Positions 1 to 64,000 of a stretch of 64,000 nucleotides of DNA are shown in pieces. Below the pieces are notes generated by a model. The model saw only the letters and a program-made list of their open reading frames with translations. It had not been told where the DNA came from and searched no databases. This stretch comes from Tenacibaculum sp. 190130A14a (lineage in GTDB: Bacteria; Bacteroidota; Bacteroidia; Flavobacteriales; Flavobacteriaceae), in assembly GCF_964048965.1 (NCBI RefSeq), contig NZ_OZ040189.1, positions 434,001 through 498,000 of the forward strand, written 5' to 3'. A program made the translations under genes and the position numbers. Every line of letters begins with the position of its first letter. Position 1 is the first letter of the stretch.

Positions 1-462
1 TTCTCCATTTTTAGATGAAATTAGTGATGCAAGTTCATCTTTGGTTAGTTTGGTTGTAATTCCTAATAACACAAACTTATCTCCATCACCACTAGCTTTA
101 ATGATGATTTCTCTAATGAAATCATTTTTTTCAAGGAATAAGATTTCAGCTTTTCCTCCTTTGTCTTTAGCTCTAACTAAAGTTTTTAAATTGTTTCTTC
201 TTGAGAATTTTTTAAAATCTCTGGCAACGTCATCATCTTCGTTGTCAAAAATCATTAATTTGAAATCGCTCGATTTCTTAATCAAGTTTTTAATTTCAGT
301 ATCATCTTCATCATCAAAGAATTTTCCTGCAAAAGAACTTGATACGTTAATAGAAAAAGCGGTTTTGTCTTTGTTAGCTTTGTAAAAGCTTTTGAATTTA
401 GTTTCTTGTGCGCTAACGTTTAAAAGGAATAAGCAAAAAATAGCTGTTATAAATCGTTTCAT
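1..462 (-). CDS. DUF4252 domain-containing exported protein (C-terminus outside window)
   Basis: The reading frame starts at the ATG at 462 and runs off the left edge, so only the first 154 residues are visible. It opens with a short signal peptide (MKRFITAIF..., hydrophobic core, VSAQ cleavage-like site), so the protein is exported. The mature part is charged, with an Asp/Glu run (FDDEDDTE, about residues 43-50) and a later FDNEDDD segment. This layout matches DUF4252, a small Bacteroidota family of unknown function often found beside ECF sigma factor genes. No sigma factor is visible here because the downstream side lies outside the window. The family call is from recall of its pattern and is moderately sure; the function is unknown. 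Confidence 0.6.
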   Translation of the reverse strand, partial: MKRFITAIFCLFLLNVSAQETKFKSFYKANKDKTAFSINVSSSFAGKFFDDEDDTEIKNLIKKSSDFKLMIFDNEDDDVARDFKKFSRRNNLKTLVRAKDKGGKAEILFLEKNDFIREIIIKASGDGDKFVLLGITTKLTKDELASLISSKNGE

Positions 463-600
463 AATATTTGGTTTTGAAAGGAAGACGACTAGCTCTAAAT
501 TTTGTTACAAATGAGAAAATGGTACCAGTATCACGTTAAAGATAATTGGTTGTAAAATAGGACTATATTTGTATGAATAGAATTAGATGATAATATTGTT

Positions 601-1098
601 ATGAAGAAACTTAGTCTTATTGTTTTACTCATTTATTCAATGCTGTCTTATGCTCAAAGTAGTTTTAATAGAGCTATAGAGCAATTAGGAGTTGATTTAA
701 AATATTATCCGGAAACAAAAATTGAAGAAAAAAGTTTAACAATAAACTTGTTTAAGGAAACTAAAGAATTTTGTGAAGAGAATATCCCTAAAATAAACGT
801 CATAAATTTTAATGAGTTTTCCAAAGCTAGATCAGTAGAAATAAAAAGTAAAAAGCCTTTGGGAGGAAACATCTATTTAAGGCTTACAATAGAAGAATGG
901 ACCTTTTCTGATGTTAAAAGAGCGCGAGATTTTGAGCGTAAATTTAAACTTATTCGTCATTTAGATTGTTTGAATAAAGGGGGTATTGAGTTTTGGAGAG
1001 TTAAAGAAAAGATGTATTTAATAATAAGTCCAGCAACAATGTTTAGTTACGAATTTGGAAAAGTAAAAAAGTCTATGAATAAAATACTAATATATTAG
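601..1098 (+). CDS. Exported protein of unknown function
   Basis: A 165-residue protein with a clear signal peptide (MKKLSLIVLLIYSMLSYAQ, cleavage after the AQ at about residue 19), so it is periplasmic or surface-located. The mature part is basic and predicted mixed alpha/beta, with two cysteines (about residues 59 and 120) that could form a disulfide. I recognise no family motif. It lies between the divergent DUF4252 gene and two minus-strand tRNA-Gln genes and is transcribed alone; a hairpin at 1118-1144 follows it. The start codon directly precedes the signal peptide, and no better upstream ATG is visible. The ORF is probably real, but the function cannot be stated. Confidence 0.6.
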   Translation: MKKLSLIVLLIYSMLSYAQSSFNRAIEQLGVDLKYYPETKIEEKSLTINLFKETKEFCEENIPKINVINFNEFSKARSVEIKSKKPLGGNIYLRLTIEEWTFSDVKRARDFERKFKLIRHLDCLNKGGIEFWRVKEKMYLIISPATMFSYEFGKVKKSMNKILIY

Positions 1099-1112
1099 AG
1101 GAAGTGAGAAAC

Positions 1113-1148
1113 AAAAAAAGTCTCAACAAATATTGTTAAGACTTTTAA
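1113..1148. terminator. Bidirectional terminator-like hairpin
   Basis: Arms at 1118-1129 and 1133-1144 pair over 12 positions with one mismatch. On the minus strand a T-rich tract (complement of the A run at 1113-1119) follows, as expected for a terminator of the tRNA-Gln transcript. On the plus strand it follows the exported-protein gene ending at 1098. Confidence 0.65.
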
Positions 1149-1149
1149 G

Positions 1150-1220
1150 TTGGCCTACTAGGACTCGAACCTAGAATATCGGTACCAAAAACCGGTGTGT
1201 TACCATTACACCATAGGCCA
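1150..1220 (-). tRNA. tRNA-Gln (TTG), copy 1
   Basis: Read on the minus strand, this folds as a cloverleaf. The acceptor stem TGGCCTA pairs with TAGGCCA's first seven bases, and the discriminator is A. The anticodon arm is CCGGT-TTTTGGT-ACCGA with anticodon TTG (Gln, codon CAA), and the T arm carries GGTTCGAGTCC. CCA is not encoded. A near-identical second copy lies 96 bp away at 1316-1386, differing at one position in the D-arm region. Confidence 0.93.
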
Positions 1221-1279
1221 ATTTTCATAATGCAAATATAAAAACAAAGTTTTATATTTAAAAAAACAATAAACAGTTT

Positions 1280-1313
1280 TTATGAAAAAATCCTTACGAA
1301 ACTCGTAAGGATT
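1280..1313 (-). terminator. Hairpin between the two tRNA-Gln genes
   Basis: A perfect 10-bp stem (289-298 with 304-313 after position 1000; loop AAACT) followed on the minus strand by a T run. It sits directly downstream of tRNA-Gln copy 2, so it would end or separate that transcript from copy 1. Confidence 0.7.
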
Positions 1314-1315
1314 AG

Positions 1316-1386
1316 TTGGCCTACTAGGACTCGAACCTAGAATATCGGTACCAAAAACCGGTGTGTTGCCATTACACCATAGGCCA
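1316..1386 (-). tRNA. tRNA-Gln (TTG), copy 2
   Basis: Same cloverleaf as copy 1: acceptor stem TGGCCTA, anticodon TTG, T arm with GGTTCGAGTCC, discriminator A, no encoded CCA. It differs from copy 1 by a single base (GTTGCC versus GTTACC on the plus strand). The pair looks like a local tandem duplication. Confidence 0.93.
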
Positions 1387-1570
1387 ATTGCTTATTGCGG
1401 GTGCAAATATAGAGCTAATTTTGAATTCAACAAACTTTTTTTATTTTTTTTCATTTAACACAACTTTATACGGTTTGAACCCATTTTAAGAGATTCAAAA
1501 TTATATTTTTGTTTCTAGTAAAAAACAGAGAGGAATTAATACTTTCGTATATTATTTTAGATCAAAGACT

Positions 1571-4500
1571 ATGAACAATTTTAGCTATAAAAAATGGAAT
1601 ACTATTTTAGGATGGGTTTCATTTGCAATTGCATTAATCACCTATACTTTGACATTAGAGCCAACGGTGAGTTCTTGGGATTGTGGAGAATATATTTCTA
1701 CAGCCGTTAAGTTAGAGGTAGGGCACCCACCAGGGGCGCCACTATTTCAAATGTTAGGAGCCTTTTTTGCAATGTTTACTAATGATCCATCTCAGTTTGC
1801 TAAAATGGTAAACTTTATGTCAGCATTGGCAAGTGCTTTTACCATTTTGTTCATGTTTTGGAGTATTACCAATCTAGCTAAGAAGATGGCAGTGAAAAAT
1901 AATAAGTTTGGTAACGGAGAAAAAATTGCTGTTTTAGGAAGTGGTTTGGTAGGTGCATTGGCTTATACGTTTTCAGATAGTTTTTGGTTTAGTGCCGTAG
2001 AAGGGGAAGTATATGCAATGTCTTCTTTTTTAATGGCTTTATTATTTTGGTTAGGTTTAAAATGGGAAAATGAAATTCATTCTTCAAGAGGAAATAAGTG
2101 GTTAGTATTAATCAGTTTTGTAGTTGGATTATCGTTTGGAGTACATATTTTATCATTATTGGTTATTCCTTCAATAGTCATGTTGTACTTCTTTAAAACC
2201 TACAAAAATATTACACTAAAAACCACGGCAATTGCTACACTAGTTTCTATTTTGGTTTTGGCTGGAGTGTTTAAATTTTTATTCCCTTTCACATTAAAGT
2301 TTTTTAGTGTTGCTGAATTGTTCTTTATCAATTCAATAGGATTACCATATAATTCAGGAACAATTATAGCAGGGTTATTATTGATTGGATTATTCTACTA
2401 CGGATTAAGTTATACACGTAAAAAGAATTTGGTAACGGCAAATACATTGGTCTTATCAGTGTTATTTATAATGATTGGTTTCTCGTCTTGGTTAATGTTA
2501 CCAATTCGTGCAAATGCCGATACAGTGATTAACGAAAATAATCCATCTAGTGCACGTGAGCTATTAGCGTATTACAACCGTGAGCAATATGGAGATGCCA
2601 ATGTGTTTTATGATAAATATTATTCATTTGCGTATGATAGAGAACAAGATAAAACGAATCCATATAAAGATGATAAACCAAAATACGAAAAAAGAAATGG
2701 CAAGTATGAAATTGTAAATAATTACAAGAATGTATTGCCTAATTGGTCAAGCAAACACAAAGGGTTTATACCAAGAATGGTAGATCCGGGAGCAGAACAA
2801 TATTATAAGAAAATAGCGGGTATTCCTGCTCGTAGTAAACGAAGACCAACGTTTTTGGAGAACATGAAATTTATGGTCGATTATCAGTTCGGATACATGT
2901 ATGGTCGTTATTTTATGTGGAACTTCGTAGGAAGACAAAATGATATTCAAGGACATTTAGATTATGAAAATGGAAATTGGTTGAGTGGTGTTAACTTTAT
3001 CGATGAAATTCGTTTAGGCCCTCAAACTAACTTGCCAGATGAAATTCAGAACAACAAAGGAAGAAATAAATATTACTTCTTACCACTAATTTTAGGAATC
3101 ATAGGGTTGCTGTACCATGCAAAGAAAGACCAAAAGAATTTATATGTTTTAGGATTGTTCTTTGTGTTTACAGGTTTCGCTATTATTTTCTACACCAACC
3201 CAAAACCATTTGAACCAAGAGAACGTGATTATGCAGTTGTAGGATCGTTTTATGTATTTGCTATGTGGATTGGTTTTGGAGTCTTAGCATTATACGATTA
3301 CTTAAAATCATATGCATCTAAGAAAACCATTGCTATGGCAGTTTCAGTGGTTTCTTTATTGGCTGTTCCTGTATTAATGGGATTCCAAAACTGGGATGAT
3401 CATGATAGAGGTGATAGATATACTGCGCAATTAAATGCACAAACTTATTTAGAAAGTTGCGATCCGAATGCAATCATATTTACCATTGGTGATAATGATA
3501 CCTTCCCACTTTGGTATATGCAGCAAATGGAAGGAGTTCGTACCGATATTAAAATTGTAAACACAAGTTTATTTGCAACAGATTGGTATATAGATCAAAT
3601 GAAGAAGAAAACGTATGAAGCAGATCCGATACCATCTCGATTAACGCACGATCAATATAAGTACGGAACGTTAGATGTGGCTTATTTCTATCCATTACCA
3701 CAATTAAAAGATTCTATTTTACCAATTGGAGATTTTATGCGTTGGATAGAAAGTGATAACGATGCTACATATTTAAGTGCTGGAGAAGATTCTAAAGAAA
3801 AGTTTTATCCAACGAACAGAATACGTATTCCAGTGAACAAAAAGAACGCTATTGAATCTGGAATTGTAGCATTAAAAGATGCAGATAAAATATTAGACTA
3901 TATAGATATTGAAATAGGTGAAGTATTGCCTAAGAACAGAATTTTAATGTTAGATATCTTAAATAATTTTGACTGGAAACGTCCAATTTATTTTACAGGA
4001 GGATCTAATTCTGATGATGAATATATTTGGATGAAGGATTATTTACAGTTAGACGGAATGGCCTATAAATTGGTTCCGATTAAAACATCAAATGAAGGAA
4101 AGTCAATGTTTGATATGGGACGTATCGACCCAGAGAAGATGTATGCTAATGTAAAGAAGTGGGATTGGAAGACTATTAATAATGGAGAAATCTATTTAGA
4201 CGAACAAACTAAGAGAAATGCTATTTCGTTACGTAATAACTTAATGCGCTTGTCTGAAGAGTTTTTAAAGAAAGGAGATTCTGTACAAGCAAAGGATGTA
4301 TTGGATTTATCTTTATACAAAATGCCAATTAAAGATTTTGATCATTATAGTATTTCATTAGGATATCCTGAGTTGTATTATCGCATTGGTGATAATGAGA
4401 AAGCACAAGAAACCGCAGGAACCTTAGCAGATATCTTTAAACAAAGATTAAAGTATTACAGTACTTTTAGAGGAGACGATGAAAACTTAATATTAGAAAA

Positions 4501-4681
4501 CCTTGAAACTACTTTGTACATGTATCAAAATGTTGTGCAACAGATAGCGCAATATGATAAGGATGAAGAGTACGGTAGGAAAATGTTTGAAGATTATGTA
4601 AATCATGCTAGGTTGTTCAAGCATTTAATGCCAGAGGAAGAAGAACCGTTATTAGAAGAATTAGACTCTATAAAACCATAA
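1571..4681 (+). CDS. DUF2723 / glycosyltransferase family 117 membrane protein
   Basis: A 1036-residue protein with about ten or more hydrophobic segments in the first 600 residues and a soluble C-terminal half that is probably periplasmic. Near the N-terminus lies the DUF2723 signature SWDCGEY (about residues 35-41), followed by the GHPPGAP motif (about 51-57). Acidic residues in such first loops are catalytic in GT-C type glycosyltransferases. NCBI now names Bacteroidota DUF2723 proteins as GT117, so lipid-linked sugar transfer on the outer face of the inner membrane is the likely role; the acceptor is unknown. The polysaccharide deacetylase gene follows 4 bp after its stop, suggesting co-transcription and a shared envelope-glycan role. 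Confidence 0.85.
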   Translation: MNNFSYKKWNTILGWVSFAIALITYTLTLEPTVSSWDCGEYISTAVKLEVGHPPGAPLFQMLGAFFAMFTNDPSQFAKMVNFMSALASAFTILFMFWSITNLAKKMAVKNNKFGNGEKIAVLGSGLVGALAYTFSDSFWFSAVEGEVYAMSSFLMALLFWLGLKWENEIHSSRGNKWLVLISFVVGLSFGVHILSLLVIPSIVMLYFFKTYKNITLKTTAIATLVSILVLAGVFKFLFPFTLKFFSVAELFFINSIGLPYNSGTIIAGLLLIGLFYYGLSYTRKKNLVTANTLVLSVLFIMIGFSSWLMLPIRANADTVINENNPSSARELLAYYNREQYGDANVFYDKYYSFAYDREQDKTNPYKDDKPKYEKRNGKYEIVNNYKNVLPNWSSKHKGFIPRMVDPGAEQYYKKIAGIPARSKRRPTFLENMKFMVDYQFGYMYGRYFMWNFVGRQNDIQGHLDYENGNWLSGVNFIDEIRLGPQTNLPDEIQNNKGRNKYYFLPLILGIIGLLYHAKKDQKNLYVLGLFFVFTGFAIIFYTNPKPFEPRERDYAVVGSFYVFAMWIGFGVLALYDYLKSYASKKTIAMAVSVVSLLAVPVLMGFQNWDDHDRGDRYTAQLNAQTYLESCDPNAIIFTIGDNDTFPLWYMQQMEGVRTDIKIVNTSLFATDWYIDQMKKKTYEADPIPSRLTHDQYKYGTLDVAYFYPLPQLKDSILPIGDFMRWIESDNDATYLSAGEDSKEKFYPTNRIRIPVNKKNAIESGIVALKDADKILDYIDIEIGEVLPKNRILMLDILNNFDWKRPIYFTGGSNSDDEYIWMKDYLQLDGMAYKLVPIKTSNEGKSMFDMGRIDPEKMYANVKKWDWKTINNGEIYLDEQTKRNAISLRNNLMRLSEEFLKKGDSVQAKDVLDLSLYKMPIKDFDHYSISLGYPELYYRIGDNEKAQETAGTLADIFKQRLKYYSTFRGDDENLILENLETTLYMYQNVVQQIAQYDKDEEYGRKMFEDYVNHARLFKHLMPEEEEPLLEELDSIKP

Positions 4682-4685
4682 CATC

Positions 4686-5327
4686 TTGAGGTTTTATCTA
4701 ATCAAAACACCACGTATTATAAAGAAGCTATTCTTTAATTATACGTGGTGTTTTGCATCTAAACAAAAAGAAGTTTACTTAACGTTTGACGATGGACCAA
4801 CCCCTAAAATAACTTCATTCGTGTTAGATGAATTGGAAAAGTACAATGCGAAAGCTACTTTTTTTTGCATTGGAAAGAATATTGAAAACCATCCAGAGAT
4901 ATTCAAGAGAATTGTTGATGAAGGACATACGATTGGGAATCATACACAGAATCATTTTAACGGATGGGAACATACTAAAAATGATTATGTAATCAACGTT
5001 CAAAGGTGCGAAGAGGTAATTGGTCAATATACTGCAGGAATTTCTCAAAAACATTTGTTTAGACCACCTTATGGAAAAATTAAACGTTCTCAGGCACACG
5101 AATTGAGAAAAAAAGGATACCAGTTAATTATGTGGGACGTGTTGTCTGCCGACTTTGATAAGCGCGTGTCTAAAGAGGAATGTTTAAGAAACGTAATGTT
5201 ACATACAAAGAAAGGAAGTATTGTAGTGTTTCACGATAGTGTTAAAGCTAGCGAAAGACTATGCTATGCTTTGCCAAAAGTATTAGAAAAGCTATCGAAA
5301 AAAGGATTTAGTTTTAAGGCAATTTAA
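4686..5327 (+). CDS. Polysaccharide deacetylase family protein (NodB domain)
   Basis: A 213-residue protein consisting almost only of a NodB deacetylase domain. All five family motifs are visible: TFDDGP (33-38), metal-binding H86 and H90 in GNHTQNH, RPPYG (126-130), MWDVLSADF around 149-157, and VFHDS with the catalytic-type H183. It should hydrolyse N-acetyl groups from an envelope polysaccharide or peptidoglycan in a metal-dependent way. No ATG precedes the domain; the likely start is TTG at 4686, 4 bp after the upstream stop. No classical signal peptide is seen, so localisation is uncertain. Its last bases overlap the tail of the convergent thioredoxin-fold gene by 4 bp. Confidence 0.88.
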   Translation: MRFYLIKTPRIIKKLFFNYTWCFASKQKEVYLTFDDGPTPKITSFVLDELEKYNAKATFFCIGKNIENHPEIFKRIVDEGHTIGNHTQNHFNGWEHTKNDYVINVQRCEEVIGQYTAGISQKHLFRPPYGKIKRSQAHELRKKGYQLIMWDVLSADFDKRVSKEECLRNVMLHTKKGSIVVFHDSVKASERLCYALPKVLEKLSKKGFSFKAI

Positions 5328-5626
5328 ACGTATTGCTGCACTAAACCAATTAAAGTATTTGCATCTTGCTCACCTGTTTGACGCCACATCATTTCCCCAT
5401 TTTTATAAATCATAAAAGTAGGATTTCCTTTTACACGAAGTGCCTCAGCAAGAATTTCATTCTTCTTTATGTCAATCTTGATAACTTTGGCTTTATCACC
5501 TAAAGCAGCAGCAACATCTCGAAGAGTATCTAAACTAGGTTCAAATTCTTCCCAATCTGTGTAAAAATCGATTAACACAGGTTTGTTGATACTTATGATT
5601 TCACCAAACTTTGTCATTTTTTGCAT
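5324..5626 (-). CDS. Thioredoxin-fold protein lacking the CxxC active site
   Basis: A 100-residue protein with the thioredoxin layout: a VLIDFYTDW strand-helix junction at 17-25, a central KVIKIDI strand, the cis-proline loop GNPTF (67-71), then the last strands with YKNGE. Where thioredoxins have WCxxC, this protein has W25-E-E-F-E, and there is no cysteine in the whole sequence. It therefore cannot do thiol-disulfide exchange. A structural, chaperone or binding role is the only inference possible. Related cysteine-less forms occur in Flavobacteriaceae as far as I recall, so this is probably a conserved clade. The start could also be the second ATG, three codons in. Confidence 0.8.
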   Translation of the reverse strand: MQKMTKFGEIISINKPVLIDFYTDWEEFEPSLDTLRDVAAALGDKAKVIKIDIKKNEILAEALRVKGNPTFMIYKNGEMMWRQTGEQDANTLIGLVQQYV

Positions 5627-5705
5627 ACGGTTTTTAAGTAAAATGCCTAAAATTACTAATTTTTTTATTATGTCTATATGAAATTAAGGTTAAAAATGCT
5701 GAAAA

Positions 5706-6956
5706 TCAGGCTTTTTTTAACTTTATGACGGTGATTTCGGGCCAAATTCCCACTCTTCCAGGAAAAGCATGGTAACCAAAACCTCTATTAACATTAATAA
5801 ACCTTCCGAATTCATTGTATAAACCAGCCCATTGTTTGTATACATATTTAGCCGGACTCCATTTTATAAACCCAGGAATTTCAATTCCGAATTGTAGCCC
5901 ATGTGTATGTCCACTTAACGTAAGCTGATAATTAAAATCATCTTCTTTTATCTTGTATTCCCAGTGGCTTGGGTCGTGGCTCATTAATACCTTAAAATCT
6001 TCCTTTAGAATTCCTTCAGAGGCTTTTTGTAAATCACCAGCTTGGTTAAATCCTTTTCCCCAGTTTTCAACCCCTACCAAAGCTATCTTTTCACCATTTT
6101 TTTCAAGATACCTGTTTTCATTTAACAACAATTCAAATCCAATTTTAGGGTGAATATCTTTAATTGCTTGAAAATTGGCTTGTTTCTCTTCTTTTGAATT
6201 CCATTTTGAGTAGTCTCCATAATCATGGTTTCCAAGAATTGAATACTTTCCCATAGGTGCTTTTAATTGTGAAAACATAGGAATCCAAGCATCCATTTCT
6301 TTAGCAAAATTGTTTACAATATCACCTGTAAATAAAATGACATCAGAATTTTGTTTGTTTATTAAATCAACACCATACTGAATTTGTTCTTTATTGTCGA
6401 AACTTCCTGAGTGAATGTCGGTAATATGAGTAATCGTAAAACCTTCAAAGGCTTCTGGTAAATCAGCAAAAGGCAATTCATATTGAATTACTTTATAATT
6501 AAACTTTCCTCTAAAAATACCATATAAAATACTGGCAAACGGAATGGCAGCAATTCCTAAGGCTAGTTGTGCTATGAACTTTCTTCTTCCCGCTAAACTT
6601 TGAGTTTCTTCTTTAGAGAAATAAGAAATTCCTTTTTGAAACCATCTTACAATATCTTCTCCTAACATAAAAAGTAGGATGACTAATTTGGGCAATAATA
6701 CAATTAACAGTGCCCCAAAAGCATATTGAAATTGTCTTGTTTGCCCAGAGCTTCTGTCTGAAGAAAAAATAACATAGAAAAAGTTAATATAGGCTAAAGC
6801 TCCAGCAAGTAACCAACCATATCGTATAAATTTATTCTTGGTTACAGTTTTGATTGCTTGAAAAGCGTAAGTTTCAAACACAATGATTAGTGTTGAAATA
6901 AGAAGTAAAGGGATTACCCAACGAGGCATAGTGTACTGATTTTTAAAACGAAGCAA
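5706..6956 (-). CDS. Membrane-anchored metallophosphoesterase
   Basis: A 416-residue protein with about four hydrophobic segments in the first 150 residues, then a calcineurin-like phosphoesterase domain. Metal-ligand motifs appear in order: DIH (about 180), GDIV (about 210), GNHD (about 244), SHDP (about 328) and GHTHG (about 348). The layout resembles YkuE/YaeI-type enzymes, which cleave phosphate esters such as lipid-linked headgroups; the substrate here is not deducible. It diverges from polA across an 80-bp region that holds a 17-bp palindrome. An alternative start is the Met at residue 10, just before the first membrane segment. Confidence 0.85.
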   Translation of the reverse strand: MLRFKNQYTMPRWVIPLLLISTLIIVFETYAFQAIKTVTKNKFIRYGWLLAGALAYINFFYVIFSSDRSSGQTRQFQYAFGALLIVLLPKLVILLFMLGEDIVRWFQKGISYFSKEETQSLAGRRKFIAQLALGIAAIPFASILYGIFRGKFNYKVIQYELPFADLPEAFEGFTITHITDIHSGSFDNKEQIQYGVDLINKQNSDVILFTGDIVNNFAKEMDAWIPMFSQLKAPMGKYSILGNHDYGDYSKWNSKEEKQANFQAIKDIHPKIGFELLLNENRYLEKNGEKIALVGVENWGKGFNQAGDLQKASEGILKEDFKVLMSHDPSHWEYKIKEDDFNYQLTLSGHTHGLQFGIEIPGFIKWSPAKYVYKQWAGLYNEFGRFINVNRGFGYHAFPGRVGIWPEITVIKLKKA

Positions 6957-6983
6957 AGATACGTCGATTCCTAAAAATCAATT

Positions 6984-7000
6984 TTTAACATCATGTTAAA
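6984..7000. promoter_or_regulatory. 17-bp perfect palindrome between metallophosphoesterase and polA
   Basis: TTTAACAT-C-ATGTTAAA reads the same on both strands (8-bp arms, 1-base centre). It lies in the divergent intergenic region, a few bases upstream of a -7-like element for polA (TACCTTGT, starting near 7008). The position fits a protein-binding operator or the upstream part of the promoter; the binding protein is unknown. Confidence 0.45.
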
Positions 7001-7035
7001 GTTTTGTACCTTGTCATCACTTAAAAACAGATCAA

Positions 7036-9855
7036 ATGTCAGGTAAAAAAAGGCTATTCTTATTAGATGCTTATGCATTAATTTTTAGAGGATATTATGC
7101 GTTTATTAAAAATCCAAGAATCAATTCTAAAGGAGTAGATACTTCTGCTATTTTGGGATTTACCAATTCTTTACTGGATGTTATCAAACGAGAAAAGCCT
7201 GATTATCTTGCAGTATGTTTTGATAAAGGGGGAAGTGTTGATCGTGTGGAAATGTTTGAGGCTTACAAAGCAAATAGACAAGAAACTCCAGAGGCAATCC
7301 GCGTGGCAGTACCATATATAGAGCAGATATTAGAAGCAATGAATATTCCTGCAATTGTAAAAGAAGGGTATGAGGCAGATGATATTATTGGAACATTAGC
7401 AAAAAAAGCAGAAAAGGAAGATTTAGAAACCTATATGGTTACCCCCGATAAAGATTATGCGCAGCTAGTTTCTGAGACTACTTTCATGTACCGTCCACCA
7501 CGAATGGGGAATGGTTATGAAAAATGGGGAGTAGAAGAGGTAAAAGAGAAGTTTGGAGTAGAAAGACCTGAACAAGTTATCGACTTTTTAGGAATGATGG
7601 GAGACTCTGTAGATAATATTCCTGGCTTACCAGGAGTAGGTGAAAAAACCGCTAAAAAGTTCTTAGCAGCTTATGGTTCTATGGAAGGTTTGTTTGAAAA
7701 CATTCATGAACTGAAAGGAAAGATGAAAGAGAAAGTTGAAGCCAATCAAGAATTAGGATTACTTTCAAAGAAATTAGCAACAATTATGTTGGATGTTCCT
7801 GTTGAGTTAGAGCTAGATAAACTAGTAATGGAGCAACCAAATATTGAAGCAACCAAAACAATTTTCACAGAACTAGAGTTTCGTAGGTTAACCGATAACT
7901 TATTAAAAACTTTTTCAGTAGCAACAGAAGAAACAACTGCAACACCAAAGAAAACAACAAGTGGAGTAAATAAAGAAGGACAGTTTGATTTGTTCGCAGC
8001 ACCCGGTGGAGGTAATGTAACAGAAGAAACTCAAATAAGTGGATTTAAAACTATTGAAAACACCCGTCATTTTTATCAATTAGTTGATACACCTGTATCA
8101 AGAAAATTACTCTTGACAAAGTTAATGCAGCAAACTTCTGTTTGTTTTGATACGGAAACAACAGGTTTGAAAGCTTTAGAAGTTGAGTTGATTGGAATTG
8201 CTTTTTCTTGGGAAGAAGGGAAGGGATATTATGTTGCCTTTCCAGAAAATCAAGAAGAAACTCAAGAGCTATTAGAAGAGTTTAGACCATTCTTTGAGAA
8301 CGAATCTATAGAAAAGATAGGACATAACTTAAAGTATGATATTAAGGTATTGTCAAATTACCATATGCCTGTAAAGGGTAAGTTATTTGATACAATGATT
8401 GCACATTATTTGATTAATCCAGATATGCGCCATAATATGGATGTACTTTCAGAAACCTATTTGAACTATCAACCTGTTTCGATTACTGAATTGATAGGTA
8501 AAAAGGGGAAAAATCAATTGTCTATGCGACAAGTTGAATTGCCTAAGCAAACAGAATATGCCGTTGAAGATGCCGATGTAACTTTGCAGTTAAAAGAGCA
8601 TTTTACAAAGGAATTATCAAGTGGGAATGTTACCGAATTATTCAATGATGTAGAAACACCATTGGTATCTGTATTGACAGCAATGGAAATTGAAGGAGTC
8701 AACTTAGATACAGAATTTTTAAAGTCTTTATCGAAAGAATTGACGGAAGATATAGCAAAACTTGAAAAGAATATTTATGAGCAGGCAGGTGAAGAATTCA
8801 ATATAGCATCACCAAAGCAATTAGGACCTGTCTTATTTGAAAAATTGAAACTGGTAGACAAACCTAAAAAGACGAAAACAGGACAGTATTCTACTGCAGA
8901 AGACGTATTGTCTAGTTTAAAAGAACATCAGATTGTTTCAGATATCTTAGAGTATCGTCAGTATAAAAAATTACAAAGTACGTATGTAGATGCTTTACCA
9001 AATGAAATAAATCCTAAAACGGGAAGAGTTCATACGGTATATGCACAAGCGGTGGCAGCTACAGGACGTTTAAGTTCGAATAATCCGAACTTACAAAACA
9101 TTCCAATTCGTACAAAAAGAGGACAGGAGGTGCGTAAAGCGTTTATTCCTAGAGATGAAAACCATGTGCTGTTAGCAGCAGATTATTCTCAAATAGAACT
9201 ACGTATTATTGCAGCGCTGAGTGAAGAAGAAAACATGATTAAAGCTTTCCAAGAAGGTGAAGATATTCATGCTTCTACCGCAGCAAAAGTATTTGATGTA
9301 GCTATCGATGAGGTAACTCGTGAACAACGTAGCAATGCAAAAACGGTAAACTTTGGAATTATCTATGGAGTGTCTGCTTTTGGATTAAGTAATCAAACAA
9401 ACTTAACAAGAAAAGAAGCTAAGGCCTTGATAGATGCCTACTATGAAACGTATCCGAAGTTAAAAGCTTATATGTCTAAGCAAGTAGATTTTGCTCGTGA
9501 CAATGGATATGTAGAAACCGTTTTAAATCGTCGTAGGTATCTGAAAGATATCAATTCTAGAAATGCTATTGTACGCGGAGCGGCTGAACGAAATGCTGTA
9601 AATGCCCCAATACAAGGTTCGGCAGCCGATATTATTAAATTGGCTATGATTAACATTCATAAACGATTTGAACAAGAGAATTTCAAATCTAAAATGTTAT
9701 TACAAGTGCATGATGAATTGGTATTTGATGCACATAAAGATGAGTTAGAGATTATAAAACCTATTATCAAAGAAGAAATGGAAGGCGCATTTAAAATGAG
9801 CGTTCCATTAGATGTTGAAATGGGAATTGGTCAAAACTGGTTAGAGGCGCATTAA
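7036..9855 (+). CDS. polA: DNA polymerase I
   Basis: A 939-residue family A polymerase with all three domains. The N-terminal 5'-3' exonuclease (FEN-like) covers about residues 1-300 (LLDAYALIFRGYYA at the start, GLPGVGEKTA near 198). The 3'-5' proofreading domain has its DEDD residues apparently intact: CFDTETTGL near 372, NLKYD near 436, and YAVEDAD near 514. The polymerase domain has motif A (DYSQIELR, about 715), motif B (RSNAKTVNFGIIYG, about 767) and motif C (QVHDELVF, about 892). It acts in Okazaki fragment processing and repair synthesis. It ends 3 bp before the convergent RiPP operon. Confidence 0.97.
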   Translation: MSGKKRLFLLDAYALIFRGYYAFIKNPRINSKGVDTSAILGFTNSLLDVIKREKPDYLAVCFDKGGSVDRVEMFEAYKANRQETPEAIRVAVPYIEQILEAMNIPAIVKEGYEADDIIGTLAKKAEKEDLETYMVTPDKDYAQLVSETTFMYRPPRMGNGYEKWGVEEVKEKFGVERPEQVIDFLGMMGDSVDNIPGLPGVGEKTAKKFLAAYGSMEGLFENIHELKGKMKEKVEANQELGLLSKKLATIMLDVPVELELDKLVMEQPNIEATKTIFTELEFRRLTDNLLKTFSVATEETTATPKKTTSGVNKEGQFDLFAAPGGGNVTEETQISGFKTIENTRHFYQLVDTPVSRKLLLTKLMQQTSVCFDTETTGLKALEVELIGIAFSWEEGKGYYVAFPENQEETQELLEEFRPFFENESIEKIGHNLKYDIKVLSNYHMPVKGKLFDTMIAHYLINPDMRHNMDVLSETYLNYQPVSITELIGKKGKNQLSMRQVELPKQTEYAVEDADVTLQLKEHFTKELSSGNVTELFNDVETPLVSVLTAMEIEGVNLDTEFLKSLSKELTEDIAKLEKNIYEQAGEEFNIASPKQLGPVLFEKLKLVDKPKKTKTGQYSTAEDVLSSLKEHQIVSDILEYRQYKKLQSTYVDALPNEINPKTGRVHTVYAQAVAATGRLSSNNPNLQNIPIRTKRGQEVRKAFIPRDENHVLLAADYSQIELRIIAALSEEENMIKAFQEGEDIHASTAAKVFDVAIDEVTREQRSNAKTVNFGIIYGVSAFGLSNQTNLTRKEAKALIDAYYETYPKLKAYMSKQVDFARDNGYVETVLNRRRYLKDINSRNAIVRGAAERNAVNAPIQGSAADIIKLAMINIHKRFEQENFKSKMLLQVHDELVFDAHKDELEIIKPIIKEEMEGAFKMSVPLDVEMGIGQNWLEAH

Positions 9856-9866
9856 TTTCTAATGCG
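9848..9866. terminator. Hairpin spanning the two convergent stop codons
   Basis: A 7-bp perfect stem (9848-9854 with 9860-9866, loop ATTTC) overlaps the stop codon region of polA and the end of the last RiPP-operon gene. It lacks a strong T tract on either side, so it is only a candidate bidirectional terminator. Confidence 0.35.
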
Positions 9867-10743
9867 TAAAGTTTCCAAAATAAACCATATTAATATCCAA
9901 TTCTTTATTTCCAAGTGTTGAACCATCATGAAAGCAGTTGTCTGTTGGTGCGATGTAATATTGATATGGTTCTTGTTTTATTTTTACAACAGGATAATCA
10001 GGGAAATATTTAAAAAATGTTTCTGCAACATTGTATACAGTCACTTTAGTAATATCTGTTTTTTTCTTTAACATGTTATACACTTGAATCATAGAAAGAT
10101 TCATGTATAAAAAATGACGTGTTTCAGTTCCTATGTTGATACAAATTCTATTACCAAACTTGTGTGTTGTGTGCAGTGTCATAAACTGAGTTCCATCATT
10201 GTGAAGCCCCATATATTTCTTTTCTTCAACAGTAAAGTTATCTGGTAACCTGGTAATATCACATGCCACCATTTCTACATTTGGTAAATTGGTAGTAATG
10301 CAATGTAAATGAAAGGGTTTGCTGTTGGCAATCGTTGCTAGAAAGTTGTTGAGTTCGATATTCAAAGCCATGGTTAATTCTTGGTCTTTTGCGAAAGAAG
10401 CCATTACATCTTCTCTGTTTTTACAAGAACTAAAGTCAATTTTTGTAAAAAGATCTTTTACTTTTTGTGGTAATTCACCGAGGTAAATATGATTGTGGTC
10501 TTTTAACTCCGTATTTGGATTTAGAATTCTTTTTTCATCATTATTTAATGCTTTCCAGTCTCTTTTTGGAATATAAGCTTCATCAATATATAGAGGCAAA
10601 AAAGAATAGTGTTCATAGCTTACTTCACTTCCTTTATGTTGAGAATGATGTATTACCCCAGAGTTAATGTGCATCGTCTCAAAAGAATCTGACAGTCTAC
10701 TGTGAATGCCAATTCCTTTTTTCATTTGTATTAGATTTTCCAT
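9859..10743 (-). CDS. Putative Fe(II)-dependent oxygenase, RiPP tailoring paralog 4 (distal)
   Basis: Last gene of the RiPP operon, 294 residues from the chosen start. An upstream ATG at 10809 exists, but it would overlap the preceding gene by 38 bp. The ATG at 10743 has a leader resembling that of the neighbouring paralog and gives the same protein length as its siblings. Shared blocks: INSG with H32-H33; KRDW near 60-63; PNVEMVACD near 155-163; GLHNDGT (H181, D183); FGNRICINIG; and a C-terminal APTDNCFHDGST (H272). H-x-D followed about 90 residues later by His fits a 2-His-1-carboxylate iron site (inference). The function is probably modification of the peptide encoded at 14751-14963. Confidence 0.6.
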   Translation of the reverse strand: MENLIQMKKGIGIHSRLSDSFETMHINSGVIHHSQHKGSEVSYEHYSFLPLYIDEAYIPKRDWKALNNDEKRILNPNTELKDHNHIYLGELPQKVKDLFTKIDFSSCKNREDVMASFAKDQELTMALNIELNNFLATIANSKPFHLHCITTNLPNVEMVACDITRLPDNFTVEEKKYMGLHNDGTQFMTLHTTHKFGNRICINIGTETRHFLYMNLSMIQVYNMLKKKTDITKVTVYNVAETFFKYFPDYPVVKIKQEPYQYYIAPTDNCFHDGSTLGNKELDINMVYFGNFTH

Positions 10744-10771
10744 ATTATTTAAAAGTTTGGTTAGTTGATTT

Positions 10772-11653
10772 TTAATATTGAAAATTTCCAAAATAGACGA
10801 TACACACATCTAAATGTTTTGCTCCTAAAGTAGAACCATCATGAAAACAATTATCTGTAGGAGCAATATAGTACTGATAAGGTTTTTGTTCTATTCTAAT
10901 TACTGGGTAATCTGGAAAGTGTTTAAAGAAGTATTCTGGTATTGTAGAGATGTTTACTTCTTTCAATTCCTCTGGATTCATTTTCTCTTTCAGCATGGTA
11001 TGTGCTTCCGTTAAAGAAAGGTTTACAAATAAGAAATAACGAGAATCTTTTCCAAGATTAATACTTATTCTATTCCCAAATTCATGAGCGGTTTCTATAG
11101 TCATTAATTGGGTACCATCATTATGTATTCCTAAGAATTTCTTATCACCTTGCTTATAGCCTTCAGGCAACATTGTAGTATTGCAGGCAACCAATTCTAC
11201 ATTTGGATAGTTAACTCCAACACAATGAAAATCGAATTTTTTTTGATTGGAAATAGGCGCTAAAAAATTGTCTAGTAGCTGTGTTGCTTGAAGCACTAGA
11301 TCTGGATTGGTTCCTAGTTTTTCAAAAACCTGTTCACGATCTAAGCTTTCTTCTAATTGTAATTTTTGAAAACAGTTTTTTAAGTCTTCAGGAATTGTTC
11401 CTAGATATACTGTATTAAAGTCATTTCTACTTTCATCAGGTTCTAATAAATCTAATTCTTTTACAGTAAGTTGTCTCCAGTCTCTTTTATTTACATAAGC
11501 ATGGTCTACATATTCAGGAACAAATTGTTCATCTAAATAATTTACCAAGGCAGCTTCTTGATCTGTATGATGCAGTGTTCCAGAATTAATAGTTATAGCA
11601 TTAGCTCCCTCAGGAAGTGTGTTGTGAATCATTAATTGTCGTTTAATTTCCAT
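10772..11653 (-). CDS. Putative Fe(II)-dependent oxygenase, RiPP tailoring paralog 3
   Basis: A 293-residue paralog of the genes on both sides. The conserved blocks are INSGT with H28-H29, VNKRDWR (54-60), YPNVELVACN (149-158), GIHNDGT with H177 and D179, FGNRISINLG (192-201), and APTDNCFHDGST with H271. The pattern suggests a double-stranded beta-helix metal enzyme, but I see no arginine directly after the distal His as in many 2-oxoglutarate oxygenases, so the co-substrate is open. It starts 17 bp after paralog 2 ends and has no signal peptide, so it acts in the cytoplasm. Compared with paralog 4 the active-site blocks are nearly invariant, while the regions between them differ strongly. 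Confidence 0.6.
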   Translation of the reverse strand: MEIKRQLMIHNTLPEGANAITINSGTLHHTDQEAALVNYLDEQFVPEYVDHAYVNKRDWRQLTVKELDLLEPDESRNDFNTVYLGTIPEDLKNCFQKLQLEESLDREQVFEKLGTNPDLVLQATQLLDNFLAPISNQKKFDFHCVGVNYPNVELVACNTTMLPEGYKQGDKKFLGIHNDGTQLMTIETAHEFGNRISINLGKDSRYFLFVNLSLTEAHTMLKEKMNPEELKEVNISTIPEYFFKHFPDYPVIRIEQKPYQYYIAPTDNCFHDGSTLGAKHLDVCIVYFGNFQY

Positions 11654-11670
11654 AGTGCTGTTTTTTAAGT

Positions 11671-12555
11671 TTAGTATTGAAACTTTCCAAAATAGATCAT
11701 TATTACATCTAAATTCTCCATTCCGTAGGTAGAGCCATCATGAAAACAATGATCGGTAGGAGCAATGTAATATTGATATGGTTTTTGAGGGATTTTGATT
11801 ACAGGATAATCGGGAAAATGCTTAAAGAATAGTTTAGCAATGTTAGCTAAGTTAATTGAATCTCTCGGAATGTTTTTTTCTTTTTTTAGCATGTTATATG
11901 CTTGTGTTAGAGAAAGGTTTACATATAAGAAATAGCGCGTTTCTGCTCCAAGGTTTATAGTGAATCGATTTCCGGATTTATATGACCCATGAATAGAGGT
12001 TGGTTCAGCTCCATCGTTATGAATTCCCATATACTTTTTGTCTTCTTCTGTGAATCCTTCAGGAAGCACTGTGGTATCGCAAGCAACCATGTCTACATTT
12101 GGAAGATTAGCTCCAACAAAATGAAAATGAAAAGGGAGGTCGTTTGCAAAATCGGTCAAATACGATTGCATGTAGTTACTTAACTTCAAAGTAAGCTCTT
12201 TTTGATGTGTCATTTTTAAAACCACATCATCAGGGTGTACAGATTCTTGGAATTTAAGCTCCTGGAAAATTGTTTTTAAGTTCTCGGGGATGTCTCCAAT
12301 ATATATGGTGTTGTAATAATTTCTAGAATGATTTGGTTTTGATTTTATAGTAGTAATTTCTTCAAGAGATAGTTTTCTCCAATCTCTTTTTACTACATAT
12401 GCGTCATTTTCATACTTAGGAACAAAGTTCCAATCTAGGTAGTTTACACGACTTTTTTCCTGATTAGTATGGTGAGTTGTTCCAGAATTGATTCTGATAT
12501 CATCGTATATTGCTTCTGTAGAGCTGTGCAATTGTATTCCGTTAATAATTTTCAT
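11671..12555 (-). CDS. Putative Fe(II)-dependent oxygenase, RiPP tailoring paralog 2
   Basis: A 294-residue member of the four-gene paralog set. It contains INSGT with H28-H29, VVKRDWR (54-60), NLPNVDMVACD (150-160), GIHNDGA with H179 and D181, SGNRFTINLG (194-203), HFPDYPVIKI (246-255) and APTDHCFHDGST with H272. It starts 3 bp downstream of paralog 1, so translation is probably coupled. The H-x-D...H spacing suggests an iron-dependent hydroxylase or oxidase; this is inference, because I cannot assign a named family. All conserved residues are present, so the copy looks active. No secretion signal, so a cytoplasmic role before export of the peptide is likely. Confidence 0.6.
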   Translation of the reverse strand: MKIINGIQLHSSTEAIYDDIRINSGTTHHTNQEKSRVNYLDWNFVPKYENDAYVVKRDWRKLSLEEITTIKSKPNHSRNYYNTIYIGDIPENLKTIFQELKFQESVHPDDVVLKMTHQKELTLKLSNYMQSYLTDFANDLPFHFHFVGANLPNVDMVACDTTVLPEGFTEEDKKYMGIHNDGAEPTSIHGSYKSGNRFTINLGAETRYFLYVNLSLTQAYNMLKKEKNIPRDSINLANIAKLFFKHFPDYPVIKIPQKPYQYYIAPTDHCFHDGSTYGMENLDVIMIYFGKFQY

Positions 12556-12558
12556 ATG

Positions 12559-13413
12559 CTATACTTTTGATAATTGTGGAAGTTGATCAAATAACCCTGT
12601 ATATACAATAGTCATGTCAATTTCTTTGTTTCCGTATGTCGAAGCATCATGGAAAAAATTATCTGTTGGAGCTACGTAAAACTGATAAGGTTTTATTTCC
12701 ATTTTAATTACTGGGTAGTCCGGGAAATATTTAAAGAAATATTGAGTGATGTTGTTAGGGGATAATTCCGTTTTTTTAACATCAATTTTTTGACTTAATA
12801 AGTTGTATGCTTGAATTAAGGTAAGGTTGGTAAATAGTAAGGTTCGCGATTCATTACTGAGGTTTATAGATATTCTATTGCCAGATTTATACGCGGTATG
12901 TACCTTAAAAGGTCTACTTTGATCTATGTGTAAACCGATATAAATAAAGGCATCATCAATATAGTGGCATGTAATGGTTTCTCTATTTGGCATTGCTCGC
13001 GTAATGCGATGAAATTTGTAATCTTTGGTTGAAGAAGAGTTTTCTAAGAAGAAATGGAGCTCTTCATTTATTTTTTTAACAAGTTCCTTGTTCTTTTCAA
13101 AAGCAGGATATACTTCATCTGGATGCTTACAGTTTTCTAAACCAAGAGATGTAAATAGCTTTTTTAAATTGTGAGGTATTTCACCAATGTATAGGCTTTT
13201 ACTGTAATTAGAAAATTGTGTGGTGTTATTTACCAACAGTTTTGTTTCTTCTTTTGAAAGAGATCTCCAATCGTGTTTTGGAATATAAGAATTAGCATCA
13301 TATTGAATTCCGTTACGAGTCTCTGCTGTATGCACCCCAGAGCTATTTACTTGTAATTGGTTTTGAATATTAGGTATGCCTCCGAAAATATCTATGCCTT
13401 TTACTAACTTCAT
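12559..13413 (-). CDS. Putative Fe(II)-dependent oxygenase, RiPP tailoring paralog 1 (divergent)
   Basis: A 284-residue paralog placed directly after the radical SAM gene. Its ATG overlaps that gene's TGA in an ATGA junction (13410-13413), so the two are translationally coupled. It keeps the core blocks: LHID (H162, D164), SGNRISINL (177-185), PDYPVIKM and FHDAST (H255). It differs from its three siblings at several otherwise constant spots. The N-terminal INSGT-HH block is VNSSGVHT with only one His; HNDG is HIDQ; HDGST is HDAST; and KRDW is KHDW. It also has a short C-terminal tail. This suggests a different target residue or a different reaction. Confidence 0.6.
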   Translation of the reverse strand: MKLVKGIDIFGGIPNIQNQLQVNSSGVHTAETRNGIQYDANSYIPKHDWRSLSKEETKLLVNNTTQFSNYSKSLYIGEIPHNLKKLFTSLGLENCKHPDEVYPAFEKNKELVKKINEELHFFLENSSSTKDYKFHRITRAMPNRETITCHYIDDAFIYIGLHIDQSRPFKVHTAYKSGNRISINLSNESRTLLFTNLTLIQAYNLLSQKIDVKKTELSPNNITQYFFKYFPDYPVIKMEIKPYQFYVAPTDNFFHDASTYGNKEIDMTIVYTGLFDQLPQLSKV

Positions 13414-14669
13414 ACCTCCACTTCTTTTTTAAATGAGTATAATTTTTTCTGTACTTCGTTATTTATTTTTAAGACATTACTGGTGTTGAAATCACTGATA
13501 ATGTTTTCATAAGTCAAGGTTTCAATATTTAACTGATCCAGAGTTTCTTGAGGTAGCGAGTCTATAATATCGTTTTGAATAAAAGAAATCAATCGAACCA
13601 TATCTTTACAATACATAGTTGGATTATTAAAGCCATTTTCAAAAGAATATCGATGTCCTAAAAACCCTCCACCACAAATATCATATACAGGACAATTCAG
13701 GCATTGTTCACATACGTTATCATGGGCTTTATAATAAATTTGAAAAGTTTCATTTTCAAATAAATCTTCAATGGTATTTGTATGAATGTTAATTTCATTT
13801 CTAGTAATGCCTTCAAAACAAGCTCTTAAAGAATCTACAACTTCAATGCTACCATCGGTTTCTAATACGATAACACCATTGGTTTGTTTTCCTATGAGTT
13901 GATTTCCTATGCCTTCAACTCCCACAACCATTTTCACAAGGGATTCGAAGAAATAAATTCCTGGTCGGTCCTTATCATCCTTCCATATTTTATATAATTC
14001 TATGAACCAATCAGCGTATGGAGTATAGTTGATGTCGTTTGCTTTTTCTGTATTGAGCCCTAACGGAGCTTGGTCATAATGACCATCTGGGAGTAATAGG
14101 TTTACTCTTTCCACTCCTAAATTTTTAACCTCATGGTAAAGTTCCTGTACAGGAATGTTAATATTAACTACTAACAGAAGTCCCATAAGGTTGTAATTTT
14201 TTCCGAGTTCTATGGCTTTAGCTACTTTAGTGTAAGAGCCTTTTCCATTATGAAAAACTCGATATTCATCATGATATTTTTTAGGTCCGTCAATACTAAT
14301 ACCCACAGAAATATCATTTTTTTGTAATAAAGTATACCATTTTTCATCTAGGGTTACTCCGTTTGTTTGTACTGTGAAATTGAATTCTAAATTGGGAGCT
14401 GTATTTTTAAAAATGGAAACACAACTTTCAAAATAATCAGGTTTTAAAAGGAGGGGTTCTCCTCCATGAAACACAATTTGAACGTATTTAATATCTGCCT
14501 TTTCACAATAGTTTTTTAGCTTTTCTGCAAACTCAGTTATCGTGTCTAAAGACATAAATTTTGGTTGATTTAAATACGTTGAATCACCCATATTGTACAT
14601 GTAGCAGTAGGAGCAATTTAAGTTGCATCTACTGGCAATTTTTAAAACAAAAGAAGATACTTTATACAT
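13410..14669 (-). CDS. Radical SAM/SPASM peptide maturase (FxsB/cyclophane-forming-like)
   Basis: A 419-residue radical SAM enzyme. The cluster-binding motif CNLNCSYC has C15, C19 and C22. SAM-binding HGGEP lies at 68-72 and the TNG motif near 127. The C-terminal part is a SPASM domain with a Cys-rich run (CEQCLNCPVYDICGGG, about 318-333) and a later Cys, for auxiliary Fe-S clusters. The opening FVLKIASRCNLNCSYCYMYN closely resembles the FxsB-type maturases that join aromatic side chains to a residue two positions on. The likely substrate is the 70-residue product of the gene just upstream (14751-14963). The stop codon overlaps the next gene's start. Very confident as a RiPP-type rSAM/SPASM enzyme; the subfamily is less certain. 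Confidence 0.88.
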   Translation of the reverse strand: MYKVSSFVLKIASRCNLNCSYCYMYNMGDSTYLNQPKFMSLDTITEFAEKLKNYCEKADIKYVQIVFHGGEPLLLKPDYFESCVSIFKNTAPNLEFNFTVQTNGVTLDEKWYTLLQKNDISVGISIDGPKKYHDEYRVFHNGKGSYTKVAKAIELGKNYNLMGLLLVVNINIPVQELYHEVKNLGVERVNLLLPDGHYDQAPLGLNTEKANDINYTPYADWFIELYKIWKDDKDRPGIYFFESLVKMVVGVEGIGNQLIGKQTNGVIVLETDGSIEVVDSLRACFEGITRNEINIHTNTIEDLFENETFQIYYKAHDNVCEQCLNCPVYDICGGGFLGHRYSFENGFNNPTMYCKDMVRLISFIQNDIIDSLPQETLDQLNIETLTYENIISDFNTSNVLKINNEVQKKLYSFKKEVEV

Positions 14670-14685
14670 AGATTTAGTTTTTGTT

Positions 14686-14726
14686 AGGAAAACTAGATAA
14701 CCTTTGTAAAAAAGATTATCTAGTGA
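14686..14726 (-). terminator. Attenuator-like hairpin between precursor and maturase genes
   Basis: A perfect 9-bp inverted repeat (14694-14702 with 14718-14726, 15-base loop) lies between the precursor stop and the maturase start, followed on the minus strand by TTTTCC. The T tract is short, so partial read-through is expected. Such a site would keep precursor mRNA in excess over enzyme mRNA. Function inferred. Confidence 0.45.
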
Positions 14727-14732
14727 ACATTT

Positions 14733-14757
14733 TAATATTAACTCATAATATTAAAGT
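14733..14757 (-). promoter_or_regulatory. AT-only hairpin over the precursor stop codon
   Basis: TTTAATATTA (14733-14742) and TAATATTAAA (14748-14757) form a perfect 10-bp stem with a 5-base loop, covering the last codon and stop of the precursor gene. With only A-T pairs it is weak alone. Together with the next hairpin (14694-14726) it could protect the 3' end of a short precursor mRNA. Confidence 0.35.
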
Positions 14758-14963
14758 GCTGCTTGTAAGAAAGTATCATGCTTGTCGTAAGCAGAAACTC
14801 TTTCATTTTGTAGGCTGATTGCAACTACAGCACACGATCCTGGACCTCTTTTACCAAAGATGGCTTTGTAAAGGTCTAACTTGTCGTCATTAAAATCTTG
14901 TAAAGTTTTAGTTAAAACTTCTTTTTCCTTCAAATTTGAAGCGATTTTTGATTTTTTTTCCAT
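14751..14963 (-). CDS. Probable RiPP precursor peptide
   Basis: A 70-residue peptide upstream of the maturase. Residues 1-38 are charged and helix-prone (many Lys, Glu, Asp), as in a leader. A GKRGPGS stretch (37-43) is a natural leader/core boundary. The remaining part has one Cys (C44), a small-hydrophobic segment AVVAIS, and a C-terminus with three back-to-back aromatic-X-X triplets: YDK (59-61), HDT (62-64) and FLQ (65-67), then AAL. Aromatic-X-X is the motif crosslinked by cyclophane-forming radical SAM/SPASM enzymes. No signal peptide. Size, position and composition make the precursor call strong; the exact modification is inference. Confidence 0.8.
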   Translation of the reverse strand: MEKKSKIASNLKEKEVLTKTLQDFNDDKLDLYKAIFGKRGPGSCAVVAISLQNERVSAYDKHDTFLQAAL

Positions 14964-14993
14964 GGTTGAAAAAATTTAAAAGTTATAAAATAA

Positions 14994-15015
14994 TGCCATC
15001 AGTTAGGACATGGCA
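14994..15015 (-). promoter_or_regulatory. Small inverted repeat between receptor and precursor genes
   Basis: TGCCAT (14994-14999) and ATGGCA (15010-15015) form a 6-bp stem in the 96-bp gap between the receptor stop and the precursor start. It could be a processing or pausing site. I see no convincing -33/-7 promoter in the gap. Confidence 0.25.
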
Positions 15016-15059
15016 ATTGCCCTTCATTTTGGTGTAAATGAAACTCTTTTATATGTTTG

Positions 15060-17477
15060 TTATAGTCGCCTTTGAATATCACTATTTCCTGTACTTCTAT
15101 AACGTTGGTTTTTTACTGTTGTCTTTCCAAATGCATAGCGTATTGCAAGAGCTACACTTTGAGTGTCATGATAATTAGTGTCATTTATTTTGATGCCACC
15201 TACATTGATATTGTATCGGTCTTTGTTACTTCTAAAAATGTCTCTAGCTGATAATGAGATATTAAAGTTTCCTATGTTTTTTCTGAGTGCTAGCTCTGTT
15301 TCTAAACGATTTCCAATCTCTGTATTTACAATGGTAACCGGAAAGGTGTTTTTTGTATAAATAGTTAAAGAGAGTCCTTTCTCTTTAGAAATCATTATCA
15401 TTTGATTCAATGCCAAATTGAATAAAAGTGTTTTACTATTGATAGATACGTTGTTGTTTGCGTAGCTTCCCGTTGTTTGAATATGTCCAAGAAGAGAAGA
15501 AGAGTTAATTCGCCACCAAGGTTTTACTCTTGCAGAGAGTGCAGTACTTACGAAATAGGCATATTTGTTTCCGTAATTTGTTTTTCTATTAACAATAATG
15601 TCTTCTTCTGAATTAAACGGAAGCGCATAAAATTCATCAAGAGTTTGGCTAGCTCCAATTTGGGAAGTAAGTCTTACTTTACCAATACTTCTAGTATAGC
15701 TAAGTTCTTGACGATAATATCTTGAAGGATTTAAAAATGGGTTTCCTTCAAAATAAGTTTTATCGGTTGTATATTCTCTAAAAGGGTTTACATCCCAAAA
15801 ACTCGGACGTGTAATTCTGCTTGAAATTGATAATACGTAGCTGTTCTTTTTGTTTGGAGCAAATTTTAAAAACGCCGTTGGGAAGAAGTTTACATAATTT
15901 CTATCTACTACTTGATTGTTTTCAAGATATCCTTTAGCAACAGTGTTTTCTATTCTACTACCTATTTGATAAGACCAAGTCTTATTAATTTTGTGATTTA
16001 TGAGCGCGTAAAAAGCATGGATATTTTCATCATATTGAAATAAATTACTTCTCTGTAGGTCATTTTCCCAACCTAATAAATCGGCCGTTCTGTTTTCAAA
16101 TTTCAAATCGTTATGATTTTCAGAAAAAGAAAATTTTACTCCTGTTTCGAAAGTGAGTTTTTTATTGATAGGAAGTGTAAAATCTATTTTTATGGTTTTA
16201 TTCGTTACTTTTTGAAGTGTTGTATTTCGAAACCAATCTCTGGTATATAAAACTGTAGCAGGAGTAACATTTGAAAGTAAGTTAGTCTTACTTACACTGA
16301 AATTGTCTGAAGTAAATTTTAGATAGTCTGCATCAACAGATAGGCGTTCTCCATTCTTGCCTAATTTTCCTACATAATTCAGATTGACGGAATAATTATG
16401 ATTTTTCTGAGTATCGTCATTTGTGGTAATTGCTAAAGAATCGGTTGCTATATAAGTATCTAAACTATGAGCATTTCTATCTTGCTCTTCATCAGATCCT
16501 GAATACTCAAGAAACACACCCAGAATATGATTTTTGTTAATATTATAATCTATTCCAATGTTTGTTCCAGAGTACAAAGTTTTCATACTGTTTTCTCTAT
16601 CAATAAACCTGGTTTGAATACTAGAAGGGTCTAGATGATGGTAGAAAATATCTTTTTCGAAAGAAGTGTTTCGTTCTCTATTGCTTACATAGGAAGTAGA
16701 GTAGAGGTTCCAATTAGATTTTCTGTAATTTAAATATACACTTCCTGCTTCAGAAAACACCCTAGTTTTACGAGCACTGAGACTGGCATTTCCAAGAAGC
16801 CCTTCTTCTTTGTTTTTCTTTGTAATAATATTTAATATTCCCGCTCCTCCTTCTGCTTCAAATCTACTAGAGGGTGTTGTAATAACTTCTATGGCTTCTA
16901 AATTGTCTGCAGGAAGACTCTTTAAATAGTTCATTAAAGCAACTCCAGAAAGTCTTTTTTTTCTGTTGTTTATATATACAATAACTCCCTGTGTTCCTGC
17001 AATTTCTATATTACCTCCTTCAGAAGTAGAAACAAATGGGGTTCTGTTAATTGTTTCCCATACGCTACTTCCTATTATTAAATCAGAATTAGCAATGTTA
17101 AAACGAAGTCTGTCTGTTTTTCTTTCAATAATACTTTTGTTCGCATTGATTTCAACTGTTGCTAATTTGGTGTTCTCTTTAAATTGAAAGTTGAAAGTTT
17201 TATTGCTAGATAGCTTTATAGAAACAATTGAATCATTAAAAGCTACATGATAAAAACTTAATGAGTAGTTGCCTTTTTTTAGACGATCTATTTTATAGTG
17301 ACCTAAACTATCGGTTAATAGGTTTTTTATTAAAAGACTATCTTTTTTAAGACTTATAAATACGTCGGAAAGTGGATTGTTATATGTATCGGTAACCTTT
17401 CCTTTTAAGGTGTATTGAGCAAAGGCTGTTTCACAAAAAAGAACGATTAAAATAAAAGCAAAGATTACTCTTTTCAT
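15060..17477 (-). CDS. Outer-membrane beta-barrel (TonB-receptor-like) protein of the RiPP operon
   Basis: An 805-residue protein with a signal peptide (MKRVIFAFILIVLFCETAFAQ); I chose that Met rather than the ORF's earlier Met 57 codons upstream, which gives no signal peptide. After it comes a carboxypeptidase-regulatory-like domain (about 22-105), a plug-like domain (VYINNRKKR and IEVITTPSSRFEAEGGAG-type residues near 175-215) and a long barrel typical of the Bacteroidota outer-membrane beta-barrel family (PF14905-like). It lies 96 bp upstream of the precursor on the same strand. It could export, import or act as the immunity/uptake partner for the modified peptide; which one cannot be told from sequence. 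Confidence 0.8.
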   Translation of the reverse strand: MKRVIFAFILIVLFCETAFAQYTLKGKVTDTYNNPLSDVFISLKKDSLLIKNLLTDSLGHYKIDRLKKGNYSLSFYHVAFNDSIVSIKLSSNKTFNFQFKENTKLATVEINANKSIIERKTDRLRFNIANSDLIIGSSVWETINRTPFVSTSEGGNIEIAGTQGVIVYINNRKKRLSGVALMNYLKSLPADNLEAIEVITTPSSRFEAEGGAGILNIITKKNKEEGLLGNASLSARKTRVFSEAGSVYLNYRKSNWNLYSTSYVSNRERNTSFEKDIFYHHLDPSSIQTRFIDRENSMKTLYSGTNIGIDYNINKNHILGVFLEYSGSDEEQDRNAHSLDTYIATDSLAITTNDDTQKNHNYSVNLNYVGKLGKNGERLSVDADYLKFTSDNFSVSKTNLLSNVTPATVLYTRDWFRNTTLQKVTNKTIKIDFTLPINKKLTFETGVKFSFSENHNDLKFENRTADLLGWENDLQRSNLFQYDENIHAFYALINHKINKTWSYQIGSRIENTVAKGYLENNQVVDRNYVNFFPTAFLKFAPNKKNSYVLSISSRITRPSFWDVNPFREYTTDKTYFEGNPFLNPSRYYRQELSYTRSIGKVRLTSQIGASQTLDEFYALPFNSEEDIIVNRKTNYGNKYAYFVSTALSARVKPWWRINSSSLLGHIQTTGSYANNNVSINSKTLLFNLALNQMIMISKEKGLSLTIYTKNTFPVTIVNTEIGNRLETELALRKNIGNFNISLSARDIFRSNKDRYNINVGGIKINDTNYHDTQSVALAIRYAFGKTTVKNQRYRSTGNSDIQRRL

Positions 17478-17796
17478 GCAATTTTTGATATCAAAATTTA
17501 AAACGATTAATACTGTTTTAGGTTTTGAATCCGACCAAAAGAAAATCTTGATTTTTACACTATTTACAATAAAAGATACATCAAGTGTTTTACTTGTGTA
17601 GTGTATTGTATGATAGTATAGTGAAAAGCATTTTTTTGGGGGACTCAAACAAAAAAATAATTTACTATAACTTATTCTTTTCGGTACTAACTTACAATAA
17701 AATTACTATACTTCCTAAGAGATAAAAACAATTGATATAAATTTTACTCTTTAGTGTAGTCGAAAGAACTTCTTTACAAAGAAATGTATGAAAAAG
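17478..17796. other. Intergenic region upstream of the RiPP operon
   Basis: About 320 bp, very AT-rich, between the receptor start and the end of the uracil-DNA glycosylase-like gene. It must hold the operon promoter, but I find no clear TTG-N19-TAnnTTTG match on the minus strand. TTACTATA-like words occur twice (about 17662 and 17703). No ORF with coding character is seen. Confidence 0.4.
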
Positions 17797-18363
17797 TTAA
17801 GGTAGAATTTTTTGTACTTTGTTTTGTAATTCTGGAATAACTTCTTGTTCGAACCATGGGTTTTTTGTTAGCCAAAATCTATTTCTGGGAGAAGGATGCG
17901 GTAGTACAAAGTACTTGGGTAAGTATAAAGGGTAATTGTTAACGGTTTCAGTCAATGTTCTTTTGGCTCGGTCCTTTAAATAATAGTTTTGTGCATACAT
18001 TCCGATTAATAAAACCAGCTCAACATTTTTTAATTCGTTAAAAAGTTTGGCGTGCCATTCAGGAGCACATTCTTTTCTAGGGGGTAAATCACCACTCTTT
18101 CCTTTTCCTGGATAGCAAAACCCCATAGGGATAATTCCAAACAGTTCCGTGTTGTAAAATTGTTCGTTGGTTACATTAAGCCATTTTCTTAACTGTTTTC
18201 CGCTTGCATCATCCCATGGTATTCCCGAGGCATGAACTTTTGTTCCTGGCGCCTGACCAATAATGATAATTTTAGAATTAGGGCTTGCATATACAACAGG
18301 TCTAGGTGCTATGTGTTCTAAACAAATTGTACAGGAACGAATATCAGCGAGTAATTTTTCCAT
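17797..18363 (-). CDS. Uracil-DNA glycosylase family protein
   Basis: A 188-residue protein, counting from the Met at 18363; the longer ORF would begin inside the rseP terminator hairpin. Family signatures are GQAPGTKVHASGIPW (about 39-53, the GxAPG active-site loop with a following Trp-Asp), the PMGFCYPGKGKSGD loop in mid-protein, and HPSPRNRFW near the C-terminus, containing the catalytic-type His. An N-terminal CTIC pair (about 10-13) echoes the Fe-S cysteines of family 4/5 enzymes, but a full four-Cys set is not evident. It likely removes uracil or another damaged base from DNA. The exact UDG family is uncertain. Confidence 0.8.
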   Translation of the reverse strand: MEKLLADIRSCTICLEHIAPRPVVYASPNSKIIIIGQAPGTKVHASGIPWDDASGKQLRKWLNVTNEQFYNTELFGIIPMGFCYPGKGKSGDLPPRKECAPEWHAKLFNELKNVELVLLIGMYAQNYYLKDRAKRTLTETVNNYPLYLPKYFVLPHPSPRNRFWLTKNPWFEQEVIPELQNKVQKILP

Positions 18364-18373
18364 GGAATTAAAG

Positions 18374-18404
18374 TACAAAAAAAGCATCGCCTAAACGATG
18401 CTTT
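18374..18404 (-). terminator. rseP terminator
   Basis: AAAGCATCG (18381-18389) pairs with CGATGCTTT (18396-18404), loop CCTAAA, followed on the minus strand by seven T. It lies 24 bp after the rseP stop. The plus strand also has a T run, but no plus-strand gene ends here. Confidence 0.85.
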
Positions 18405-18427
18405 TTTTAAATGTATATAAACGATAC

Positions 18428-19774
18428 TTATTTAAATAGTCTAAATATATCATTACCATTAGCAAATAGTAATAGCGCCAATAATAACACAAATCCGGTA
18501 ACTTGTGCATATTCTAAAAACTTATCGCTAGGCTTTTTACCTGTAATCATTTCCCATAAAGTAAACATAACATGTCCACCATCTAAAGCAGGAATAGGTA
18601 ATAAGTTCATAAAACCTAACATTATTGATAAAAACGCCGTAATATTCCAGAAAGTTTCCCAGCTAAATTCTGAAGGGAAGATACTTCCAATAGAAATAAA
18701 TCCTCCAAGTCCTTTATAAGCACCAGTACTTGGATTAAAGATTTTTTTCATTTGTTTTATGTAGCTCGTCAAGGTAGTCCATGCTTTATTTGTACCAGCA
18801 GGAATCGCTTCTCCAAAAGAATATGATTTTTCTGCTAATTGGTAGTATCCTAATTTTTCCAAATCTTTTAATGATACAGCTCCCCAACGTACACCAAGAT
18901 TACCATGGTTTGATACTTTAGCAGGTATTTCTACATCTTGGTTTTGTCTTTTTAAAGTAAGTGTAACGTCTTGTCCCTTTAATGTTTGTAGCATAGGCTT
19001 GGCCTGATCGTAATAAGAGATTTGTTGTCCGTTAATTGCCACTACAATATCTTTTGGCTGTATGTTCGCGTTCGCGTTAATAGAGTCTTTTTCAACTGCC
19101 GCAATAATAAAAGGATATCTAGGTGTAATAAAAGCCCCAGCATCTTTACCTCTATCTACTAATTGAGAGATGAAATCATTAGGAATCTCTTTAGTAAGAG
19201 TTTCTCCGTTTCTTTCTATTGTGTAACTATTACCATTGATGAACTCTAAAGGTAATTCTCTAAATTTTTCAATTTTATTACCATCAATAGTTAGTATTTT
19301 ATCACCTGTTTGTAATCCTAAATCTTTTCCAAGTTGGTCTTGTACCCAAACTCCATCTTTTAAACTTTCGTTTGGTAAAAACTTTTCACCATAAGCCCAC
19401 ATTAAACAGATGTAGATTAAAATACCTAGCACGAAATTTACAAATACTCCACCTAACATAATAATTAAACGTTGCCATGCCGGTTTAGATCTAAATTCCC
19501 AAGGTTTAGGTTCTTCTTTCATTTGCTCAGTATCCATGCTTTCATCAATCATACCAGCAATTTTCACATATCCTCCTAGAGGAATCCATCCAATACCATA
19601 AACAGTTTCACCTATTTTCTTTTTGAATAAAGAAAACTTGTAGTCAAAGAATAAATAGAACTTTTCTACTTTGGTTTTAAAGAGCTTAGCGGGAATAAAA
19701 TGTCCTAATTCGTGTAGCACAATTAATAGCGATAAACTTAAGATGAATTGTGATGCTTTTATTAATATCTCCAT
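18428..19774 (-). CDS. rseP: RIP metalloprotease RseP (site-2 protease)
   Basis: A 448-residue inner-membrane zinc protease. The first membrane segment contains HELGH (21-25), the metal-binding and catalytic motif. Two PDZ domains follow (about 125-200 and 205-290; GDKILTIDGNKI and PKDIVVAINGQQI are their carboxylate-loop signatures). Near residue 400 is NLLPIPALDGGHV, giving the third zinc ligand. It cleaves transmembrane substrates such as anti-sigma factors after a first cut by a site-1 protease. It is transcribed alone, with a strong terminator just downstream. The length is usual for the family. An ECF sigma/anti-sigma-like pair occurs elsewhere in this window (43410-44250), but no link is shown. 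Confidence 0.95.
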   Translation of the reverse strand: MEILIKASQFILSLSLLIVLHELGHFIPAKLFKTKVEKFYLFFDYKFSLFKKKIGETVYGIGWIPLGGYVKIAGMIDESMDTEQMKEEPKPWEFRSKPAWQRLIIMLGGVFVNFVLGILIYICLMWAYGEKFLPNESLKDGVWVQDQLGKDLGLQTGDKILTIDGNKIEKFRELPLEFINGNSYTIERNGETLTKEIPNDFISQLVDRGKDAGAFITPRYPFIIAAVEKDSINANANIQPKDIVVAINGQQISYYDQAKPMLQTLKGQDVTLTLKRQNQDVEIPAKVSNHGNLGVRWGAVSLKDLEKLGYYQLAEKSYSFGEAIPAGTNKAWTTLTSYIKQMKKIFNPSTGAYKGLGGFISIGSIFPSEFSWETFWNITAFLSIMLGFMNLLPIPALDGGHVMFTLWEMITGKKPSDKFLEYAQVTGFVLLLALLLFANGNDIFRLFK

Positions 19775-19912
19775 ATGGGTACTTTATGTCTGAGTTTTAA
19801 AATCTGACAAATGTACGTTTTTCAAAAGAGTTCTAAAAGTTTGAAGTTTAGTTAGGCGATTGATTTAACAAACTTTTTAAGAAATGAGCCGTATTCCCCT
19901 GTTTTTTAGTCG

Positions 19913-19937
19913 TATTTTTGTGTAAAATTTGAAAGAA
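19913..19937 (+). promoter_or_regulatory. Possible promoter of the SCO-family gene
   Basis: TATTTTTG at 19913-19920 matches the Bacteroidota -7 consensus TAnnTTTG exactly. It lies only 9 bp from the TTG start codon, so the transcript would be leaderless or nearly so. The -33 element is not clear. Confidence 0.4.
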
Positions 19938-20615
19938 GTGGATTTAAAATTCTTTAAAAAATCTAAAAGTACAATAATCTTTTTGTTAGTATTTACAGCA
20001 GTTGGTATTCCTGTGTTTTATCATTTAGTTAAAGCAGATACTAAACTACCAATATATAATCCTGCAGATATCAACCCCAAATTAGTTGATGCTTCTGTTA
20101 GAAATAAAACAAAGAACCATACTATTGGAGACTTTTCTTTAATAAATCAAAACGGAGAAACTGTTACGAATGCCGATTATGATGGGAAGATTTATGTTGC
20201 TGACTTCTTTTTTACCCGTTGTCAAACCATTTGTATTTTAATGGCTTATAATATGACTGAGCTTCAAGAGCATTATAAAAATGACGATGAGGTTATGTTT
20301 TTATCGCATTCTGTAACTCCTGTAATGGATAGTGTTCCGCAATTACGTAAATATGCCAATGAGAAAGGAGTTATTGATGGTAAATGGAATGTTACTACTG
20401 GAGACAAAAAGCATATTTATAACTTAGCGCGTAAGCATTACTTTGCTACCTTAGATGAAGGTGATGGAGGAGCAAATGATTGGGTACATACGGAGAATTT
20501 TGTTTTAATAGATAAAGACCGCCGTATTCGTGGTGTTTATGATGGAACTAAGAAAGAAAATATGCAGAAAATAATTGACGATATTACCTTGCTAAAAGAA
20601 GAATACGCAAAATAA
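19929..20615 (+). CDS. SCO family protein (SCO1/SenC, copper chaperone-like)
   Basis: A 228-residue protein with one N-terminal membrane anchor (about 14-33) and a thioredoxin-fold domain outside the cytoplasm. The copper-binding CxxxC is C98-QTI-C102 and the distal His is H187 in DWVHTENF. SCO proteins deliver copper to, or keep reduced, the CuA site of cytochrome c oxidase. No ATG is available; the start is probably TTG at 19929, or GTG three codons later. It stands alone here, ending at the base before the convergent SdpI-family gene. Oxidase subunit genes are not in the window. Confidence 0.88.
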   Translation: MKEVDLKFFKKSKSTIIFLLVFTAVGIPVFYHLVKADTKLPIYNPADINPKLVDASVRNKTKNHTIGDFSLINQNGETVTNADYDGKIYVADFFFTRCQTICILMAYNMTELQEHYKNDDEVMFLSHSVTPVMDSVPQLRKYANEKGVIDGKWNVTTGDKKHIYNLARKHYFATLDEGDGGANDWVHTENFVLIDKDRRIRGVYDGTKKENMQKIIDDITLLKEEYAK

Positions 20616-20960
20616 TTATTTCAGTTTATTTCCGTCGCTATCAAAATTCTTATTCAATTCTTGCTCGGTTTTAATCACTGAAACCGCTAATGATAAAATC
20701 ATAATTGCCATTGGTTGCCACGTAATTTCTTTACCAAAGTATGCTAAGGCCAAAGAAGCAACTAATGAAATTGCTGAATAAACTAAAAATTGCTTGATAA
20801 AAAAGCTGTTTGCAAATTTCCAAATAGTTTCGTTACTCATCGTTTTATTAGTACGATACCCGTAAATAGAATTTATCTTTTTTGGAGGGAAAAAATAAAA
20901 AATTAAGCTGAACAAAAAAAGAACACCGTTCACAGAAAGTACGTAATAAATAGACTCCAT
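20616..20960 (-). CDS. SdpI family membrane protein
   Basis: A 114-residue protein with three hydrophobic segments (about 5-24, 58-75, 81-97). The loop KINSIYGYRTNKTMSNETIWKFAN between the first two matches the SdpI/YhfL family signature (YGYRT, then W..AN). The founding member protects Bacillus from the SdpC toxin and acts as its signalling receptor; most family members have no known role. Its stop abuts the SCO gene stop. Only 2 bp separate its start from the stop of the serine hydrolase gene upstream, so the two probably share a transcript. Confidence 0.8.
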   Translation of the reverse strand: MESIYYVLSVNGVLFLFSLIFYFFPPKKINSIYGYRTNKTMSNETIWKFANSFFIKQFLVYSAISLVASLALAYFGKEITWQPMAIMILSLAVSVIKTEQELNKNFDSDGNKLK

Positions 20961-20962
20961 AA

Positions 20963-22300
20963 TTAGTTTTTAATGGATGCTAAGATACCGCTTAAAATTT
21001 GATTGACATCTGCATTTTTACTTAAACTCATGCGTACAACAACCAAGTCGTGCTCTGGAAAAATGAATACATTTTGTCCCTTGTAGCCATTAAAAGAAAA
21101 CATGTTTTTAGGAACATCTGGGTATTTCCCTCCAGTGTTTAACCAAATTTGAGCACCATAACCACCATCTACAGAATTACTTGACCCCGGAGTTGGTGTA
21201 GTTGCATAGTCAACCCAATCTTTATCAAATAAATGTTCTCCATTCCATGCTCCCTTGTTTAAATACAAAAGGCCAAATTTAGCCCAATCTCTTGGTGTTG
21301 CCCAAGCATAAGAAGATCCCACATAATTTCCACTCATATCGGTTTCAATAAGCATTGAGTTCATTCCTATTTTGTCGATTAAGGAAGTATACCAAAAATC
21401 TAAATATTCTTGATGTGTATTAAACTGTTTGCGTAAAATTCCAGAAAGTAAATTTGTGGTTCCTGAAGAGTAATTCCAAGTTTCATTAGGCTTCCCAATC
21501 AGAGGTTTATCAATTTGACTTTTGGTCATGTCTTTTTCTAAGAAGAGCATCTTGGTTACATCTGAAATGGTGTTGTAATCTTCTTCCCATTCCAAACCAG
21601 AATTCATTTGTAATAAGTTATGAATGGTAATGTTTTTTCTTTCGTCGTTACTCCATTCTTTGATAGGAGCTTTATCATGAACATTAATTTTTCCTTGGCA
21701 TTGTAAAATTCCATATAACGTACTGGTAATACTTTTGGTCATAGACCAACCAAGAAGTTTTGAATCTTTATCTAAGCTGTCAGCGTATCTTTCTGCAATG
21801 ATTTGGTTTTTATATACAACAACTGCGGCTCTAGTTTTGTTTTTCTCATTAAATAGCGTGTCCATTACAGTATTTAATTTCTTGTAATCAACATTGCTAA
21901 AAACAGTGTCTTTTTGTGGTGCATTTCCATAAGGAAAAGGTGTTGTATTATCAGGAACGGCTCTTTGAGGTACTAAAAATTTTTGATTGACATCGAAATC
22001 AGAAGAAACCAAAACAGCTCCTAAACCTTCTCTGTAAACAGCCTTTCTTGTTAAAAGTCCATATACAGAACCTGTAGCATATTTTTCTGATGCATTAATT
22101 TCGTCAGAGGTTAAATTAATAGGAGAGAAGTTATTGTCGTTATGATCGGTATAACTCAAACTTCTACCTGCTAAAAAAACAGAAGAGGCAGTGTTTTTTG
22201 CAGAGTATCCTGCAAGGATGTTTAATTTTGGATAATTGTATGAAAAAGCAATTATAATAACAACTACAAGTAGTACTAAAAATCTTTTTAAAAGCTTCAT
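20963..22300 (-). CDS. Serine hydrolase (class C beta-lactamase fold)
   Basis: A 445-residue protein. I start at the Met at 22300, which gives a single N-terminal membrane segment (LLKRFLVLLVVVIIIAF); the ORF extends 35 codons further without support. The beta-lactamase domain has the catalytic SxxK as SMTKS (about residue 185), YSSG in the place of YxN (about 280), and a C-terminal GYGAQIWLNTGG stretch where KTG/HxG normally lies. Such proteins are usually esterases, D-amino-acid peptidases or penicillin-binding-like enzymes and not antibiotic resistance factors. The domain faces the periplasm. It diverges from sufS. Confidence 0.85.
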   Translation of the reverse strand: MKLLKRFLVLLVVVIIIAFSYNYPKLNILAGYSAKNTASSVFLAGRSLSYTDHNDNNFSPINLTSDEINASEKYATGSVYGLLTRKAVYREGLGAVLVSSDFDVNQKFLVPQRAVPDNTTPFPYGNAPQKDTVFSNVDYKKLNTVMDTLFNEKNKTRAAVVVYKNQIIAERYADSLDKDSKLLGWSMTKSITSTLYGILQCQGKINVHDKAPIKEWSNDERKNITIHNLLQMNSGLEWEEDYNTISDVTKMLFLEKDMTKSQIDKPLIGKPNETWNYSSGTTNLLSGILRKQFNTHQEYLDFWYTSLIDKIGMNSMLIETDMSGNYVGSSYAWATPRDWAKFGLLYLNKGAWNGEHLFDKDWVDYATTPTPGSSNSVDGGYGAQIWLNTGGKYPDVPKNMFSFNGYKGQNVFIFPEHDLVVVRMSLSKNADVNQILSGILASIKN

Positions 22301-22436
22301 GGAGGATTTTTTGAGCAAATGTAAGAAAATCAGAATACTACTGTGTAAAAACTCTATTAAATAAATTAGGAATATGTAATGGATGATTGTTGGTTTGAGA
22401 TACAAGCCCTACCTTTGTTGTAAATTTTATGAATGT

Positions 22437-23648
22437 ATGTTTGATATAAAAAAGATTCGTGCAGATTTTCCAATTTTAAATAGAAAAGTTCACGGAAAAC
22501 CTTTGGTATATCTTGATAATGGTGCTACCTCTCAAACACCGCAAGTGGTTATAGACGCTATTGTAGATTATTATACAAACTACAATGCAAATATTCATAG
22601 AGGAGTACATACGTTAAGTCAAGAAGCAACTGATAAATATGAAGAAGCTCGAATTAAGATTCAAAAACATTTTAATGCAAAGCATCCCTATGAAATTATT
22701 TTAACCTCTGGTACTACACATAGTATTAATATTGTAGCATCTGGATTTGCTGCAATTTTAAAAGAAGGTGATGAAATTATAGTATCGGCTTTAGAGCATC
22801 ATTCTAATATTGTTCCATGGCAAATGCTATGTGAGAAAACAGGTGCTGTATTAAAGGTAATACCAATAAATGAAGATGGATCTTTACAAATGGGAGTGTA
22901 CCATGAGCTATTGAATAATAAAACAAAACTAGTTTTTTGTAACCATGTGTCAAATGCTTTGGGAGTGATAAACCCAATAGAAGAATTGATACATGCAGCT
23001 CATAAATTTGGCGCTTATGTGTTAATTGATGGAGCACAAGCATGCCCTCACGTAAAACCAGATGTTCAAGAGTTGGATGTTGATTTCTATGTAGCTTCAG
23101 CGCATAAAATGTGTGGGCCTACGGGAGTTGGGTTATTGTATGGTAAAGAAGAACTGTTAAATATGTTACCTCCGTACCAGGGTGGAGGAGAAATGATAGA
23201 AACAGTAACCTTTGAAAAAACAACATACGCAGGATTGCCACATAAGTTTGAAGCTGGTACGCCGAATATTTGTGGAGGTATTGCCTTTGGAGTGGCGGTA
23301 GACTATATGAATGAAATAGGTTTTGAAGCTATTGCTACTCAAGAAGACAAATTGTTGCAATATGCAACAGAAGAATTAGAGAAAATAGAAGGATTGAAGA
23401 TTTATGGTACTTCAAATAAAACTTCAGTAATCTCATTTAATTTAGAAGGAATTCACCCCTATGATGTTGGAGCAATTTTAGATAAACTTGGTATAGCGGT
23501 TAGAACAGGACACCATTGCGCACAGCCAATTATGGATTTTTTCTGTATTCCAGGTACAATAAGAGCATCGTTTACTTTTTATAATACCTTAGAAGAGGTA
23601 GATGAACTAGTAAAAGCGGTAAAAAGAGCACAGATGATGCTGTCGTAA
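22437..23648 (+). CDS. sufS: Cysteine desulfurase SufS
   Basis: A 403-residue PLP enzyme that moves sulfur from cysteine to the SUF Fe-S assembly system. PLP-binding Lys is in SAHKMCGPTG (about 223). The active-site Cys lies in RTGHHCAQP (about 361), the short-loop form that marks SufS (group II) and not IscS. The ATG at 22437 starts MFDIKKIRADFP, a typical SufS N-terminus; the ORF's 18 earlier codons overlap the divergent hydrolase leader and are unlikely. The other suf genes are not next to it, and a strong terminator follows. Confidence 0.95.
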   Translation: MFDIKKIRADFPILNRKVHGKPLVYLDNGATSQTPQVVIDAIVDYYTNYNANIHRGVHTLSQEATDKYEEARIKIQKHFNAKHPYEIILTSGTTHSINIVASGFAAILKEGDEIIVSALEHHSNIVPWQMLCEKTGAVLKVIPINEDGSLQMGVYHELLNNKTKLVFCNHVSNALGVINPIEELIHAAHKFGAYVLIDGAQACPHVKPDVQELDVDFYVASAHKMCGPTGVGLLYGKEELLNMLPPYQGGGEMIETVTFEKTTYAGLPHKFEAGTPNICGGIAFGVAVDYMNEIGFEAIATQEDKLLQYATEELEKIEGLKIYGTSNKTSVISFNLEGIHPYDVGAILDKLGIAVRTGHHCAQPIMDFFCIPGTIRASFTFYNTLEEVDELVKAVKRAQMMLS

Positions 23649-23673
23649 ACAATTTATAAACTCTATTTTCAAG

Positions 23674-23710
23674 TAGCCTTTCTAAAGCGTTTTTTAGAAA
23701 GGCTATTTTG
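23674..23710 (+). terminator. sufS terminator
   Basis: A 13-bp perfect stem (23674-23686 with 23693-23705, loop GCGTTT) followed by TTTTG and more T. It lies 25 bp after the sufS stop. Confidence 0.85.
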
Positions 23711-24058
23711 TTTTTAATATGATGGGTTTTAATGAGTGAAATTGATATTTTTTCAAAAGTTTTTGTTAAAATTTGACGTTTTTTTGATGTTTTTGTTAAA
23801 TTTTTACAAAGTTGATTTAGGGTGAAATGCTAGCTCGCCTACTGTTTTTATTGAGGAAATTGGAATTTGTTAAAAAATTTTTGTCAACACAAAAAAGTTA
23901 TATATTGCAAATCGTTAAAAAAACCCTTCAAAAATTATCAATATGATAATTCTTTAACTATTACTCAACTAAAAAGTTAAGCTGGTGTTTTTTTTGCAAA
24001 AATTATTACTGCCTACGGTAAGGTGGTTAAGTATTAACTATATTTTAATTTTTACAAC
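23711..24058. other. Long AT-rich leader region before the M43 protease gene
   Basis: About 350 bp without a gene. It holds near-copies of TTTTGTTAAA at 23761 and 23791, exactly 30 bp apart, and a related TTTGTTAAA at 23876. A possible promoter is TTG at 23881 with TATATTGC at 23901 (spacer 17, shorter than usual). If that is used, the mRNA leader is about 150 bases. No stable hairpin stands out. Confidence 0.35.
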
Positions 24059-25120
24059 ATGAAAAGAATTTTTTTAACACTAGCTGTTGCAGCTGGAGTT
24101 TTGGTAGGTTGCCAAGAAAACTCAAAAGACAATGATGCTATTGACGTGCAAGAAGTCGCTATCGACATGAGCGATTTTTCGGTAAGTTATGAGGAATCAG
24201 ACAAGAGTAGAGGAAACTCACAATGTCAGTCAATGCAAGTTTTAAATAGGCAAATCAAAGAAAATCCAGGGTTATACAAAAAGATGTATGACGTAGAATA
24301 CGCTACTCGTAAATTTATTGCTGCCAAGAAAGGTGGTAATGGAAATGGAAATGGTGGTGGAAACACTGGCGGTGGAGGTACCGGCGGTGGTGGTGGAACT
24401 ACTGATAACTTAGGTGTTATTAATATTCCAGTTTATGTGCATGTGGTGTACAGCAACTCTCAACAAAATATTAGTGATGCTCAAATCGCATCTCAAATGA
24501 GAGTTTTAAATGATGACTTTAGAAAGCAAAATTCTGACGCTAATAATACTCCAGCTGAATTTGCAGGAGTTGCAGCTGATTCTGAGATTACATTTACGTT
24601 AGCAGGTACTTTCAGACACGCAAACTCAACTTCTTCATGGGGAACAAACAATGCTGTAAAGCAAGCGTATCCACCAGTAACTCCAGAAACTCACTTAAAC
24701 ATTTGGGTTGCTAATATTGGAGGAGGAATTTTAGGATATGCACAATTCCCAGGAGGTTCTTTAGCTACTGATGGTGTAGTATGTGCACCTCAATACTTTG
24801 GAACTACAGGATATGTAGAGGCTCCATTTAACGGTGGTCGTACAATGACTCACGAAGTTGGACACTACTTAAACTTACGTCACATTTGGGGAGACGGAAG
24901 ATGTCGTCAAGATGATTTCGTAGCAGATACTCCTTCTTCTGATGCGCCTAACTACGGATGTCCTTCTTATCCTACAGTAAACTGTCGTTCAAACGATATG
25001 ACAATGAACTATATGGACTACACAAATGATGCTTGTATGTCTATGTTCTCAGAAGGTCAAAAATCTAGAATGAGAGCTATCTTCCAACCAGGAGGAGCTA
25101 GAGCTTCTATGCTTAACTAA
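24059..25120 (+). CDS. Secreted M43 (pappalysin-like) zinc metalloprotease, lipoprotein
   Basis: A 353-residue protein with a lipoprotein signal ending in VLVGC (C18). A flexible Gly/Asn-rich linker (about 98-120) precedes the catalytic domain. The zinc site HEVGHYLNLRH has H265, E266, H269 and H275, the extended metzincin form, with a Met-turn at MNYMDY (about 316-321). Paired cysteines around the catalytic region suggest disulfides. This is the M43 cytophagalysin/pappalysin layout: an extracellular or surface endopeptidase, probably for nutrient or matrix protein digestion. Unlike many Bacteroidota relatives it has no type IX secretion C-terminal domain; the sequence stops soon after the Met-turn. 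Confidence 0.9.
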   Translation: MKRIFLTLAVAAGVLVGCQENSKDNDAIDVQEVAIDMSDFSVSYEESDKSRGNSQCQSMQVLNRQIKENPGLYKKMYDVEYATRKFIAAKKGGNGNGNGGGNTGGGGTGGGGGTTDNLGVINIPVYVHVVYSNSQQNISDAQIASQMRVLNDDFRKQNSDANNTPAEFAGVAADSEITFTLAGTFRHANSTSSWGTNNAVKQAYPPVTPETHLNIWVANIGGGILGYAQFPGGSLATDGVVCAPQYFGTTGYVEAPFNGGRTMTHEVGHYLNLRHIWGDGRCRQDDFVADTPSSDAPNYGCPSYPTVNCRSNDMTMNYMDYTNDACMSMFSEGQKSRMRAIFQPGGARASMLN

Positions 25121-25142
25121 TAAATTATTATTATAGATATAG

Positions 25143-25175
25143 AAAAAGAGCTGTCTTTAGTGCAGCTCTTTTTTC
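25143..25175 (+). terminator. M43 protease terminator
   Basis: AAAAAGAGCTG (25143-25153) pairs with CAGCTCTTTTT (25163-25173), followed by more T. It lies 22 bp after the stop. Confidence 0.8.
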
Positions 25176-25206
25176 CTTTTACTAAGTAAGTTAGTGAATA
25201 TGTTTT

Positions 25207-25245
25207 TAGATAAAAACAAACGACCAAGCATTTGCTTGGTCGTTT
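25207..25245 (-). terminator. Terminator of the receptor/lipoprotein unit
   Basis: A 12-bp perfect stem (25218-25229 with 25234-25245, loop ATTT), followed on the minus strand by TGTTTTTATC. It lies 25 bp after the lipoprotein stop at 25270. Confidence 0.85.
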
Positions 25246-25269
25246 AATGTTAGTTGTGTTGTATGTTGT

Positions 25270-26466
25270 TTATTGTCTAGTCCATCCAGCTCCCCAAGTA
25301 GCATAGTCAGTACCAGTAGCACTTGCATTCTCAGTTAAGAAATCAGCAGTTGGAAAAGCTACTCCTGTATCGTTTTTAACGTTTGTAGTTACATCTTCAA
25401 ACTTTACGTCCGTTGCTTTTAAATCTCCTGAAGTAACTCCAGCTCCTGTTGGGTTATCTGTAGCATCTCCATCTAAATCAAATCCTTCTGCGAATCCATC
25501 AAGTAAAACATTTGTAAAGATTCCTTGAGTACCAGCTCTTAAACGGATAGCTTCGTTTCCAGTTCCAGATCCTAATCCAACAATAGTTAAGTTAGTTACT
25601 GTTGGCTTAGAGAAATACTTAGGGCTTGATAAGTTTCCTATATCAGTATTGTACCCATCAGCTTCAATTCCTTTATCATGGTCAGTCCCGTGCTTTACAT
25701 AAGCATCTGTAATTGTACCAGTATATCCTTCAGTCCAGTCGATAGAATCATCTTGAGCGTTTACAACAGATACATTGCTTACGTTTACTGTTCCACCAAA
25801 GAACTCAACTCCGTCATCCTTCCCTTCAAACATTTGGATGTATTCAATAGTTGTTAAGTTACCAACACCGTAGAAAGAAAATCCATTGTTCTCAGATTGA
25901 CCATCAGCTTTACCTCCAGAATATTCAACACGTACATAACGTAAAATTCCTGAGTTATCGTTCGCAACATTTCCACCGTATGGTAAACTTGCAATTTCTG
26001 AAGTAGAAGTAGCAGTACCACCAGCAACAGAGTTAATAGGAGCTTTACCTAATAAGATTAATCCTCCCCAGTCTCCAGCGTTTGGAGTTGTTGCAGCAGA
26101 AGTAAAGATAATTGGTTGAGAAGAAGTTCCTTCAGCCATAATCTTAGCTCCTTGAGCAATTGCTAAATAAACATCAGCACCTGTTGCAGCAGCTTTAATA
26201 GTAGTTCCTGCTGGGATAGTTAATGTTGTACCGTTCTCAAAAATAGTTGGACCAGTAATTGTGTAACATTTAGTAGGGTCTAAAGATAAATCAGAAGTAT
26301 AATTTCCTTTTAACTCTACTTCGCAAGGTGTAGGGTTAGTTCCACCTCCGTTATTGTTATTAGTAACGCTGTTGTCAGTAATAATGATATCAGCAGTATC
26401 ATTGTCTCCACAAGAAGTGAAAATCGACGCAGCTATAGCTAATCCTAATAATAAATTATTTTTCAT
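25270..26466 (-). CDS. Surface lipoprotein, repeat-rich beta-helix-like, receptor partner
   Basis: A 398-residue protein with a lipoprotein signal (lipobox FTSC, C19) followed by a low-complexity Asp/Thr/Asn-rich stretch that includes NNNNGGG (about 38-44). The rest has repeated short strands with Gly/Asn turns (for example LTIPAGTTIKA, GGTVNVSNVSVVNAQDDSIDW), suggesting a right-handed beta-helix. It lies 31 bp downstream of a large TonB-dependent receptor. In Flavobacteriaceae such pairs recur, with the lipoprotein probably sitting on the outer face of the barrel like SusD, though it is not SusD-related. Some databases label relatives as multidrug transporters, which the sequence does not support. 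Ligand unknown. Confidence 0.7.
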   Translation of the reverse strand: MKNNLLLGLAIAASIFTSCGDNDTADIIITDNSVTNNNNGGGTNPTPCEVELKGNYTSDLSLDPTKCYTITGPTIFENGTTLTIPAGTTIKAAATGADVYLAIAQGAKIMAEGTSSQPIIFTSAATTPNAGDWGGLILLGKAPINSVAGGTATSTSEIASLPYGGNVANDNSGILRYVRVEYSGGKADGQSENNGFSFYGVGNLTTIEYIQMFEGKDDGVEFFGGTVNVSNVSVVNAQDDSIDWTEGYTGTITDAYVKHGTDHDKGIEADGYNTDIGNLSSPKYFSKPTVTNLTIVGLGSGTGNEAIRLRAGTQGIFTNVLLDGFAEGFDLDGDATDNPTGAGVTSGDLKATDVKFEDVTTNVKNDTGVAFPTADFLTENASATGTDYATWGAGWTRQ

Positions 26467-26497
26467 TGTTTTAAAGTTTATGTTCTATGTTTGTTAA

Positions 26498-29317
26498 TTA
26501 AAATTTGTATTTCAGTCCTAATCCTAAGTTTGTACCTCTTTTATATTTTGATAAGGTTACATCTCCAATAGAAGTATTTTCTCTTACTCTTTCTATAGAT
26601 GGATCTAATAAGTTTCTTGCATTTAAATTGATTTCCCATTTTTCTCCAATTTTATTCTTCCAAATAAAATCTAAAGTTGGTACTCCTTTTTCAATTACAT
26701 TTCCTAATTGTCCAGCTCCTAAAGCATCTATTCTATCTGAGAAATAAGAGAATACTAATGAAGCAATTGGTTTATAGTTTTTATAATGGGTTGGACTATA
26801 GTTAATATTTGCATTGATTAAGAATGGAGATGCTCCTTGTAATTCATCACTATCTCTGTTAAAAGAAGTAGTAAATTGCGATTGTCCTCCTGAGATATTT
26901 CTAATCAAATCTTGCTCTGTATGCATGTAGGTGAAGTTGAATCCAGCAGAAAGTTGCGTTTCTTCATCTTCGTTTTGGATTAAATTTTTACGAGCTTCTA
27001 GTTCTACACCAATAACAGTTGCCTTGTTACTAGTTCTGAAATAACGTTGGTTACCCGCAGCACTACTTTCTGCAACTAAGTTGATAGGGTCATTAATTTG
27101 TTTTCCAAATACACCAATCGATAATAACTCATCTCTTGAAACAAACCATTCATATTTTAAATCTAAATTGAAGATTCTAGAAAATGATGGGTCGTCTAAT
27201 AAGTTAGGGTTACCAGCAACTCTTTGTCCAATTCCTTCGTAGATAAATGGAGCTACCTCTTTAAATTCTGGAACAGACACAGTGTTGCTAAACGTAAAAC
27301 GTAAATTTTGATCCTCTTTAAGAGCGTACTTAATGTTTAAGTTTGGTAAGAAGAATGTTTCCGATACACTTCTAGATCCAGGATCGCTTGGGTTAATGTT
27401 AATTACGTTGTAATCTACTTGTTGATTAAAAGACTCTATTCTAACCCCTGGTACAACAGTCCATTGCTCACCAAATTTAATTTCAGCAGAAGCGTAACCA
27501 GCATGTATTCTTAATTCACCATTATAAGTATTTTCATTGATTCCAGGCACACTTACAATATTAGTTCCTGTGTAGCTAGGAATAGTTCTGAATACATCTA
27601 ATCTGAATATTTTTCCCGTTTGATTTCTAAAGATCTGTGCATTATCAATATTGAAAATAGCATCTAAATTGTTTACATCAGTAATTTCAAATCTACTATC
27701 TAAGATGTCGTATCCGTAACGAATGTTTTCAAAACTTCTTTCTTTAATTCTTCCGTTATAACCAAAGTTTAAGGTAAGATTTTCAGAAGTTTGGTAAGCC
27801 AAATTAATTCTACTGTTTAACTCTTCGTCAATAATCTTTTGGAAATAACGTTGGTTGTCAAAAGAGTTGTTCGTAAAGAATACAGGGTTCGTGTTAGGGT
27901 CGTTATCTAAAGCTAGATGGAAATTTTCCATACTAATTCTTTTTCTATCTGGTTCATGAGCGAATACGTTGTTGTATCCAACTCCCCAAGTAAGTTTGAA
28001 CTTATTGTCTTCAAACTTGTGCTCACCTGTTAATTGATTTACAAAAACTAAATCTTGATTGTACTGAACATTCATTTGATAAAAACCTTGATCAGTATCA
28101 ATTAAAGCGTCTCTGTTTTTACCTAAACCTTTATATCCGTAATATCCAACTTGATCACTAGAGCTATTTAAGAATAATGAAGTATACTTCAATTTGTTGT
28201 TGCTGTTAATACGATATAAAGCACTTAACATAGCAGTAGTTGAAGTTGAGTACTCGTACTCTTGTGAGTTAGGAAATTGTTTTTTAAATACGTTCGTATA
28301 ATCTACTAATGGCCCTTCTCTATATTCGAAATCTCTGCTAAAAGAAGCAGTTCCGAATAAGCTTAATCGTGATCCATCTTTAAAATCAAAAGATTTTCCA
28401 GCATTGATTCCAATTGAGTTATTGATAGGGCTTCCTGCGTTTACTGGATCTACACCATGTGATAAAACGATAGCATAAGGATTGTTTCTGAAGCGATTGT
28501 AGTATCCGAAGTTTCCAGTTCCTTCGCTTTTCTTGAAATCTTCACCCATAGCTCTAGTGTTAGCTCCAGACCCTAAGTTTATCTCTACAAATCCGTTTCC
28601 TTTATATTCTTTAGATGAAACATCAATATTACCAGCGGCAAAATCCCCATAGAAAGTAGAAGAGTATGCTTTACTGATAGATACATTTTGAATGATATCA
28701 GAAGGGAATAAGTTTAGGTCGATGTTTTTCTTTGCAACATCGTTAGATGGTAATGAAAGTCCGTTCATTGTAGTATTTAGGTATCTATCACCTAATCCAC
28801 GTACATATACATTACTTGAACCTTCTTGTTTAGAAACACCAGAGATTTTGGAAACGGCACCAGCAGCATCAGAAATACCTTTGTTAGATAATTCTTCAGC
28901 TCCAATACTTTCTTTGATAACGACTGCTTTCTTTTGTTCTAGTAATAAAGCGCTTGCTTTATCCTTACTTGTAGAAGCTTTAATCTCTACCTCGTCTAAA
29001 GCAACTCCCTCGCTAGCTCCTAAAACCTGATCTACTACTAAAGTTTCATTTGCTTTAACTATGATTTGTTTTTCAATAGTTTGGTAACCTACAAAGCTGA
29101 AAACAATTGTTTGGTTTCCTTCTGGTGCTGAAAGGGTATATTTACCATCAATATCAGTGGTCCCTCCAATAGTTGTTCCTTTTATAAAAACATTAGCGAA
29201 AGGTAATGGTTCGTTATTCAACTCTTTGTCGGTAACCGTCCCCGCTACGGTTCCTTTGCTTTGTGAAAAGACGAAGCTTGTAAAGCAAAAAAGAGTTATA
29301 AATAATATTTTTTTCAT
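26498..29317 (-). CDS. TonB-dependent receptor
   Basis: A 939-residue outer-membrane protein. Signal peptide MKKILFITLFCFTSFVFSQ, then a carboxypeptidase-regulatory-like domain (about 22-105, with GTTIGGTTDIDGKYTLSAPEG), a plug domain (about 125-240, VYVRGLGDRYLNTTMNGLSLPS) and a barrel ending in the aromatic residue F (LGLGLKYKF), as required for barrel assembly. It uses proton-motive energy via TonB to import a bulky ligand. The gene precedes a beta-helix lipoprotein gene and probably forms an operon with it. Upstream lie palindromic TAATGTTA-type words (29373-29458) that may control it. The ligand cannot be deduced. Confidence 0.9.
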   Translation of the reverse strand: MKKILFITLFCFTSFVFSQSKGTVAGTVTDKELNNEPLPFANVFIKGTTIGGTTDIDGKYTLSAPEGNQTIVFSFVGYQTIEKQIIVKANETLVVDQVLGASEGVALDEVEIKASTSKDKASALLLEQKKAVVIKESIGAEELSNKGISDAAGAVSKISGVSKQEGSSNVYVRGLGDRYLNTTMNGLSLPSNDVAKKNIDLNLFPSDIIQNVSISKAYSSTFYGDFAAGNIDVSSKEYKGNGFVEINLGSGANTRAMGEDFKKSEGTGNFGYYNRFRNNPYAIVLSHGVDPVNAGSPINNSIGINAGKSFDFKDGSRLSLFGTASFSRDFEYREGPLVDYTNVFKKQFPNSQEYEYSTSTTAMLSALYRINSNNKLKYTSLFLNSSSDQVGYYGYKGLGKNRDALIDTDQGFYQMNVQYNQDLVFVNQLTGEHKFEDNKFKLTWGVGYNNVFAHEPDRKRISMENFHLALDNDPNTNPVFFTNNSFDNQRYFQKIIDEELNSRINLAYQTSENLTLNFGYNGRIKERSFENIRYGYDILDSRFEITDVNNLDAIFNIDNAQIFRNQTGKIFRLDVFRTIPSYTGTNIVSVPGINENTYNGELRIHAGYASAEIKFGEQWTVVPGVRIESFNQQVDYNVININPSDPGSRSVSETFFLPNLNIKYALKEDQNLRFTFSNTVSVPEFKEVAPFIYEGIGQRVAGNPNLLDDPSFSRIFNLDLKYEWFVSRDELLSIGVFGKQINDPINLVAESSAAGNQRYFRTSNKATVIGVELEARKNLIQNEDEETQLSAGFNFTYMHTEQDLIRNISGGQSQFTTSFNRDSDELQGASPFLINANINYSPTHYKNYKPIASLVFSYFSDRIDALGAGQLGNVIEKGVPTLDFIWKNKIGEKWEINLNARNLLDPSIERVRENTSIGDVTLSKYKRGTNLGLGLKYKF

Positions 29318-29372
29318 TAGAATAATTTGAGTTCTGTTTAATTCGAGGCAAAATTCAAATTACTGTGTAAAG

Positions 29373-29458
29373 CTAATGTTAGAGATAAATTATACTTGTA
29401 TTATTAGAATGTTTACTTAATGTTAAGTAGTGTCTTTTTTGTTTCTTTAATGTTAAGT
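29373..29458 (-). promoter_or_regulatory. Three related palindromic words upstream of the receptor gene
   Basis: CTAATGTTAG (29373-29382), ACTTAATGTTAAGT (29415-29428, perfect 14-bp palindrome) and CTTTAATGTTAAGT (29445-29458, 12 of 14 bases as the second). The last two are 30 bp apart, about three helix turns. The position, 55-140 bp before the receptor's ATG, fits a multi-site operator. The regulator is unknown. Confidence 0.4.
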
Positions 29459-29711
29459 GATAGGACGTATTTCTCTTAATTTTAGGAGTTAGAAAATGCT
29501 GTATGCCTTGATATTACTAGGTTTTTAGATGAGTGTAATTGTCGAAATTTCGTGTTAATTTATTGTTTGTGAGTGTGATTGCTTGTAAGTACATATTTGT
29601 ATTTTATAAGGATGTTACAATGAATGTTGTGGTTTTTAAATTAGAAAGAAGTTAAGCTAGGGTTGTTTGTTTAAAAAGTAAGTTTTTACTAGAAGTAGGC
29701 TAAATAGCTTG
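29459..29711. other. Gene-free intergenic stretch
   Basis: Together with the operator region this makes a roughly 430-bp gap between the receptor and the thioredoxin gene. I see no convincing ORF, RNA fold or repeat in this part; it is AT-rich. Confidence 0.4.
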
Positions 29712-29745
29712 TAAAAAACAAACCTCTGTACCGAAGTACAGAGGT
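29712..29745 (-). terminator. Terminator with UUCG tetraloop
   Basis: On the minus strand a 10-bp stem (29736-29745 with 29722-29731) is closed by C-TTCG-G, a very stable tetraloop, and followed by TTGTTTTTTAC. It lies just after the thioredoxin-like gene stop at 29748. Confidence 0.88.
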
Positions 29746-29747
29746 GT

Positions 29748-30227
29748 TTATTTTTTTAAAATTTTTAATATTTTTTTGGTAGATAAATATTCAAAGTGAC
29801 GTTGGGTTACTTTAAAAGTTTTATCCAAAATTACTGTTGCTGGTAATGAGAAGGGTCTATTCTTTCTGGAAGCTAATAGTAACGGAATTTGATGAATTGG
29901 ATTTCGGTTTTTACCAACTTGATCATTGGTGTAAGCTCTTCCTTCAAATTCGATAGGTTTTTTGGTTTCAGAATCCATTTTAACGGCATAATACTCTGAA
30001 TTTAAAACGGCGATTACTTCGGGATTCTTAAAAGCAACCCTATTCATTTTTTTACAGTAGGTACACCAATCGGCAAAAAATGAAATGAATACTTTTTTGG
30101 GTTTTACAGCTAAGGAGTCATCCAGTTGTTCAAAAGAAATCCAGTTGACTTTTTGTTGTCCGGTTGCAGTAAAAGTAAAGTAACCAAAGATTAAGAAGAA
30201 TACTATGTTATATTTACTAGGTTTCAT
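29748..30227 (-). CDS. Exported thioredoxin-family protein
   Basis: A 159-residue protein with an N-terminal signal peptide or anchor (about 8-24) and a thioredoxin fold. The active site is ADWCTYCKKM (about 52-61), a CxxC followed by Lys-Lys-Met like that of thioredoxin_7/DsbD-gamma-type proteins. A cis-Pro loop, SLPATVIL, lies near 129. It probably acts as a periplasmic thiol reductant. The gene begins on the base after the TonB-dependent receptor stop (30227/30228), so translation is coupled. A dedicated role in keeping the Cys-containing receptor or its metal ligand in the right redox state is a plausible inference. Confidence 0.85.
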   Translation of the reverse strand: MKPSKYNIVFFLIFGYFTFTATGQQKVNWISFEQLDDSLAVKPKKVFISFFADWCTYCKKMNRVAFKNPEVIAVLNSEYYAVKMDSETKKPIEFEGRAYTNDQVGKNRNPIHQIPLLLASRKNRPFSLPATVILDKTFKVTQRHFEYLSTKKILKILKK

Positions 30228-32582
30228 TTAGTGAAATTTACCAAACTTTATGCCAATAAAAAATGTTCTTGGAGCATTTGGTCCGTAAATATAGTCAGAA
30301 TCTCTAGTTGCACCAGTGTCAAAATCATCCTGATATGCATTGAACATATTTTTTACCCCTGCAGAAATAGTTGTCATAAAATTATCACTGAAGTCAAGGT
30401 GCGATTCTAATTTTAGATTTAAATCAAAGAAATTACCTACTTCATTTAGTTTTAAGAACCCTGTGTCACTTATTACTCTAGGAACAGTCATTTCTCCTGT
30501 GTAGGTTCCTGTAAGATCTATATTGAATTTTTCACTTGGAATCCAAGAGGTATTTATGTATCCATAAAAATTCGGGTTTCTTACAAATTCGTCAACAATA
30601 ATATCCGACTCTCCAGGAGTTCCATCTGTTTCAAATAAAACTTGTGGTTCATCGTACTTTGATGCTTGCAAAGTACCTCCTAATTGAAATTGCCATTTTG
30701 GATTTGGAGAAATTCCAAATTCAAAATTAGCTCCATAAACTTTAGCTCCAGAACCATTTCTTACTTCTTCAACAATAGAACCATTCGCTAATGTTGAGCC
30801 TGTACTTACTAAAGTGAAAGGATCTTCTAGTGTGGTATAGAACCCTTCTAGTAAAAAGTCTAATTGTAGTAAGTTAATGTTTTTAGAATAGTTTAAAGAA
30901 CCTGTAAAGGCATTCGAAAATTCTGTTTTTAAATTTTCAGAAAGAATAACAAATTGAGGTTCACCACCGACACTAGAGATGTGAACATCTTCATTAAATG
31001 CTTGTGGAGCTCTAAAACCTCTTGCGTAACCACCTCGAAATTTCAAGGCGTCTGTAAATTGATAAGAAACCGTTAATCTTGGAGATAAAGTTGTTTGACT
31101 CACGTTTACGTTTCTAGCAATAGCTCCAACGGTATAACTTCCATCCACGTTTACATTGTCTAAACGAGCGCCAAACAATGCTGTAAATTTTTCAGAGGGT
31201 TTCCATTCATATTGTCCGTAAACACCAAATGATTTTACTGATTGATCTACCAGGCGATTGTAACCGGCAATTTCATCTTCAGTTGAAGTGAAATTGTATT
31301 CAGTACCAACAGTTAAAACATCTTTGTTTTTAAAAGATTTAGTGTATTGTAAACCATTTACCCAAGCCAAATCTTTAGTTGTTCCAAAAGCATTATTAGC
31401 CAAAATACTATCCTGTGCTGTTCTTCCACCACCAAGTCCGCCATAATAACTACCACGATCTGTGTAAGATGCTGAGGTGTAAATTTGGAATTTGCTCGAA
31501 TCATCTTTGCTGTACACTTCATAATCTGCACCACCAATAAAAGTATCGTGATCTAATTCTTCAGTAATATCTGTGAATTGAGGGGCAAGATTTAATTTAT
31601 CTCCACCACGTCTGTGTTCTTTTATAGAATTTAAGTTTACGGATATTCTGCTTTTTTCAGTTGGTTTTATAAAAGCCTTTGCGCCTACAGTAGTATTTTT
31701 CAATTCTACTAGTTCAGTAAAACCATCACCATTAGCGTCAAAACTTTGACGGTTTCTGTTCATTCCAAACAACGAAATTCCGCTATTCAAATCATCAGCA
31801 ACTACAGAAGTGTTAAATGTTAATGTTCTATCAAGTTTTTTACCATCAATAAAGGCAAAGTTAGAACCTATTTCCCAAGTATTTAAAACAGGGTCTTTTG
31901 TAATTACGTTTACAGTTCCTGCAATAGCACTTGAACCATATAAAGCCGACCCTCCACTACGAACTACTTCAATACGTTCAATAATATTAGTAGGGATTTG
32001 TTCTAAGCCATATACTCCAATTAATGAGGTGAAAACAGGTCTACTGTTTAATAAAACTTGGGTATATCCTCCATCCAATCCATTTAAACGGACCTGAGTA
32101 AATCCACAATTTTGACAGTTGGTTTCAACACGAACTCCAGGAGCGTAATTCAACCCATCTGCCATAGAAGCAGATTGTGTAGCGGTTAACAATCGTGGCT
32201 TTATGGTTGATACTACCACAGGAGTTTTTTTACGTTCTACTCTACTTCTAGTGGCGCTAATTACAACTTCGTCTAAACCTAATACATCTTCAAATAATTC
32301 AAAGTTTAGGTTGATTTGTTCATTAGATGTAGCAGTAACTTCTTTAGAAATCTTTCTGAATCCTTGTGAACTTACTTCAATCATAATTTTACCAGAAGGA
32401 ACATTTAATTTATAAGATCCATCTTCGTTTGTGGTTACTCCCTGAGTTCCGTCTTTTACATAAACAGAAGCGAATGGAATTGGTTTGCTATTAGAGGTAA
32501 CTTTTCCTGAAATGGTTTGACTAAAACCAGTATAAATTATTTGTGAAAATAAAAATATGAAAAGCGCGATTGGTGTTCTCAT
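30228..32582 (-). CDS. TonB-dependent receptor, probable metal or metal-chelate uptake
   Basis: A 784-residue outer-membrane receptor: signal peptide to about residue 21, carboxypeptidase-regulatory-like domain (22-105), plug (about 115-225) and beta-barrel ending in F-x-H. The plug contains NCQNCGFTQVRLNGL (about 159-173), with two cysteines three apart, a pattern I recall from a conserved Bacteroidota receptor group. It diverges from a MntR-like regulator and a ZIP transporter, and its promoter spacer carries a 13-bp palindrome. This context suggests regulated import of a transition metal or its chelate. Ligand not proven. The thioredoxin gene follows directly. Confidence 0.85.
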   Translation of the reverse strand: MRTPIALFIFLFSQIIYTGFSQTISGKVTSNSKPIPFASVYVKDGTQGVTTNEDGSYKLNVPSGKIMIEVSSQGFRKISKEVTATSNEQINLNFELFEDVLGLDEVVISATRSRVERKKTPVVVSTIKPRLLTATQSASMADGLNYAPGVRVETNCQNCGFTQVRLNGLDGGYTQVLLNSRPVFTSLIGVYGLEQIPTNIIERIEVVRSGGSALYGSSAIAGTVNVITKDPVLNTWEIGSNFAFIDGKKLDRTLTFNTSVVADDLNSGISLFGMNRNRQSFDANGDGFTELVELKNTTVGAKAFIKPTEKSRISVNLNSIKEHRRGGDKLNLAPQFTDITEELDHDTFIGGADYEVYSKDDSSKFQIYTSASYTDRGSYYGGLGGGRTAQDSILANNAFGTTKDLAWVNGLQYTKSFKNKDVLTVGTEYNFTSTEDEIAGYNRLVDQSVKSFGVYGQYEWKPSEKFTALFGARLDNVNVDGSYTVGAIARNVNVSQTTLSPRLTVSYQFTDALKFRGGYARGFRAPQAFNEDVHISSVGGEPQFVILSENLKTEFSNAFTGSLNYSKNINLLQLDFLLEGFYTTLEDPFTLVSTGSTLANGSIVEEVRNGSGAKVYGANFEFGISPNPKWQFQLGGTLQASKYDEPQVLFETDGTPGESDIIVDEFVRNPNFYGYINTSWIPSEKFNIDLTGTYTGEMTVPRVISDTGFLKLNEVGNFFDLNLKLESHLDFSDNFMTTISAGVKNMFNAYQDDFDTGATRDSDYIYGPNAPRTFFIGIKFGKFH

Positions 32583-32600
32583 TATAAATTAAATTTTATG

Positions 32601-32631
32601 CAAATATATCTTTAACGCAACTAAGTTGCAA
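32601..32631 (-). promoter_or_regulatory. Promoter of the metal-locus receptor with embedded operator
   Basis: On the minus strand, TTG (32631-32629), a 20-base spacer, then TATATTTG (32608-32601), an exact TAnnTTTG. The spacer holds GCAACT-A-AGTTGC (32617-32629), a perfect inverted repeat with a one-base centre. A repressor bound there would block RNA polymerase. The motif differs from the DtxR-type box nearby, so a Fur/Zur-type protein may act here (inference). Confidence 0.65.
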
Positions 32632-32673
32632 TAATAAATTACATATTGTTTTTTTATTTGTTTTCTGCAAAGG

Positions 32674-32709
32674 TAAATAAATTTTTAGTCTTGCCTAAAA
32701 ATTTATTTA
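32674..32709. promoter_or_regulatory. DtxR/MntR-type operator, 15-bp perfect arms
   Basis: Arms at 32674-32688 and 32695-32709 are perfect inverse complements, separated by TCTTGC. The core TTAGTCTTGCCTAA agrees with the first 14 bases of the DtxR consensus (TTAGGTTAGCCTAA) at 11 positions. It lies 45 bp upstream of the MntR-like regulator's ATG and covers the expected -33 region of its promoter (TAAGTTTG -7 at 32726-32733), as for autoregulation. Sequence symmetry is seen directly; the binding protein is inferred. Confidence 0.7.
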
Positions 32710-32725
32710 TATAAAACAAATTTTG

Positions 32726-32733
32726 TAAGTTTG
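32726..32733 (+). promoter_or_regulatory. -7 element of the MntR-like regulator gene
   Basis: TAAGTTTG matches TAnnTTTG. The start codon is 21 bp downstream. A second partial DtxR-like half-site (TTGTCTAAA, about 32735-32743) follows, consistent with repression around the start site. Confidence 0.5.
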
Positions 32734-32753
32734 CTTGTCTAAAAAAAATAAAG

Positions 32754-33416
32754 ATGTTTAGTCAGTCAGAAGAAAACTATATAAAAGCAATTTATCATTT
32801 AGAAGTAGAGGTAACTAAAGGTATTAGTACCAATGCAATTGCTAAGAAATTAGAGACGAAAGCTTCTTCTGTAACAGATATGATAAAAAAGCTTTCTGAA
32901 AAGGAAGTGGTTGTTTATAAAAAGTATCAAGGAGTTACACTGACAGCATTTGGAAAACGAACAGCGATTAATATTATCCGTAAGCATCGCTTGTGGGAGG
33001 TGTTTTTAGTAGATAAACTAAATTTTTCTTGGGATGAAGTACATGAGGTTGCTGAGCAATTGGAGCATATAAAATCGCCTAAGTTGATTGATGAGCTAGA
33101 TGCCTACTTAGGATTTCCTAAAAGAGACCCACATGGTGATCCGATTCCAGATAAAGAAGGTAATTTACATACCATAGAAAAAAGTTTGCTCTCTACCTTA
33201 GAAATAGGGGAAGAAGGAATATGTGTAGGTGTCGATGATAGTTCTTCTGAGTTTTTACAGTTTTTAGATAAACAGCAAATAGCGCTAGGAAAGAAAATAA
33301 AAGTAGTGAACATTGAACCTTTTGATGGTTCTTTATCTATAGAGCTAGAAGAGAAGGGAATGTCAATTTCTCACAAGATTGCTAATAATTTATACATTCA
33401 AAAAACAACAAAATAA
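32754..33416 (+). CDS. DtxR/MntR-family metal-dependent transcriptional regulator
   Basis: A 220-residue repressor: N-terminal winged helix (about 1-65, ISTNAIAKKLETKASSVTDMIKKL as recognition region), metal-binding dimerisation domain (about 66-140) and a C-terminal FeoA/SH3-like domain (about 150-220). Ligand residues correspond to H78, H97, E101, E104 and H105. At the position that is Cys102 in iron-sensing DtxR, this protein has Glu (E101), the MntR-type choice, so Mn(II) sensing is more likely than Fe(II), though this is inference. It probably represses itself through the 32674-32709 palindrome, and also the ZIP gene 11 bp downstream. Confidence 0.9.
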   Translation: MFSQSEENYIKAIYHLEVEVTKGISTNAIAKKLETKASSVTDMIKKLSEKEVVVYKKYQGVTLTAFGKRTAINIIRKHRLWEVFLVDKLNFSWDEVHEVAEQLEHIKSPKLIDELDAYLGFPKRDPHGDPIPDKEGNLHTIEKSLLSTLEIGEEGICVGVDDSSSEFLQFLDKQQIALGKKIKVVNIEPFDGSLSIELEEKGMSISHKIANNLYIQKTTK

Positions 33417-33427
33417 TAAATTAAGAA

Positions 33428-34264
33428 ATGAGTTTATTTGATCAAATAGTAGAGTTTTGTAAAGAACACCCTATTCAGGGGGCTTTATACGCTACAATAT
33501 TTACATGGGGGCTAACGGCTCTAGGAGCATCATTGGTTTTCTTTTTTAAGAAAATGAATAGAGCAGTTTTAGATGGTATGCTTGGTTTTACTGGAGGGGT
33601 AATGGTTGCGGCAAGTTTTTGGAGTTTGCTATCGCCAGCAATAGATAATAGCCCAGGAGAAGGTTTTGTAAAAGTAATTCCCTCGGCTGTAGGTTTTGCT
33701 TTGGGAGCTTTAGCTTTATTTGGCATGGATAAATGGTTGCCCCATTTACATATTAATTTTAAGGAAGAAGAAGCAGAAGGAGTTAAAACTAATTGGCACA
33801 AAACCACTTTACTAGTTTTAGCTATTACATTACATAATATTCCGGAAGGATTAGCTGTTGGAGTATTGTTCGGGGCTGCTTCAACGTTGGTTGGAGTAGA
33901 ACAAACAGAAATGATTATTGCAGCTATTTCATTAGCTATTGGAATAGGGATTCAAAATTTCCCAGAAGGATTTGCGGTAGCTATGCCTTTGAGGAGACAA
34001 GGTGTTAGTAGAAGAAAGAGTTTTTGGTATGGACAATTATCGGCAGTAGTTGAACCATTTGCAGCAGTTTTAGGAGCTTTAGCAGTATCATTTTTTACTC
34101 CTATTTTACCATATGCTTTGGCTTTTGCTGCAGGAGCGATGATTTTTGTAGTGGTAGAAGAAGTAATACCAGAAACACAACGAGATAAATATACAGATAT
34201 CGCCACGTTAGGTTTTATAGCCGGGTTTATTGTAATGATGACATTAGATGTTGGTTTAGGATAA
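33428..34264 (+). CDS. ZIP family metal transporter
   Basis: A 278-residue inner-membrane protein with about eight membrane segments. Family motifs are LHNIPEGLAVG (about 136-146, metal-binding His and Glu of segment IV) and QNFPEGFAVAMPL (about 177-189, segment V). ZIP proteins move Zn, Fe or Mn into the cytoplasm. The gene lies 11 bp after the MntR-like regulator on the same strand, so both are in one operon and the transported metal is probably that sensed by the regulator. In place of the usual His-rich cytoplasmic loop there is only HLHINFKEEEAEG. A clean terminator follows. Confidence 0.92.
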   Translation: MSLFDQIVEFCKEHPIQGALYATIFTWGLTALGASLVFFFKKMNRAVLDGMLGFTGGVMVAASFWSLLSPAIDNSPGEGFVKVIPSAVGFALGALALFGMDKWLPHLHINFKEEEAEGVKTNWHKTTLLVLAITLHNIPEGLAVGVLFGAASTLVGVEQTEMIIAAISLAIGIGIQNFPEGFAVAMPLRRQGVSRRKSFWYGQLSAVVEPFAAVLGALAVSFFTPILPYALAFAAGAMIFVVVEEVIPETQRDKYTDIATLGFIAGFIVMMTLDVGLG

Positions 34265-34283
34265 AACAAAATAATATATAAAG

Positions 34284-34307
34284 TTCCCGCTTTTTGCGGG
34301 GTTTTTT
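34284..34307 (+). terminator. Terminator after the ZIP transporter
   Basis: CCCGC (34286-34290), loop TTTTT, GCGGG (34296-34300), then a T run at 34302-34307; 20 bp after the stop. Confidence 0.85.
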
Positions 34308-34387
34308 ATGTTAATAAGGGAGATTATGGAAATCGTATTCTTACTCTCATAGATTCTATGTAAATTGCTTTTTGTAAAAAAATATTA

Positions 34388-37300
34388 GTGCAACAACCAT
34401 CAACTTTTCAAGTTTATAATGCTTCTGCCGGAAGTGGAAAAACATTTACTTTAGTAAAAGAATATTTGAAGATTTTATTAGAGTCTGAAGATATTTATCG
34501 CTTTCAAAAAATATTGGCAATCACATTTACCAATAAAGCAGCTGGTGAAATGAAAGAACGTGTGTTGCATAATTTGCAGGTTTTTTCTGAAGGAGAACAT
34601 AATGATTTATTGGACGCAATTCTAGAAGAAACTGCAATAGATCGGATTGTAATACAAGAAAGAAGTAAGAAAATTATCAATGCCATACTTCAAAATTATG
34701 CGGCTTTTTCAATTACCACTATTGATAGTTTTACCCATAAGATTATTAAGAGCTTTGCCTATGATCTAGGATTGTCTTTAACCTTTGAAGTAGAAATGGA
34801 TGCTGTTTCTTTATTGAATGAGGCAGTAGATGTGTTAATTTCTAAGATAGGAACTGATAAAGCATTGACAAAGCTTCTAATTAAATTTTCTTTAAGTAAA
34901 ACAGACGACGATAAATCTTGGGATATATCTCGTGAATTGAATGAGTTTTCTAGAATTCTATTAAATGAAGATGATGTAAAGCATTTTAGAAAATTATCAA
35001 ATAAAAAAATTGAAGACTTCACCTCTTTACAAGAAAAACTTCATAAGCATCAAGATAACATAGAACAGCGATTACAAACAATTGGAGAAGAAGGGGTTCG
35101 AGTAATTGAAAACTTAAATATAGCGCACAATGATTTTTATCGTTCTATGTTACCTAATCATTTCGTAGCACTTAAGAAAAAGCCAACATCGGCAAAATTT
35201 TTTGATGAAAGTAAATTGCGAGAGCGCATAGAAGAAAGCACATTTTATGCAAAGTCAAAATCTGATGATATAAAAGCTGCTATTGAAGGGGTTTTACCAG
35301 AGTTATTGAAATTATATACAGAATCGGAGCAATTATATCAACAATTTTTGTTGAATAAATTGGCCTCAAAAAGCATTATTCCATTAGCGGTTTTAAATAA
35401 TATAAATTCAGAGTTAACTCATATAAAGGAGGAGAATAATTTGCGATTAAATGCGGAATTTAATCAATTGATTTCTGATAATATTAAAGATCAACCAGCT
35501 CCATTTATCTATGAGCGAATAGGGCAGCGTTTTATGCATTATTTTATAGATGAGATGCAAGATACTTCTGTGTTACAGTGGAAAAATTTGATTCCACTAA
35601 TTGATAATGCTTTAGCACAAGAGAATAGTAATTTAATGTTGGTAGGAGATGGTAAGCAAGCTATTTATAGATGGAGAGGAGGTAAGGCAGAGCAGTTTAT
35701 AAATTTAGGAGCAGAAAATGAAGGTTCTGTGAATCCTTTTCATATCGAAAAAGAAGTAAGAGAATTACAAAGAAATTTTAGAAGTTATTCTGAGGTTATC
35801 AATTTTAATAACCAATTTTTTCAGCATACGGCTAAATTTCTTCAAAATGAATCGTACCAACAGCTTTTTGAGGAAGGAAACAAACAATTAGAAAATTCTA
35901 AAAAAGGAGGTTGTGTTACGCTTAGCTTTTTAGAAAAGAATGAAGATAAAGAAGAAGAGAAATTAAAGTACCCAAAGCAAGTATTAGCAACCATTAATAA
36001 ATTAAAAGAAGAGTTTTTACTAAATGAAATTTGTGTACTAACACGTAAAAGAAAAGATGGAGTTGAAGTGGCTAATTATTTAGCTGAAAACGGAATTTCA
36101 ATTGTGTCTTCAGAAACGTTATTACTAGAGAACAGTGCTAAAGTAGGTTTTATAGTAAATTTACTTAGAGTGTTACAGTTTCAAAATGATAAAGAAACAC
36201 TATTGGAGGTGTTATACTATTTGTACGAACATATAAATACAAAAGAAGATAAACATACCTTTATATATAAGAATATCTCACTAAACAATGAGCAGCTTTT
36301 TAAAGCTTTAGAAAGCTATGGGGTCTTTTTTGAATTATCAGCATTTTATCAACTCCCATTTTATGAGAAAGTTGAAGAAGTTATAAGGAGTTTTCAATTG
36401 ATAAAATCTTCAGATGCCTATGTGCAATTTTTTCTCGATGTTATTTTAGAACAGCAAAGAAAAGGAACGAGCATTCCAGATTTTTTAGAGTTTTGGGAGG
36501 AGAAGAAACATTTGTTAAGTATTGTTGCTCCTGAAAGTAAAAGTGCTGTTCAGATAATGACCATTCATAAATCAAAAGGATTAGAGTTTCCAGTGGTGAT
36601 TTTTCCATATGATTTAGATATATACAGACAAGTAAATCCCAAGGTTTGGTTGTATGATTTACCTAAAGATACATTTGATAGTTTTGATGAGTTACTGGTT
36701 CCATTTGCTAAGGAGTTAAATTATGTGAATGACGTAGGGGCTCATATTTATCAACAGCAAAGAGAAGAACTAGAACTTGATAATTTTAACTTATTATATG
36801 TGGCCTTAACAAGGGCAGTTGAACAGTTACATATTATTACGGAGAAAAAATTGTCTTCTAAAGGAATAGAAAATACTAATTTTTATTCAGGGGTGTTTAT
36901 CAATTACTTAAAAAGTATAGGGATTTGGAATGATGAAGAATTGGAGTATTCTTTTGGAGAAGCACAAAGGAAAAGTTTGATAGAAAAGATTGAGTCGCAT
37001 ACGATTCTTCAAGAAAAATTTATTTCAACATCATGGAAGTCTCATCATATTCAAATGTTGGCTAGTGCTTCTAAATTATGGGATACAGAACAAGGTGAGG
37101 CAATAGCGTATGGTAACCTTATTCATGAAATGATGGCGAAGGTTCATAATAAGGATGATGTTGAAAGGGTAGTCATGTTGTACTATAAACAAGGAGTGTT
37201 AACTGGCCAGGAAAAAGAAACTATATATAAGGTGTTGAACGAAATAGTATGTCATCCGCAAATAGTATCGTATTACACAGCGTATAAAAGGGTAATAAAT

Positions 37301-37525
37301 GAAAGAGAAATTGTAGATGTAGATGGACAGATAGTTATTCCAGATCGACTAGTTTTTACTAAGAATGGAACAGTGGTAATTATCGATTACAAAACTGGGA
37401 AACCACATAAAAAGTATCATCAGCAATTATTAAAGTATGAACAAGTACTGAAATCAATTAATCTTTTTGTTGAGAAAAAAATACTTGTTTATATAAATGA
37501 AGAAATTTTAATAGAAGAAGTTTAA
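34388..37525 (+). CDS. AddA/RecB-like UvrD helicase with C-terminal nuclease domain
   Basis: A 1045-residue DNA repair protein. Walker A is [11 protein letters not shown] (about 11-21). Further UvrD-family motifs are [16 protein letters not shown] (about 44-59), FIDEMQDTS (about 390), [13 protein letters not shown] (about 422), [12 protein letters not shown] (about 725) and LLYVALTRA (about 805). The C-terminus has a PD-(D/E)xK nuclease block: IHEMM near 915, VIPDRL near 980, IIDYKTG near 998 and QLLKYEQ near 1010. It should unwind and degrade DNA ends for recombination, like AddA/RecB. The start is GTG at 34388. The partner nuclease subunit (AddB-like) is not beside it. Confidence 0.9.
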
Positions 37526-37572
37526 AAAGAATATTTCAAACTTGTAATTTTACGACATCAAAACAAACAATT

Positions 37573-38766
37573 ATGTACGGATCAATAAAAGAGCATCTTC
37601 AAAAAGAGATTCAAGAAATCAAGGATGCAGGATTGTATAAAACAGAAAGAATCATTACTTCATCTCAAGATGCAGTAATCAAAATATCTACAGGAGAAGA
37701 GGTAGTTAATTTTTGTGCAAATAATTATTTAGGATTGTCAAACCATCCAGAAGTAATTCAAGCTGCTAAAGATACTATGGATACACATGGTTTTGGAATG
37801 TCTTCTGTTCGTTTTATTTGTGGAACACAAGATATTCACAAACAATTGGAAGCAAAAATTGCTGAGTTTTATCAAACTGAAGATACCATATTGTACGCGG
37901 CTGCGTTTGATGCAAATGGAGGAGTGTTTGAACCGTTGTTAACAAAAGAAGACGCAATTATTTCAGATAGCTTAAATCATGCTTCTATTATCGATGGAGT
38001 TCGTTTGTGTAAAGCAGCAAGATATCGTTATGCTAATAACGATATGCAGGCTTTGGAAGAACAACTTATTGAAGCCAACAAGAATAACCATCGTTTTAAA
38101 ATTATTGTAACAGATGGAGTTTTCTCAATGGATGGTATTGTAGCAGAACTTGATAAGATTTGTGATTTAGCTGATAAGTACGATGCACTTGTAATGATTG
38201 ATGAATGTCATGCAGCTGGTTTTATTGGTGAAACTGGACGTGGTACTTTAGAGTTAAAGAAAGTAATGGGACGTATTGATATTATTACTGGAACTTTAGG
38301 AAAAGCTCTTGGAGGCGCAATGGGAGGATATACTACAGGTAAAAAAGAGATTATTGAAGTTTTGCGTCAACGCTCACGTCCTTATTTATTTTCAAATTCA
38401 TTAGCCCCAGCAATTGTAGGTGCTTCTTTAAAAGTGTTTGACTTATTGTCAAACGATACGAGTTTACGTGATAAGCTAGAATGGAATACAAATTATTTCA
38501 GAGCTGAAATGGAAAAGGCAGGGTTTGACTTGGTAGGGGCTGATGCTGCTATTGTACCTGTTATGCTTTATGATGCTAAGTTATCTCAAGTAATGGCAAA
38601 TAAATTATTGGAAGAAGGAATTTACGTTATTGGGTTCTTTTATCCAGTAGTTCCAAAAGAACAAGCTCGAATAAGAGTTCAGTTATCAGCTGCCCATGAA
38701 AAAGAGCATTTAGATAAGGCGATTAAGGCATTTAGTAAGGTAGGAAAAGAGCTAAATGTAATTTAA
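37573..38766 (+). CDS. kbl: Glycine C-acetyltransferase (2-amino-3-ketobutyrate CoA ligase)
   Basis: A 397-residue PLP enzyme of the alpha-oxoamine synthase family. It cleaves 2-amino-3-ketobutyrate with CoA to glycine and acetyl-CoA in threonine breakdown. The N-terminus [13 protein letters not shown] and [16 protein letters not shown] (about 47-62) are typical of Kbl. PLP Lys is in [14 protein letters not shown] (about 242), and the cofactor-ring Asp is in [10 protein letters not shown] (about 212). The family also includes BioF, found separately here at 56839-57984, and the residue choices distinguish the two. Threonine dehydrogenase, its partner, is not in the window. Confidence 0.93.
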
Positions 38767-38784
38767 AGAACTTTATACAAAAAC

Positions 38785-38814
38785 TTGTATTTCTTGTAAG
38801 TTTTTGTAGATTTG
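38785..38814 (+). promoter_or_regulatory. Promoter of the OmpA-like gene
   Basis: TTG (38785-38787), a 19-base spacer, then TAGATTTG (38807-38814): an exact match to the Bacteroidota housekeeping promoter. The transcript would start near 38820, giving an AT-rich leader of about 65 bases, typical of highly expressed flavobacterial genes. Confidence 0.75.
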
Positions 38815-38885
38815 TTTTTGTAAATAAGTTTTAACAACTTACATTTGCGATTATATAAACGAACTTTTAATTTAAATTTTTAATA

Positions 38886-40253
38886 ATGAAACAATTAAAA
38901 TTAGCTGTGATGGCTTTATTTACGTTTGCTGCCGTAAGCGTAAGCGCACAGGATTCAGATAATCCATGGGCAATTGGTTTCGGTGTTAACGCTGTTGATG
39001 TTCAATGGCCTTGGGCTGATGGACCTTCAATGGAACAATTAGGGAAAGATTATATCGGTGTTAGTGACTGGAATGTTTTACCTTCTATTTCAAGATTAAC
39101 TGTAGACCGTTATTTAAATGATGGATTTACTTTACAATTAGCAGGTTCTATCAACAAGATCGAAACTGTAAGATCAGAAAATGATACTGATGAGTTGTAT
39201 TGGGCTATCGATGCAAATGTAAAGTATGACTTAAACAATGCTTTTGGTCAAACTGGATGGTTTGATCCTTATGTATATTTAGGTGGTGGTTATACTTCTT
39301 ATGCAGACGAAGGTGAAGGAATGTTAAATGCTGGTGTTGGTTTCAATACTTGGTTTAACGATAACTTAGGATTAAATTTCCAAACTGGATATAAGCAAGA
39401 ATTTGCTGATAAAGTACCAGTACACTTCCAACACTCTGTAGGATTAGTGTTTAAATTTGGAGGAAAAGATACTGATGGAGACGGAATCTACGATAAGGAA
39501 GATGCTTGTCCAGAAGTTGCTGGATTAGAAGAATTCAACGGATGTCCTGATACTGATGGTGATGGAATCAAAGATTCTGATGATGCTTGTCCAGAAGTAG
39601 CTGGTTTAGCTGCTTTAAATGGTTGTCCTGATGCTGATGGAGATGGTATCGCTGATAAAGATGATGCTTGTCCAAACGAAGCTGGAACTAAGGCAATGAA
39701 CGGATGTCCAGATGCTGACGGTGACGGTGTTGCTGACAACAAAGATAAGTGTCCTAACCAAGCTGGTCCTGCTGCAAACGGAGGATGTCCTTGGCCAGAT
39801 ACTGACGGAGACGGAGTATTAGACAAAGATGATAAGTGTCCAAACGAAGCAGGTGTTGCTTCTAACAACGGGTGTCCAGAAGTAATCATTACTAAGGAAG
39901 CTGAGAAGAAATTAAACGATTTCGCAAGAGCTATTTACTTTAACTCAGGAAGAGCGTCTTTCAGACCAGGAGTTTCTGAAAAATTAGATATGATTGCTGC
40001 AATCATGAAAGAATACTCAAAAGCTAACTTTAGCATCCAAGGTCACACAGATAGCCAAGGTAGAGCTTCTACTAACAAGAGATTATCTGAAAAAAGAGCT
40101 AAGGCTGTTTTAGATTACTTAGTAGGGAAAGCTGGAGTAGCAGCTAACCGTTTAACTTCAGCTGGATTTGGTGAAGATTACCCAATCGCTGATAACAAAA
40201 CTAGAGCTGGTAGAGCACAAAACAGACGTGTAGAAATTAAATTAGTAAAATAA
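38886..40253 (+). CDS. OmpA family outer-membrane protein with thrombospondin type-3 repeats
   Basis: A 455-residue protein with a signal peptide (ending VSVSAQ, about 21), an N-terminal beta-barrel (about 22-190), a calcium-binding linker of about five thrombospondin type-3 units (about 195-330, repeated DxDGDGxxDxxDxCP), and a C-terminal OmpA domain (about 335-455, [20 protein letters not shown]) that binds peptidoglycan. It links the outer membrane to the cell wall and is usually among the most abundant flavobacterial proteins; the strong promoter and long AT-rich leader agree. It is transcribed alone, with a terminator. Confidence 0.93.
39468..39888 (+). repeat. In-frame tandem repeats encoding thrombospondin type-3 units
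   Basis: Five imperfect units of about 75-85 bp, each coding GATGCTGATGGTGATGG-like Asp-Gly codons followed by a GCTTGTCC or AAGTGTCC Cys-Pro codon pair. Codon variation between units shows an old repeat under protein-level selection. Unit number could vary between strains. Confidence 0.75.
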
Positions 40254-40275
40254 TTTAATTCAAACCAATAAAATG

Positions 40276-40305
40276 AAAGCCTCGATTATTTCGAGGCTTT
40301 TTTTT
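40276..40305 (+). terminator. OmpA-gene terminator
   Basis: AAAGCCTCGA (40276-40285) pairs with TCGAGGCTTT (40291-40300), loop TTATT, then more T; 22 bp after the stop. Confidence 0.88.
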
Positions 40306-40359
40306 GTGCTTTATTTATAAAAATACTTGTAAACTTTTTTTAGTTTCAATCAAAAAAAT

Positions 40360-40367
40360 TACCTTTG
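40360..40367 (+). promoter_or_regulatory. Promoter -7 element of atpDC
   Basis: TACCTTTG matches TAnnTTTG exactly. The upstream region around 40337-40340 is a T run without a clean TTG. The mRNA leader would be about 55 bases. Confidence 0.5.
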
Positions 40368-40417
40368 CACCTTGAAAAAACGAGCTAAAGCTCACACAAC
40401 AAAATAAATAACTTTAA

Positions 40418-41941
<1,524 letters not shown>

Positions 41942-41953
41942 AAACTATAAACT

Positions 41954-42247
41954 ATGTTTTTAGAAATAGTAACGCCAGAGGCAATTTTATTTTCATCAGA
42001 AGTTGATTCTGTTGTAGTTCCAGGAATAAACGGTGATTTTCAAATGTTGAACAATCACGCACCTATAGTTTCAATTTTAGGTGAAGGAACTATCAAGATT
42101 CACACGCACACAAGTGAACACTTAGAATTTGACGATTTAAGTGGGCATTTCTCAAAACAAGCTGATGACGATAAAGTATTAACGTTAGATATTAAATCTG
42201 GAACTGTTGAAATGAAAGATAATAAAGCAATTATTTTAGCAGATTAA
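41954..42247 (+). CDS. atpC: ATP synthase F1 subunit epsilon (short form)
   Basis: A 97-residue epsilon subunit, 12 bp after atpD. It contains the N-terminal beta-sandwich (FLEIVTPEAILFSSEVDSVVVPG, with NGDFQMLNNHAPIVSIL as the family block) and ends at about the point where the C-terminal helical hairpin of the E. coli protein (about 139 residues) would begin. That hairpin is the part that inhibits ATP hydrolysis, so this enzyme must lack that type of control. Short epsilon forms are common in Bacteroidota as far as I recall. Operon with atpD, terminator downstream. Confidence 0.93.
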   Translation: MFLEIVTPEAILFSSEVDSVVVPGINGDFQMLNNHAPIVSILGEGTIKIHTHTSEHLEFDDLSGHFSKQADDDKVLTLDIKSGTVEMKDNKAIILAD

Positions 42248-42268
42248 TTACCAGTTTAAAATACAATG

Positions 42269-42300
42269 AAAAGCCAAACAATTTTGTTTGGCTTTTTTAT
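42269..42300 (+). terminator. atpDC terminator
   Basis: GCCAAACAA (42273-42281) pairs with TTGTTTGGC (42284-42292), extended by flanking A/T pairs, then TTTTTTAT. Confidence 0.88.
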
Positions 42301-42330
42301 TTTCACATGTTTTTAAAGAAATGAAATAGT

Positions 42331-42338
42331 TATCTTTG
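42331..42338 (+). promoter_or_regulatory. Promoter -7 element of tatA, possibly leaderless
   Basis: TATCTTTG matches TAnnTTTG. The start codon follows after 5 bases, so transcription would begin at or next to the ATG and the mRNA would be leaderless. The -33 element near 42308 is only a weak match. Confidence 0.45.
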
Positions 42339-42343
42339 CAAGG

Positions 42344-42625
42344 ATGAAAACAATATTTTTATTTATTAGTGGCCCTGAGATTTTCGTAATACTACTTATT
42401 GTAGTAATGTTGTTTGGTGCTAATAAAATACCAGAAATAGCAAGAGGATTAGGAAAGGGAATGCGTCAAATAAAAGATGCTACAAATGATATTAAGAGAG
42501 AGATAAATGAAAGTGCTAACAATCATGGTATCGATACTGATTTCGTAAAAGATATTAATAAGGAAGTAAATGAGGTAAAAGATAATATAGATGATTTTAC
42601 TGGTCCTATTAAAAGAAATATGTAA
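42344..42625 (+). CDS. tatA: Twin-arginine translocase subunit TatA/TatE family
   Basis: A 93-residue protein with one N-terminal membrane helix (about 3-22), the conserved [21 protein letters not shown] amphipathic region after it (about 24-43, containing the F-G hinge) and a charged tail. TatA oligomers form the passage for folded proteins across the inner membrane. tatC is not in the window. The start fits the family. It is followed by a palindromic terminator shared with the convergent O-methyltransferase gene. Confidence 0.9.
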
Positions 42626-42656
42626 AAAAACTCCCGATATATATCGGGAGTTTTTT
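42624..42656. terminator. Bidirectional terminator between tatA and O-methyltransferase gene
   Basis: CTCCCGATAT (42631-42640) and ATATCGGGAG (42641-42650) form a perfect palindrome, flanked by an A run on the left and a T run on the right. It therefore works as a terminator for both convergent genes. Confidence 0.9.
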
Positions 42657-43296
42657 ATTTGATTCTACTTATTGTTAAACCATCTCGAATGGGTAATAAA
42701 ACCGTTTCTAAGCGAGGATCTTCGTTAAGTAGTGTATTGTATTCTAAAAGTACTTTAGTATCTTTATCTTTAGGGTCAAGCGTTTCTACAACTTTACCAC
42801 TCCATAGCACGTTGTCTGATAAAATAACACCTCCTGGATTCATTTTATGAATAATTAAGTTAAAGTAATTTACATAATTTGATTTATCAGCATCTATAAA
42901 AACTAAATCGAATTTATCTTCAATGGTAGGTATTATATCTAGCGCATTTCCTACATGTTGAATAATTTGATCTTTATATTCAGATTTTTGAAAATATTTA
43001 TATTGAAGTTCTTCCAATTCTTCGTTTTTATCAATGGTATGCAGTATTCCATTCTTTTGCATACCTTCTGCCAAACATAGCGCTGAATAACCAGTATAAG
43101 TACCTATTTCTAAAATGCTTCTAGGGTTTATTAACTTTGAAATCATAGACAAGACTCTTCCTTGAAAAGCACCACTAAGCATACGTGGATTTAAAACTTT
43201 CTGCCATGTCTCTCTTCCTAACTCTTTAAGAATAGAAGGTTCTTGCTGTGAGTGATTTACAACGTAATTGTCAATTTCTTCAGGTAGAAAATGCAT
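42655..43296 (-). CDS. Class I SAM-dependent O-methyltransferase
   Basis: A 213-residue protein of the catechol/caffeoyl-CoA O-methyltransferase family. SAM-binding motif is LEIGTYTGYSALCLAEGM (about 60-77), with a second acidic residue in LHTIDKNEE and the metal-ligand region LVFIDADKSNYVNYF (about 131-145). The NVLWSGKV block (about 161-168) is also typical. These enzymes methylate catechol-like or hydroxylated substrates with Mg(II); the substrate here is unknown. Transcribed alone, convergent to tatA. Confidence 0.88.
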   Translation of the reverse strand: MHFLPEEIDNYVVNHSQQEPSILKELGRETWQKVLNPRMLSGAFQGRVLSMISKLINPRSILEIGTYTGYSALCLAEGMQKNGILHTIDKNEELEELQYKYFQKSEYKDQIIQHVGNALDIIPTIEDKFDLVFIDADKSNYVNYFNLIIHKMNPGGVILSDNVLWSGKVVETLDPKDKDTKVLLEYNTLLNEDPRLETVLLPIRDGLTISRIK

Positions 43297-43365
43297 AAAA
43301 TAAAATTTAAAGCAAAGGTATAAAAAAACGGAATTTACTTAGGTGTAAACCCCGTTTCAATCTAA

Positions 43366-43400
43366 CAAAAAATCAAAAAACGGTTTTTAAACTAAAACCG
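43366..43400 (-). terminator. Terminator of the ECF sigma unit
   Basis: CGGTTTT (43381-43387) pairs with AAAACCG (43394-43400), loop of six, followed on the minus strand by TTTTTTGATTTTTT. It lies 9 bp after the stop of the small Cys/His protein. Confidence 0.75.
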
Positions 43401-43409
43401 AAAAAAGTG

Positions 43410-43676
43410 TTACAGTTTAAATTGTTTTAATTGCTCTTTCAGGGCCTCTTTATCTGAATTAGACAAACACTGAGTTTCCTGTTTGCTGCAATTAGAAGCT
43501 TTCATCTTAAAAAGTTTACTCATAGTTCTGTTTTGTTTTGTGTACATGGCACAAACCTTACAAACTAAAAGATGAAAGTTTAGTTTTATTTTTTCTAAAA
43601 ATGTTGCTTCTCCATATTGACTTTTGTCGCATATGGTAGTAGCTTCATCACAGGTAATTAAAAATTTTCTAAACAT
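43410..43676 (-). CDS. Small Cys/His-rich protein, probable zinc-binding anti-sigma-like
   Basis: An 88-residue protein without membrane segments. CDEATTICDKSQ at 9-20 and H-LLV-C-KV-C (H35, C39, C42) recall the zinc-binding fold of anti-sigma factors (ZAS: H-x3-C-x2-C). Two more cysteines occur in the C-terminal part (NCSKQETQC). The gene starts 4 bp after the ECF sigma factor stop, the usual position for an anti-sigma gene. It lacks the transmembrane and periplasmic part of classic anti-sigma factors, so it would be a cytoplasmic, possibly redox- or metal-responsive, partner. The role is inferred. Confidence 0.65.
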   Translation of the reverse strand: MFRKFLITCDEATTICDKSQYGEATFLEKIKLNFHLLVCKVCAMYTKQNRTMSKLFKMKASNCSKQETQCLSNSDKEALKEQLKQFKL

Positions 43677-43680
43677 TGTT

Positions 43681-44250
43681 TTACGTATTAAACCAGTTCT
43701 TTTCCATACAATTTCTTAGCTGGGTTCTAGCTCTATGGATTATAACCCATAAATTTGACGGGGTAATATCAAGTTCCTTACAAATTTCCTCTGTTTCAAA
43801 CTCTTGTATTGTTTTCATTCTAAAAACCATACTATATTTCTCCGGTAAAGCATCGATACAATCGTCAAGTTGCCCTTTTAGCTCATTGTTCTCAATTGTT
43901 TTTTCTGCTTCATTTTTCCATGATTGAGGCACCCTTTCTTCAATCCAGCTACCCTCATTTTCACCATTGTCATAAAAATTCATACGAACTTCGGCTTGAC
44001 CTTTTTTCGAATTGATCTTACGATAATAGTCAATAATTTTTCGTTTCAAAATTGACACAAGCCAAGTTCTTTCAGTAGACTTGCCTTCAAAATTTTTTGC
44101 CGATTTTAATCCAGCAAAAAAGGTTTCTTGAACTAAATCTTTTGCGATGTCACTGCTATTTACTCTAACTACTGCATAGTTAAAAAGGTAATCAGCGTAA
44201 GTGTCAATCCACTTGTTGGGGTCTAAGGAATTTTCATTTTGGTTCATCAC
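43681..44250 (-). CDS. ECF RNA polymerase sigma factor
   Basis: A 189-residue sigma-70 family protein of the ECF type. Region 2 (about 20-85) has DLVQETFFAGLKSAKNFEGKSTERTWLVSILKRKIIDYYRK, the DxVQETF/W-L--I-RN-xxD-xR pattern. Region 4 (about 125-180) has LPEKYSMVFRMKTIQEFETEEICKELDITPSNLWVIIHRARTQL, with the HTH that reads the -35 element. It is third in a minus-strand run of four genes with gaps of only 2, 12 and 4 bp. Its likely partner is the small Cys/His protein just downstream. Confidence 0.9.
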   Translation of the reverse strand: MMNQNENSLDPNKWIDTYADYLFNYAVVRVNSSDIAKDLVQETFFAGLKSAKNFEGKSTERTWLVSILKRKIIDYYRKINSKKGQAEVRMNFYDNGENEGSWIEERVPQSWKNEAEKTIENNELKGQLDDCIDALPEKYSMVFRMKTIQEFETEEICKELDITPSNLWVIIHRARTQLRNCMEKNWFNT

Positions 44251-44262
44251 GCCAAATATACA

Positions 44263-45186
44263 TTATTTTTTACTGAAAGGGAACGTATAAATCCTACTTA
44301 AACCATTCGGAGTATTCTTGATATGTTTTACAATATCTTCCAAAGACTTCTTTTGTTTAAAGGATTTAGTTATTTCACTCGGATTCGAAGTAAAATAAAG
44401 GGTTTGTGTGTATATGTCAACAAACGGACAGTAATCCAATCGTTTAGAATTAATATTTGGGAAATGTACCGCTTTTTCCCATTCATTATTTTTTCCTTTT
44501 CTACTTATGTATATGTCCCCTCTACCTAAATCATCTTTTCTGCCATAAGATGTAAACAAAATAAAGCTTTCATCAGGAGCTATAAAAGCATTAAATTCAT
44601 ACTTCTCTGAGTTTACATTGGAATTTAAAGGGATAGGTTTGAGATATTTTCCATTTACAAATCTACTAACATAAATATCTTCTTTCCCAATAGAGTTTTC
44701 ATATTCAGCTGTAAAAAATAAATCTCCATTATTGGTTACAGATGGGTAAAATTCATTGGCAGCTGTATTTATATTTGTACCAACATTAATAGGCTCTGAC
44801 CATTTATCAGATAAAGATGATCGAGTAACATACCAAATATCAATATCGTTTTTTATTTCTCCTGAAGAGTTATCTTTTCTATTTGAAGCAAAAAATAATT
44901 TTAAACCATCAGGCGATAAAAAAGGTTCTAAATCTTTGTATTGACCTGAAAAAGAAACCACCCTTGGTTTTTGCCATTTACCATTAATCTTTTTTGAGTA
45001 AGCTATAAAAGAATATTCTTTGAGGTAGCTTTCTATGGTAAAATAGAATTCATCTTGATTTTTATTCATAGAAAAATCACGGACATTAGGTAAATCTTCA
45101 AACAATTCAGATAAGAAAAGTGACGGTTTTTGAGCAAAACCTATTTGAGAAAAAATAATAGTAACTAAAAAGAAAAACTTCTTCAT
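44263..45186 (-). CDS. Exported PD40/WD40-like beta-propeller protein
   Basis: A 307-residue protein with a signal peptide (MKKFFFLVTIIFSQIGFAQ). The mature part has several TolB-like PD40 blades of the form LSPDGLKLFFASNR, VTNNGDLFFTAEYENSIGKEDIYVSR and APDESFILFTSYGRKDDLGRGDIYISR. These are usually found in periplasmic or surface proteins with binding roles. It lies 12 bp before the sigma factor gene and 2 bp after the NTF2-like gene, so it is part of the sigma operon. Function unknown. Confidence 0.8.
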   Translation of the reverse strand: MKKFFFLVTIIFSQIGFAQKPSLFLSELFEDLPNVRDFSMNKNQDEFYFTIESYLKEYSFIAYSKKINGKWQKPRVVSFSGQYKDLEPFLSPDGLKLFFASNRKDNSSGEIKNDIDIWYVTRSSLSDKWSEPINVGTNINTAANEFYPSVTNNGDLFFTAEYENSIGKEDIYVSRFVNGKYLKPIPLNSNVNSEKYEFNAFIAPDESFILFTSYGRKDDLGRGDIYISRKGKNNEWEKAVHFPNINSKRLDYCPFVDIYTQTLYFTSNPSEITKSFKQKKSLEDIVKHIKNTPNGLSRIYTFPFSKK

Positions 45187-45188
45187 AA

Positions 45189-45665
45189 TTAACTCTTCTT
45201 AGCTTTACAGTTTCCTCTTCTTCTCATGTCTATTAGGTAAACAATTTCCCATTTTCCGTTATTGTTAAACAATTGAAAAGAGTTTGCTCCGCAATGACTA
45301 AAATTACCATTAAAATAAAACTCATATGGAGTCCATACAGAAGCCAGATTTCCATCAATATGTATGTTCCAAGATAATAGTTTTTCTAAATAAGTGTTTT
45401 CAGGTTTCTTACTTGCTATATTTTTTAATAATTGTTCTTTAGTCTCTGTTTTTAAATGTTTTTCGCCTTTTTTATTGGTAAAGGTGGTTTGTACTTTAAG
45501 ATCTTTATGAAGCGTTGAATTTACAATAGCACTATCTCCTTTATGAAGCCCTTCAAAAAAAGTATGAATAGTTTGTTTAATTTCAAATTCTTGTTTCTTG
45601 CTATTTTGAGCATTAATAATGCTAGAGAAAACAAGAATAATCAAAAAAGTAATGATTTTTTGCAT
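45189..45665 (-). CDS. Exported NTF2-like (SnoaL-type) protein
   Basis: A 158-residue protein. I use the Met at 45665, which begins a clear signal peptide (MQKIITFLIILVFSSIINAQ); the 22 earlier codons of the ORF do not. The mature part matches the nuclear transport factor 2 fold: a first helix (FEIKQTIHTFFEGLHKGD), later IHIDGNLASVWTPYEFYFNG strands and a final NGKWEIVYLIDMRRRGNC. Such domains bind small molecules or act as esterase-like modules, but none is proven here. First gene of the sigma-factor operon. Confidence 0.75.
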   Translation of the reverse strand: MQKIITFLIILVFSSIINAQNSKKQEFEIKQTIHTFFEGLHKGDSAIVNSTLHKDLKVQTTFTNKKGEKHLKTETKEQLLKNIASKKPENTYLEKLLSWNIHIDGNLASVWTPYEFYFNGNFSHCGANSFQLFNNNGKWEIVYLIDMRRRGNCKAKKS

Positions 45666-45815
45666 AACATTATGATTAGTTTGGTTGGTAAAACTATTTA
45701 AAACCAAACGTTTAAAAAATAATTTAAACAAAGATTAACAGAAGATTAACGAGTCAAAAAAAGAGAAGGATAATTGATTATTTGTGTATTTTTACAAACA
45801 TTAAATTAAGAAACG

Positions 45816-46634
45816 ATGTCTGTAGCAAAAAAGCAATATAAAAGGATTACAACAAAATCATTGGTAGAAATGAAATCTAATGGAGAAAAGATTTCTATGT
45901 TAACGGCTTACGATTATACAATGGCAAAGATTGTTGATGGGGCTGGGATTGATGTGATTTTAGTTGGAGATTCTGCATCAAACGTAATGGCAGGTCATGA
46001 AACAACATTACCTATCACCTTAGATCAAATGATTTATCATGCAAGCTCTGTGGTGAGAGCTATAGATCGTTGTTTAGTAGTAGTAGATTTACCTTTTGGT
46101 ACCTATCAAGGAAATTCAAAAAATGCTTTGGAGTCTGCTATTAAAATTATGAAGGAAACGGGAGGTCATGCTGTGAAACTAGAAGGAGGTAGTGAAATAG
46201 GAGAGTCTATTTCACGTATTCTTACGGCAGGAATTCCTGTTATGGGACATCTAGGGTTAACACCACAATCAATTTATAAATTCGGTACCTATACGGTAAG
46301 AGCAAAGGAAGAGGAAGAAGCAAAGAAACTGATGGAAGATGCTAAATTATTAGAAGAGTTAGGATGTTTTGCTTTAGTTTTAGAAAAGGTTCCGGCAAAA
46401 TTAGCAAAGAAGGTAGCTGAGAGTTTAACAATTCCGGTAATAGGAATTGGAGCAGGAGCAGGAGTAGATGGACAAGTATTAGTTACTCATGATATGTTAG
46501 GTATGACACATGAGTTTAACCCTCGTTTTTTACGCAGATACCTTGATATGTATGCGGAAATGACCGATGCTTTTAAACAGTATATAGACGACGTAAAATC
46601 GGTAGATTTTCCAAACGAAAAAGAACAATATTAA
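45816..46634 (+). CDS. panB: 3-methyl-2-oxobutanoate hydroxymethyltransferase
   Basis: A 272-residue TIM-barrel enzyme making ketopantoate for pantothenate and CoA synthesis. Characteristic blocks: [32 protein letters not shown] (about 27-58, including metal-binding Asp), the [10 protein letters not shown] segment (about 89-98), and AVKLEGG (about 119-125). The [13 protein letters not shown] block (about 140-152) is also present. No panC or panD adjoins it; a terminator follows before the dehydrogenase gene. Confidence 0.95.
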
Positions 46635-46638
46635 AAGT

Positions 46639-46670
46639 AACCTTCCGGATGGAAGGTTTTATTTTTTATA
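46639..46670 (+). terminator. panB terminator
   Basis: AACCTTCC, loop GGAT, GGAAGGTT, then TTATTTTTTA; 4 bp after the panB stop. Confidence 0.8.
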
Positions 46671-46673
46671 GTT

Positions 46674-47612
46674 ATGAAAGTACTACATCTAGATACGAAT
46701 CATTCTTTATTAATACATCAGCTTAAAGAGTTAGGCTTTACCAATGAAGAAGATTATACTTCTTCAAAAGAAGAAATTGTAAATAAAATAAACCAGTACG
46801 AGGGGATTGTAATTCGCAGTCGATTTACCATTGACAAGATGTTTTTAGACAAGGCAACCAATCTTAAGTTTATTGGTAGAGTAGGAGCAGGACTAGAAAA
46901 TATAGATTGTGATTATGCGATTAAAAAAGGAATTACTTTAATTTCTGCACCAGAAGGAAATAGGAATGCCGTAGGAGAACATGCTCTAGGAATGTTATTG
47001 TCATTATTTAATAAACTGAATAAAGCAGATAAGGAAGTTAGTAATGGTAAATGGTTAAGAGAAGAAAATAGAGGTGTTGAACTTGATGGGAAAACAGTTG
47101 GTTTAATCGGGTATGGAAACATGGGGAAAGCATTTGCTAAGAAATTAAGAGGGTTTGATGTAAATGTTTTGTGTTATGATATTAAGCCAGATGTAGGAGA
47201 TGAAAATTGTAAGCAAGTATCGTTAGAACAATTACAGCAAGAAACAGATGTTTTAAGCTTACATACTCCTCAAACAGCTTTAACGATAAATATGATAGAT
47301 GCTAATTTTATTGAAAGCTTTTCGAAACCTTTTTGGTTGATTAATACAGCAAGAGGGAAATCTGTAGTAACTAAAGATTTGGTTACAGCTTTAGAATCGG
47401 GCAAAGTACTTGGAGCCGGTTTGGATGTGTTAGAATATGAGAAAAAATCATTTGAGAACTTATTTACTAATAACGAAATGCCAGAAGCGTTTCAGTATTT
47501 AATTAATGCAGAAAATGTAATCTTATCACCTCATGTTGCCGGTTGGACTATTGAAAGCAAAGAAAAGTTAGCTCAAACTATTGTAGATAAAATCAAAGCA
47601 AAATTTTGTTAA
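46674..47612 (+). CDS. D-2-hydroxyacid dehydrogenase (phosphoglycerate dehydrogenase-like)
   Basis: A 312-residue NAD-dependent dehydrogenase. The Rossmann motif is GLIGYGNMGKAFAKKL (about 143-158). The catalytic triad is Arg in NTARGKSV (about 226), Glu in LDVLEYE (about 256) and His in SPHVAGWT (about 288). No ACT or other regulatory domain is present, so this may not be a true SerA; pyruvate-type or hydroxypyruvate substrates are possible. The N-terminus is typical for the family. Confidence 0.85.
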   Translation: MKVLHLDTNHSLLIHQLKELGFTNEEDYTSSKEEIVNKINQYEGIVIRSRFTIDKMFLDKATNLKFIGRVGAGLENIDCDYAIKKGITLISAPEGNRNAVGEHALGMLLSLFNKLNKADKEVSNGKWLREENRGVELDGKTVGLIGYGNMGKAFAKKLRGFDVNVLCYDIKPDVGDENCKQVSLEQLQQETDVLSLHTPQTALTINMIDANFIESFSKPFWLINTARGKSVVTKDLVTALESGKVLGAGLDVLEYEKKSFENLFTNNEMPEAFQYLINAENVILSPHVAGWTIESKEKLAQTIVDKIKAKFC

Positions 47613-47621
47613 CTTGCCCTT

Positions 47622-48032
47622 ATGAAGAAAACAATCTTTGTTTTTTCGGCGTTAATAATCGCATTACTATCACTTTTTCAAATAAGTAAATACACCATCA
47701 TTTCGGGAGGGGTGAGGACAGAGGTAATTATTTCGGTAATTGCTGTATTATCTTTTTTTGTAGGAATATATTTTAATAAAAGAATAAGAAAACCCAAGAG
47801 AAAGGAAGAAATAAATATAGATGTCTCTAAAATTAAAGAGTTAGAGATTACTTCTAGAGAGTATGAGGTTTTAGAATTAATTGCTCAAGGACTTTCAAAT
47901 AAAGAAATAGCAGGAACTTTGTTTTTATCTGAAAGTACCATTAAAACTCATGTATCGAATCTATTGGTTAAGCTCAACGCCAAAAGAAGAACTCAAGCTG
48001 TTCAAATAGCTAAAGAAATCAATATTTTATAA
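47622..48032 (+). CDS. Membrane-tethered LuxR-type HTH regulator
   Basis: A 136-residue protein with two membrane helices (about 4-22 and 34-52, a hairpin putting both ends in the cytoplasm), a basic linker RIRKPKRKE and a C-terminal GerE/LuxR DNA-binding domain (about 73-134): ITSREYEVLELIAQGLSNKEIA, then STIKTHVSNLLVKLNAK. There is no receiver or sensor domain. It could bring DNA to the membrane or be freed by proteolysis. It starts 9 bp after the dehydrogenase gene stop, so it may be read from that transcript; genes of unknown function follow. Confidence 0.85.
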   Translation: MKKTIFVFSALIIALLSLFQISKYTIISGGVRTEVIISVIAVLSFFVGIYFNKRIRKPKRKEEINIDVSKIKELEITSREYEVLELIAQGLSNKEIAGTLFLSESTIKTHVSNLLVKLNAKRRTQAVQIAKEINIL

Positions 48033-48132
48033 CTTTAAATACTAAAGTATGAGTAGATTGGTACTTTAGTATGACTTGTAAATTTTGATAAGAAACTACT
48101 TTTGAAAGTATAAATATTTAATTTTTAAAATT

Positions 48133-48594
48133 ATGAAAGAAACAGTTCTAAAATATGGTTTGTATGGAGTAGCAGCTGGATTTGTGATTTTTATGTTACA
48201 CCTTATTATTGGTATAGATAATTTTGATTACTCAACCAATGAAATCTTAGGGTACCTTTCTATATTTTTATCCTTGTCCTTTATTTATTTTGCTATTAAA
48301 CACTATAGAGATAATGTGAATAATGGAGTAGTATCTTTAGGAAAAGGAATTGCTATTGGAGTTTTAATTTCTGTATTTGTTGGTGTAGGAATAGGTATTG
48401 CTGATTTTGTATATACAAAGTTTATCAATCCAGATTTCTTTTCTAACTACGAACAGATGCTTAAAGATCAAAGCAGGGAAGATGAAATTATAAAAATGAC
48501 TAGTACTATGGCGGCTTTATTTATGCTTGTGCTAGTTACTATTATAGGATTTATCATATCTTTATTATCAGCACTATTTTTACAACGAAAATAA
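48133..48594 (+). CDS. DUF4199 family membrane protein
   Basis: A 153-residue inner-membrane protein with about four hydrophobic segments (11-27, 38-56, 70-92, 126-148). The layout, with a VVSLGKGIAIGVLISVFVGVGIGIADF segment leading into a soluble loop FINPDFFSNYEQMLKD, matches the Bacteroidota family DUF4199 of unknown function. It lies 100 bp after the LuxR-type regulator and 6 bp before the DUF1801 gene, beginning a run of small genes on the same strand. Confidence 0.75.
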   Translation: MKETVLKYGLYGVAAGFVIFMLHLIIGIDNFDYSTNEILGYLSIFLSLSFIYFAIKHYRDNVNNGVVSLGKGIAIGVLISVFVGVGIGIADFVYTKFINPDFFSNYEQMLKDQSREDEIIKMTSTMAALFMLVLVTIIGFIISLLSALFLQRK

Positions 48595-48600
48595 AATACT

Positions 48601-49059
48601 ATGCAATACGAAGCTAATACACCAGAAGAATATATTGCTCAGATTCCTGAAGAAAGGCAAGCTGTTATGGAGCAATTACGAAATACGATTCTGAAAAATC
48701 TACCCAAAGGATTTGAAGAAGGTATCAATTATAAAATGATAGGATATTATGTTCCACACTCTATTTATCCAGATGGCTATCATTGTGATACAAATTTGCC
48801 TTTACCATTTATGAATATCGCTTCTCAAAAGAACTCAATAAACTTATATCATAACGGAATTTATGCTAAAAAAGAGTTATTAGATTGGTTTGTAGAAGAA
48901 TATCCTAAACATTCTAATCGTAAATTAGATATGGGGAAGAGTTGTATCCGTTTTAAAAAAATTGAAGAAATTCCTTTTGAGTTAATCGCTGAGTTATGTA
49001 AGAAAATGACAGTAGAAGAGTGGATAGAAATTTATGAAACTAACGTAAAGAATAGGTAA
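48601..49059 (+). CDS. DUF1801 domain-containing protein
   Basis: A 152-residue cytoplasmic protein. The opening TPEEYIAQIPEERQAVMEQLRNTILKNLPKGFEEGINYKMIGYYVP is the DUF1801 (YdhG-like) pattern, followed by aromatic-rich strands and MGKSCIRFKKIEEIPFELI near the end. The function is not established. Its stop overlaps the next gene's start (TAATG at 49057-49061), so translation is coupled with the VOC protein. Confidence 0.8.
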   Translation: MQYEANTPEEYIAQIPEERQAVMEQLRNTILKNLPKGFEEGINYKMIGYYVPHSIYPDGYHCDTNLPLPFMNIASQKNSINLYHNGIYAKKELLDWFVEEYPKHSNRKLDMGKSCIRFKKIEEIPFELIAELCKKMTVEEWIEIYETNVKNR

Positions 49060-49451
49060 TGAAAAAAAAAGGTAGAGTAACGGGTATTGGAGGTGTTTTC
49101 TTTAAAACAAACAACGTTCAAGAAACAAAAGATTGGTATAGAGAACATTTGGGTTTTAATACAGATGATTGGGGATGCACATTTTGGTGGAAAGATACGG
49201 AAGGAAAGAATGCATCTACACAATGGAGCCCTTTTAAGAAAGACACTGCGTATTTTTCACCTTCTACAAAAGACTTTATGTTTAACTATCGCGTAGAAAA
49301 CTTGGTAGAATTATTAGAAGAACTTAAAGAGCAAGGGGTAACAGTTATAGATAAAATAGAAGAGTATGAATATGGTAAGTTTGGTTGGATAGTTGATTTA
49401 GATGGAAATAAAATTGAATTATGGGAGCCAAAAGACGAAGCTTTTTTATAA
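49059..49451 (+). CDS. VOC family protein (glyoxalase/bleomycin-resistance fold)
   Basis: A 130-residue protein with two vicinal-oxygen-chelate modules. GIGGVFFKTNNVQETKDWYREHLGF (about 7-31) is the typical first module and VDLDGNKIELWEP (about 113-125) the last, carrying the metal-ligand Glu. Metal-dependent lyase, isomerase or dioxygenase chemistry is usual, but the substrate is unknown. It overlaps the DUF1801 stop by one base. A second, partial VOC gene lies at the right edge of the window. Confidence 0.85.
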   Translation: MKKKGRVTGIGGVFFKTNNVQETKDWYREHLGFNTDDWGCTFWWKDTEGKNASTQWSPFKKDTAYFSPSTKDFMFNYRVENLVELLEELKEQGVTVIDKIEEYEYGKFGWIVDLDGNKIELWEPKDEAFL

Positions 49452-49482
49452 ATTTAACCCATATCAACTTAAAAATTAACTT

Positions 49483-49788
49483 ATGGAAGTAGTAAACGAA
49501 AATGGAAACCCAGTTCCAACTCAAGAAAGTAAAAGAATCTTAGCAGGAATCTTGGCAATTATTTTAGGAGGTTTTGGAGTGCATAAATTTGTCTTAGGGT
49601 ATACTAAGGAAGGTTTAATATTATTAGGAGCAACTTTATTATCGATGCTTTTAATGTGTTTAATTATTGGAGCATTTTTAATTTATATTCCATGGATTAT
49701 TGGATTGGTAGAAGGAATTATTTATTTGACTAAATCAGATGAAGAGTTTGTTCAAACATATCAGGTAAATCAGAGAGGTTGGTTCTAA
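49483..49788 (+). CDS. TM2 domain-containing membrane protein
   Basis: A 101-residue protein with a TM2 domain: RILAGILAIILGGFGVHKFVLGYTKEGLILLG (about 19-50), the first helix, the GxHKFxLG loop and then a second hydrophobic hairpin (52-85, IPWIIGLVEGIIYLTKSDEEF). TM2 proteins are widespread small membrane proteins of unknown function. It follows the VOC gene by 31 bp and precedes the amphipathic-helix protein by 11 bp, so all are probably on one mRNA. Confidence 0.85.
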   Translation: MEVVNENGNPVPTQESKRILAGILAIILGGFGVHKFVLGYTKEGLILLGATLLSMLLMCLIIGAFLIYIPWIIGLVEGIIYLTKSDEEFVQTYQVNQRGWF

Positions 49789-49799
49789 GCTTTTAAAAT

Positions 49800-50177
49800 A
49801 TGGAAGAAGAGAAGAAAAGTTTTGAAGAGAATCTAAACGAAGGATTAGATAAAGCAAAAGAAATCATGGATAACGTGACTGAAAAAGCTAGTGGTATTGC
49901 TGGTGAAGCAGCGGAGCATGTAGCTGATTTTGCTGAAGACGCTAAAGAGAAGATATCAGAAGCAATGTCTAAAGAATCTGTTCAAAATATAAAAGAGAAA
50001 GCAACAGGAATAGCTTCAGAGACTAAAGATAGTTTAGAAGATATGGTAGAAAAAGCTTCTGAGGTTTTAGGAGAAGCAAGTGAACATGTAGCCGATTTTG
50101 CAGAAGAAGCAGAAGAGGACGTTCAAGAAGTTGTAAAGAAAAGTAAAAACTTCTTTCAGAGATTATTTGGAAAATAG
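49800..50177 (+). CDS. Acidic amphipathic-helix protein (LEA/YtxH-like) with internal repeat
   Basis: A 125-residue protein made almost entirely of Ala, Glu, Lys and Asp in helical heptad/11-mer-like spacing, with no membrane segment. It contains an internal duplication: KASGIAGEAAEHVADFAED (about 30-48) and KASEVLGEASEHVADFAEE (about 85-103). A basic-aromatic tail (KNFFQRLFGK) could touch membranes. The composition resembles late-embryogenesis-abundant or YtxH-like stress proteins; no function is shown. It ends the small-gene operon. Confidence 0.7.
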   Translation: MEEEKKSFEENLNEGLDKAKEIMDNVTEKASGIAGEAAEHVADFAEDAKEKISEAMSKESVQNIKEKATGIASETKDSLEDMVEKASEVLGEASEHVADFAEEAEEDVQEVVKKSKNFFQRLFGK

Positions 50178-50195
50178 ACCAAACTAAACAATAAA

Positions 50196-50223
50196 GAAAA
50201 AAGCGCCAACTGGCGCTTTTTTT
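50196..50223. terminator. Bidirectional terminator
   Basis: AAGCGCCA (50201-50208), loop AC, TGGCGCTT (50211-50218), with an A run before and a T run after. It serves the plus-strand operon and the convergent cupin gene, whose stop it touches. Confidence 0.85.
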
Positions 50224-51091
50224 ATGCTATGTTATTTGTTTTATTTGTTCTAATTACGGCTTGTTCGTTTTTCCAATCAATCCACCTTTGACCACGAATT
50301 CTTCGCATTACATTGTCAACAGTTCGCATGATAAATACATTGTAAATAGCCTTTCCTAAATTTTTAGGGTTACGCGCAATTGCTCGTAAGCTCATTGAAA
50401 AACCAGGTGTTATATAACGCATGTAATGCCAATAACCTTCTGGCATATATAAAACATTACCATGCTCTAATTCAGCAACGTGTCCATGCGCTTTTTTTAA
50501 AGCTGGCCATTTCTCAAAATCAGGGTCGTTAAAGTCGATGTCTTCTCTAGTAATTAATGAATGAGGTATTTTATATAAGAACTTATTTTGTTTTTGGTCA
50601 AACAAAATACACTTCTTCTTGCCTTCAAAATGAAAATGGAAAATATTAGCTAAATCTATGTCGTAATGCATAAATGTATACGAATCTCTACCTCCAAAAA
50701 ATAACATTGGAAGTCCCTTCATTAAGCGTAAGCCAAAATCTGGGAATTTGAAATCCTTTTGTAGTTGAGGAACTTCTTTTAAAATATTCCATAAAAAGAT
50801 TCTAAATTTTGTAGGCTCTTTTTTTAGAAGATCCACATATTCACTCATTTTCATGGTTGCATGTGGTTCGTTAAAGCCGTCTTTGTAATCTACAGGTCTA
50901 TCATCATACAAAGGAACTGTTTTATCTCCTGCAACCTCTTTCATGTACTCTAAAGACCACTTTTTGTATGCTGGCCAATCTTCTATAAAGTTTTCAATAA
51001 CAACAGGTTTCTGTGGTTTGAAATAGTTTTTGATAAAATCTTCTTTTGTTATGGTTTTTACCCTGTCAATTTGAGTAAGATTCAATCCCAT
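50222..51091 (-). CDS. Cupin-like (JmjC/FIH-type) protein
   Basis: A 289-residue protein of the cupin_8/JmjC-like group. N-terminal KPVVIENFIEDWPAYKKWSLEYMK (about 29-52) is the standard opening. The iron-site pair H-x-D is in MHYDIDLANIFHFHFEGKK (about 141-159), and the distal His in GNVLYMPEGYWHYMRYI (about 225-241). An RPVDYKDG region and several basic residues follow. Members hydroxylate proteins or RNA with 2-oxoglutarate and Fe(II); the substrate here is unknown. The gene diverges from the TPMT-like methyltransferase gene. Confidence 0.85.
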   Translation of the reverse strand: MGLNLTQIDRVKTITKEDFIKNYFKPQKPVVIENFIEDWPAYKKWSLEYMKEVAGDKTVPLYDDRPVDYKDGFNEPHATMKMSEYVDLLKKEPTKFRIFLWNILKEVPQLQKDFKFPDFGLRLMKGLPMLFFGGRDSYTFMHYDIDLANIFHFHFEGKKKCILFDQKQNKFLYKIPHSLITREDIDFNDPDFEKWPALKKAHGHVAELEHGNVLYMPEGYWHYMRYITPGFSMSLRAIARNPKNLGKAIYNVFIMRTVDNVMRRIRGQRWIDWKNEQAVIRTNKTNNIA

Positions 51092-51170
51092 GGCTATCTG
51101 TTTTAAAAGAGCAAAGTTAAGAAATCGTTACGATACTTTATTCTTAAATTTGATAGATTAAATTTAATGT

Positions 51171-51755
51171 ATGATAGATTTATCTGAAGATTTTTGGAGT
51201 AAGAAATACCAACATAATAAAATAGGTTGGGATTTAGGTGAAATTTCAAATCCGTTGAAAGAATATTTTGATCAGTTAAAAGATAAAAGTATTCGAATAT
51301 TGATTCCTGGCGGAGGTAATTCTTATGAGGCTGAGTATTTGTTTAAGCTTGGTTTTACCAACGTGTTTGTTGCAGATTTGGCAAAAGAACCATTAGAAAA
51401 GATTAAGGAAAGAGTACCTGATTTTCCTCAAAATCAGTTACTACATATAGATTTCTTTGATTTGAAAGATGAGTTTGATTTGATTATAGAACAAACTTTT
51501 TTTTGTGCAATTAATCCTAGTTTAAGAGCAAAATATGCACAAAAAGTACATGAGTTATTAGTTGATCAAGGAAAGTTGGTGGGACTCATGTTTGATGCAA
51601 AACTAAATGAAGATCATCCACCGTTTGGTGGTAGTAAAGAGGAATACTTAGCGTACTTTGAATTAAATTTTACAATAGGAATTATGGAGCCATGTTATAA
51701 TTCAACTGGAAACAGACAAGGAATGGAGTTGTTTGTGAAGTTGATAAAAAAATAG
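51171..51755 (+). CDS. TPMT-family SAM-dependent methyltransferase
   Basis: A 194-residue protein. The opening DFWSKKYQHNKIGWDLGEISNPLKEYF (about 7-33) is the thiopurine methyltransferase-family start (W..RW..G.TPWD type), followed by SAM-binding ILIPGGGNSYEAEYLF (about 44-59) and DLIIEQTFFCAINP (about 102-115). Bacterial members detoxify thiol, selenium, tellurium or thiocyanate compounds; the substrate cannot be told. The terminator downstream is shared with bioB. Confidence 0.88.
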   Translation: MIDLSEDFWSKKYQHNKIGWDLGEISNPLKEYFDQLKDKSIRILIPGGGNSYEAEYLFKLGFTNVFVADLAKEPLEKIKERVPDFPQNQLLHIDFFDLKDEFDLIIEQTFFCAINPSLRAKYAQKVHELLVDQGKLVGLMFDAKLNEDHPPFGGSKEEYLAYFELNFTIGIMEPCYNSTGNRQGMELFVKLIKK

Positions 51756-51782
51756 CCATCAAGTAACTGATGGCTATTTTTA
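51748..51782. terminator. Terminator between TPMT-like gene and bioB
   Basis: AATAGCCATCA (51751-51761), loop AGTAAC, TGATGGCTATT (51768-51778), with T runs on both strands, so it can serve both convergent units. Confidence 0.85.
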
Positions 51783-51800
51783 TAGTATAGTTGATGTGAG

Positions 51801-52898
51801 TTAACTTCTTAAAGCTTTAGCTTCTTGTTTTTTCAACTCATTTCTTTCAATTTTATGATCTGGTCTAGTCCACTTAGGTTTTTCACCTAAAGCTTCGTAT
51901 TGTGAGTCTACAGCTTCAACCGATTCTCTTTGTTCATGCTTATAGAATGCTTTTTGCGGATTTAACCCTAAATCTTCAAACATTTTCATGTCTTCATTAA
52001 TATCTGGGTTAGGAGTTGTTAATAATTTATCTCCTGCAAAGATAGAATTTGCTCCTGCAAAGAAACACATTGCCTGACCTTCTCTACTCATTTGTGTTCT
52101 ACCTGCCGATAAACGTACTTGAGAATCTGGTAATACAATACGAGCAGTTGCTACCATACGTACCATTTCAAAAATGTTTACTGGTGGTTGGTCTTCTAAT
52201 GGAGTTCCTTCTACGGCAACCAATGCATTGATTGGCACAGATTCTGGATGTGGAGAAAAACGTGTTAAGGTCTCTAACATTCCAGCTCTATCCTCTAAAG
52301 ATTCTCCCATTCCAATAATTCCACCAGAACAAACGGTAACATTTGTTTTACGAACATTTTCAATAGTATCAACTCTATCTTTAAATGCACGTGTAGAAAT
52401 TACATCGTCATAATAATCTTCAGAAGTATCAATATTGTGGTTGTAAGCATAAAGCCCTGCTTCTGCCAAACGTTTTGCTTGATTTTCTGTAACCATACCT
52501 AAAGTACAACAAACTTCCATGTCTAACTTATTAATGGTACGTACCATTTCTAATACTTGGTCAAACTCTGGTCCATCTTTTACATTTCTCCATGAAGCAC
52601 CCATACATACTCTTGAAGAACCTCCTGATTTAGCACGTAAAGCTTGTGCTTTTACTTGATTTACCGTCATTAAATCATTTCCTTCAATATCGGTATGATA
52701 ACGTGCAGCTTGTGGACAATATCCACAATCTTCAGAACAGCCTCCTGTTTTAATAGAGATTAATGTACTTACTTGTACTGTATTTGGATCGTGGTATTTT
52801 CTATGTATAGTAGAAGCTTCATATAAAAGCTCCATTAATGGTTTGTTATATATTGCTAGAATTTCTTCTTTCGTCCAATCGTGTCTTATTTCACTCAT
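51801..52898 (-). CDS. bioB: Biotin synthase
   Basis: A 365-residue radical SAM enzyme that inserts sulfur into dethiobiotin, the last step of biotin synthesis. The cluster motif is C54-SED-C58-GY-C61. Further BioB blocks include ALRAKSGGSSRVCMGASWR (about 87-105), CCTLGMVTENQA (about 134-145), YNHNIDTSEDYYDDVISTR (about 156-174) and AGRTQMSREGQAMCFFAGANSIF. It follows the ketosynthase gene on the same strand by 36 bp. The rest of the biotin genes lie upstream, beyond an opposite-strand gene. Confidence 0.97.
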   Translation of the reverse strand: MSEIRHDWTKEEILAIYNKPLMELLYEASTIHRKYHDPNTVQVSTLISIKTGGCSEDCGYCPQAARYHTDIEGNDLMTVNQVKAQALRAKSGGSSRVCMGASWRNVKDGPEFDQVLEMVRTINKLDMEVCCTLGMVTENQAKRLAEAGLYAYNHNIDTSEDYYDDVISTRAFKDRVDTIENVRKTNVTVCSGGIIGMGESLEDRAGMLETLTRFSPHPESVPINALVAVEGTPLEDQPPVNIFEMVRMVATARIVLPDSQVRLSAGRTQMSREGQAMCFFAGANSIFAGDKLLTTPNPDINEDMKMFEDLGLNPQKAFYKHEQRESVEAVDSQYEALGEKPKWTRPDHKIERNELKKQEAKALRS

Positions 52899-52934
52899 AA
52901 ATTCAAGTTGTTTGTTGGGGTAAAAATAAGGATA

Positions 52935-54077
52935 TTATTTTGATACTAACACCGAAACTGCATTTCCTCCAAATCCAACGGCGTTAACTATTATTTTTTT
53001 TATCTTTTTAGGGTGTTTTTGTGTTGCTATAAAAGGAACTTCTATTGCTTGTTGATGTGTTAGCATAAGCACTGCAAGTTCTAAACTTAACAATCCAGAA
53101 GCACCAAATGTGTGTCCTAATTTCCATTTATTTGTAGTTAAGAAAGGAAGGTTATTTTCAAATACTTTTTTAATGGCATTTACTTCAGAAAGATCTCCCT
53201 TAATAGTTCCTGGAGCATGCATAACAATAGCATCAATATCTTCAATGTTCGTGTTTTTTAATGCCATTTGCATTGATTTTTGAAAACAATCGGCGTTAGT
53301 AGATACTGAAGTATTGTGTTCTAGTATTTCTGTAGCATATCCAATTCCTTCAATGGTAGCTATCGCGTTTTCTTTTACTCCACTTTCTAAACAGAAGGTT
53401 GTAGCACCTTCTCCTAAGACCATGGTGTTTTTTTTCTTGTTTAGATCTAATGCTTTACAAGGAGTATCTTCACCTTCGTTTGAATATACCTTGAGCGCTT
53501 GCATTTGAGCAATGGTAAAATCGGTTAAAGAAGCTTCACTCGCACCAACCAAAAACTTATCTGTTAATCCAGATTGTAACCAGGCTACACCGTTTAATAA
53601 AGAATGTAGTCCTGTAGAACATGTAATTGAATGAGAAATTTCAGGCCCTTTACTTTGCAAATCATGAGCAATCCATGAGGAAATATTTCCAAGAGTAGTT
53701 GTTGGAGAGCTTAAGGTTGAAGAAACTCCTTTGTTTAAAAACTCTTTGTGATATTTTTCGAATAAAGAAGTAGCTCCACGAGAAGAACCTATGTTTATTC
53801 CGAAGTTGTCTTGAGTGGTCCAATTAGCATTTTGAACTGCTTTACGCGCTACAAAAAGAGTATAAAGAACCGTTTCGTCAAGATTTTTATACTTGTTGTC
53901 AGACAATCTAATTTCTTCGATTTTTTTTCGATCATCAGAAGAAAGCTGCGCTACCCAAGCATTGTTCTTTTTAGAAAGAAAATGTTCAGATTTTAAGTAA
54001 TTGTTCCAAATAGATTTTGAATCACTTCCTAAAGCGGAAATAGAAGCAAATGATGTTATTGAAATAGGTTTGTTCAA
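52935..54077 (-). CDS. Beta-ketoacyl-ACP synthase family protein in the biotin locus
   Basis: A 380-residue KAS I/II-type ketosynthase. The catalytic set is complete: C153 in SITCSTGLHS, H287 in MHAPGT and H322 in KLGHTFGASG. It lies between bioA and bioB, on bioB's strand, so a role in making the pimeloyl chain is likely: Bacteroidota lack an obvious BioC/BioH here, and no such gene is in the window. It differs from BioZ, which is a KAS III-type enzyme. It diverges from the Coa1-like gene across about 80 bp. Pathway role inferred from position. Confidence 0.82.
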   Translation of the reverse strand: MNKPISITSFASISALGSDSKSIWNNYLKSEHFLSKKNNAWVAQLSSDDRKKIEEIRLSDNKYKNLDETVLYTLFVARKAVQNANWTTQDNFGINIGSSRGATSLFEKYHKEFLNKGVSSTLSSPTTTLGNISSWIAHDLQSKGPEISHSITCSTGLHSLLNGVAWLQSGLTDKFLVGASEASLTDFTIAQMQALKVYSNEGEDTPCKALDLNKKKNTMVLGEGATTFCLESGVKENAIATIEGIGYATEILEHNTSVSTNADCFQKSMQMALKNTNIEDIDAIVMHAPGTIKGDLSEVNAIKKVFENNLPFLTTNKWKLGHTFGASGLLSLELAVLMLTHQQAIEVPFIATQKHPKKIKKIIVNAVGFGGNAVSVLVSK

Positions 54078-54156
54078 CTCAATAAAATTTTGGCAAAAAT
54101 AAGGCTTCTCAAGAGATTCAGAAGAAAATTAATTAGTTATCTTGCTAATAAAAAAT

Positions 54157-54594
54157 ATGAGTGAGCAACATCAAAAAAGTTGGTTTAGTAGAAATTGGCT
54201 ATGGTTTATTCCTGTAACAGGTTGTTTAGGTATAATTTTATTGTTTGTTTTTGGTATCGGTACAGTGATTTTTGGAGTTTCTAAAATGATAAATAATTCA
54301 ACTCCAGTAGAATATGCGATAAAGAAGGCTTCTGAAAATGAATATGTTATAGAGAGCTTAGGGACTTCAATTGAAAAGTATGGTATTACTTCTGGAAACA
54401 TATCATTGAACAATAATGATGGCGAAGTTGATTTTTCAATTCCTATTAGAGGAGAAAAAGGAGAAGGAACTCTGGTTGTTAGAGGGATAAAAACAGATGG
54501 AGTTTGGACCTATGAAGACTTATATGTTCATATTAAAGAAACCCAAGAAAAAATCAATCTATTAGAAAATGAAAAGATCCTAGAAAGTATCTAG
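54157..54594 (+). CDS. Cytochrome c oxidase assembly factor Coa1 family protein
   Basis: A 145-residue protein from the ATG at 54157 (a TTG five codons earlier is less likely). An N-terminal membrane anchor (about 16-42, after SWFSRNWLWFIPVTGCLG) is followed by a domain facing away from the cytoplasm with VIESLGTSIEKYGITSGNISLNN and VDFSIPIRGEKGEGTLVVRG, the TIM21/Coa1-like pattern. The name refers to the mitochondrial oxidase assembly protein; the bacterial role is not shown. It sits on the opposite strand inside the biotin locus and overlaps the end of bioA by 15 bp. Confidence 0.75.
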   Translation: MSEQHQKSWFSRNWLWFIPVTGCLGIILLFVFGIGTVIFGVSKMINNSTPVEYAIKKASENEYVIESLGTSIEKYGITSGNISLNNNDGEVDFSIPIRGEKGEGTLVVRGIKTDGVWTYEDLYVHIKETQEKINLLENEKILESI

Positions 54595-55845
54595 AACCTT
54601 TTCTATAGTTGTATAAATTTTATTAAGCTGCGCTTCTGTAATAACATAAGGAGGTTGTATGTAAATAGTATTTCCTAAGGGTCTTAGAAAAATACCATCA
54701 TTCATAAAAGATGTAAGTAGTTGATCTCTTAAGCTACCATATCTACTAGAATTTGTTTTTAAATCGATAGCTAAAATTACTCCTTTATAGCGAACTTCTG
54801 TAATTTTAGTATGGTCTTTTATTTTATTGGCAAAAGTTGAATGAGCAGCTGTAATTTGTTGAATGTTTTCCTGAATTTCTTCCGATTGTAATAATTCAAT
54901 ACTAGCAAGAGCAGCACGACAAGCGATAGGATTTGCTGAATAGGTATGGCAATGGAAGAATCCTTTTGCAATATCAGAACTTAAAAAAGCAGTATAAATT
55001 TCTTCTGTACAAGAAGTAATCGCCATTGGAACTAACCCTGCAGTCAATGCTTTACTTAAACAAATAATATCTGGTTTTGTGTTGATTTCGTTTGAAGCAA
55101 AGTTACTTCCTGTTTTTCCAAATCCAGTCATTACTTCATCTGCAATGGTTAGAATATCATTCTCTTTACAAAATTGTAGAATGATATCTAGATCTTCTGC
55201 TTTATGAATTTTCATACCTGCTGCACCTTGTACCAAAGGTTCATAAATAAATCCTGCTACTTTTTGTTTAGAAACAAGCTGTTTCAATTGATCAATAATA
55301 GCTTGGTTGTTTTCACCATTAGGAACAGGAATTCTCTCTACATGCATTAAAAAATCCTCAAAAGGTCCGTTGTAAACTGAAAGCCCAGATACAGACATAG
55401 CTCCAAAAGTATCCCCATGAAAACCATTTTCTAAAGCAATAAACAAACTTCTCTTTTCACCTTTGTTAAAATGATACTGTAATGCCATTTTAATTCCTGC
55501 CTCTACAGCGGTTGAACCATTATCATTGAAGAAGATTCTGTTTTGATTTTTCGGAAGAATTTTAATCAATTCTTCAGAGAGTTTTATTGCAGGTTCATGA
55601 GTAAAGTCACTAAACATTATCTGATCTAATGTTTGCATTTGCTCAGCTACCTGACCGGTAATGTACGGGTTACAGTGCCCAAACATACAAGTATACCAAG
55701 AAGAAATAGCATCAATATAGTCGTTGCCATTTTCGTCCGTTAACATACATCCTTTTGCTTTAACAATACCTAAACTATTAGGGTGTGTTTGGTGTTGTTT
55801 TAAAGGATGCCATAGGTGTTTTTTATCTCGTTCTTGTAAACTCAT
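54580..55845 (-). CDS. bioA: Adenosylmethionine-8-amino-7-oxononanoate aminotransferase
   Basis: A 421-residue class III PLP aminotransferase that converts KAPA to DAPA using SAM as amino donor. Typical features: HLWHPLKQHQTHP at the N-terminus (the start DKKHLWHPLKQH is a BioA mark), ISSWYTCMFGHCNPYI (about 47-62), and the PLP Lys in CLSKALTAGLVPM (about 264). It overlaps bioD by 4 bp (ATGA-type junction at 55842-55845). Its 3' end overlaps the convergent Coa1-like gene by 15 bp. Confidence 0.95.
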   Translation of the reverse strand: MSLQERDKKHLWHPLKQHQTHPNSLGIVKAKGCMLTDENGNDYIDAISSWYTCMFGHCNPYITGQVAEQMQTLDQIMFSDFTHEPAIKLSEELIKILPKNQNRIFFNDNGSTAVEAGIKMALQYHFNKGEKRSLFIALENGFHGDTFGAMSVSGLSVYNGPFEDFLMHVERIPVPNGENNQAIIDQLKQLVSKQKVAGFIYEPLVQGAAGMKIHKAEDLDIILQFCKENDILTIADEVMTGFGKTGSNFASNEINTKPDIICLSKALTAGLVPMAITSCTEEIYTAFLSSDIAKGFFHCHTYSANPIACRAALASIELLQSEEIQENIQQITAAHSTFANKIKDHTKITEVRYKGVILAIDLKTNSSRYGSLRDQLLTSFMNDGIFLRPLGNTIYIQPPYVITEAQLNKIYTTIEKVLDTF

Positions 55846-56450
55846 AATTTATCTTTAAAAAGGTTGGCATACTCTTTTATAACATTTTTGTCAAAGTAAG
55901 GTTCTTCTTCAATACGTCCTATTACAGGTACATTGGTCATTTTTTTGATAATACTTTCAGTAGTAGGGTGCTCATTCCCTGAGAAAAGAAGAGAAACATC
56001 GAAGCCTCTCTCTTTTAAATAATTTATAGTAAGTAAAGTATGGTTGATACTTCCTAGATAATGACGAGAAACTACAATGATTTTATAATTGGGTTTTAAA
56101 ATATCTAATAAGGTGTGTTCATTATTTAAAGGAACTAATAGTCCTCCCGCACCTTCAATAACTAAATTGTTTTTGGTAGCAGGTTCTTTGATGTTATCTA
56201 TATCAATTGTGATTCCATCAATTTCGGCAGACGCGTGCGGACTCATAGGTGTATTCAATCCATATGAGTTAGGATGAAAAACAGTTTTTTTATTTGAGAT
56301 TAATCGCTCAACTTTATGTGTGTCTGAATATTCTAAATCGCCAGATTGTATAGGTTTCCAGTAATCAGCTTCTAAGGCTTCTGTTATAATGGCAGAAGCA
56401 ATCGTTTTACCTACTTCTGTTGAAATTCCTGTGATAAAATACTTTTTCAT
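55842..56450 (-). CDS. bioD: Dethiobiotin synthetase
   Basis: A 202-residue ATP-dependent enzyme that closes the ureido ring of dethiobiotin. The P-loop variant is TGISTEVGKTIASAII (about 7-22), with KPIQSGD near 33-39 for substrate binding and EGAGGLLVPL (about 98-107) for the Mg/phosphate site. The start overlaps the upstream DUF2007 gene by 4 bp, and its own stop overlaps bioA, so the unit bioF-DUF2007-bioD-bioA is tightly coupled. Confidence 0.95.
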   Translation of the reverse strand: MKKYFITGISTEVGKTIASAIITEALEADYWKPIQSGDLEYSDTHKVERLISNKKTVFHPNSYGLNTPMSPHASAEIDGITIDIDNIKEPATKNNLVIEGAGGLLVPLNNEHTLLDILKPNYKIIVVSRHYLGSINHTLLTINYLKERGFDVSLLFSGNEHPTTESIIKKMTNVPVIGRIEEEPYFDKNVIKEYANLFKDKL

Positions 56451-56827
56451 TTGAAGATTGTTTTACAATCGTTACATATTAGTTTTCTACTTTCAAAAAA
56501 AGGAAATAGCATATAGAAAAAATTTTTTCGCTGAGGAGGAGCTACTAAGATTTTAGTAGAGTTGCATTGTATACAATATATATCATCACCATTGGTATTT
56601 TTCTCGTAAGTTCTTACTTCATTATATACACGAACAGCATCTTCTAAGTCATTATTATGAACTAATAACTTTACTCCACCGATAGCTTGACTTAACAAAG
56701 GATCTGAATCAATGGTTTTTTCATCCATTAGCATGGTTTTAAAACCTTCAGAGTCTAGTTTAGATTTTATAACTTGAGCTTCTGTTGAATATTCAAAAAC
56801 TTCTAAAATTGTATAGTCATCTCTCAT
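56447..56827 (-). CDS. DUF2007 protein with C-terminal zinc ribbon
   Basis: A 126-residue protein. The first 70 residues match DUF2007 (putative signal-transducing domain, PII-like fold: ILEVFEYSTEAQVIKSKLDSEGFKTMLMDE). The C-terminal part carries CIQC (about 85-88) and CNDC (about 117-120), a four-Cys zinc ribbon. It is embedded between bioF and bioD, overlapping bioD by 4 bp, so it is transcribed and translated with the biotin genes. Whether it serves biotin synthesis is unknown; such small genes are often simple passengers. Confidence 0.75.
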   Translation of the reverse strand: MRDDYTILEVFEYSTEAQVIKSKLDSEGFKTMLMDEKTIDSDPLLSQAIGGVKLLVHNNDLEDAVRVYNEVRTYEKNTNGDDIYCIQCNSTKILVAPPQRKNFFYMLFPFFESRKLICNDCKTIFK

Positions 56828-56838
56828 GGCTACTTCTT

Positions 56839-57984
56839 TTAGAGAACAAAAGTAGCAAGTTGTTCTAAAACATTGGTAATTTCTTCTCTTGAATTATAAG
56901 AATGTAGACAAAAGCGTAGACGTTCTTGATTCGTTGGAACAGTAGGGGAAAGAATTGGCTTTACGTTATAATTTTCATTTTGCAGTTGAGTGGCAATTTT
57001 TTTTACTTTTTCATTACCTGCAATAATACAACATTGTATAGCGGCATCACTTTCTATAAAGGTAAGGTTAAGTCGTTGTGATTCACTTTTAAAAAACTTG
57101 ATATTTTCTTTGAGCTTCTTTTGAAGAATTTTCCCTTCGAGACTACTTAAATAATCATATCCAATTTTTATAGTAGCAAGCGCGTGAGGAGAAAGTCCAG
57201 TAGTGTAAATAAAACTCCTTGCAAAATTTATCAAATAATTGATAAGAGATTGACTACCTAAAATAGCAGCGCCATGGCATCCAAGACCTTTTCCAAAGGT
57301 GATAATCCGAGCAAAAACTGATTTTTCGAGATGAAGCTTTTGGACTAGCCCATGTTCGAAAACTCCCAATGCGTGGGCTTCATCTACAATAAAATATGCG
57401 CTGTGTTTATTGCAAATGGTTGTCATTGTTTTTAAATCTGGAGTGTCACCATCCATAGAGAAAACAGATTCGGTAACAACATATATAGTATGCTCTACTG
57501 TTGAGGTTGTTTTAGAATAACGAATAATTAGTTTTTCTAAGTCTACTATATCGTTATGTTTAAACTTGTAAGCTTTTGCATTAGAAAGTTGAATTCCATC
57601 ACGTATAGAGGCATGGATGAACTCGTCATATAAAATGATATCACCACGTTGAGGTATAGATGAAAAGAATCCTAGGTTAGCGTCATATCCAGAGTTAAAA
57701 ATTAAGGAAGCTTCAGAAATATGTGCTTGGTTCAATTGTTTTTCTACAAGTGGATATAAATTGTGGTTTCCAGAAAGTAATCGTGAACCAGTAGCTCCAT
57801 TTATTTTTAAATTATTGTTTGTTAGAAACAAATGTGTTTTTTCAAAAATAACTTCAGTATTAGCAAACCCTAAATAGTCATTTGACGATAAATCAATTAA
57901 ATTAGTTTGTAAACTAAGGGTTCTGAGAGCATCTTGCTCCGTTCTCTTTTTAAGTTTTTGTTGAAGTTTATTTGGAAATCTCAT
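56839..57984 (-). CDS. bioF: 8-amino-7-oxononanoate synthase
   Basis: A 381-residue PLP enzyme of the alpha-oxoamine synthase family. It condenses pimeloyl-ACP or -CoA with alanine, the first committed biotin step. Blocks: DLSSNDYLGFA (about 32-42), GATGSRLLSGNHNLY (about 69-83), VDEAHALGVFE (about 199-209) and the PLP Lys in ITFGKGLGCHGAA (about 232). It is the first gene of its unit, beginning 13 bp downstream of the tRNA-Asn terminator hairpin. The shared family with Kbl (37573-38766) explains their similarity. Confidence 0.93.
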   Translation of the reverse strand: MRFPNKLQQKLKKRTEQDALRTLSLQTNLIDLSSNDYLGFANTEVIFEKTHLFLTNNNLKINGATGSRLLSGNHNLYPLVEKQLNQAHISEASLIFNSGYDANLGFFSSIPQRGDIILYDEFIHASIRDGIQLSNAKAYKFKHNDIVDLEKLIIRYSKTTSTVEHTIYVVTESVFSMDGDTPDLKTMTTICNKHSAYFIVDEAHALGVFEHGLVQKLHLEKSVFARIITFGKGLGCHGAAILGSQSLINYLINFARSFIYTTGLSPHALATIKIGYDYLSSLEGKILQKKLKENIKFFKSESQRLNLTFIESDAAIQCCIIAGNEKVKKIATQLQNENYNVKPILSPTVPTNQERLRFCLHSYNSREEITNVLEQLATFVL

Positions 57985-57989
57985 TGTAG

Positions 57990-58028
57990 CAAAAATAAAA
58001 AAGACTTACGAAATAGTAAGTCTTTTTT
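57990..58028 (-). terminator. Terminator of the tRNA-Asn transcript
   Basis: A 13-bp stem (57997-58009 with 58016-58028, loop GAAATA) directly after tRNA-Asn copy 1 on the minus strand, ending in T on that strand. bioF starts only 13 bp further on. Confidence 0.75.
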
Positions 58029-58031
58029 TTG

Positions 58032-58105
58032 CTCCCCCTCTTGGGCTCGAACCAAGGACCCTCTGATTAACAGTCAGATGCTCTAACCAACTGAGCTAAG
58101 GAGGA
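58032..58105 (-). tRNA. tRNA-Asn (GTT), copy 1
   Basis: On the minus strand: acceptor stem TCCTCCT with AGGGGGA, D arm AGCTCAGTTGGTTAGAGC, anticodon stem-loop TCTGA-CTGTTAA-TCAGA giving anticodon GTT (Asn), T arm TTGGTTCGAGCCCAA, discriminator G. CCA is not encoded. A second, identical copy lies 70 bp away. Confidence 0.95.
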
Positions 58106-58175
58106 ATGTTCTTATAGAACAATATATGTATGTTGTGGAAATTATCGGCTCCCACGTTGCCTTTGTTGTTTTTTG

Positions 58176-58249
58176 CTCCCCCTCTTGGGCTCGAACCAAG
58201 GACCCTCTGATTAACAGTCAGATGCTCTAACCAACTGAGCTAAGGAGGA
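58176..58249 (-). tRNA. tRNA-Asn (GTT), copy 2
   Basis: The same 74-base sequence as copy 1, in the same orientation. The spacer between the copies (58106-58175) is unique. The two probably share one transcript read from near 58260 toward bioF. Confidence 0.95.
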
Positions 58250-58506
58250 ATTTAAATCGTTATCTGATTTAAAATGCGAGTGCAAATTTAAGGTCTTTTT
58301 TAATATCTGCAAACTTTTTTTTAAAAAAAACCTAGAAAAATCAAGTTTAGTTTGAAAATCAAAAAGTTAATATTGAAGGTTTGAATGAAAACAAAATTGA
58401 GGGAATCCGTTTTTTGACTAAAAATAGTGCAAAAAAAAGAACTATGTTTAGTAAAAGTTGTACTTTTGTCTTCATTATTTTTATATAGAAAAGTATCATA
58501 AAATAT
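58250..58506. other. Promoter region between tRNA-Asn genes and sucA
   Basis: About 257 bp. TACTTTTG at 58461-58468 matches the -7 consensus for sucA (start at 58507), without a clear -33 TTG at the right distance. The opposite-strand tRNA promoter must also be here. No other gene or fold is evident. Confidence 0.4.
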
Positions 58507-61233
58507 ATGGACAAGTTTTCGTTCTTAAACGCAGTACATTCAGGATTTGTTGGAGATTTATATGAGCAATATCAATTAAATCCAGATGCGGTAGAACCAA
58601 GTTGGAGAGCCTTTTTTCAAGGATATGATTTAGCAAATGAAAATTATTCGCTAACAGATGAAGAAGTTGAGGTAGAAATCCCTGAAGAAGTAAGAAAAGA
58701 ATTTTTAGTAATCGATTTAATTAACGGTTACAGAACACGTGGGCATTTGTTTACTAAAACAAATCCAGTTCGTGATCGAAGAAAATATACGCCAACATTA
58801 GATGTTGAAAATTTTGGATTGTCTCAGAAAGACTTAAGTACGGTTTTCAATGCTGGAGAAATTTTAGGTATTGGAGCTAAAAGCTTATCAGACATCATCG
58901 ATCACCTGAAAGCTATTTATTGCGACAGTATTGGGGTCGAGTATATGTATCTTCGTAACCCTGAGGAATTAAAATGGTGGCAAAACCGTTTAAATCATAA
59001 TGATAATCACCCGAAGTACGATGCTGAAGCAAAGAAGTATATTCTTACAAAATTAAATCAAGCCTCAACTTTCGAAAGTTTTTTACAAACAAAGTATGTG
59101 GGTCAAAAGAGATTCTCTGTAGAAGGAGGAGAAACATTGATTCCCGGTATTAGTGTTGCTCTAAGAGATGCTGCTGAAAAGTATGGTGTTGAAGAATGTG
59201 TATTAGGAATGGCGCACCGAGGTCGTTTAAATACCTTAGTAAACATCTTCAAAAAACCTGTAAGAGATTTATTTAGTGAGTTTGAAGGGAAAGATTTTGA
59301 AGATCAAGATATTGATGGAGATGTAAAATATCACTTAGGGTTAACGTTAAGTAAAGAATACAAAGGCGGACAAAAAATGAAGATGAATTTGGTTCCAAAT
59401 CCATCTCACTTAGAAACTGTTGCGGCAGTTGCTGAAGGAATTGTTCGTGCTAAAATAGACCAAGATTACATTGGCGATAATGGTAAGATTTTACCAATTA
59501 TAGTGCATGGTGATGCAGCAATCGCAGGTCAAGGTATTGCTTATGAAGTTGCTCAAATGATGACCTTAAATGGTTACAAAACTGGAGGAACAATTCATGT
59601 GGTAGTAAACAACCAAGTAGGTTTTACAACGAACTATTTAGACGCACGTTCTAGTACCTATTGTACCGATGTAGCAAAAGTAACTTTATCTCCAGTTTTA
59701 CATGTGAATGCAGATGATGCAGAAGCTGTGTGTCATGCAATGGAAATGGCGGTTGAATATAGAACTAAGTTTAAGAAAGATATTTACATTGACTTATTAG
59801 GATATCGTAAATATGGACATAATGAAGGGGATGAGCCTAGTTTTACACAACCTAAATTATATAAATCTATTAAGAAGCATAAAAATGCAAAAGAAATTTA
59901 TGCAAACAAATTAATAGAAGAAGGAAGTATAAATTCTGATTATGTAAAAGAAATTACAGATGAATTCAAAGCGCATTTAGAAGCAGAGTTTACAGAATCT
60001 AAGAAGAAAGAAACTTCAAAGATTCAAGACTTTATGCCGGATGTTTGGGAAGGATTTGTTCGTAAGCAATTAGAAGATATGTTACAGCCAGTAGATACTA
60101 CCTATTCGGTTGATGCATTAAAAGGTATTGCAAAAGTAATTTCTACAACTCCAGAAGGACATAAGTTTGTAAGAAAAGCGGAGCGTATTTTACAAGGACG
60201 TGAAAAAATGGTTTTTGAGCAAAACTCTTTAGATTGGGGTACGGCCGAAAACTTAGCGTATGGAACCTTATTAGAAGAAGGATATAATGTACGTATATCT
60301 GGAGAAGATGTAGAAAGAGGTACCTTCTCTCACCGTCATGCAATTATGCGTGATGAAGAAACATTAGAAAGAGTAAACCTATTAAATACCAATCCGAATA
60401 ATAAAGGAGAAATGACTATTTACAATTCTCATTTATCGGAATATGGAGTGTTAGGTTTTGATTATGGATATGCAATGGCAGCTCCAAATACATTAACTAT
60501 TTGGGAAGCGCAGTTTGGTGATTTTGCCAACGGTGCACAAATCATGTTCGATCAATATATTTCTTCAGCAGAAGATAAATGGAAATTGCAAAACGGATTG
60601 GTAATGTTATTACCACACGGTTATGAAGGGCAAGGACCAGAGCACTCTTCAGCAAGAATAGAACGTTTCTTACAATCATCTGCTATTGACAACTGGACGG
60701 TTGCCAACTGTTCTACACCAGCAAATATGTATCATATTTTGCGTCGTCAAATGAAGCGTGATTTTAGAAAGCCGTTAGTGGTGTTTACACCTAAGAGTTT
60801 ATTACGTTTGCCTAGAGCTGTAAATACCATAGAAGATTTAGCAGAAGGAGCTTTCCAAGAAGTAATTGATGATACTATTGATGCTACTAAGGTGAAGAAA
60901 ATGGTCTTTTGTACAGGTAAGTTCTACTATGACATGTTAGAAGAACGTGAGCGTTTAGGAAGAGAAGATGTTGCATTGATAAGAATAGAACAATTATTCC
61001 CATTACATAATGATAAGATTAAAGAAGTAATGGATAAGTATCCAAATGTAGAACGTTATGTTTGGGCTCAAGAAGAACCTAAAAATATGGGGTCTTGGGG
61101 GTATATGTTAGAGCGATTTGAATTGGCAAGATTAGAATGTGCTTCGAGAGATTATCACTCGGCACCAGCTGCGGGATCAAGTGCTCGTTATAAGCGTCGT
61201 CATCAAAGAGTATTAGACAAAGTTTTTGATTAA
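58507..61233 (+). CDS. sucA: 2-oxoglutarate dehydrogenase E1 component
   Basis: A 908-residue thiamine-diphosphate enzyme, decarboxylating 2-oxoglutarate in the TCA cycle. N-terminal [28 protein letters not shown] (about 6-33) is the E2-binding start. Other OGDH blocks are the [15 protein letters not shown] region (about 232-246), [14 protein letters not shown] (about 335-348; ThDP pyrophosphate part) and [20 protein letters not shown] (about 703-722, active-site His). The gene is 38 bp from the E2 gene, with which it forms an operon. The E3 gene (lpd) is not here. Confidence 0.96.
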
Positions 61234-61271
61234 ATAAAGAAAGAAAGTATTTCAGAATAAAAATAAAAAAC

Positions 61272-62480
61272 ATGAGTGTTTTAGAAATGAAAGTTCCTTC
61301 TCCGGGGGAATCAATTACAGAAGTAGAAATCGCAACTTGGTTAGTTGAAGATGGTGATTATGTAGAGAAAGATCAACCTATTGCTGAAGTTGATTCTGAC
61401 AAAGCAACGTTAGAATTACCTGCGGAAGAGAGCGGAATTATCACTTTAAAAGCTGAAGAAGGTGATGCAGTAGCAGTAGGAGCTGTAGTATGTCATATTG
61501 ATATGAGTGCTGCAAAACCAGAAGGAGGAGCAGAAAAGAAAGAAGCTCCAAAAGCAGAGGAGAAAAAAGAAGCTCCTAAAGCTGAACCGGCAAAAGAAAC
61601 TTATGCAACAGGAGCTGCGTCTCCAGCGGCTAAGAAAATTTTAGCTGAAAAAGGAATTGCTGCTTCAGAAGTTAAAGGAACTGGTAAAGATGGTCGTGTA
61701 ACAAAAGAAGATGCTGTAAAGGCGGTTCCATCAATGGGAACTCCAGGAATGGGATCTCGTGGTACAGAGCGTAAAAAATTATCAATGTTACGTCGTAAGG
61801 TTGCACAACGTTTAGTTTCTGTAAAAAATGAAACTGCTATGTTAACTACCTTTAACGAGGTAAACATGCAACCAATATTCGACTTACGTAAAGAGTATAA
61901 AGAAGATTTTAAAGCAAAACACGGAGTTGGTTTAGGATTTATGTCTTTCTTTACTTTAGCTGTGGTTAGAGCGTTAAAAATGTATCCAGATGTAAACTCT
62001 ATGATTGATGGAGATTACAAAGTAAGTCATGACTTCCAAGATATTTCAATTGCAGTATCAGGTCCTAAAGGATTAATGGTACCCGTAATTAGAAATGCTG
62101 AAAACTTAACGTTTAGAGGAGTAGAAAGCGAAGTAAAGCGTTTGGCATTGCGTGCTCGTGATGGTCAAATTACAGTTGATGAAATGACAGGAGGAACATT
62201 TACAATTACCAATGGTGGTGTATTTGGTTCTATGTTATCTACACCAATTATCAATCCTCCACAAAGTGGAATTTTAGGAATGCACAACATTGTAAATCGT
62301 CCAATGGCGGTAAATGGTGAGGTGGTAATTCAACCAATTATGTATGTTGCATTATCTTATGACCACAGAATTATTGATGGTCGTGAGTCTGTTGGGTTCT
62401 TAGTAGCTGTAAAAGAAGCTTTAGAAAATCCAGTAGAATTATTAATGGACAACAATCCTAAGAAAGCTTTAGAAATGTAA
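61272..62480 (+). CDS. sucB: 2-oxoglutarate dehydrogenase E2 (dihydrolipoyl succinyltransferase)
   Basis: A 402-residue E2. The lipoyl domain (about 1-80) carries the lipoate Lys K44 in [12 protein letters not shown]. Then comes an Ala/Pro/Lys/Glu-rich linker (about 83-110), the E1/E3-binding domain (about 112-150, [21 protein letters not shown]) and the catalytic domain (about 170-402) with [11 protein letters not shown] (about 362-372) holding the active-site His. It transfers succinyl groups to CoA and forms the core of the complex. Terminated by a 20-bp palindrome downstream. Confidence 0.96.
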
Positions 62481-62510
62481 TCGAAAATTTCGATAGATCA
62501 TAAATTGAAA

Positions 62511-62538
62511 TCCTGCACATATGTGCAGGATTTTTTTT
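62511..62538 (+). terminator. sucAB terminator
   Basis: TCCTGCACAT-ATGTGCAGGA (62511-62530) is a perfect 20-bp palindrome followed by an eight-T run. Also nearby, ATCGAAAATTTCGAT (62480-62494) is a small palindrome at the sucB stop. Confidence 0.88.
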
Positions 62539-62574
62539 AACTTGACTTTTTTCAATAAAATATCTTTACAAAAT

Positions 62575-63231
62575 ATGCCCCCGATACTTATAAAATGGCG
62601 TACATATTTTTTAGTTCTTATGATAATGGCCTCTTTGGGAGTTTTTTACTTCATACAGAAAGGTACCACCGTTGAAATTGTTGTTTCGAAAATTATTGTT
62701 TCTATCTTTTTTACATTGTATTTTTTTGAAACTTTGAAAAAATCGAACTACGCATTAAGTGTAAGTTTGTTGCTCTTTTTTTTATCTACCATACTTTTTA
62801 CAGTAGAAAGCAAAAGTGTTATCGGAATGTTTTTGTTGTTTTTTTATAGAATGACCTTAATGAAGGTAGTACTCAATCGAAAAGTAGATTGGAAGTTGTT
62901 TTTAACCGTTTTTTTAATTGCTATTTCAATTATGTCGTTGTTGTTTGTACTAGTTTTTAAAAACACACTATTTTATTACTTATCAATCTCAACAACATTA
63001 GTTTTGATAGGGTTAATATCTTTAGCTTTTACTAATATTATAAGTCGTAGTTCACCTAAAAATGTTTTGTTTTTTATTGCTATCGCACTTTTTGTGGCAT
63101 GCGATACTATTTTTGGGGTAAAGAAATTAGAAATCGCAGATAATATCAATATTGTAATTGGTACTGCTTGCTATTATATTAGTTTCTTTTTAATAGTGAA
63201 ATCTAGAGAGTTGGAGCCTTTTAATGATTGA
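62575..63231 (+). CDS. Polytopic membrane protein of unknown function
   Basis: A 218-residue protein from the ATG at 62575; the longer ORF begins inside the sucAB terminator and is not plausible. It has about seven to eight hydrophobic segments spread over the whole length, with short loops. The layout resembles YhhN-type membrane proteins (some of which hydrolyse plasmalogens), but I cannot find a clear motif, so this is only a suggestion. It is transcribed alone, and a small hairpin lies 120 bp after it. Confidence 0.6.
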   Translation: MPPILIKWRTYFLVLMIMASLGVFYFIQKGTTVEIVVSKIIVSIFFTLYFFETLKKSNYALSVSLLLFFLSTILFTVESKSVIGMFLLFFYRMTLMKVVLNRKVDWKLFLTVFLIAISIMSLLFVLVFKNTLFYYLSISTTLVLIGLISLAFTNIISRSSPKNVLFFIAIALFVACDTIFGVKKLEIADNINIVIGTACYYISFFLIVKSRELEPFND

Positions 63232-63353
63232 AACTAGAAGTTGCTATAATTTGTCAGTCCAGCTGCAGTAAATCCAGCACGATTGTATTTTATAATCTAA
63301 TAAGATTTGATTGAGTAACAACAATAAATTTAATGCTTAGAATAAATAAGAGG

Positions 63354-63380
63354 ATGAACGAAAGTTCATTTTTTTTGTTT
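63354..63380 (+). terminator. Terminator-like hairpin
   Basis: ATGAAC (63354-63359), loop GAAA, GTTCAT (63364-63369), then a long T run. It lies 120 bp after the membrane-protein gene and before the AHSA1-like gene. The region 63232-63353 holds nothing else I can support. Confidence 0.65.
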
Positions 63381-63416
63381 TTTGTAACTTTAGTAGCATT
63401 TAATTTTTAAAGTAGT

Positions 63417-63842
63417 ATGAATGCTATTTACCATAATTTTTTAATCAAAGCTCCTTTACATAAAGTTTTTGATGCAGTATCAAAGCCAAAACAAATAGAG
63501 AATTGGTGGGCATTGCGTTGTGCTGGAATACCAGAGTTAGGAGCTCAATATAACTTGTATTTTGGTGAACCTTATAACTGGTATGGTAAAGTAACTGTGT
63601 TTGTTGTAAATCAATCTTTCCATATTAAAATGACAAAAGCTGACGAAGATTGGATACCTACAACTTTTGGTTTTGATTTAGAGGAGAAAAAGGAAGGAAC
63701 CTATCTGCGATTTTTTCATAAAGATTGGCTAGTCATAAATGATCACTTTAAACATTCTTCATTTTGTTGGGCACAGTTATTAAATGGATTAAAGAATTAT
63801 GTAGAAAAGGAAGAAATAATACCTTTTGAGCATAGAAATTAA
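63417..63842 (+). CDS. SRPBCC/AHSA1-like domain protein
   Basis: A 141-residue protein of the START/Bet v1 fold. [22 protein letters not shown] (about 10-31) is the typical AHSA1 opening (IxAPxxxVFxAxxxPxxxxxWW), and a YLRFFHKDW strand near 97 and a long C-terminal helix ([15 protein letters not shown]) complete it. The fold binds hydrophobic ligands; the eukaryotic Aha1 link is nominal. The next gene starts 15 bp later, so this and the VOC gene are probably one operon. Confidence 0.8.
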
Positions 63843-63856
63843 AAAGAATAAGAAAT

Positions 63857-64000
63857 ATGAAACTAGGAGCTTTTTCAATCAGTTTAGCAGTAAAAGATTT
63901 ACAAAAATCTAAAGAGTTTTATGAAACGTTGGGGTTTTCTGTATTTGCTGGAGATATTGCAATGAATTACTTAATTATGAAAAATGGAAATGCACTTATT
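63857..64000 (+). CDS. VOC family protein (C-terminus outside window)
   Basis: Only the first 48 codons are visible. The frame starts at ATG 63857 and is open to the window edge. The start [24 protein letters not shown] (about 4-27) is the standard opening of a glyoxalase/VOC domain, with the conserved vKDl..s..FY..lGF pattern. Probably co-transcribed with the AHSA1-like gene; such pairs are common in Bacteroidota. Completeness and substrate cannot be judged. Confidence 0.8.

Follow-up and report, generated by a model that had tools for sequence, protein, structure and literature searches.

A recurrent Tenacibaculum operon predicted to make a triceptide-like peptide with a cyclophane-type maturase and four oxygenase paralogs

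Seven compactly arranged genes lie on the minus strand, at positions 9859-17477, of the window analysed, a stretch of 64,000 nucleotides from Tenacibaculum sp. 190130A14a. They encode an outer-membrane barrel, a 70-aa peptide, a putative cyclophane-type radical SAM/SPASM enzyme and four tandem oxygenase paralogs. The best explanation is that the operon makes a triceptide-like RiPP, on which a YhhB-like maturase would form two cyclophanes and dedicated oxygenases would oxidise different sites; the probability of this reading is put at about 0.7. Its basis is the observed gene order, motif invariance, metal ligands and paralog ancestry, together with the predicted fold of the oxygenases, and on this basis we infer the chemical steps, the site specificity, the cleavage, the export and the role of the pathway.

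An earlier note on this DNA had listed the seven genes as a one-strand set, and all are present; the junctions that it gave, 96, 81, -4, 3, 17 and 28 bp, are reproduced from the gene coordinates. The last junction measures 28 bp because the start of the terminal oxygenase gene was taken at an internal Met at 10743; the longest reading frame begins at 10809, and overlaps the neighbouring gene by 38 bp. The barrel gene has likewise been delimited from a Met start (15060-17477), which sits within a longer TTG reading frame. Bacteroidetes-type promoter patterns are not enriched in the window (12, compared with a shuffle mean of 7.49; at least 12 were reached in 9 of 100 shuffles), and a search of positions 9000-18500 against Rfam gave two weak matches, both outside the operon.

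The order peptide, maturase, and two to four oxygenases is kept in all of the 24 related loci, distributed among 7 genera, and the recurrence of the operon is therefore far beyond chance. Carriers include a culturable environmental species, Flavobacterium omnivorum. Homologues of the precursor match in each of the 24 loci with E values ranging from 4.1e-35 to 2.1e-8. Paralogs and maturases never found next to a small peptide gene would have spoken against the RiPP logic proposed in the earlier note; the peptide gene is there in 24/24 loci, and this logic is strongly supported. Maturase and first oxygenase genes overlap in 22 of the 24 loci, by 4 bp in 20, as in the window, and by 7 bp in 2, the exceptions being L010 (0 bp) and L025 (+147 bp). 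The genome of the window hosts a second YhhB-like radical SAM gene (L059), which has a 74-aa peptide of its own and resides in a 19-kb stretch lacking oxygenases. Among 395 genomes of the phylum, oxygenase genes were found in 3, and adjoin a YhhB-like radical SAM gene and a precursor in 3/3. Nine matches to the YhhB model exceed 300 bits in the phylum draw, and six of the nine have no oxygenase, which counts against the proposed reading. In two congeners a UDG gene adjoins the homologue of the region 7036-9855, with no oxygenase in between, which favours the proposed reading. A sigma-factor reading of the 188-aa neighbours was ruled out: one is a UDG, two match RibD_C, one has no match. Distant oxygenase homologues occur elsewhere. 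On a Nostoc plasmid, the neighbours of one are a 68-aa peptide, featuring the motifs W-D-N, F-L-Q and W-N-D, and a GrrM/OscB cyclophane maturase, a setting in favour of the proposed reading; the lack of Cys in this peptide is a point against it. No maturase is annotated within 8 kb on either side of a Streptomyces homologue, and a plasmid search with the precursor gave no match.

The precursor gene spans 14751..14963 on the minus strand. The family consists of 118 database homologues, window peptide included; some residue counts refer to 107 of them. In all 118 the core carries a single Cys together with one Tyr-x-x and one Phe/Trp-x-x motif, which correspond in the window to Cys44 (14832..14834), the only Cys after the leader in 118/118, to Tyr59-Asp-Lys (14781..14789), with Tyr in 118/118, and to Phe65-Leu-Gln (14763..14771). 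Phe is found in 116/118 and replaced by Trp in 2/118, a change compatible with the aromatic-x-x rule. Since both motifs are invariant in 118/118, two three-residue cyclophanes are plausible, the first predicted at Tyr59-Asp-Lys, the second at Phe65-Leu-Gln. The third residue of Tyr-x-x is K or R in 106/107 precursors; F-L-L, found in 12/107, provides a poor third residue for a cyclophane of the known type, and counts against the proposal. The spacing between the invariant ring residues is variable, and Cys and Tyr are 11 to 22 residues apart. The leader cleavage-site residues are GG in 104, AG in 7 and GK in 4 of the 118 precursors, and were not found in 3; the window leader reads GK rather than the GG of the 104, again to the disadvantage of the proposed reading. 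A C39 peptidase-transporter is missing at the window locus, is linked in 4/24 related loci, and C39 genes reside elsewhere in the genome. The window peptide matches no NCBIfam model, and a search of the genome with the HaaA precursor model gave no match. An Arg four residues before the Tyr appears associated with the presence of the fourth oxygenase, but the association rests on one independent contrast, and is for this reason only a lead.

The maturase (13410..14669, minus strand, 419 aa) matches the NCBIfam models YhhB (353.1 bits, cut-off 445) and FxsB (321.5 bits, cut-off 370) over its full length, in both cases below cut-off, which counts against the proposed reading. Its nearest solved relative is the radical SAM domain of ChlB (E 1.5e-60). 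Of 25 maturases, 24 have the motif CxxxCxxC inside the first 40 residues, and a crude pattern detects SPASM in only 6. The best reading is that of a putative cyclophane-type, YhhB-like radical SAM/SPASM enzyme, and the assignment to the FxsB/cyclophane group made in the earlier note appears right at the family level.

The four oxygenases, all on the minus strand, are ox1 (12559..13413, 284 aa), ox2 (11671..12555, 294 aa), ox3 (10772..11653, 293 aa) and ox4 (9859..10743, 294 aa from the Met at 10743). None has a Pfam or NCBIfam match above cut-off. They are homologous to MicC, an alpha-ketoglutarate-dependent non-heme iron oxygenase (PDB 9vkm; E 4.9e-32, profile positions 5-292), with which they have the H-x-D and HDGST regions in common. 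The H-x-D...H pattern, already noticed in the four paralogs, is intact in 72/72 oxygenases, as are R197 and R207, two candidates for binding 2-oxoglutarate. The ox2 structure was modelled with a pLDDT of 95.6, and the 50 matches in the Foldseek and VIA-align listings all belong to Fe/2OG enzymes; no Foldseek match reached E <0.001. The best reading of the family is that of Fe(II)/2-oxoglutarate dioxygenases with a predicted double-stranded beta-helix fold, and the oxygenase identity, putative so far, is thus backed by homology and modelling. No Arg or Lys is invariant after the distal His, the usual place for 2-oxoglutarate binding, among the 72 proteins, which counts against this reading. In the tree, the clades track gene order: ox1 proteins form a clade of 25 rows, one per locus, with support 100/100, and the deep ox2 and ox3 groups have moderate support (92/89 and 84/81, respectively). 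In three genera, identity is 57-77% at the same position and 35-52% between positions. By plain identity, the window ox2 is at 51% to ox3 and at 48% to ox2 of Chitinophaga, and the window ox4 gives a tie, 53 and 53%, in the Chitinophaga comparison. By sequence, the four positions are separately conserved, long-diverged paralogs.

In the pathway proposed, the maturase would form two bonds, one in Y-D-K between the ring of Tyr and the beta-carbon of Lys, the other in F-L-Q between the ring of Phe and the beta-carbon of Gln. Once the core is cross-linked, the four MicC-like enzymes would oxidise it, each at a residue or step of its own and most likely through beta-hydroxylation; alternatively, one of the four may bridge the two invariant residues Cys and Tyr. 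Leader removal would take place in or close to the conserved site of IFGG type, and the mature peptide would plausibly act at the outer membrane or beyond.

Other chemistries have to be considered. The paralogs could catalyse one and the same reaction, additional copies raising the flux or covering different conditions; the copy number, varying from 2 to 4 among loci, and the identical metal site of all copies fit this view, which is however unlikely, given the higher identity within than between positions and the agreement of clades with gene order. Alternatively, the radical SAM enzyme could use the single invariant Cys as ring donor, and the product would then be a sacti- or ranthipeptide-like thioether peptide rather than a cyclophane. 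The maturase does match the model of the ranthipeptide maturase PapB (125 bits), but scores higher with YhhB, FxsB and XyeB (189 bits), has ChlB as nearest solved relative, and faces precursors with two invariant aromatic-x-x motifs, all of which makes thioethers quite unlikely. That the small gene encodes a regulator or an accessory subunit, and not a substrate, is very improbable. Modification of the peptide is predicted from sequence, and this leaves room for such a function, against which stand the leader/core pattern, the invariance of ring residues at variable spacing, and the family of the neighbouring maturase. A rather unlikely variant of the proposed pathway would lead to a polycyclic peptide, in which, besides the two radical cyclophane closures, one oxygenase bridges the Cys to the Tyr that already takes part in a cyclophane; the other paralogs would serve one site each, and a structured element specific to the peptide would govern expression.

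As to function, the cyclophane peptide could be directed against the outer membrane of rival bacteria, by analogy with darobactin and xenorceptide, the barrel being receptor, exporter or self-protection. The barrel (15060..17477, minus strand, 805 aa) matches Pfam OMP_b-brl_3 (E 1.6e-77) and, by its N-terminal carboxypeptidase-regulatory-like domain, CarbopepD_reg_2 (E 9.7e-9). The barrel part of the receptor annotation thus stands; the receptor role is weak, because the gene is found in 11 of 25 loci, window included, and the structure prediction from 11 sequences is too poor for a fold search (mean pLDDT 53.7). The only match of the barrel profile among solved structures is NOMO2, over its N-terminal region. 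An antibacterial role agrees with the blocking of BamA by xenorceptide and darobactin, described in PMC12971899, with the lower-scoring matches of the maturase to the XyeB, DynA and DarE models, and with a barrel gene preceding the peptide gene in 10/24 related loci; the gene is missing from the other 14/24, and the role is possible, though doubtful. Beta-hydroxy-Asp is an iron ligand in siderophores, and the peptide could bind a metal through hydroxylated Asp and Cys, the complex being re-imported by the barrel. Precursors commonly have Asp (or Asn) adjacent to the Tyr, and Asp ahead of the Phe, as well as the single Cys, and in Methylocystis a distant oxygenase homologue resides within a group of TonB-receptor and iron-transporter genes. 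No metal regulation was seen, however, Asp before the aromatic residue is missing in 9/118 precursors, and in 11 Chryseobacterium loci the operon lies behind a polysaccharide locus instead; metal binding has accordingly little probability.

The conjecture that the system is new holds for the gene combination, and not for the principle, since the combination of a cyclophane radical SAM enzyme with an alpha-KG hydroxylase is already known, as reported in PMC12636437. According to the same source, ChlB is a radical SAM domain fused to an alpha-KG-HExxH domain, which forms the cyclophane first, Asp and His beta-hydroxylation being dependent on it. The window oxygenases differ from ChlB, as they are separate H-x-D...H proteins; HExxH was found in 1/72 oxygenases, a Chitinophaga ox1, and in none of the window. 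Triceptides (XncB, OscB/GrrM, MscB, YxdB, HaaB, YhhB) resemble the window locus, where a putative FxsB/YhhB-type maturase adjoins a short aromatic-x-x precursor. In contrast to them, the window maturase falls under the YhhB and FxsB cut-offs, the precursor family has a single invariant Cys, and each locus has 2 to 4 oxygenases, which are members of another family. YhhB is reported to join Tyr C3 to the Arg C-beta (PMC11002830). NCBIfam includes models of both the YhhB maturase (NF041707) and the 2OG enzyme YhhC (NF041706), and, judging from model names, the Yhh system also acts on a cyclophane peptide with a maturase and a 2OG enzyme. The YhhC model (182 positions) found no match in the genome, being silent in control genomes as well. 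The four oxygenases of the window gave no hit with it at E values as high as 1, nor did, at E values as high as 10, a set of four made up of one window oxygenase and three taken from related loci. Membership in the Yhh system was ruled out by these results and by the YhhB score below cut-off. An alpha-KG dioxygenase crosslinking Cys and Tyr in a RiPP (Xia et al. 2025, doi 10.1021/jacs.5c07332) is cited in PMC12636437, and the single invariant Cys and the Tyr of the window family would suit such chemistry. No description of the operon was found in titles and abstract openings; subscription literature was mostly outside the search, and one may be in print.

A 28-nt element, GGGCNNTYGYCATGTCCTNACNGATGRC (14995..15022, minus strand), is conserved 5' of the peptide gene, where the window and 13 of 24 related loci carry it. 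When up to 3 mismatches are allowed, the genome contains a single copy, and shuffled sequences contain none. An A+T-rich hairpin (15023..15042, minus strand), adjoining the element on its 5' side, is predicted in 13/14 copies with weak energies, -2.0 to -4.7 kcal/mol. An RNA structure is only suggested, because the folding of seven copies is close to that of shuffles (z -1.80 to +0.31, no clear advantage), and one stem pair has changes on both sides in 4/14 sequences; the candidate pair formed by GGGC and the loop GTCC is invariant among copies. A palindromic operator at the DNA level is an equally possible reading. The element had also been considered as coding (MKGNCHVLTDG in the window), a reading dropped because length changes, as between GAAGGGC and GAAAGGGC, break the frame while the bases are kept. 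By coincidence, the element shares the reading frame of the precursor in L005, L026 and L027.

Sets of 2, 3 or 4 homologous oxygenases working on homologous cores represent a natural series, in which to see how 2-oxoglutarate oxygenases share out sites. A precursor family with invariant Cys and Tyr could bear a bridge beyond cyclophanes, and, were the Cys-Tyr bridge true, the spacing of 11-22 residues would make it a tunable macrocycle. The oxygenases, a family devoid of a Pfam or NCBIfam name, are a target for enzyme discovery, and the gene combination, recurring in related bacteria, is a candidate source of new peptide chemistry.

The operon at 9859-17477 is genuine and conserved, and probably represents a cyclophane-RiPP variant. 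It comprises a barrel gene, a precursor peptide gene, a maturase gene and four genes (ox1 to ox4) for putative Fe(II)/2-oxoglutarate (alphaKG) oxygenases, all on the minus strand, and the gene coordinates and junctions read by the earlier note are correct throughout. Scanning GTDB species genomes with an alignment of the four paralogs retrieved 24 related loci, spread over Tenacibaculum, Aquimarina, Kordia, Flavobacterium, Chitinophaga, Mucilaginibacter and Chryseobacterium. In each of them a precursor homologue lies directly 5' of a full-length maturase homologue and oxygenases follow, which bears out the claimed association of peptide, maturase and paralogs. Oxygenases are four in nine loci, three in F. 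omnivorum (L010) and Mucilaginibacter (L012), and two in 13 Chryseobacterium loci. The Mucilaginibacter locus also hosts two precursor copies, one on each side of the barrel gene. The oxygenases are rare, being found in 3/395 genomes of a phylum draw and 3/397 of a family draw, the window's genome counted in both; precursor and maturase adjoin them in all three carriers of the phylum draw.

Ranking by NCBIfam models places YhhB first (353.1 bits, cut-off 445), followed by FxsB (321.5, cut-off 370) and XyeB (189), and the nearest solved protein is ChlB, matched in its radical SAM domain (E 1.5e-60 over residues 4-373). Judged by family, the maturase is a cyclophane-type enzyme, not a curated YhhB. 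The SPASM label rests on the family match, since a crude SPASM pattern fits only 6 of 25 maturase homologues. The association does not run the other way: nine proteins of the phylum draw match the YhhB model above 300 bits, and six of them are without oxygenase, five residing in oxygenase-free genomes and one being a second copy in the window's genome.

This second YhhB-like maturase (G000:C1:901794-902858; L059:8639-9868; 320 bits) is adjoined by a 74-aa GG-containing peptide (L059:9949-10173). In another genome, G277, a YhhB-like maturase of 354.7 bits is adjoined by a protein related to the operon's barrel (E 6e-31; L030:1339-4040), in a locus hosting neither oxygenase nor operon-type precursor. 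C39 peptidase-domain genes cluster in the window's genome at G000:C1:3138330-3165408 and 3697007-3704242, one of them, at 3165034, next to a further radical SAM match at 3166013, and suggest further RiPP clusters there.

A profile of 21 precursors retrieved 118 database proteins, the window's own included. By a loose pattern, all 118 carry after the leader exactly one Cys and one Tyr-x-x motif, 11 to 22 residues separating Cys from Tyr, and a later aromatic motif, Phe-x-x in 116 and Trp-x-x in two. The leader motif DLY..IF is followed by GG in 104 precursors, AG in 7 and GK in 4, as in the window, with no match in 3. A stricter core pattern fits 107: Tyr; Asp (84), Asn (21) or Ser (2); Lys (74), Arg (32) or Gln (1); zero to two residues; Asp; one or two residues; Phe; Leu (105), Thr (1) or Val (1); Arg (57), Lys (19), Gln (18), Leu (12) or Met (1). 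The other 11 either lack the Asp (nine) or carry Trp (two). Fixed anchors set between variable spacers look like ring-forming residues, though the profile search itself favours conserved positions. According to a review (PMC11002830), YhhB links C3 of Tyr and C2 of His to the beta-carbon of Arg, and the Y-D-K/R motif of the precursors fits this. In Kordia periserrulae (L025:6209-8001) the core deviates (YDKQIDPTFLL), 147 bp separate the maturase gene from ox1, and both ox1 and ox3 sit on long branches, as though enzymes and substrate had changed in step.

In a maximum-likelihood tree of 72 oxygenases, the ox1 enzymes of all loci group in a single clade (25 rows, support 100/100). Among the eight four-copy Flavobacteriaceae loci, each position has its own clade of eight rows, with support of 100/97 for ox1 and 100/100 for ox2, ox3 and ox4. 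The Chitinophaga copies follow gene order in falling with the groups of ox2 (92/89), ox3 (84/81) and ox4 (97/93), whereas the placement of Mucilaginibacter ox2, a long branch, is uncertain. The window's enzymes are 57-77% identical to their positional counterparts in Tenacibaculum, Aquimarina and Kordia algicida, versus 35-52% at other positions and 38-52% among themselves. Plain identity to Chitinophaga does not separate positions: the window's ox2 shares 48% with Chitinophaga ox2 but 51% with its ox3, and the window's ox4 shares 53% with both ox3 and ox4. The four paralogs are read as different enzymes rather than copies. Four residues ahead of the core Tyr, an Arg occurs in 11/11 loci with an ox4-clade enzyme, the window counted, and in 0/14 without; F. 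omnivorum is the sole independent contrast, because 13 of these 14 are Chryseobacterium.

Distant oxygenase homologues were found in a plasmid collection in Nostoc and Methylocystis, and in Streptomyces with the MicC query only. On the Nostoc plasmid, a 68-aa peptide is followed by a gene annotated as the cyclophane-forming maturase GrrM/OscB and then by the homologue, 27.6% identical to ox2. The peptide lacks Cys, ends in NWDNSFLQWNDSWGNGGNGH and carries the motifs W-D-N, F-L-Q and W-N-D. Since the homologue follows both a GrrM/OscB gene and an F-L-Q-bearing peptide, the locus supports the notion that the oxygenase family may act on cyclophane peptides, with F-L-Q as a putative ring motif. 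For the Methylocystis and Streptomyces homologues no maturase is annotated in the 8 kb shown on either side, in plasmid gene tables that are incomplete. The Methylocystis parvus homologue (L089:7815-8828) sits inside a group of TonB-receptor and iron ABC-transporter genes.

By analogy with alphaKG precedents, the favoured scheme is one in which cyclophanes would be formed first, and several site-specific oxidations would follow. A 2022 triceptide paper reportedly describes an alphaKG hydroxylase with cyclophane peptides as substrates. In one precedent given in PMC12636437, a cyclophane-forming radical SAM enzyme is fused to an alphaKG enzyme that beta-hydroxylates Asp and His and requires the cyclophane; in another, an alphaKG enzyme crosslinks Cys and Tyr. 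Invariance of the core Cys and Tyr keeps a Cys-Tyr bridge in play for the operon's peptide, at a lower probability than cyclophanes followed by oxidations. The product may be antibacterial, may bind metal or may serve some other purpose.

An outer-membrane or secretion context recurs, yet no transport partner is universal. The barrel gene lies 5' of the peptide gene in the window and 10/24 related loci; a C39 peptidase-transporter is linked to 4/24 loci and a predicted aspartyl protease to 12/24 (Aquimarina and 11 Chryseobacterium). Pfam assignments cover 20 chosen neighbours. In these 11 Chryseobacterium loci (L015-L024 and L028) the cassette is directly behind the GH97 gene of a polysaccharide-utilisation locus, with SusD detected in 10, and the predicted protease comes after.

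Within the 3.94-Mb single-contig genome, the operon is preceded by a UDG gene (17797-18387, Pfam UDG) and followed by a convergent 939-aa gene (7036-9855), which we take from its sequence to be DNA polymerase I. The operon also occurs in Tenacibaculum sp. MAR_2009_124 (L005), and the two copies probably occupy the same site, because there too a UDG-family gene is upstream and a 942-aa opposite-strand gene downstream. When the 7036-9855 protein was searched against 30 genomes of the genus, the window's included, an oxygenase adjoined only the window's own copy. In two congeners (L095 and L096) the UDG gene is adjacent instead, about 670 bp off, and the remaining 27 loci have neither oxygenase nor UDG gene within about 1.5 kb. 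On this pattern, the barrel-to-ox4 stretch looks like a single gain-or-loss unit, which would tie the barrel gene to the rest of the operon.

A conserved 28-nt element, GGGCNNTYGYCATGTCCTNACNGATGRC, precedes the precursor gene (14995-15022, minus strand; 14995-15042 with the flanking predicted hairpin). It recurs in 13/24 related loci, one or two differences being allowed in some, and three of these 13 lack the barrel gene; the 11 GH97-linked Chryseobacterium loci yielded no copy. A predicted A+T hairpin precedes 13 of the 14 copies. The element is single-copy in the window's genome at up to three mismatches, and has no match in Rfam. A covariance model matched 2/395 phylum genomes, both operon carriers, and gave no match in the third carrier, G095. 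The element may act at the RNA level or may be a DNA operator.

The earlier note had regarded the system as probably new. The principle of a cyclophane maturase working with an alphaKG enzyme is already known; within what could be searched, the features that appear to be new are the precursor family, the presence of the oxygenase family in a cyclophane setting, its complement of as many as four dedicated paralogs, and the element 5' of the precursor gene.
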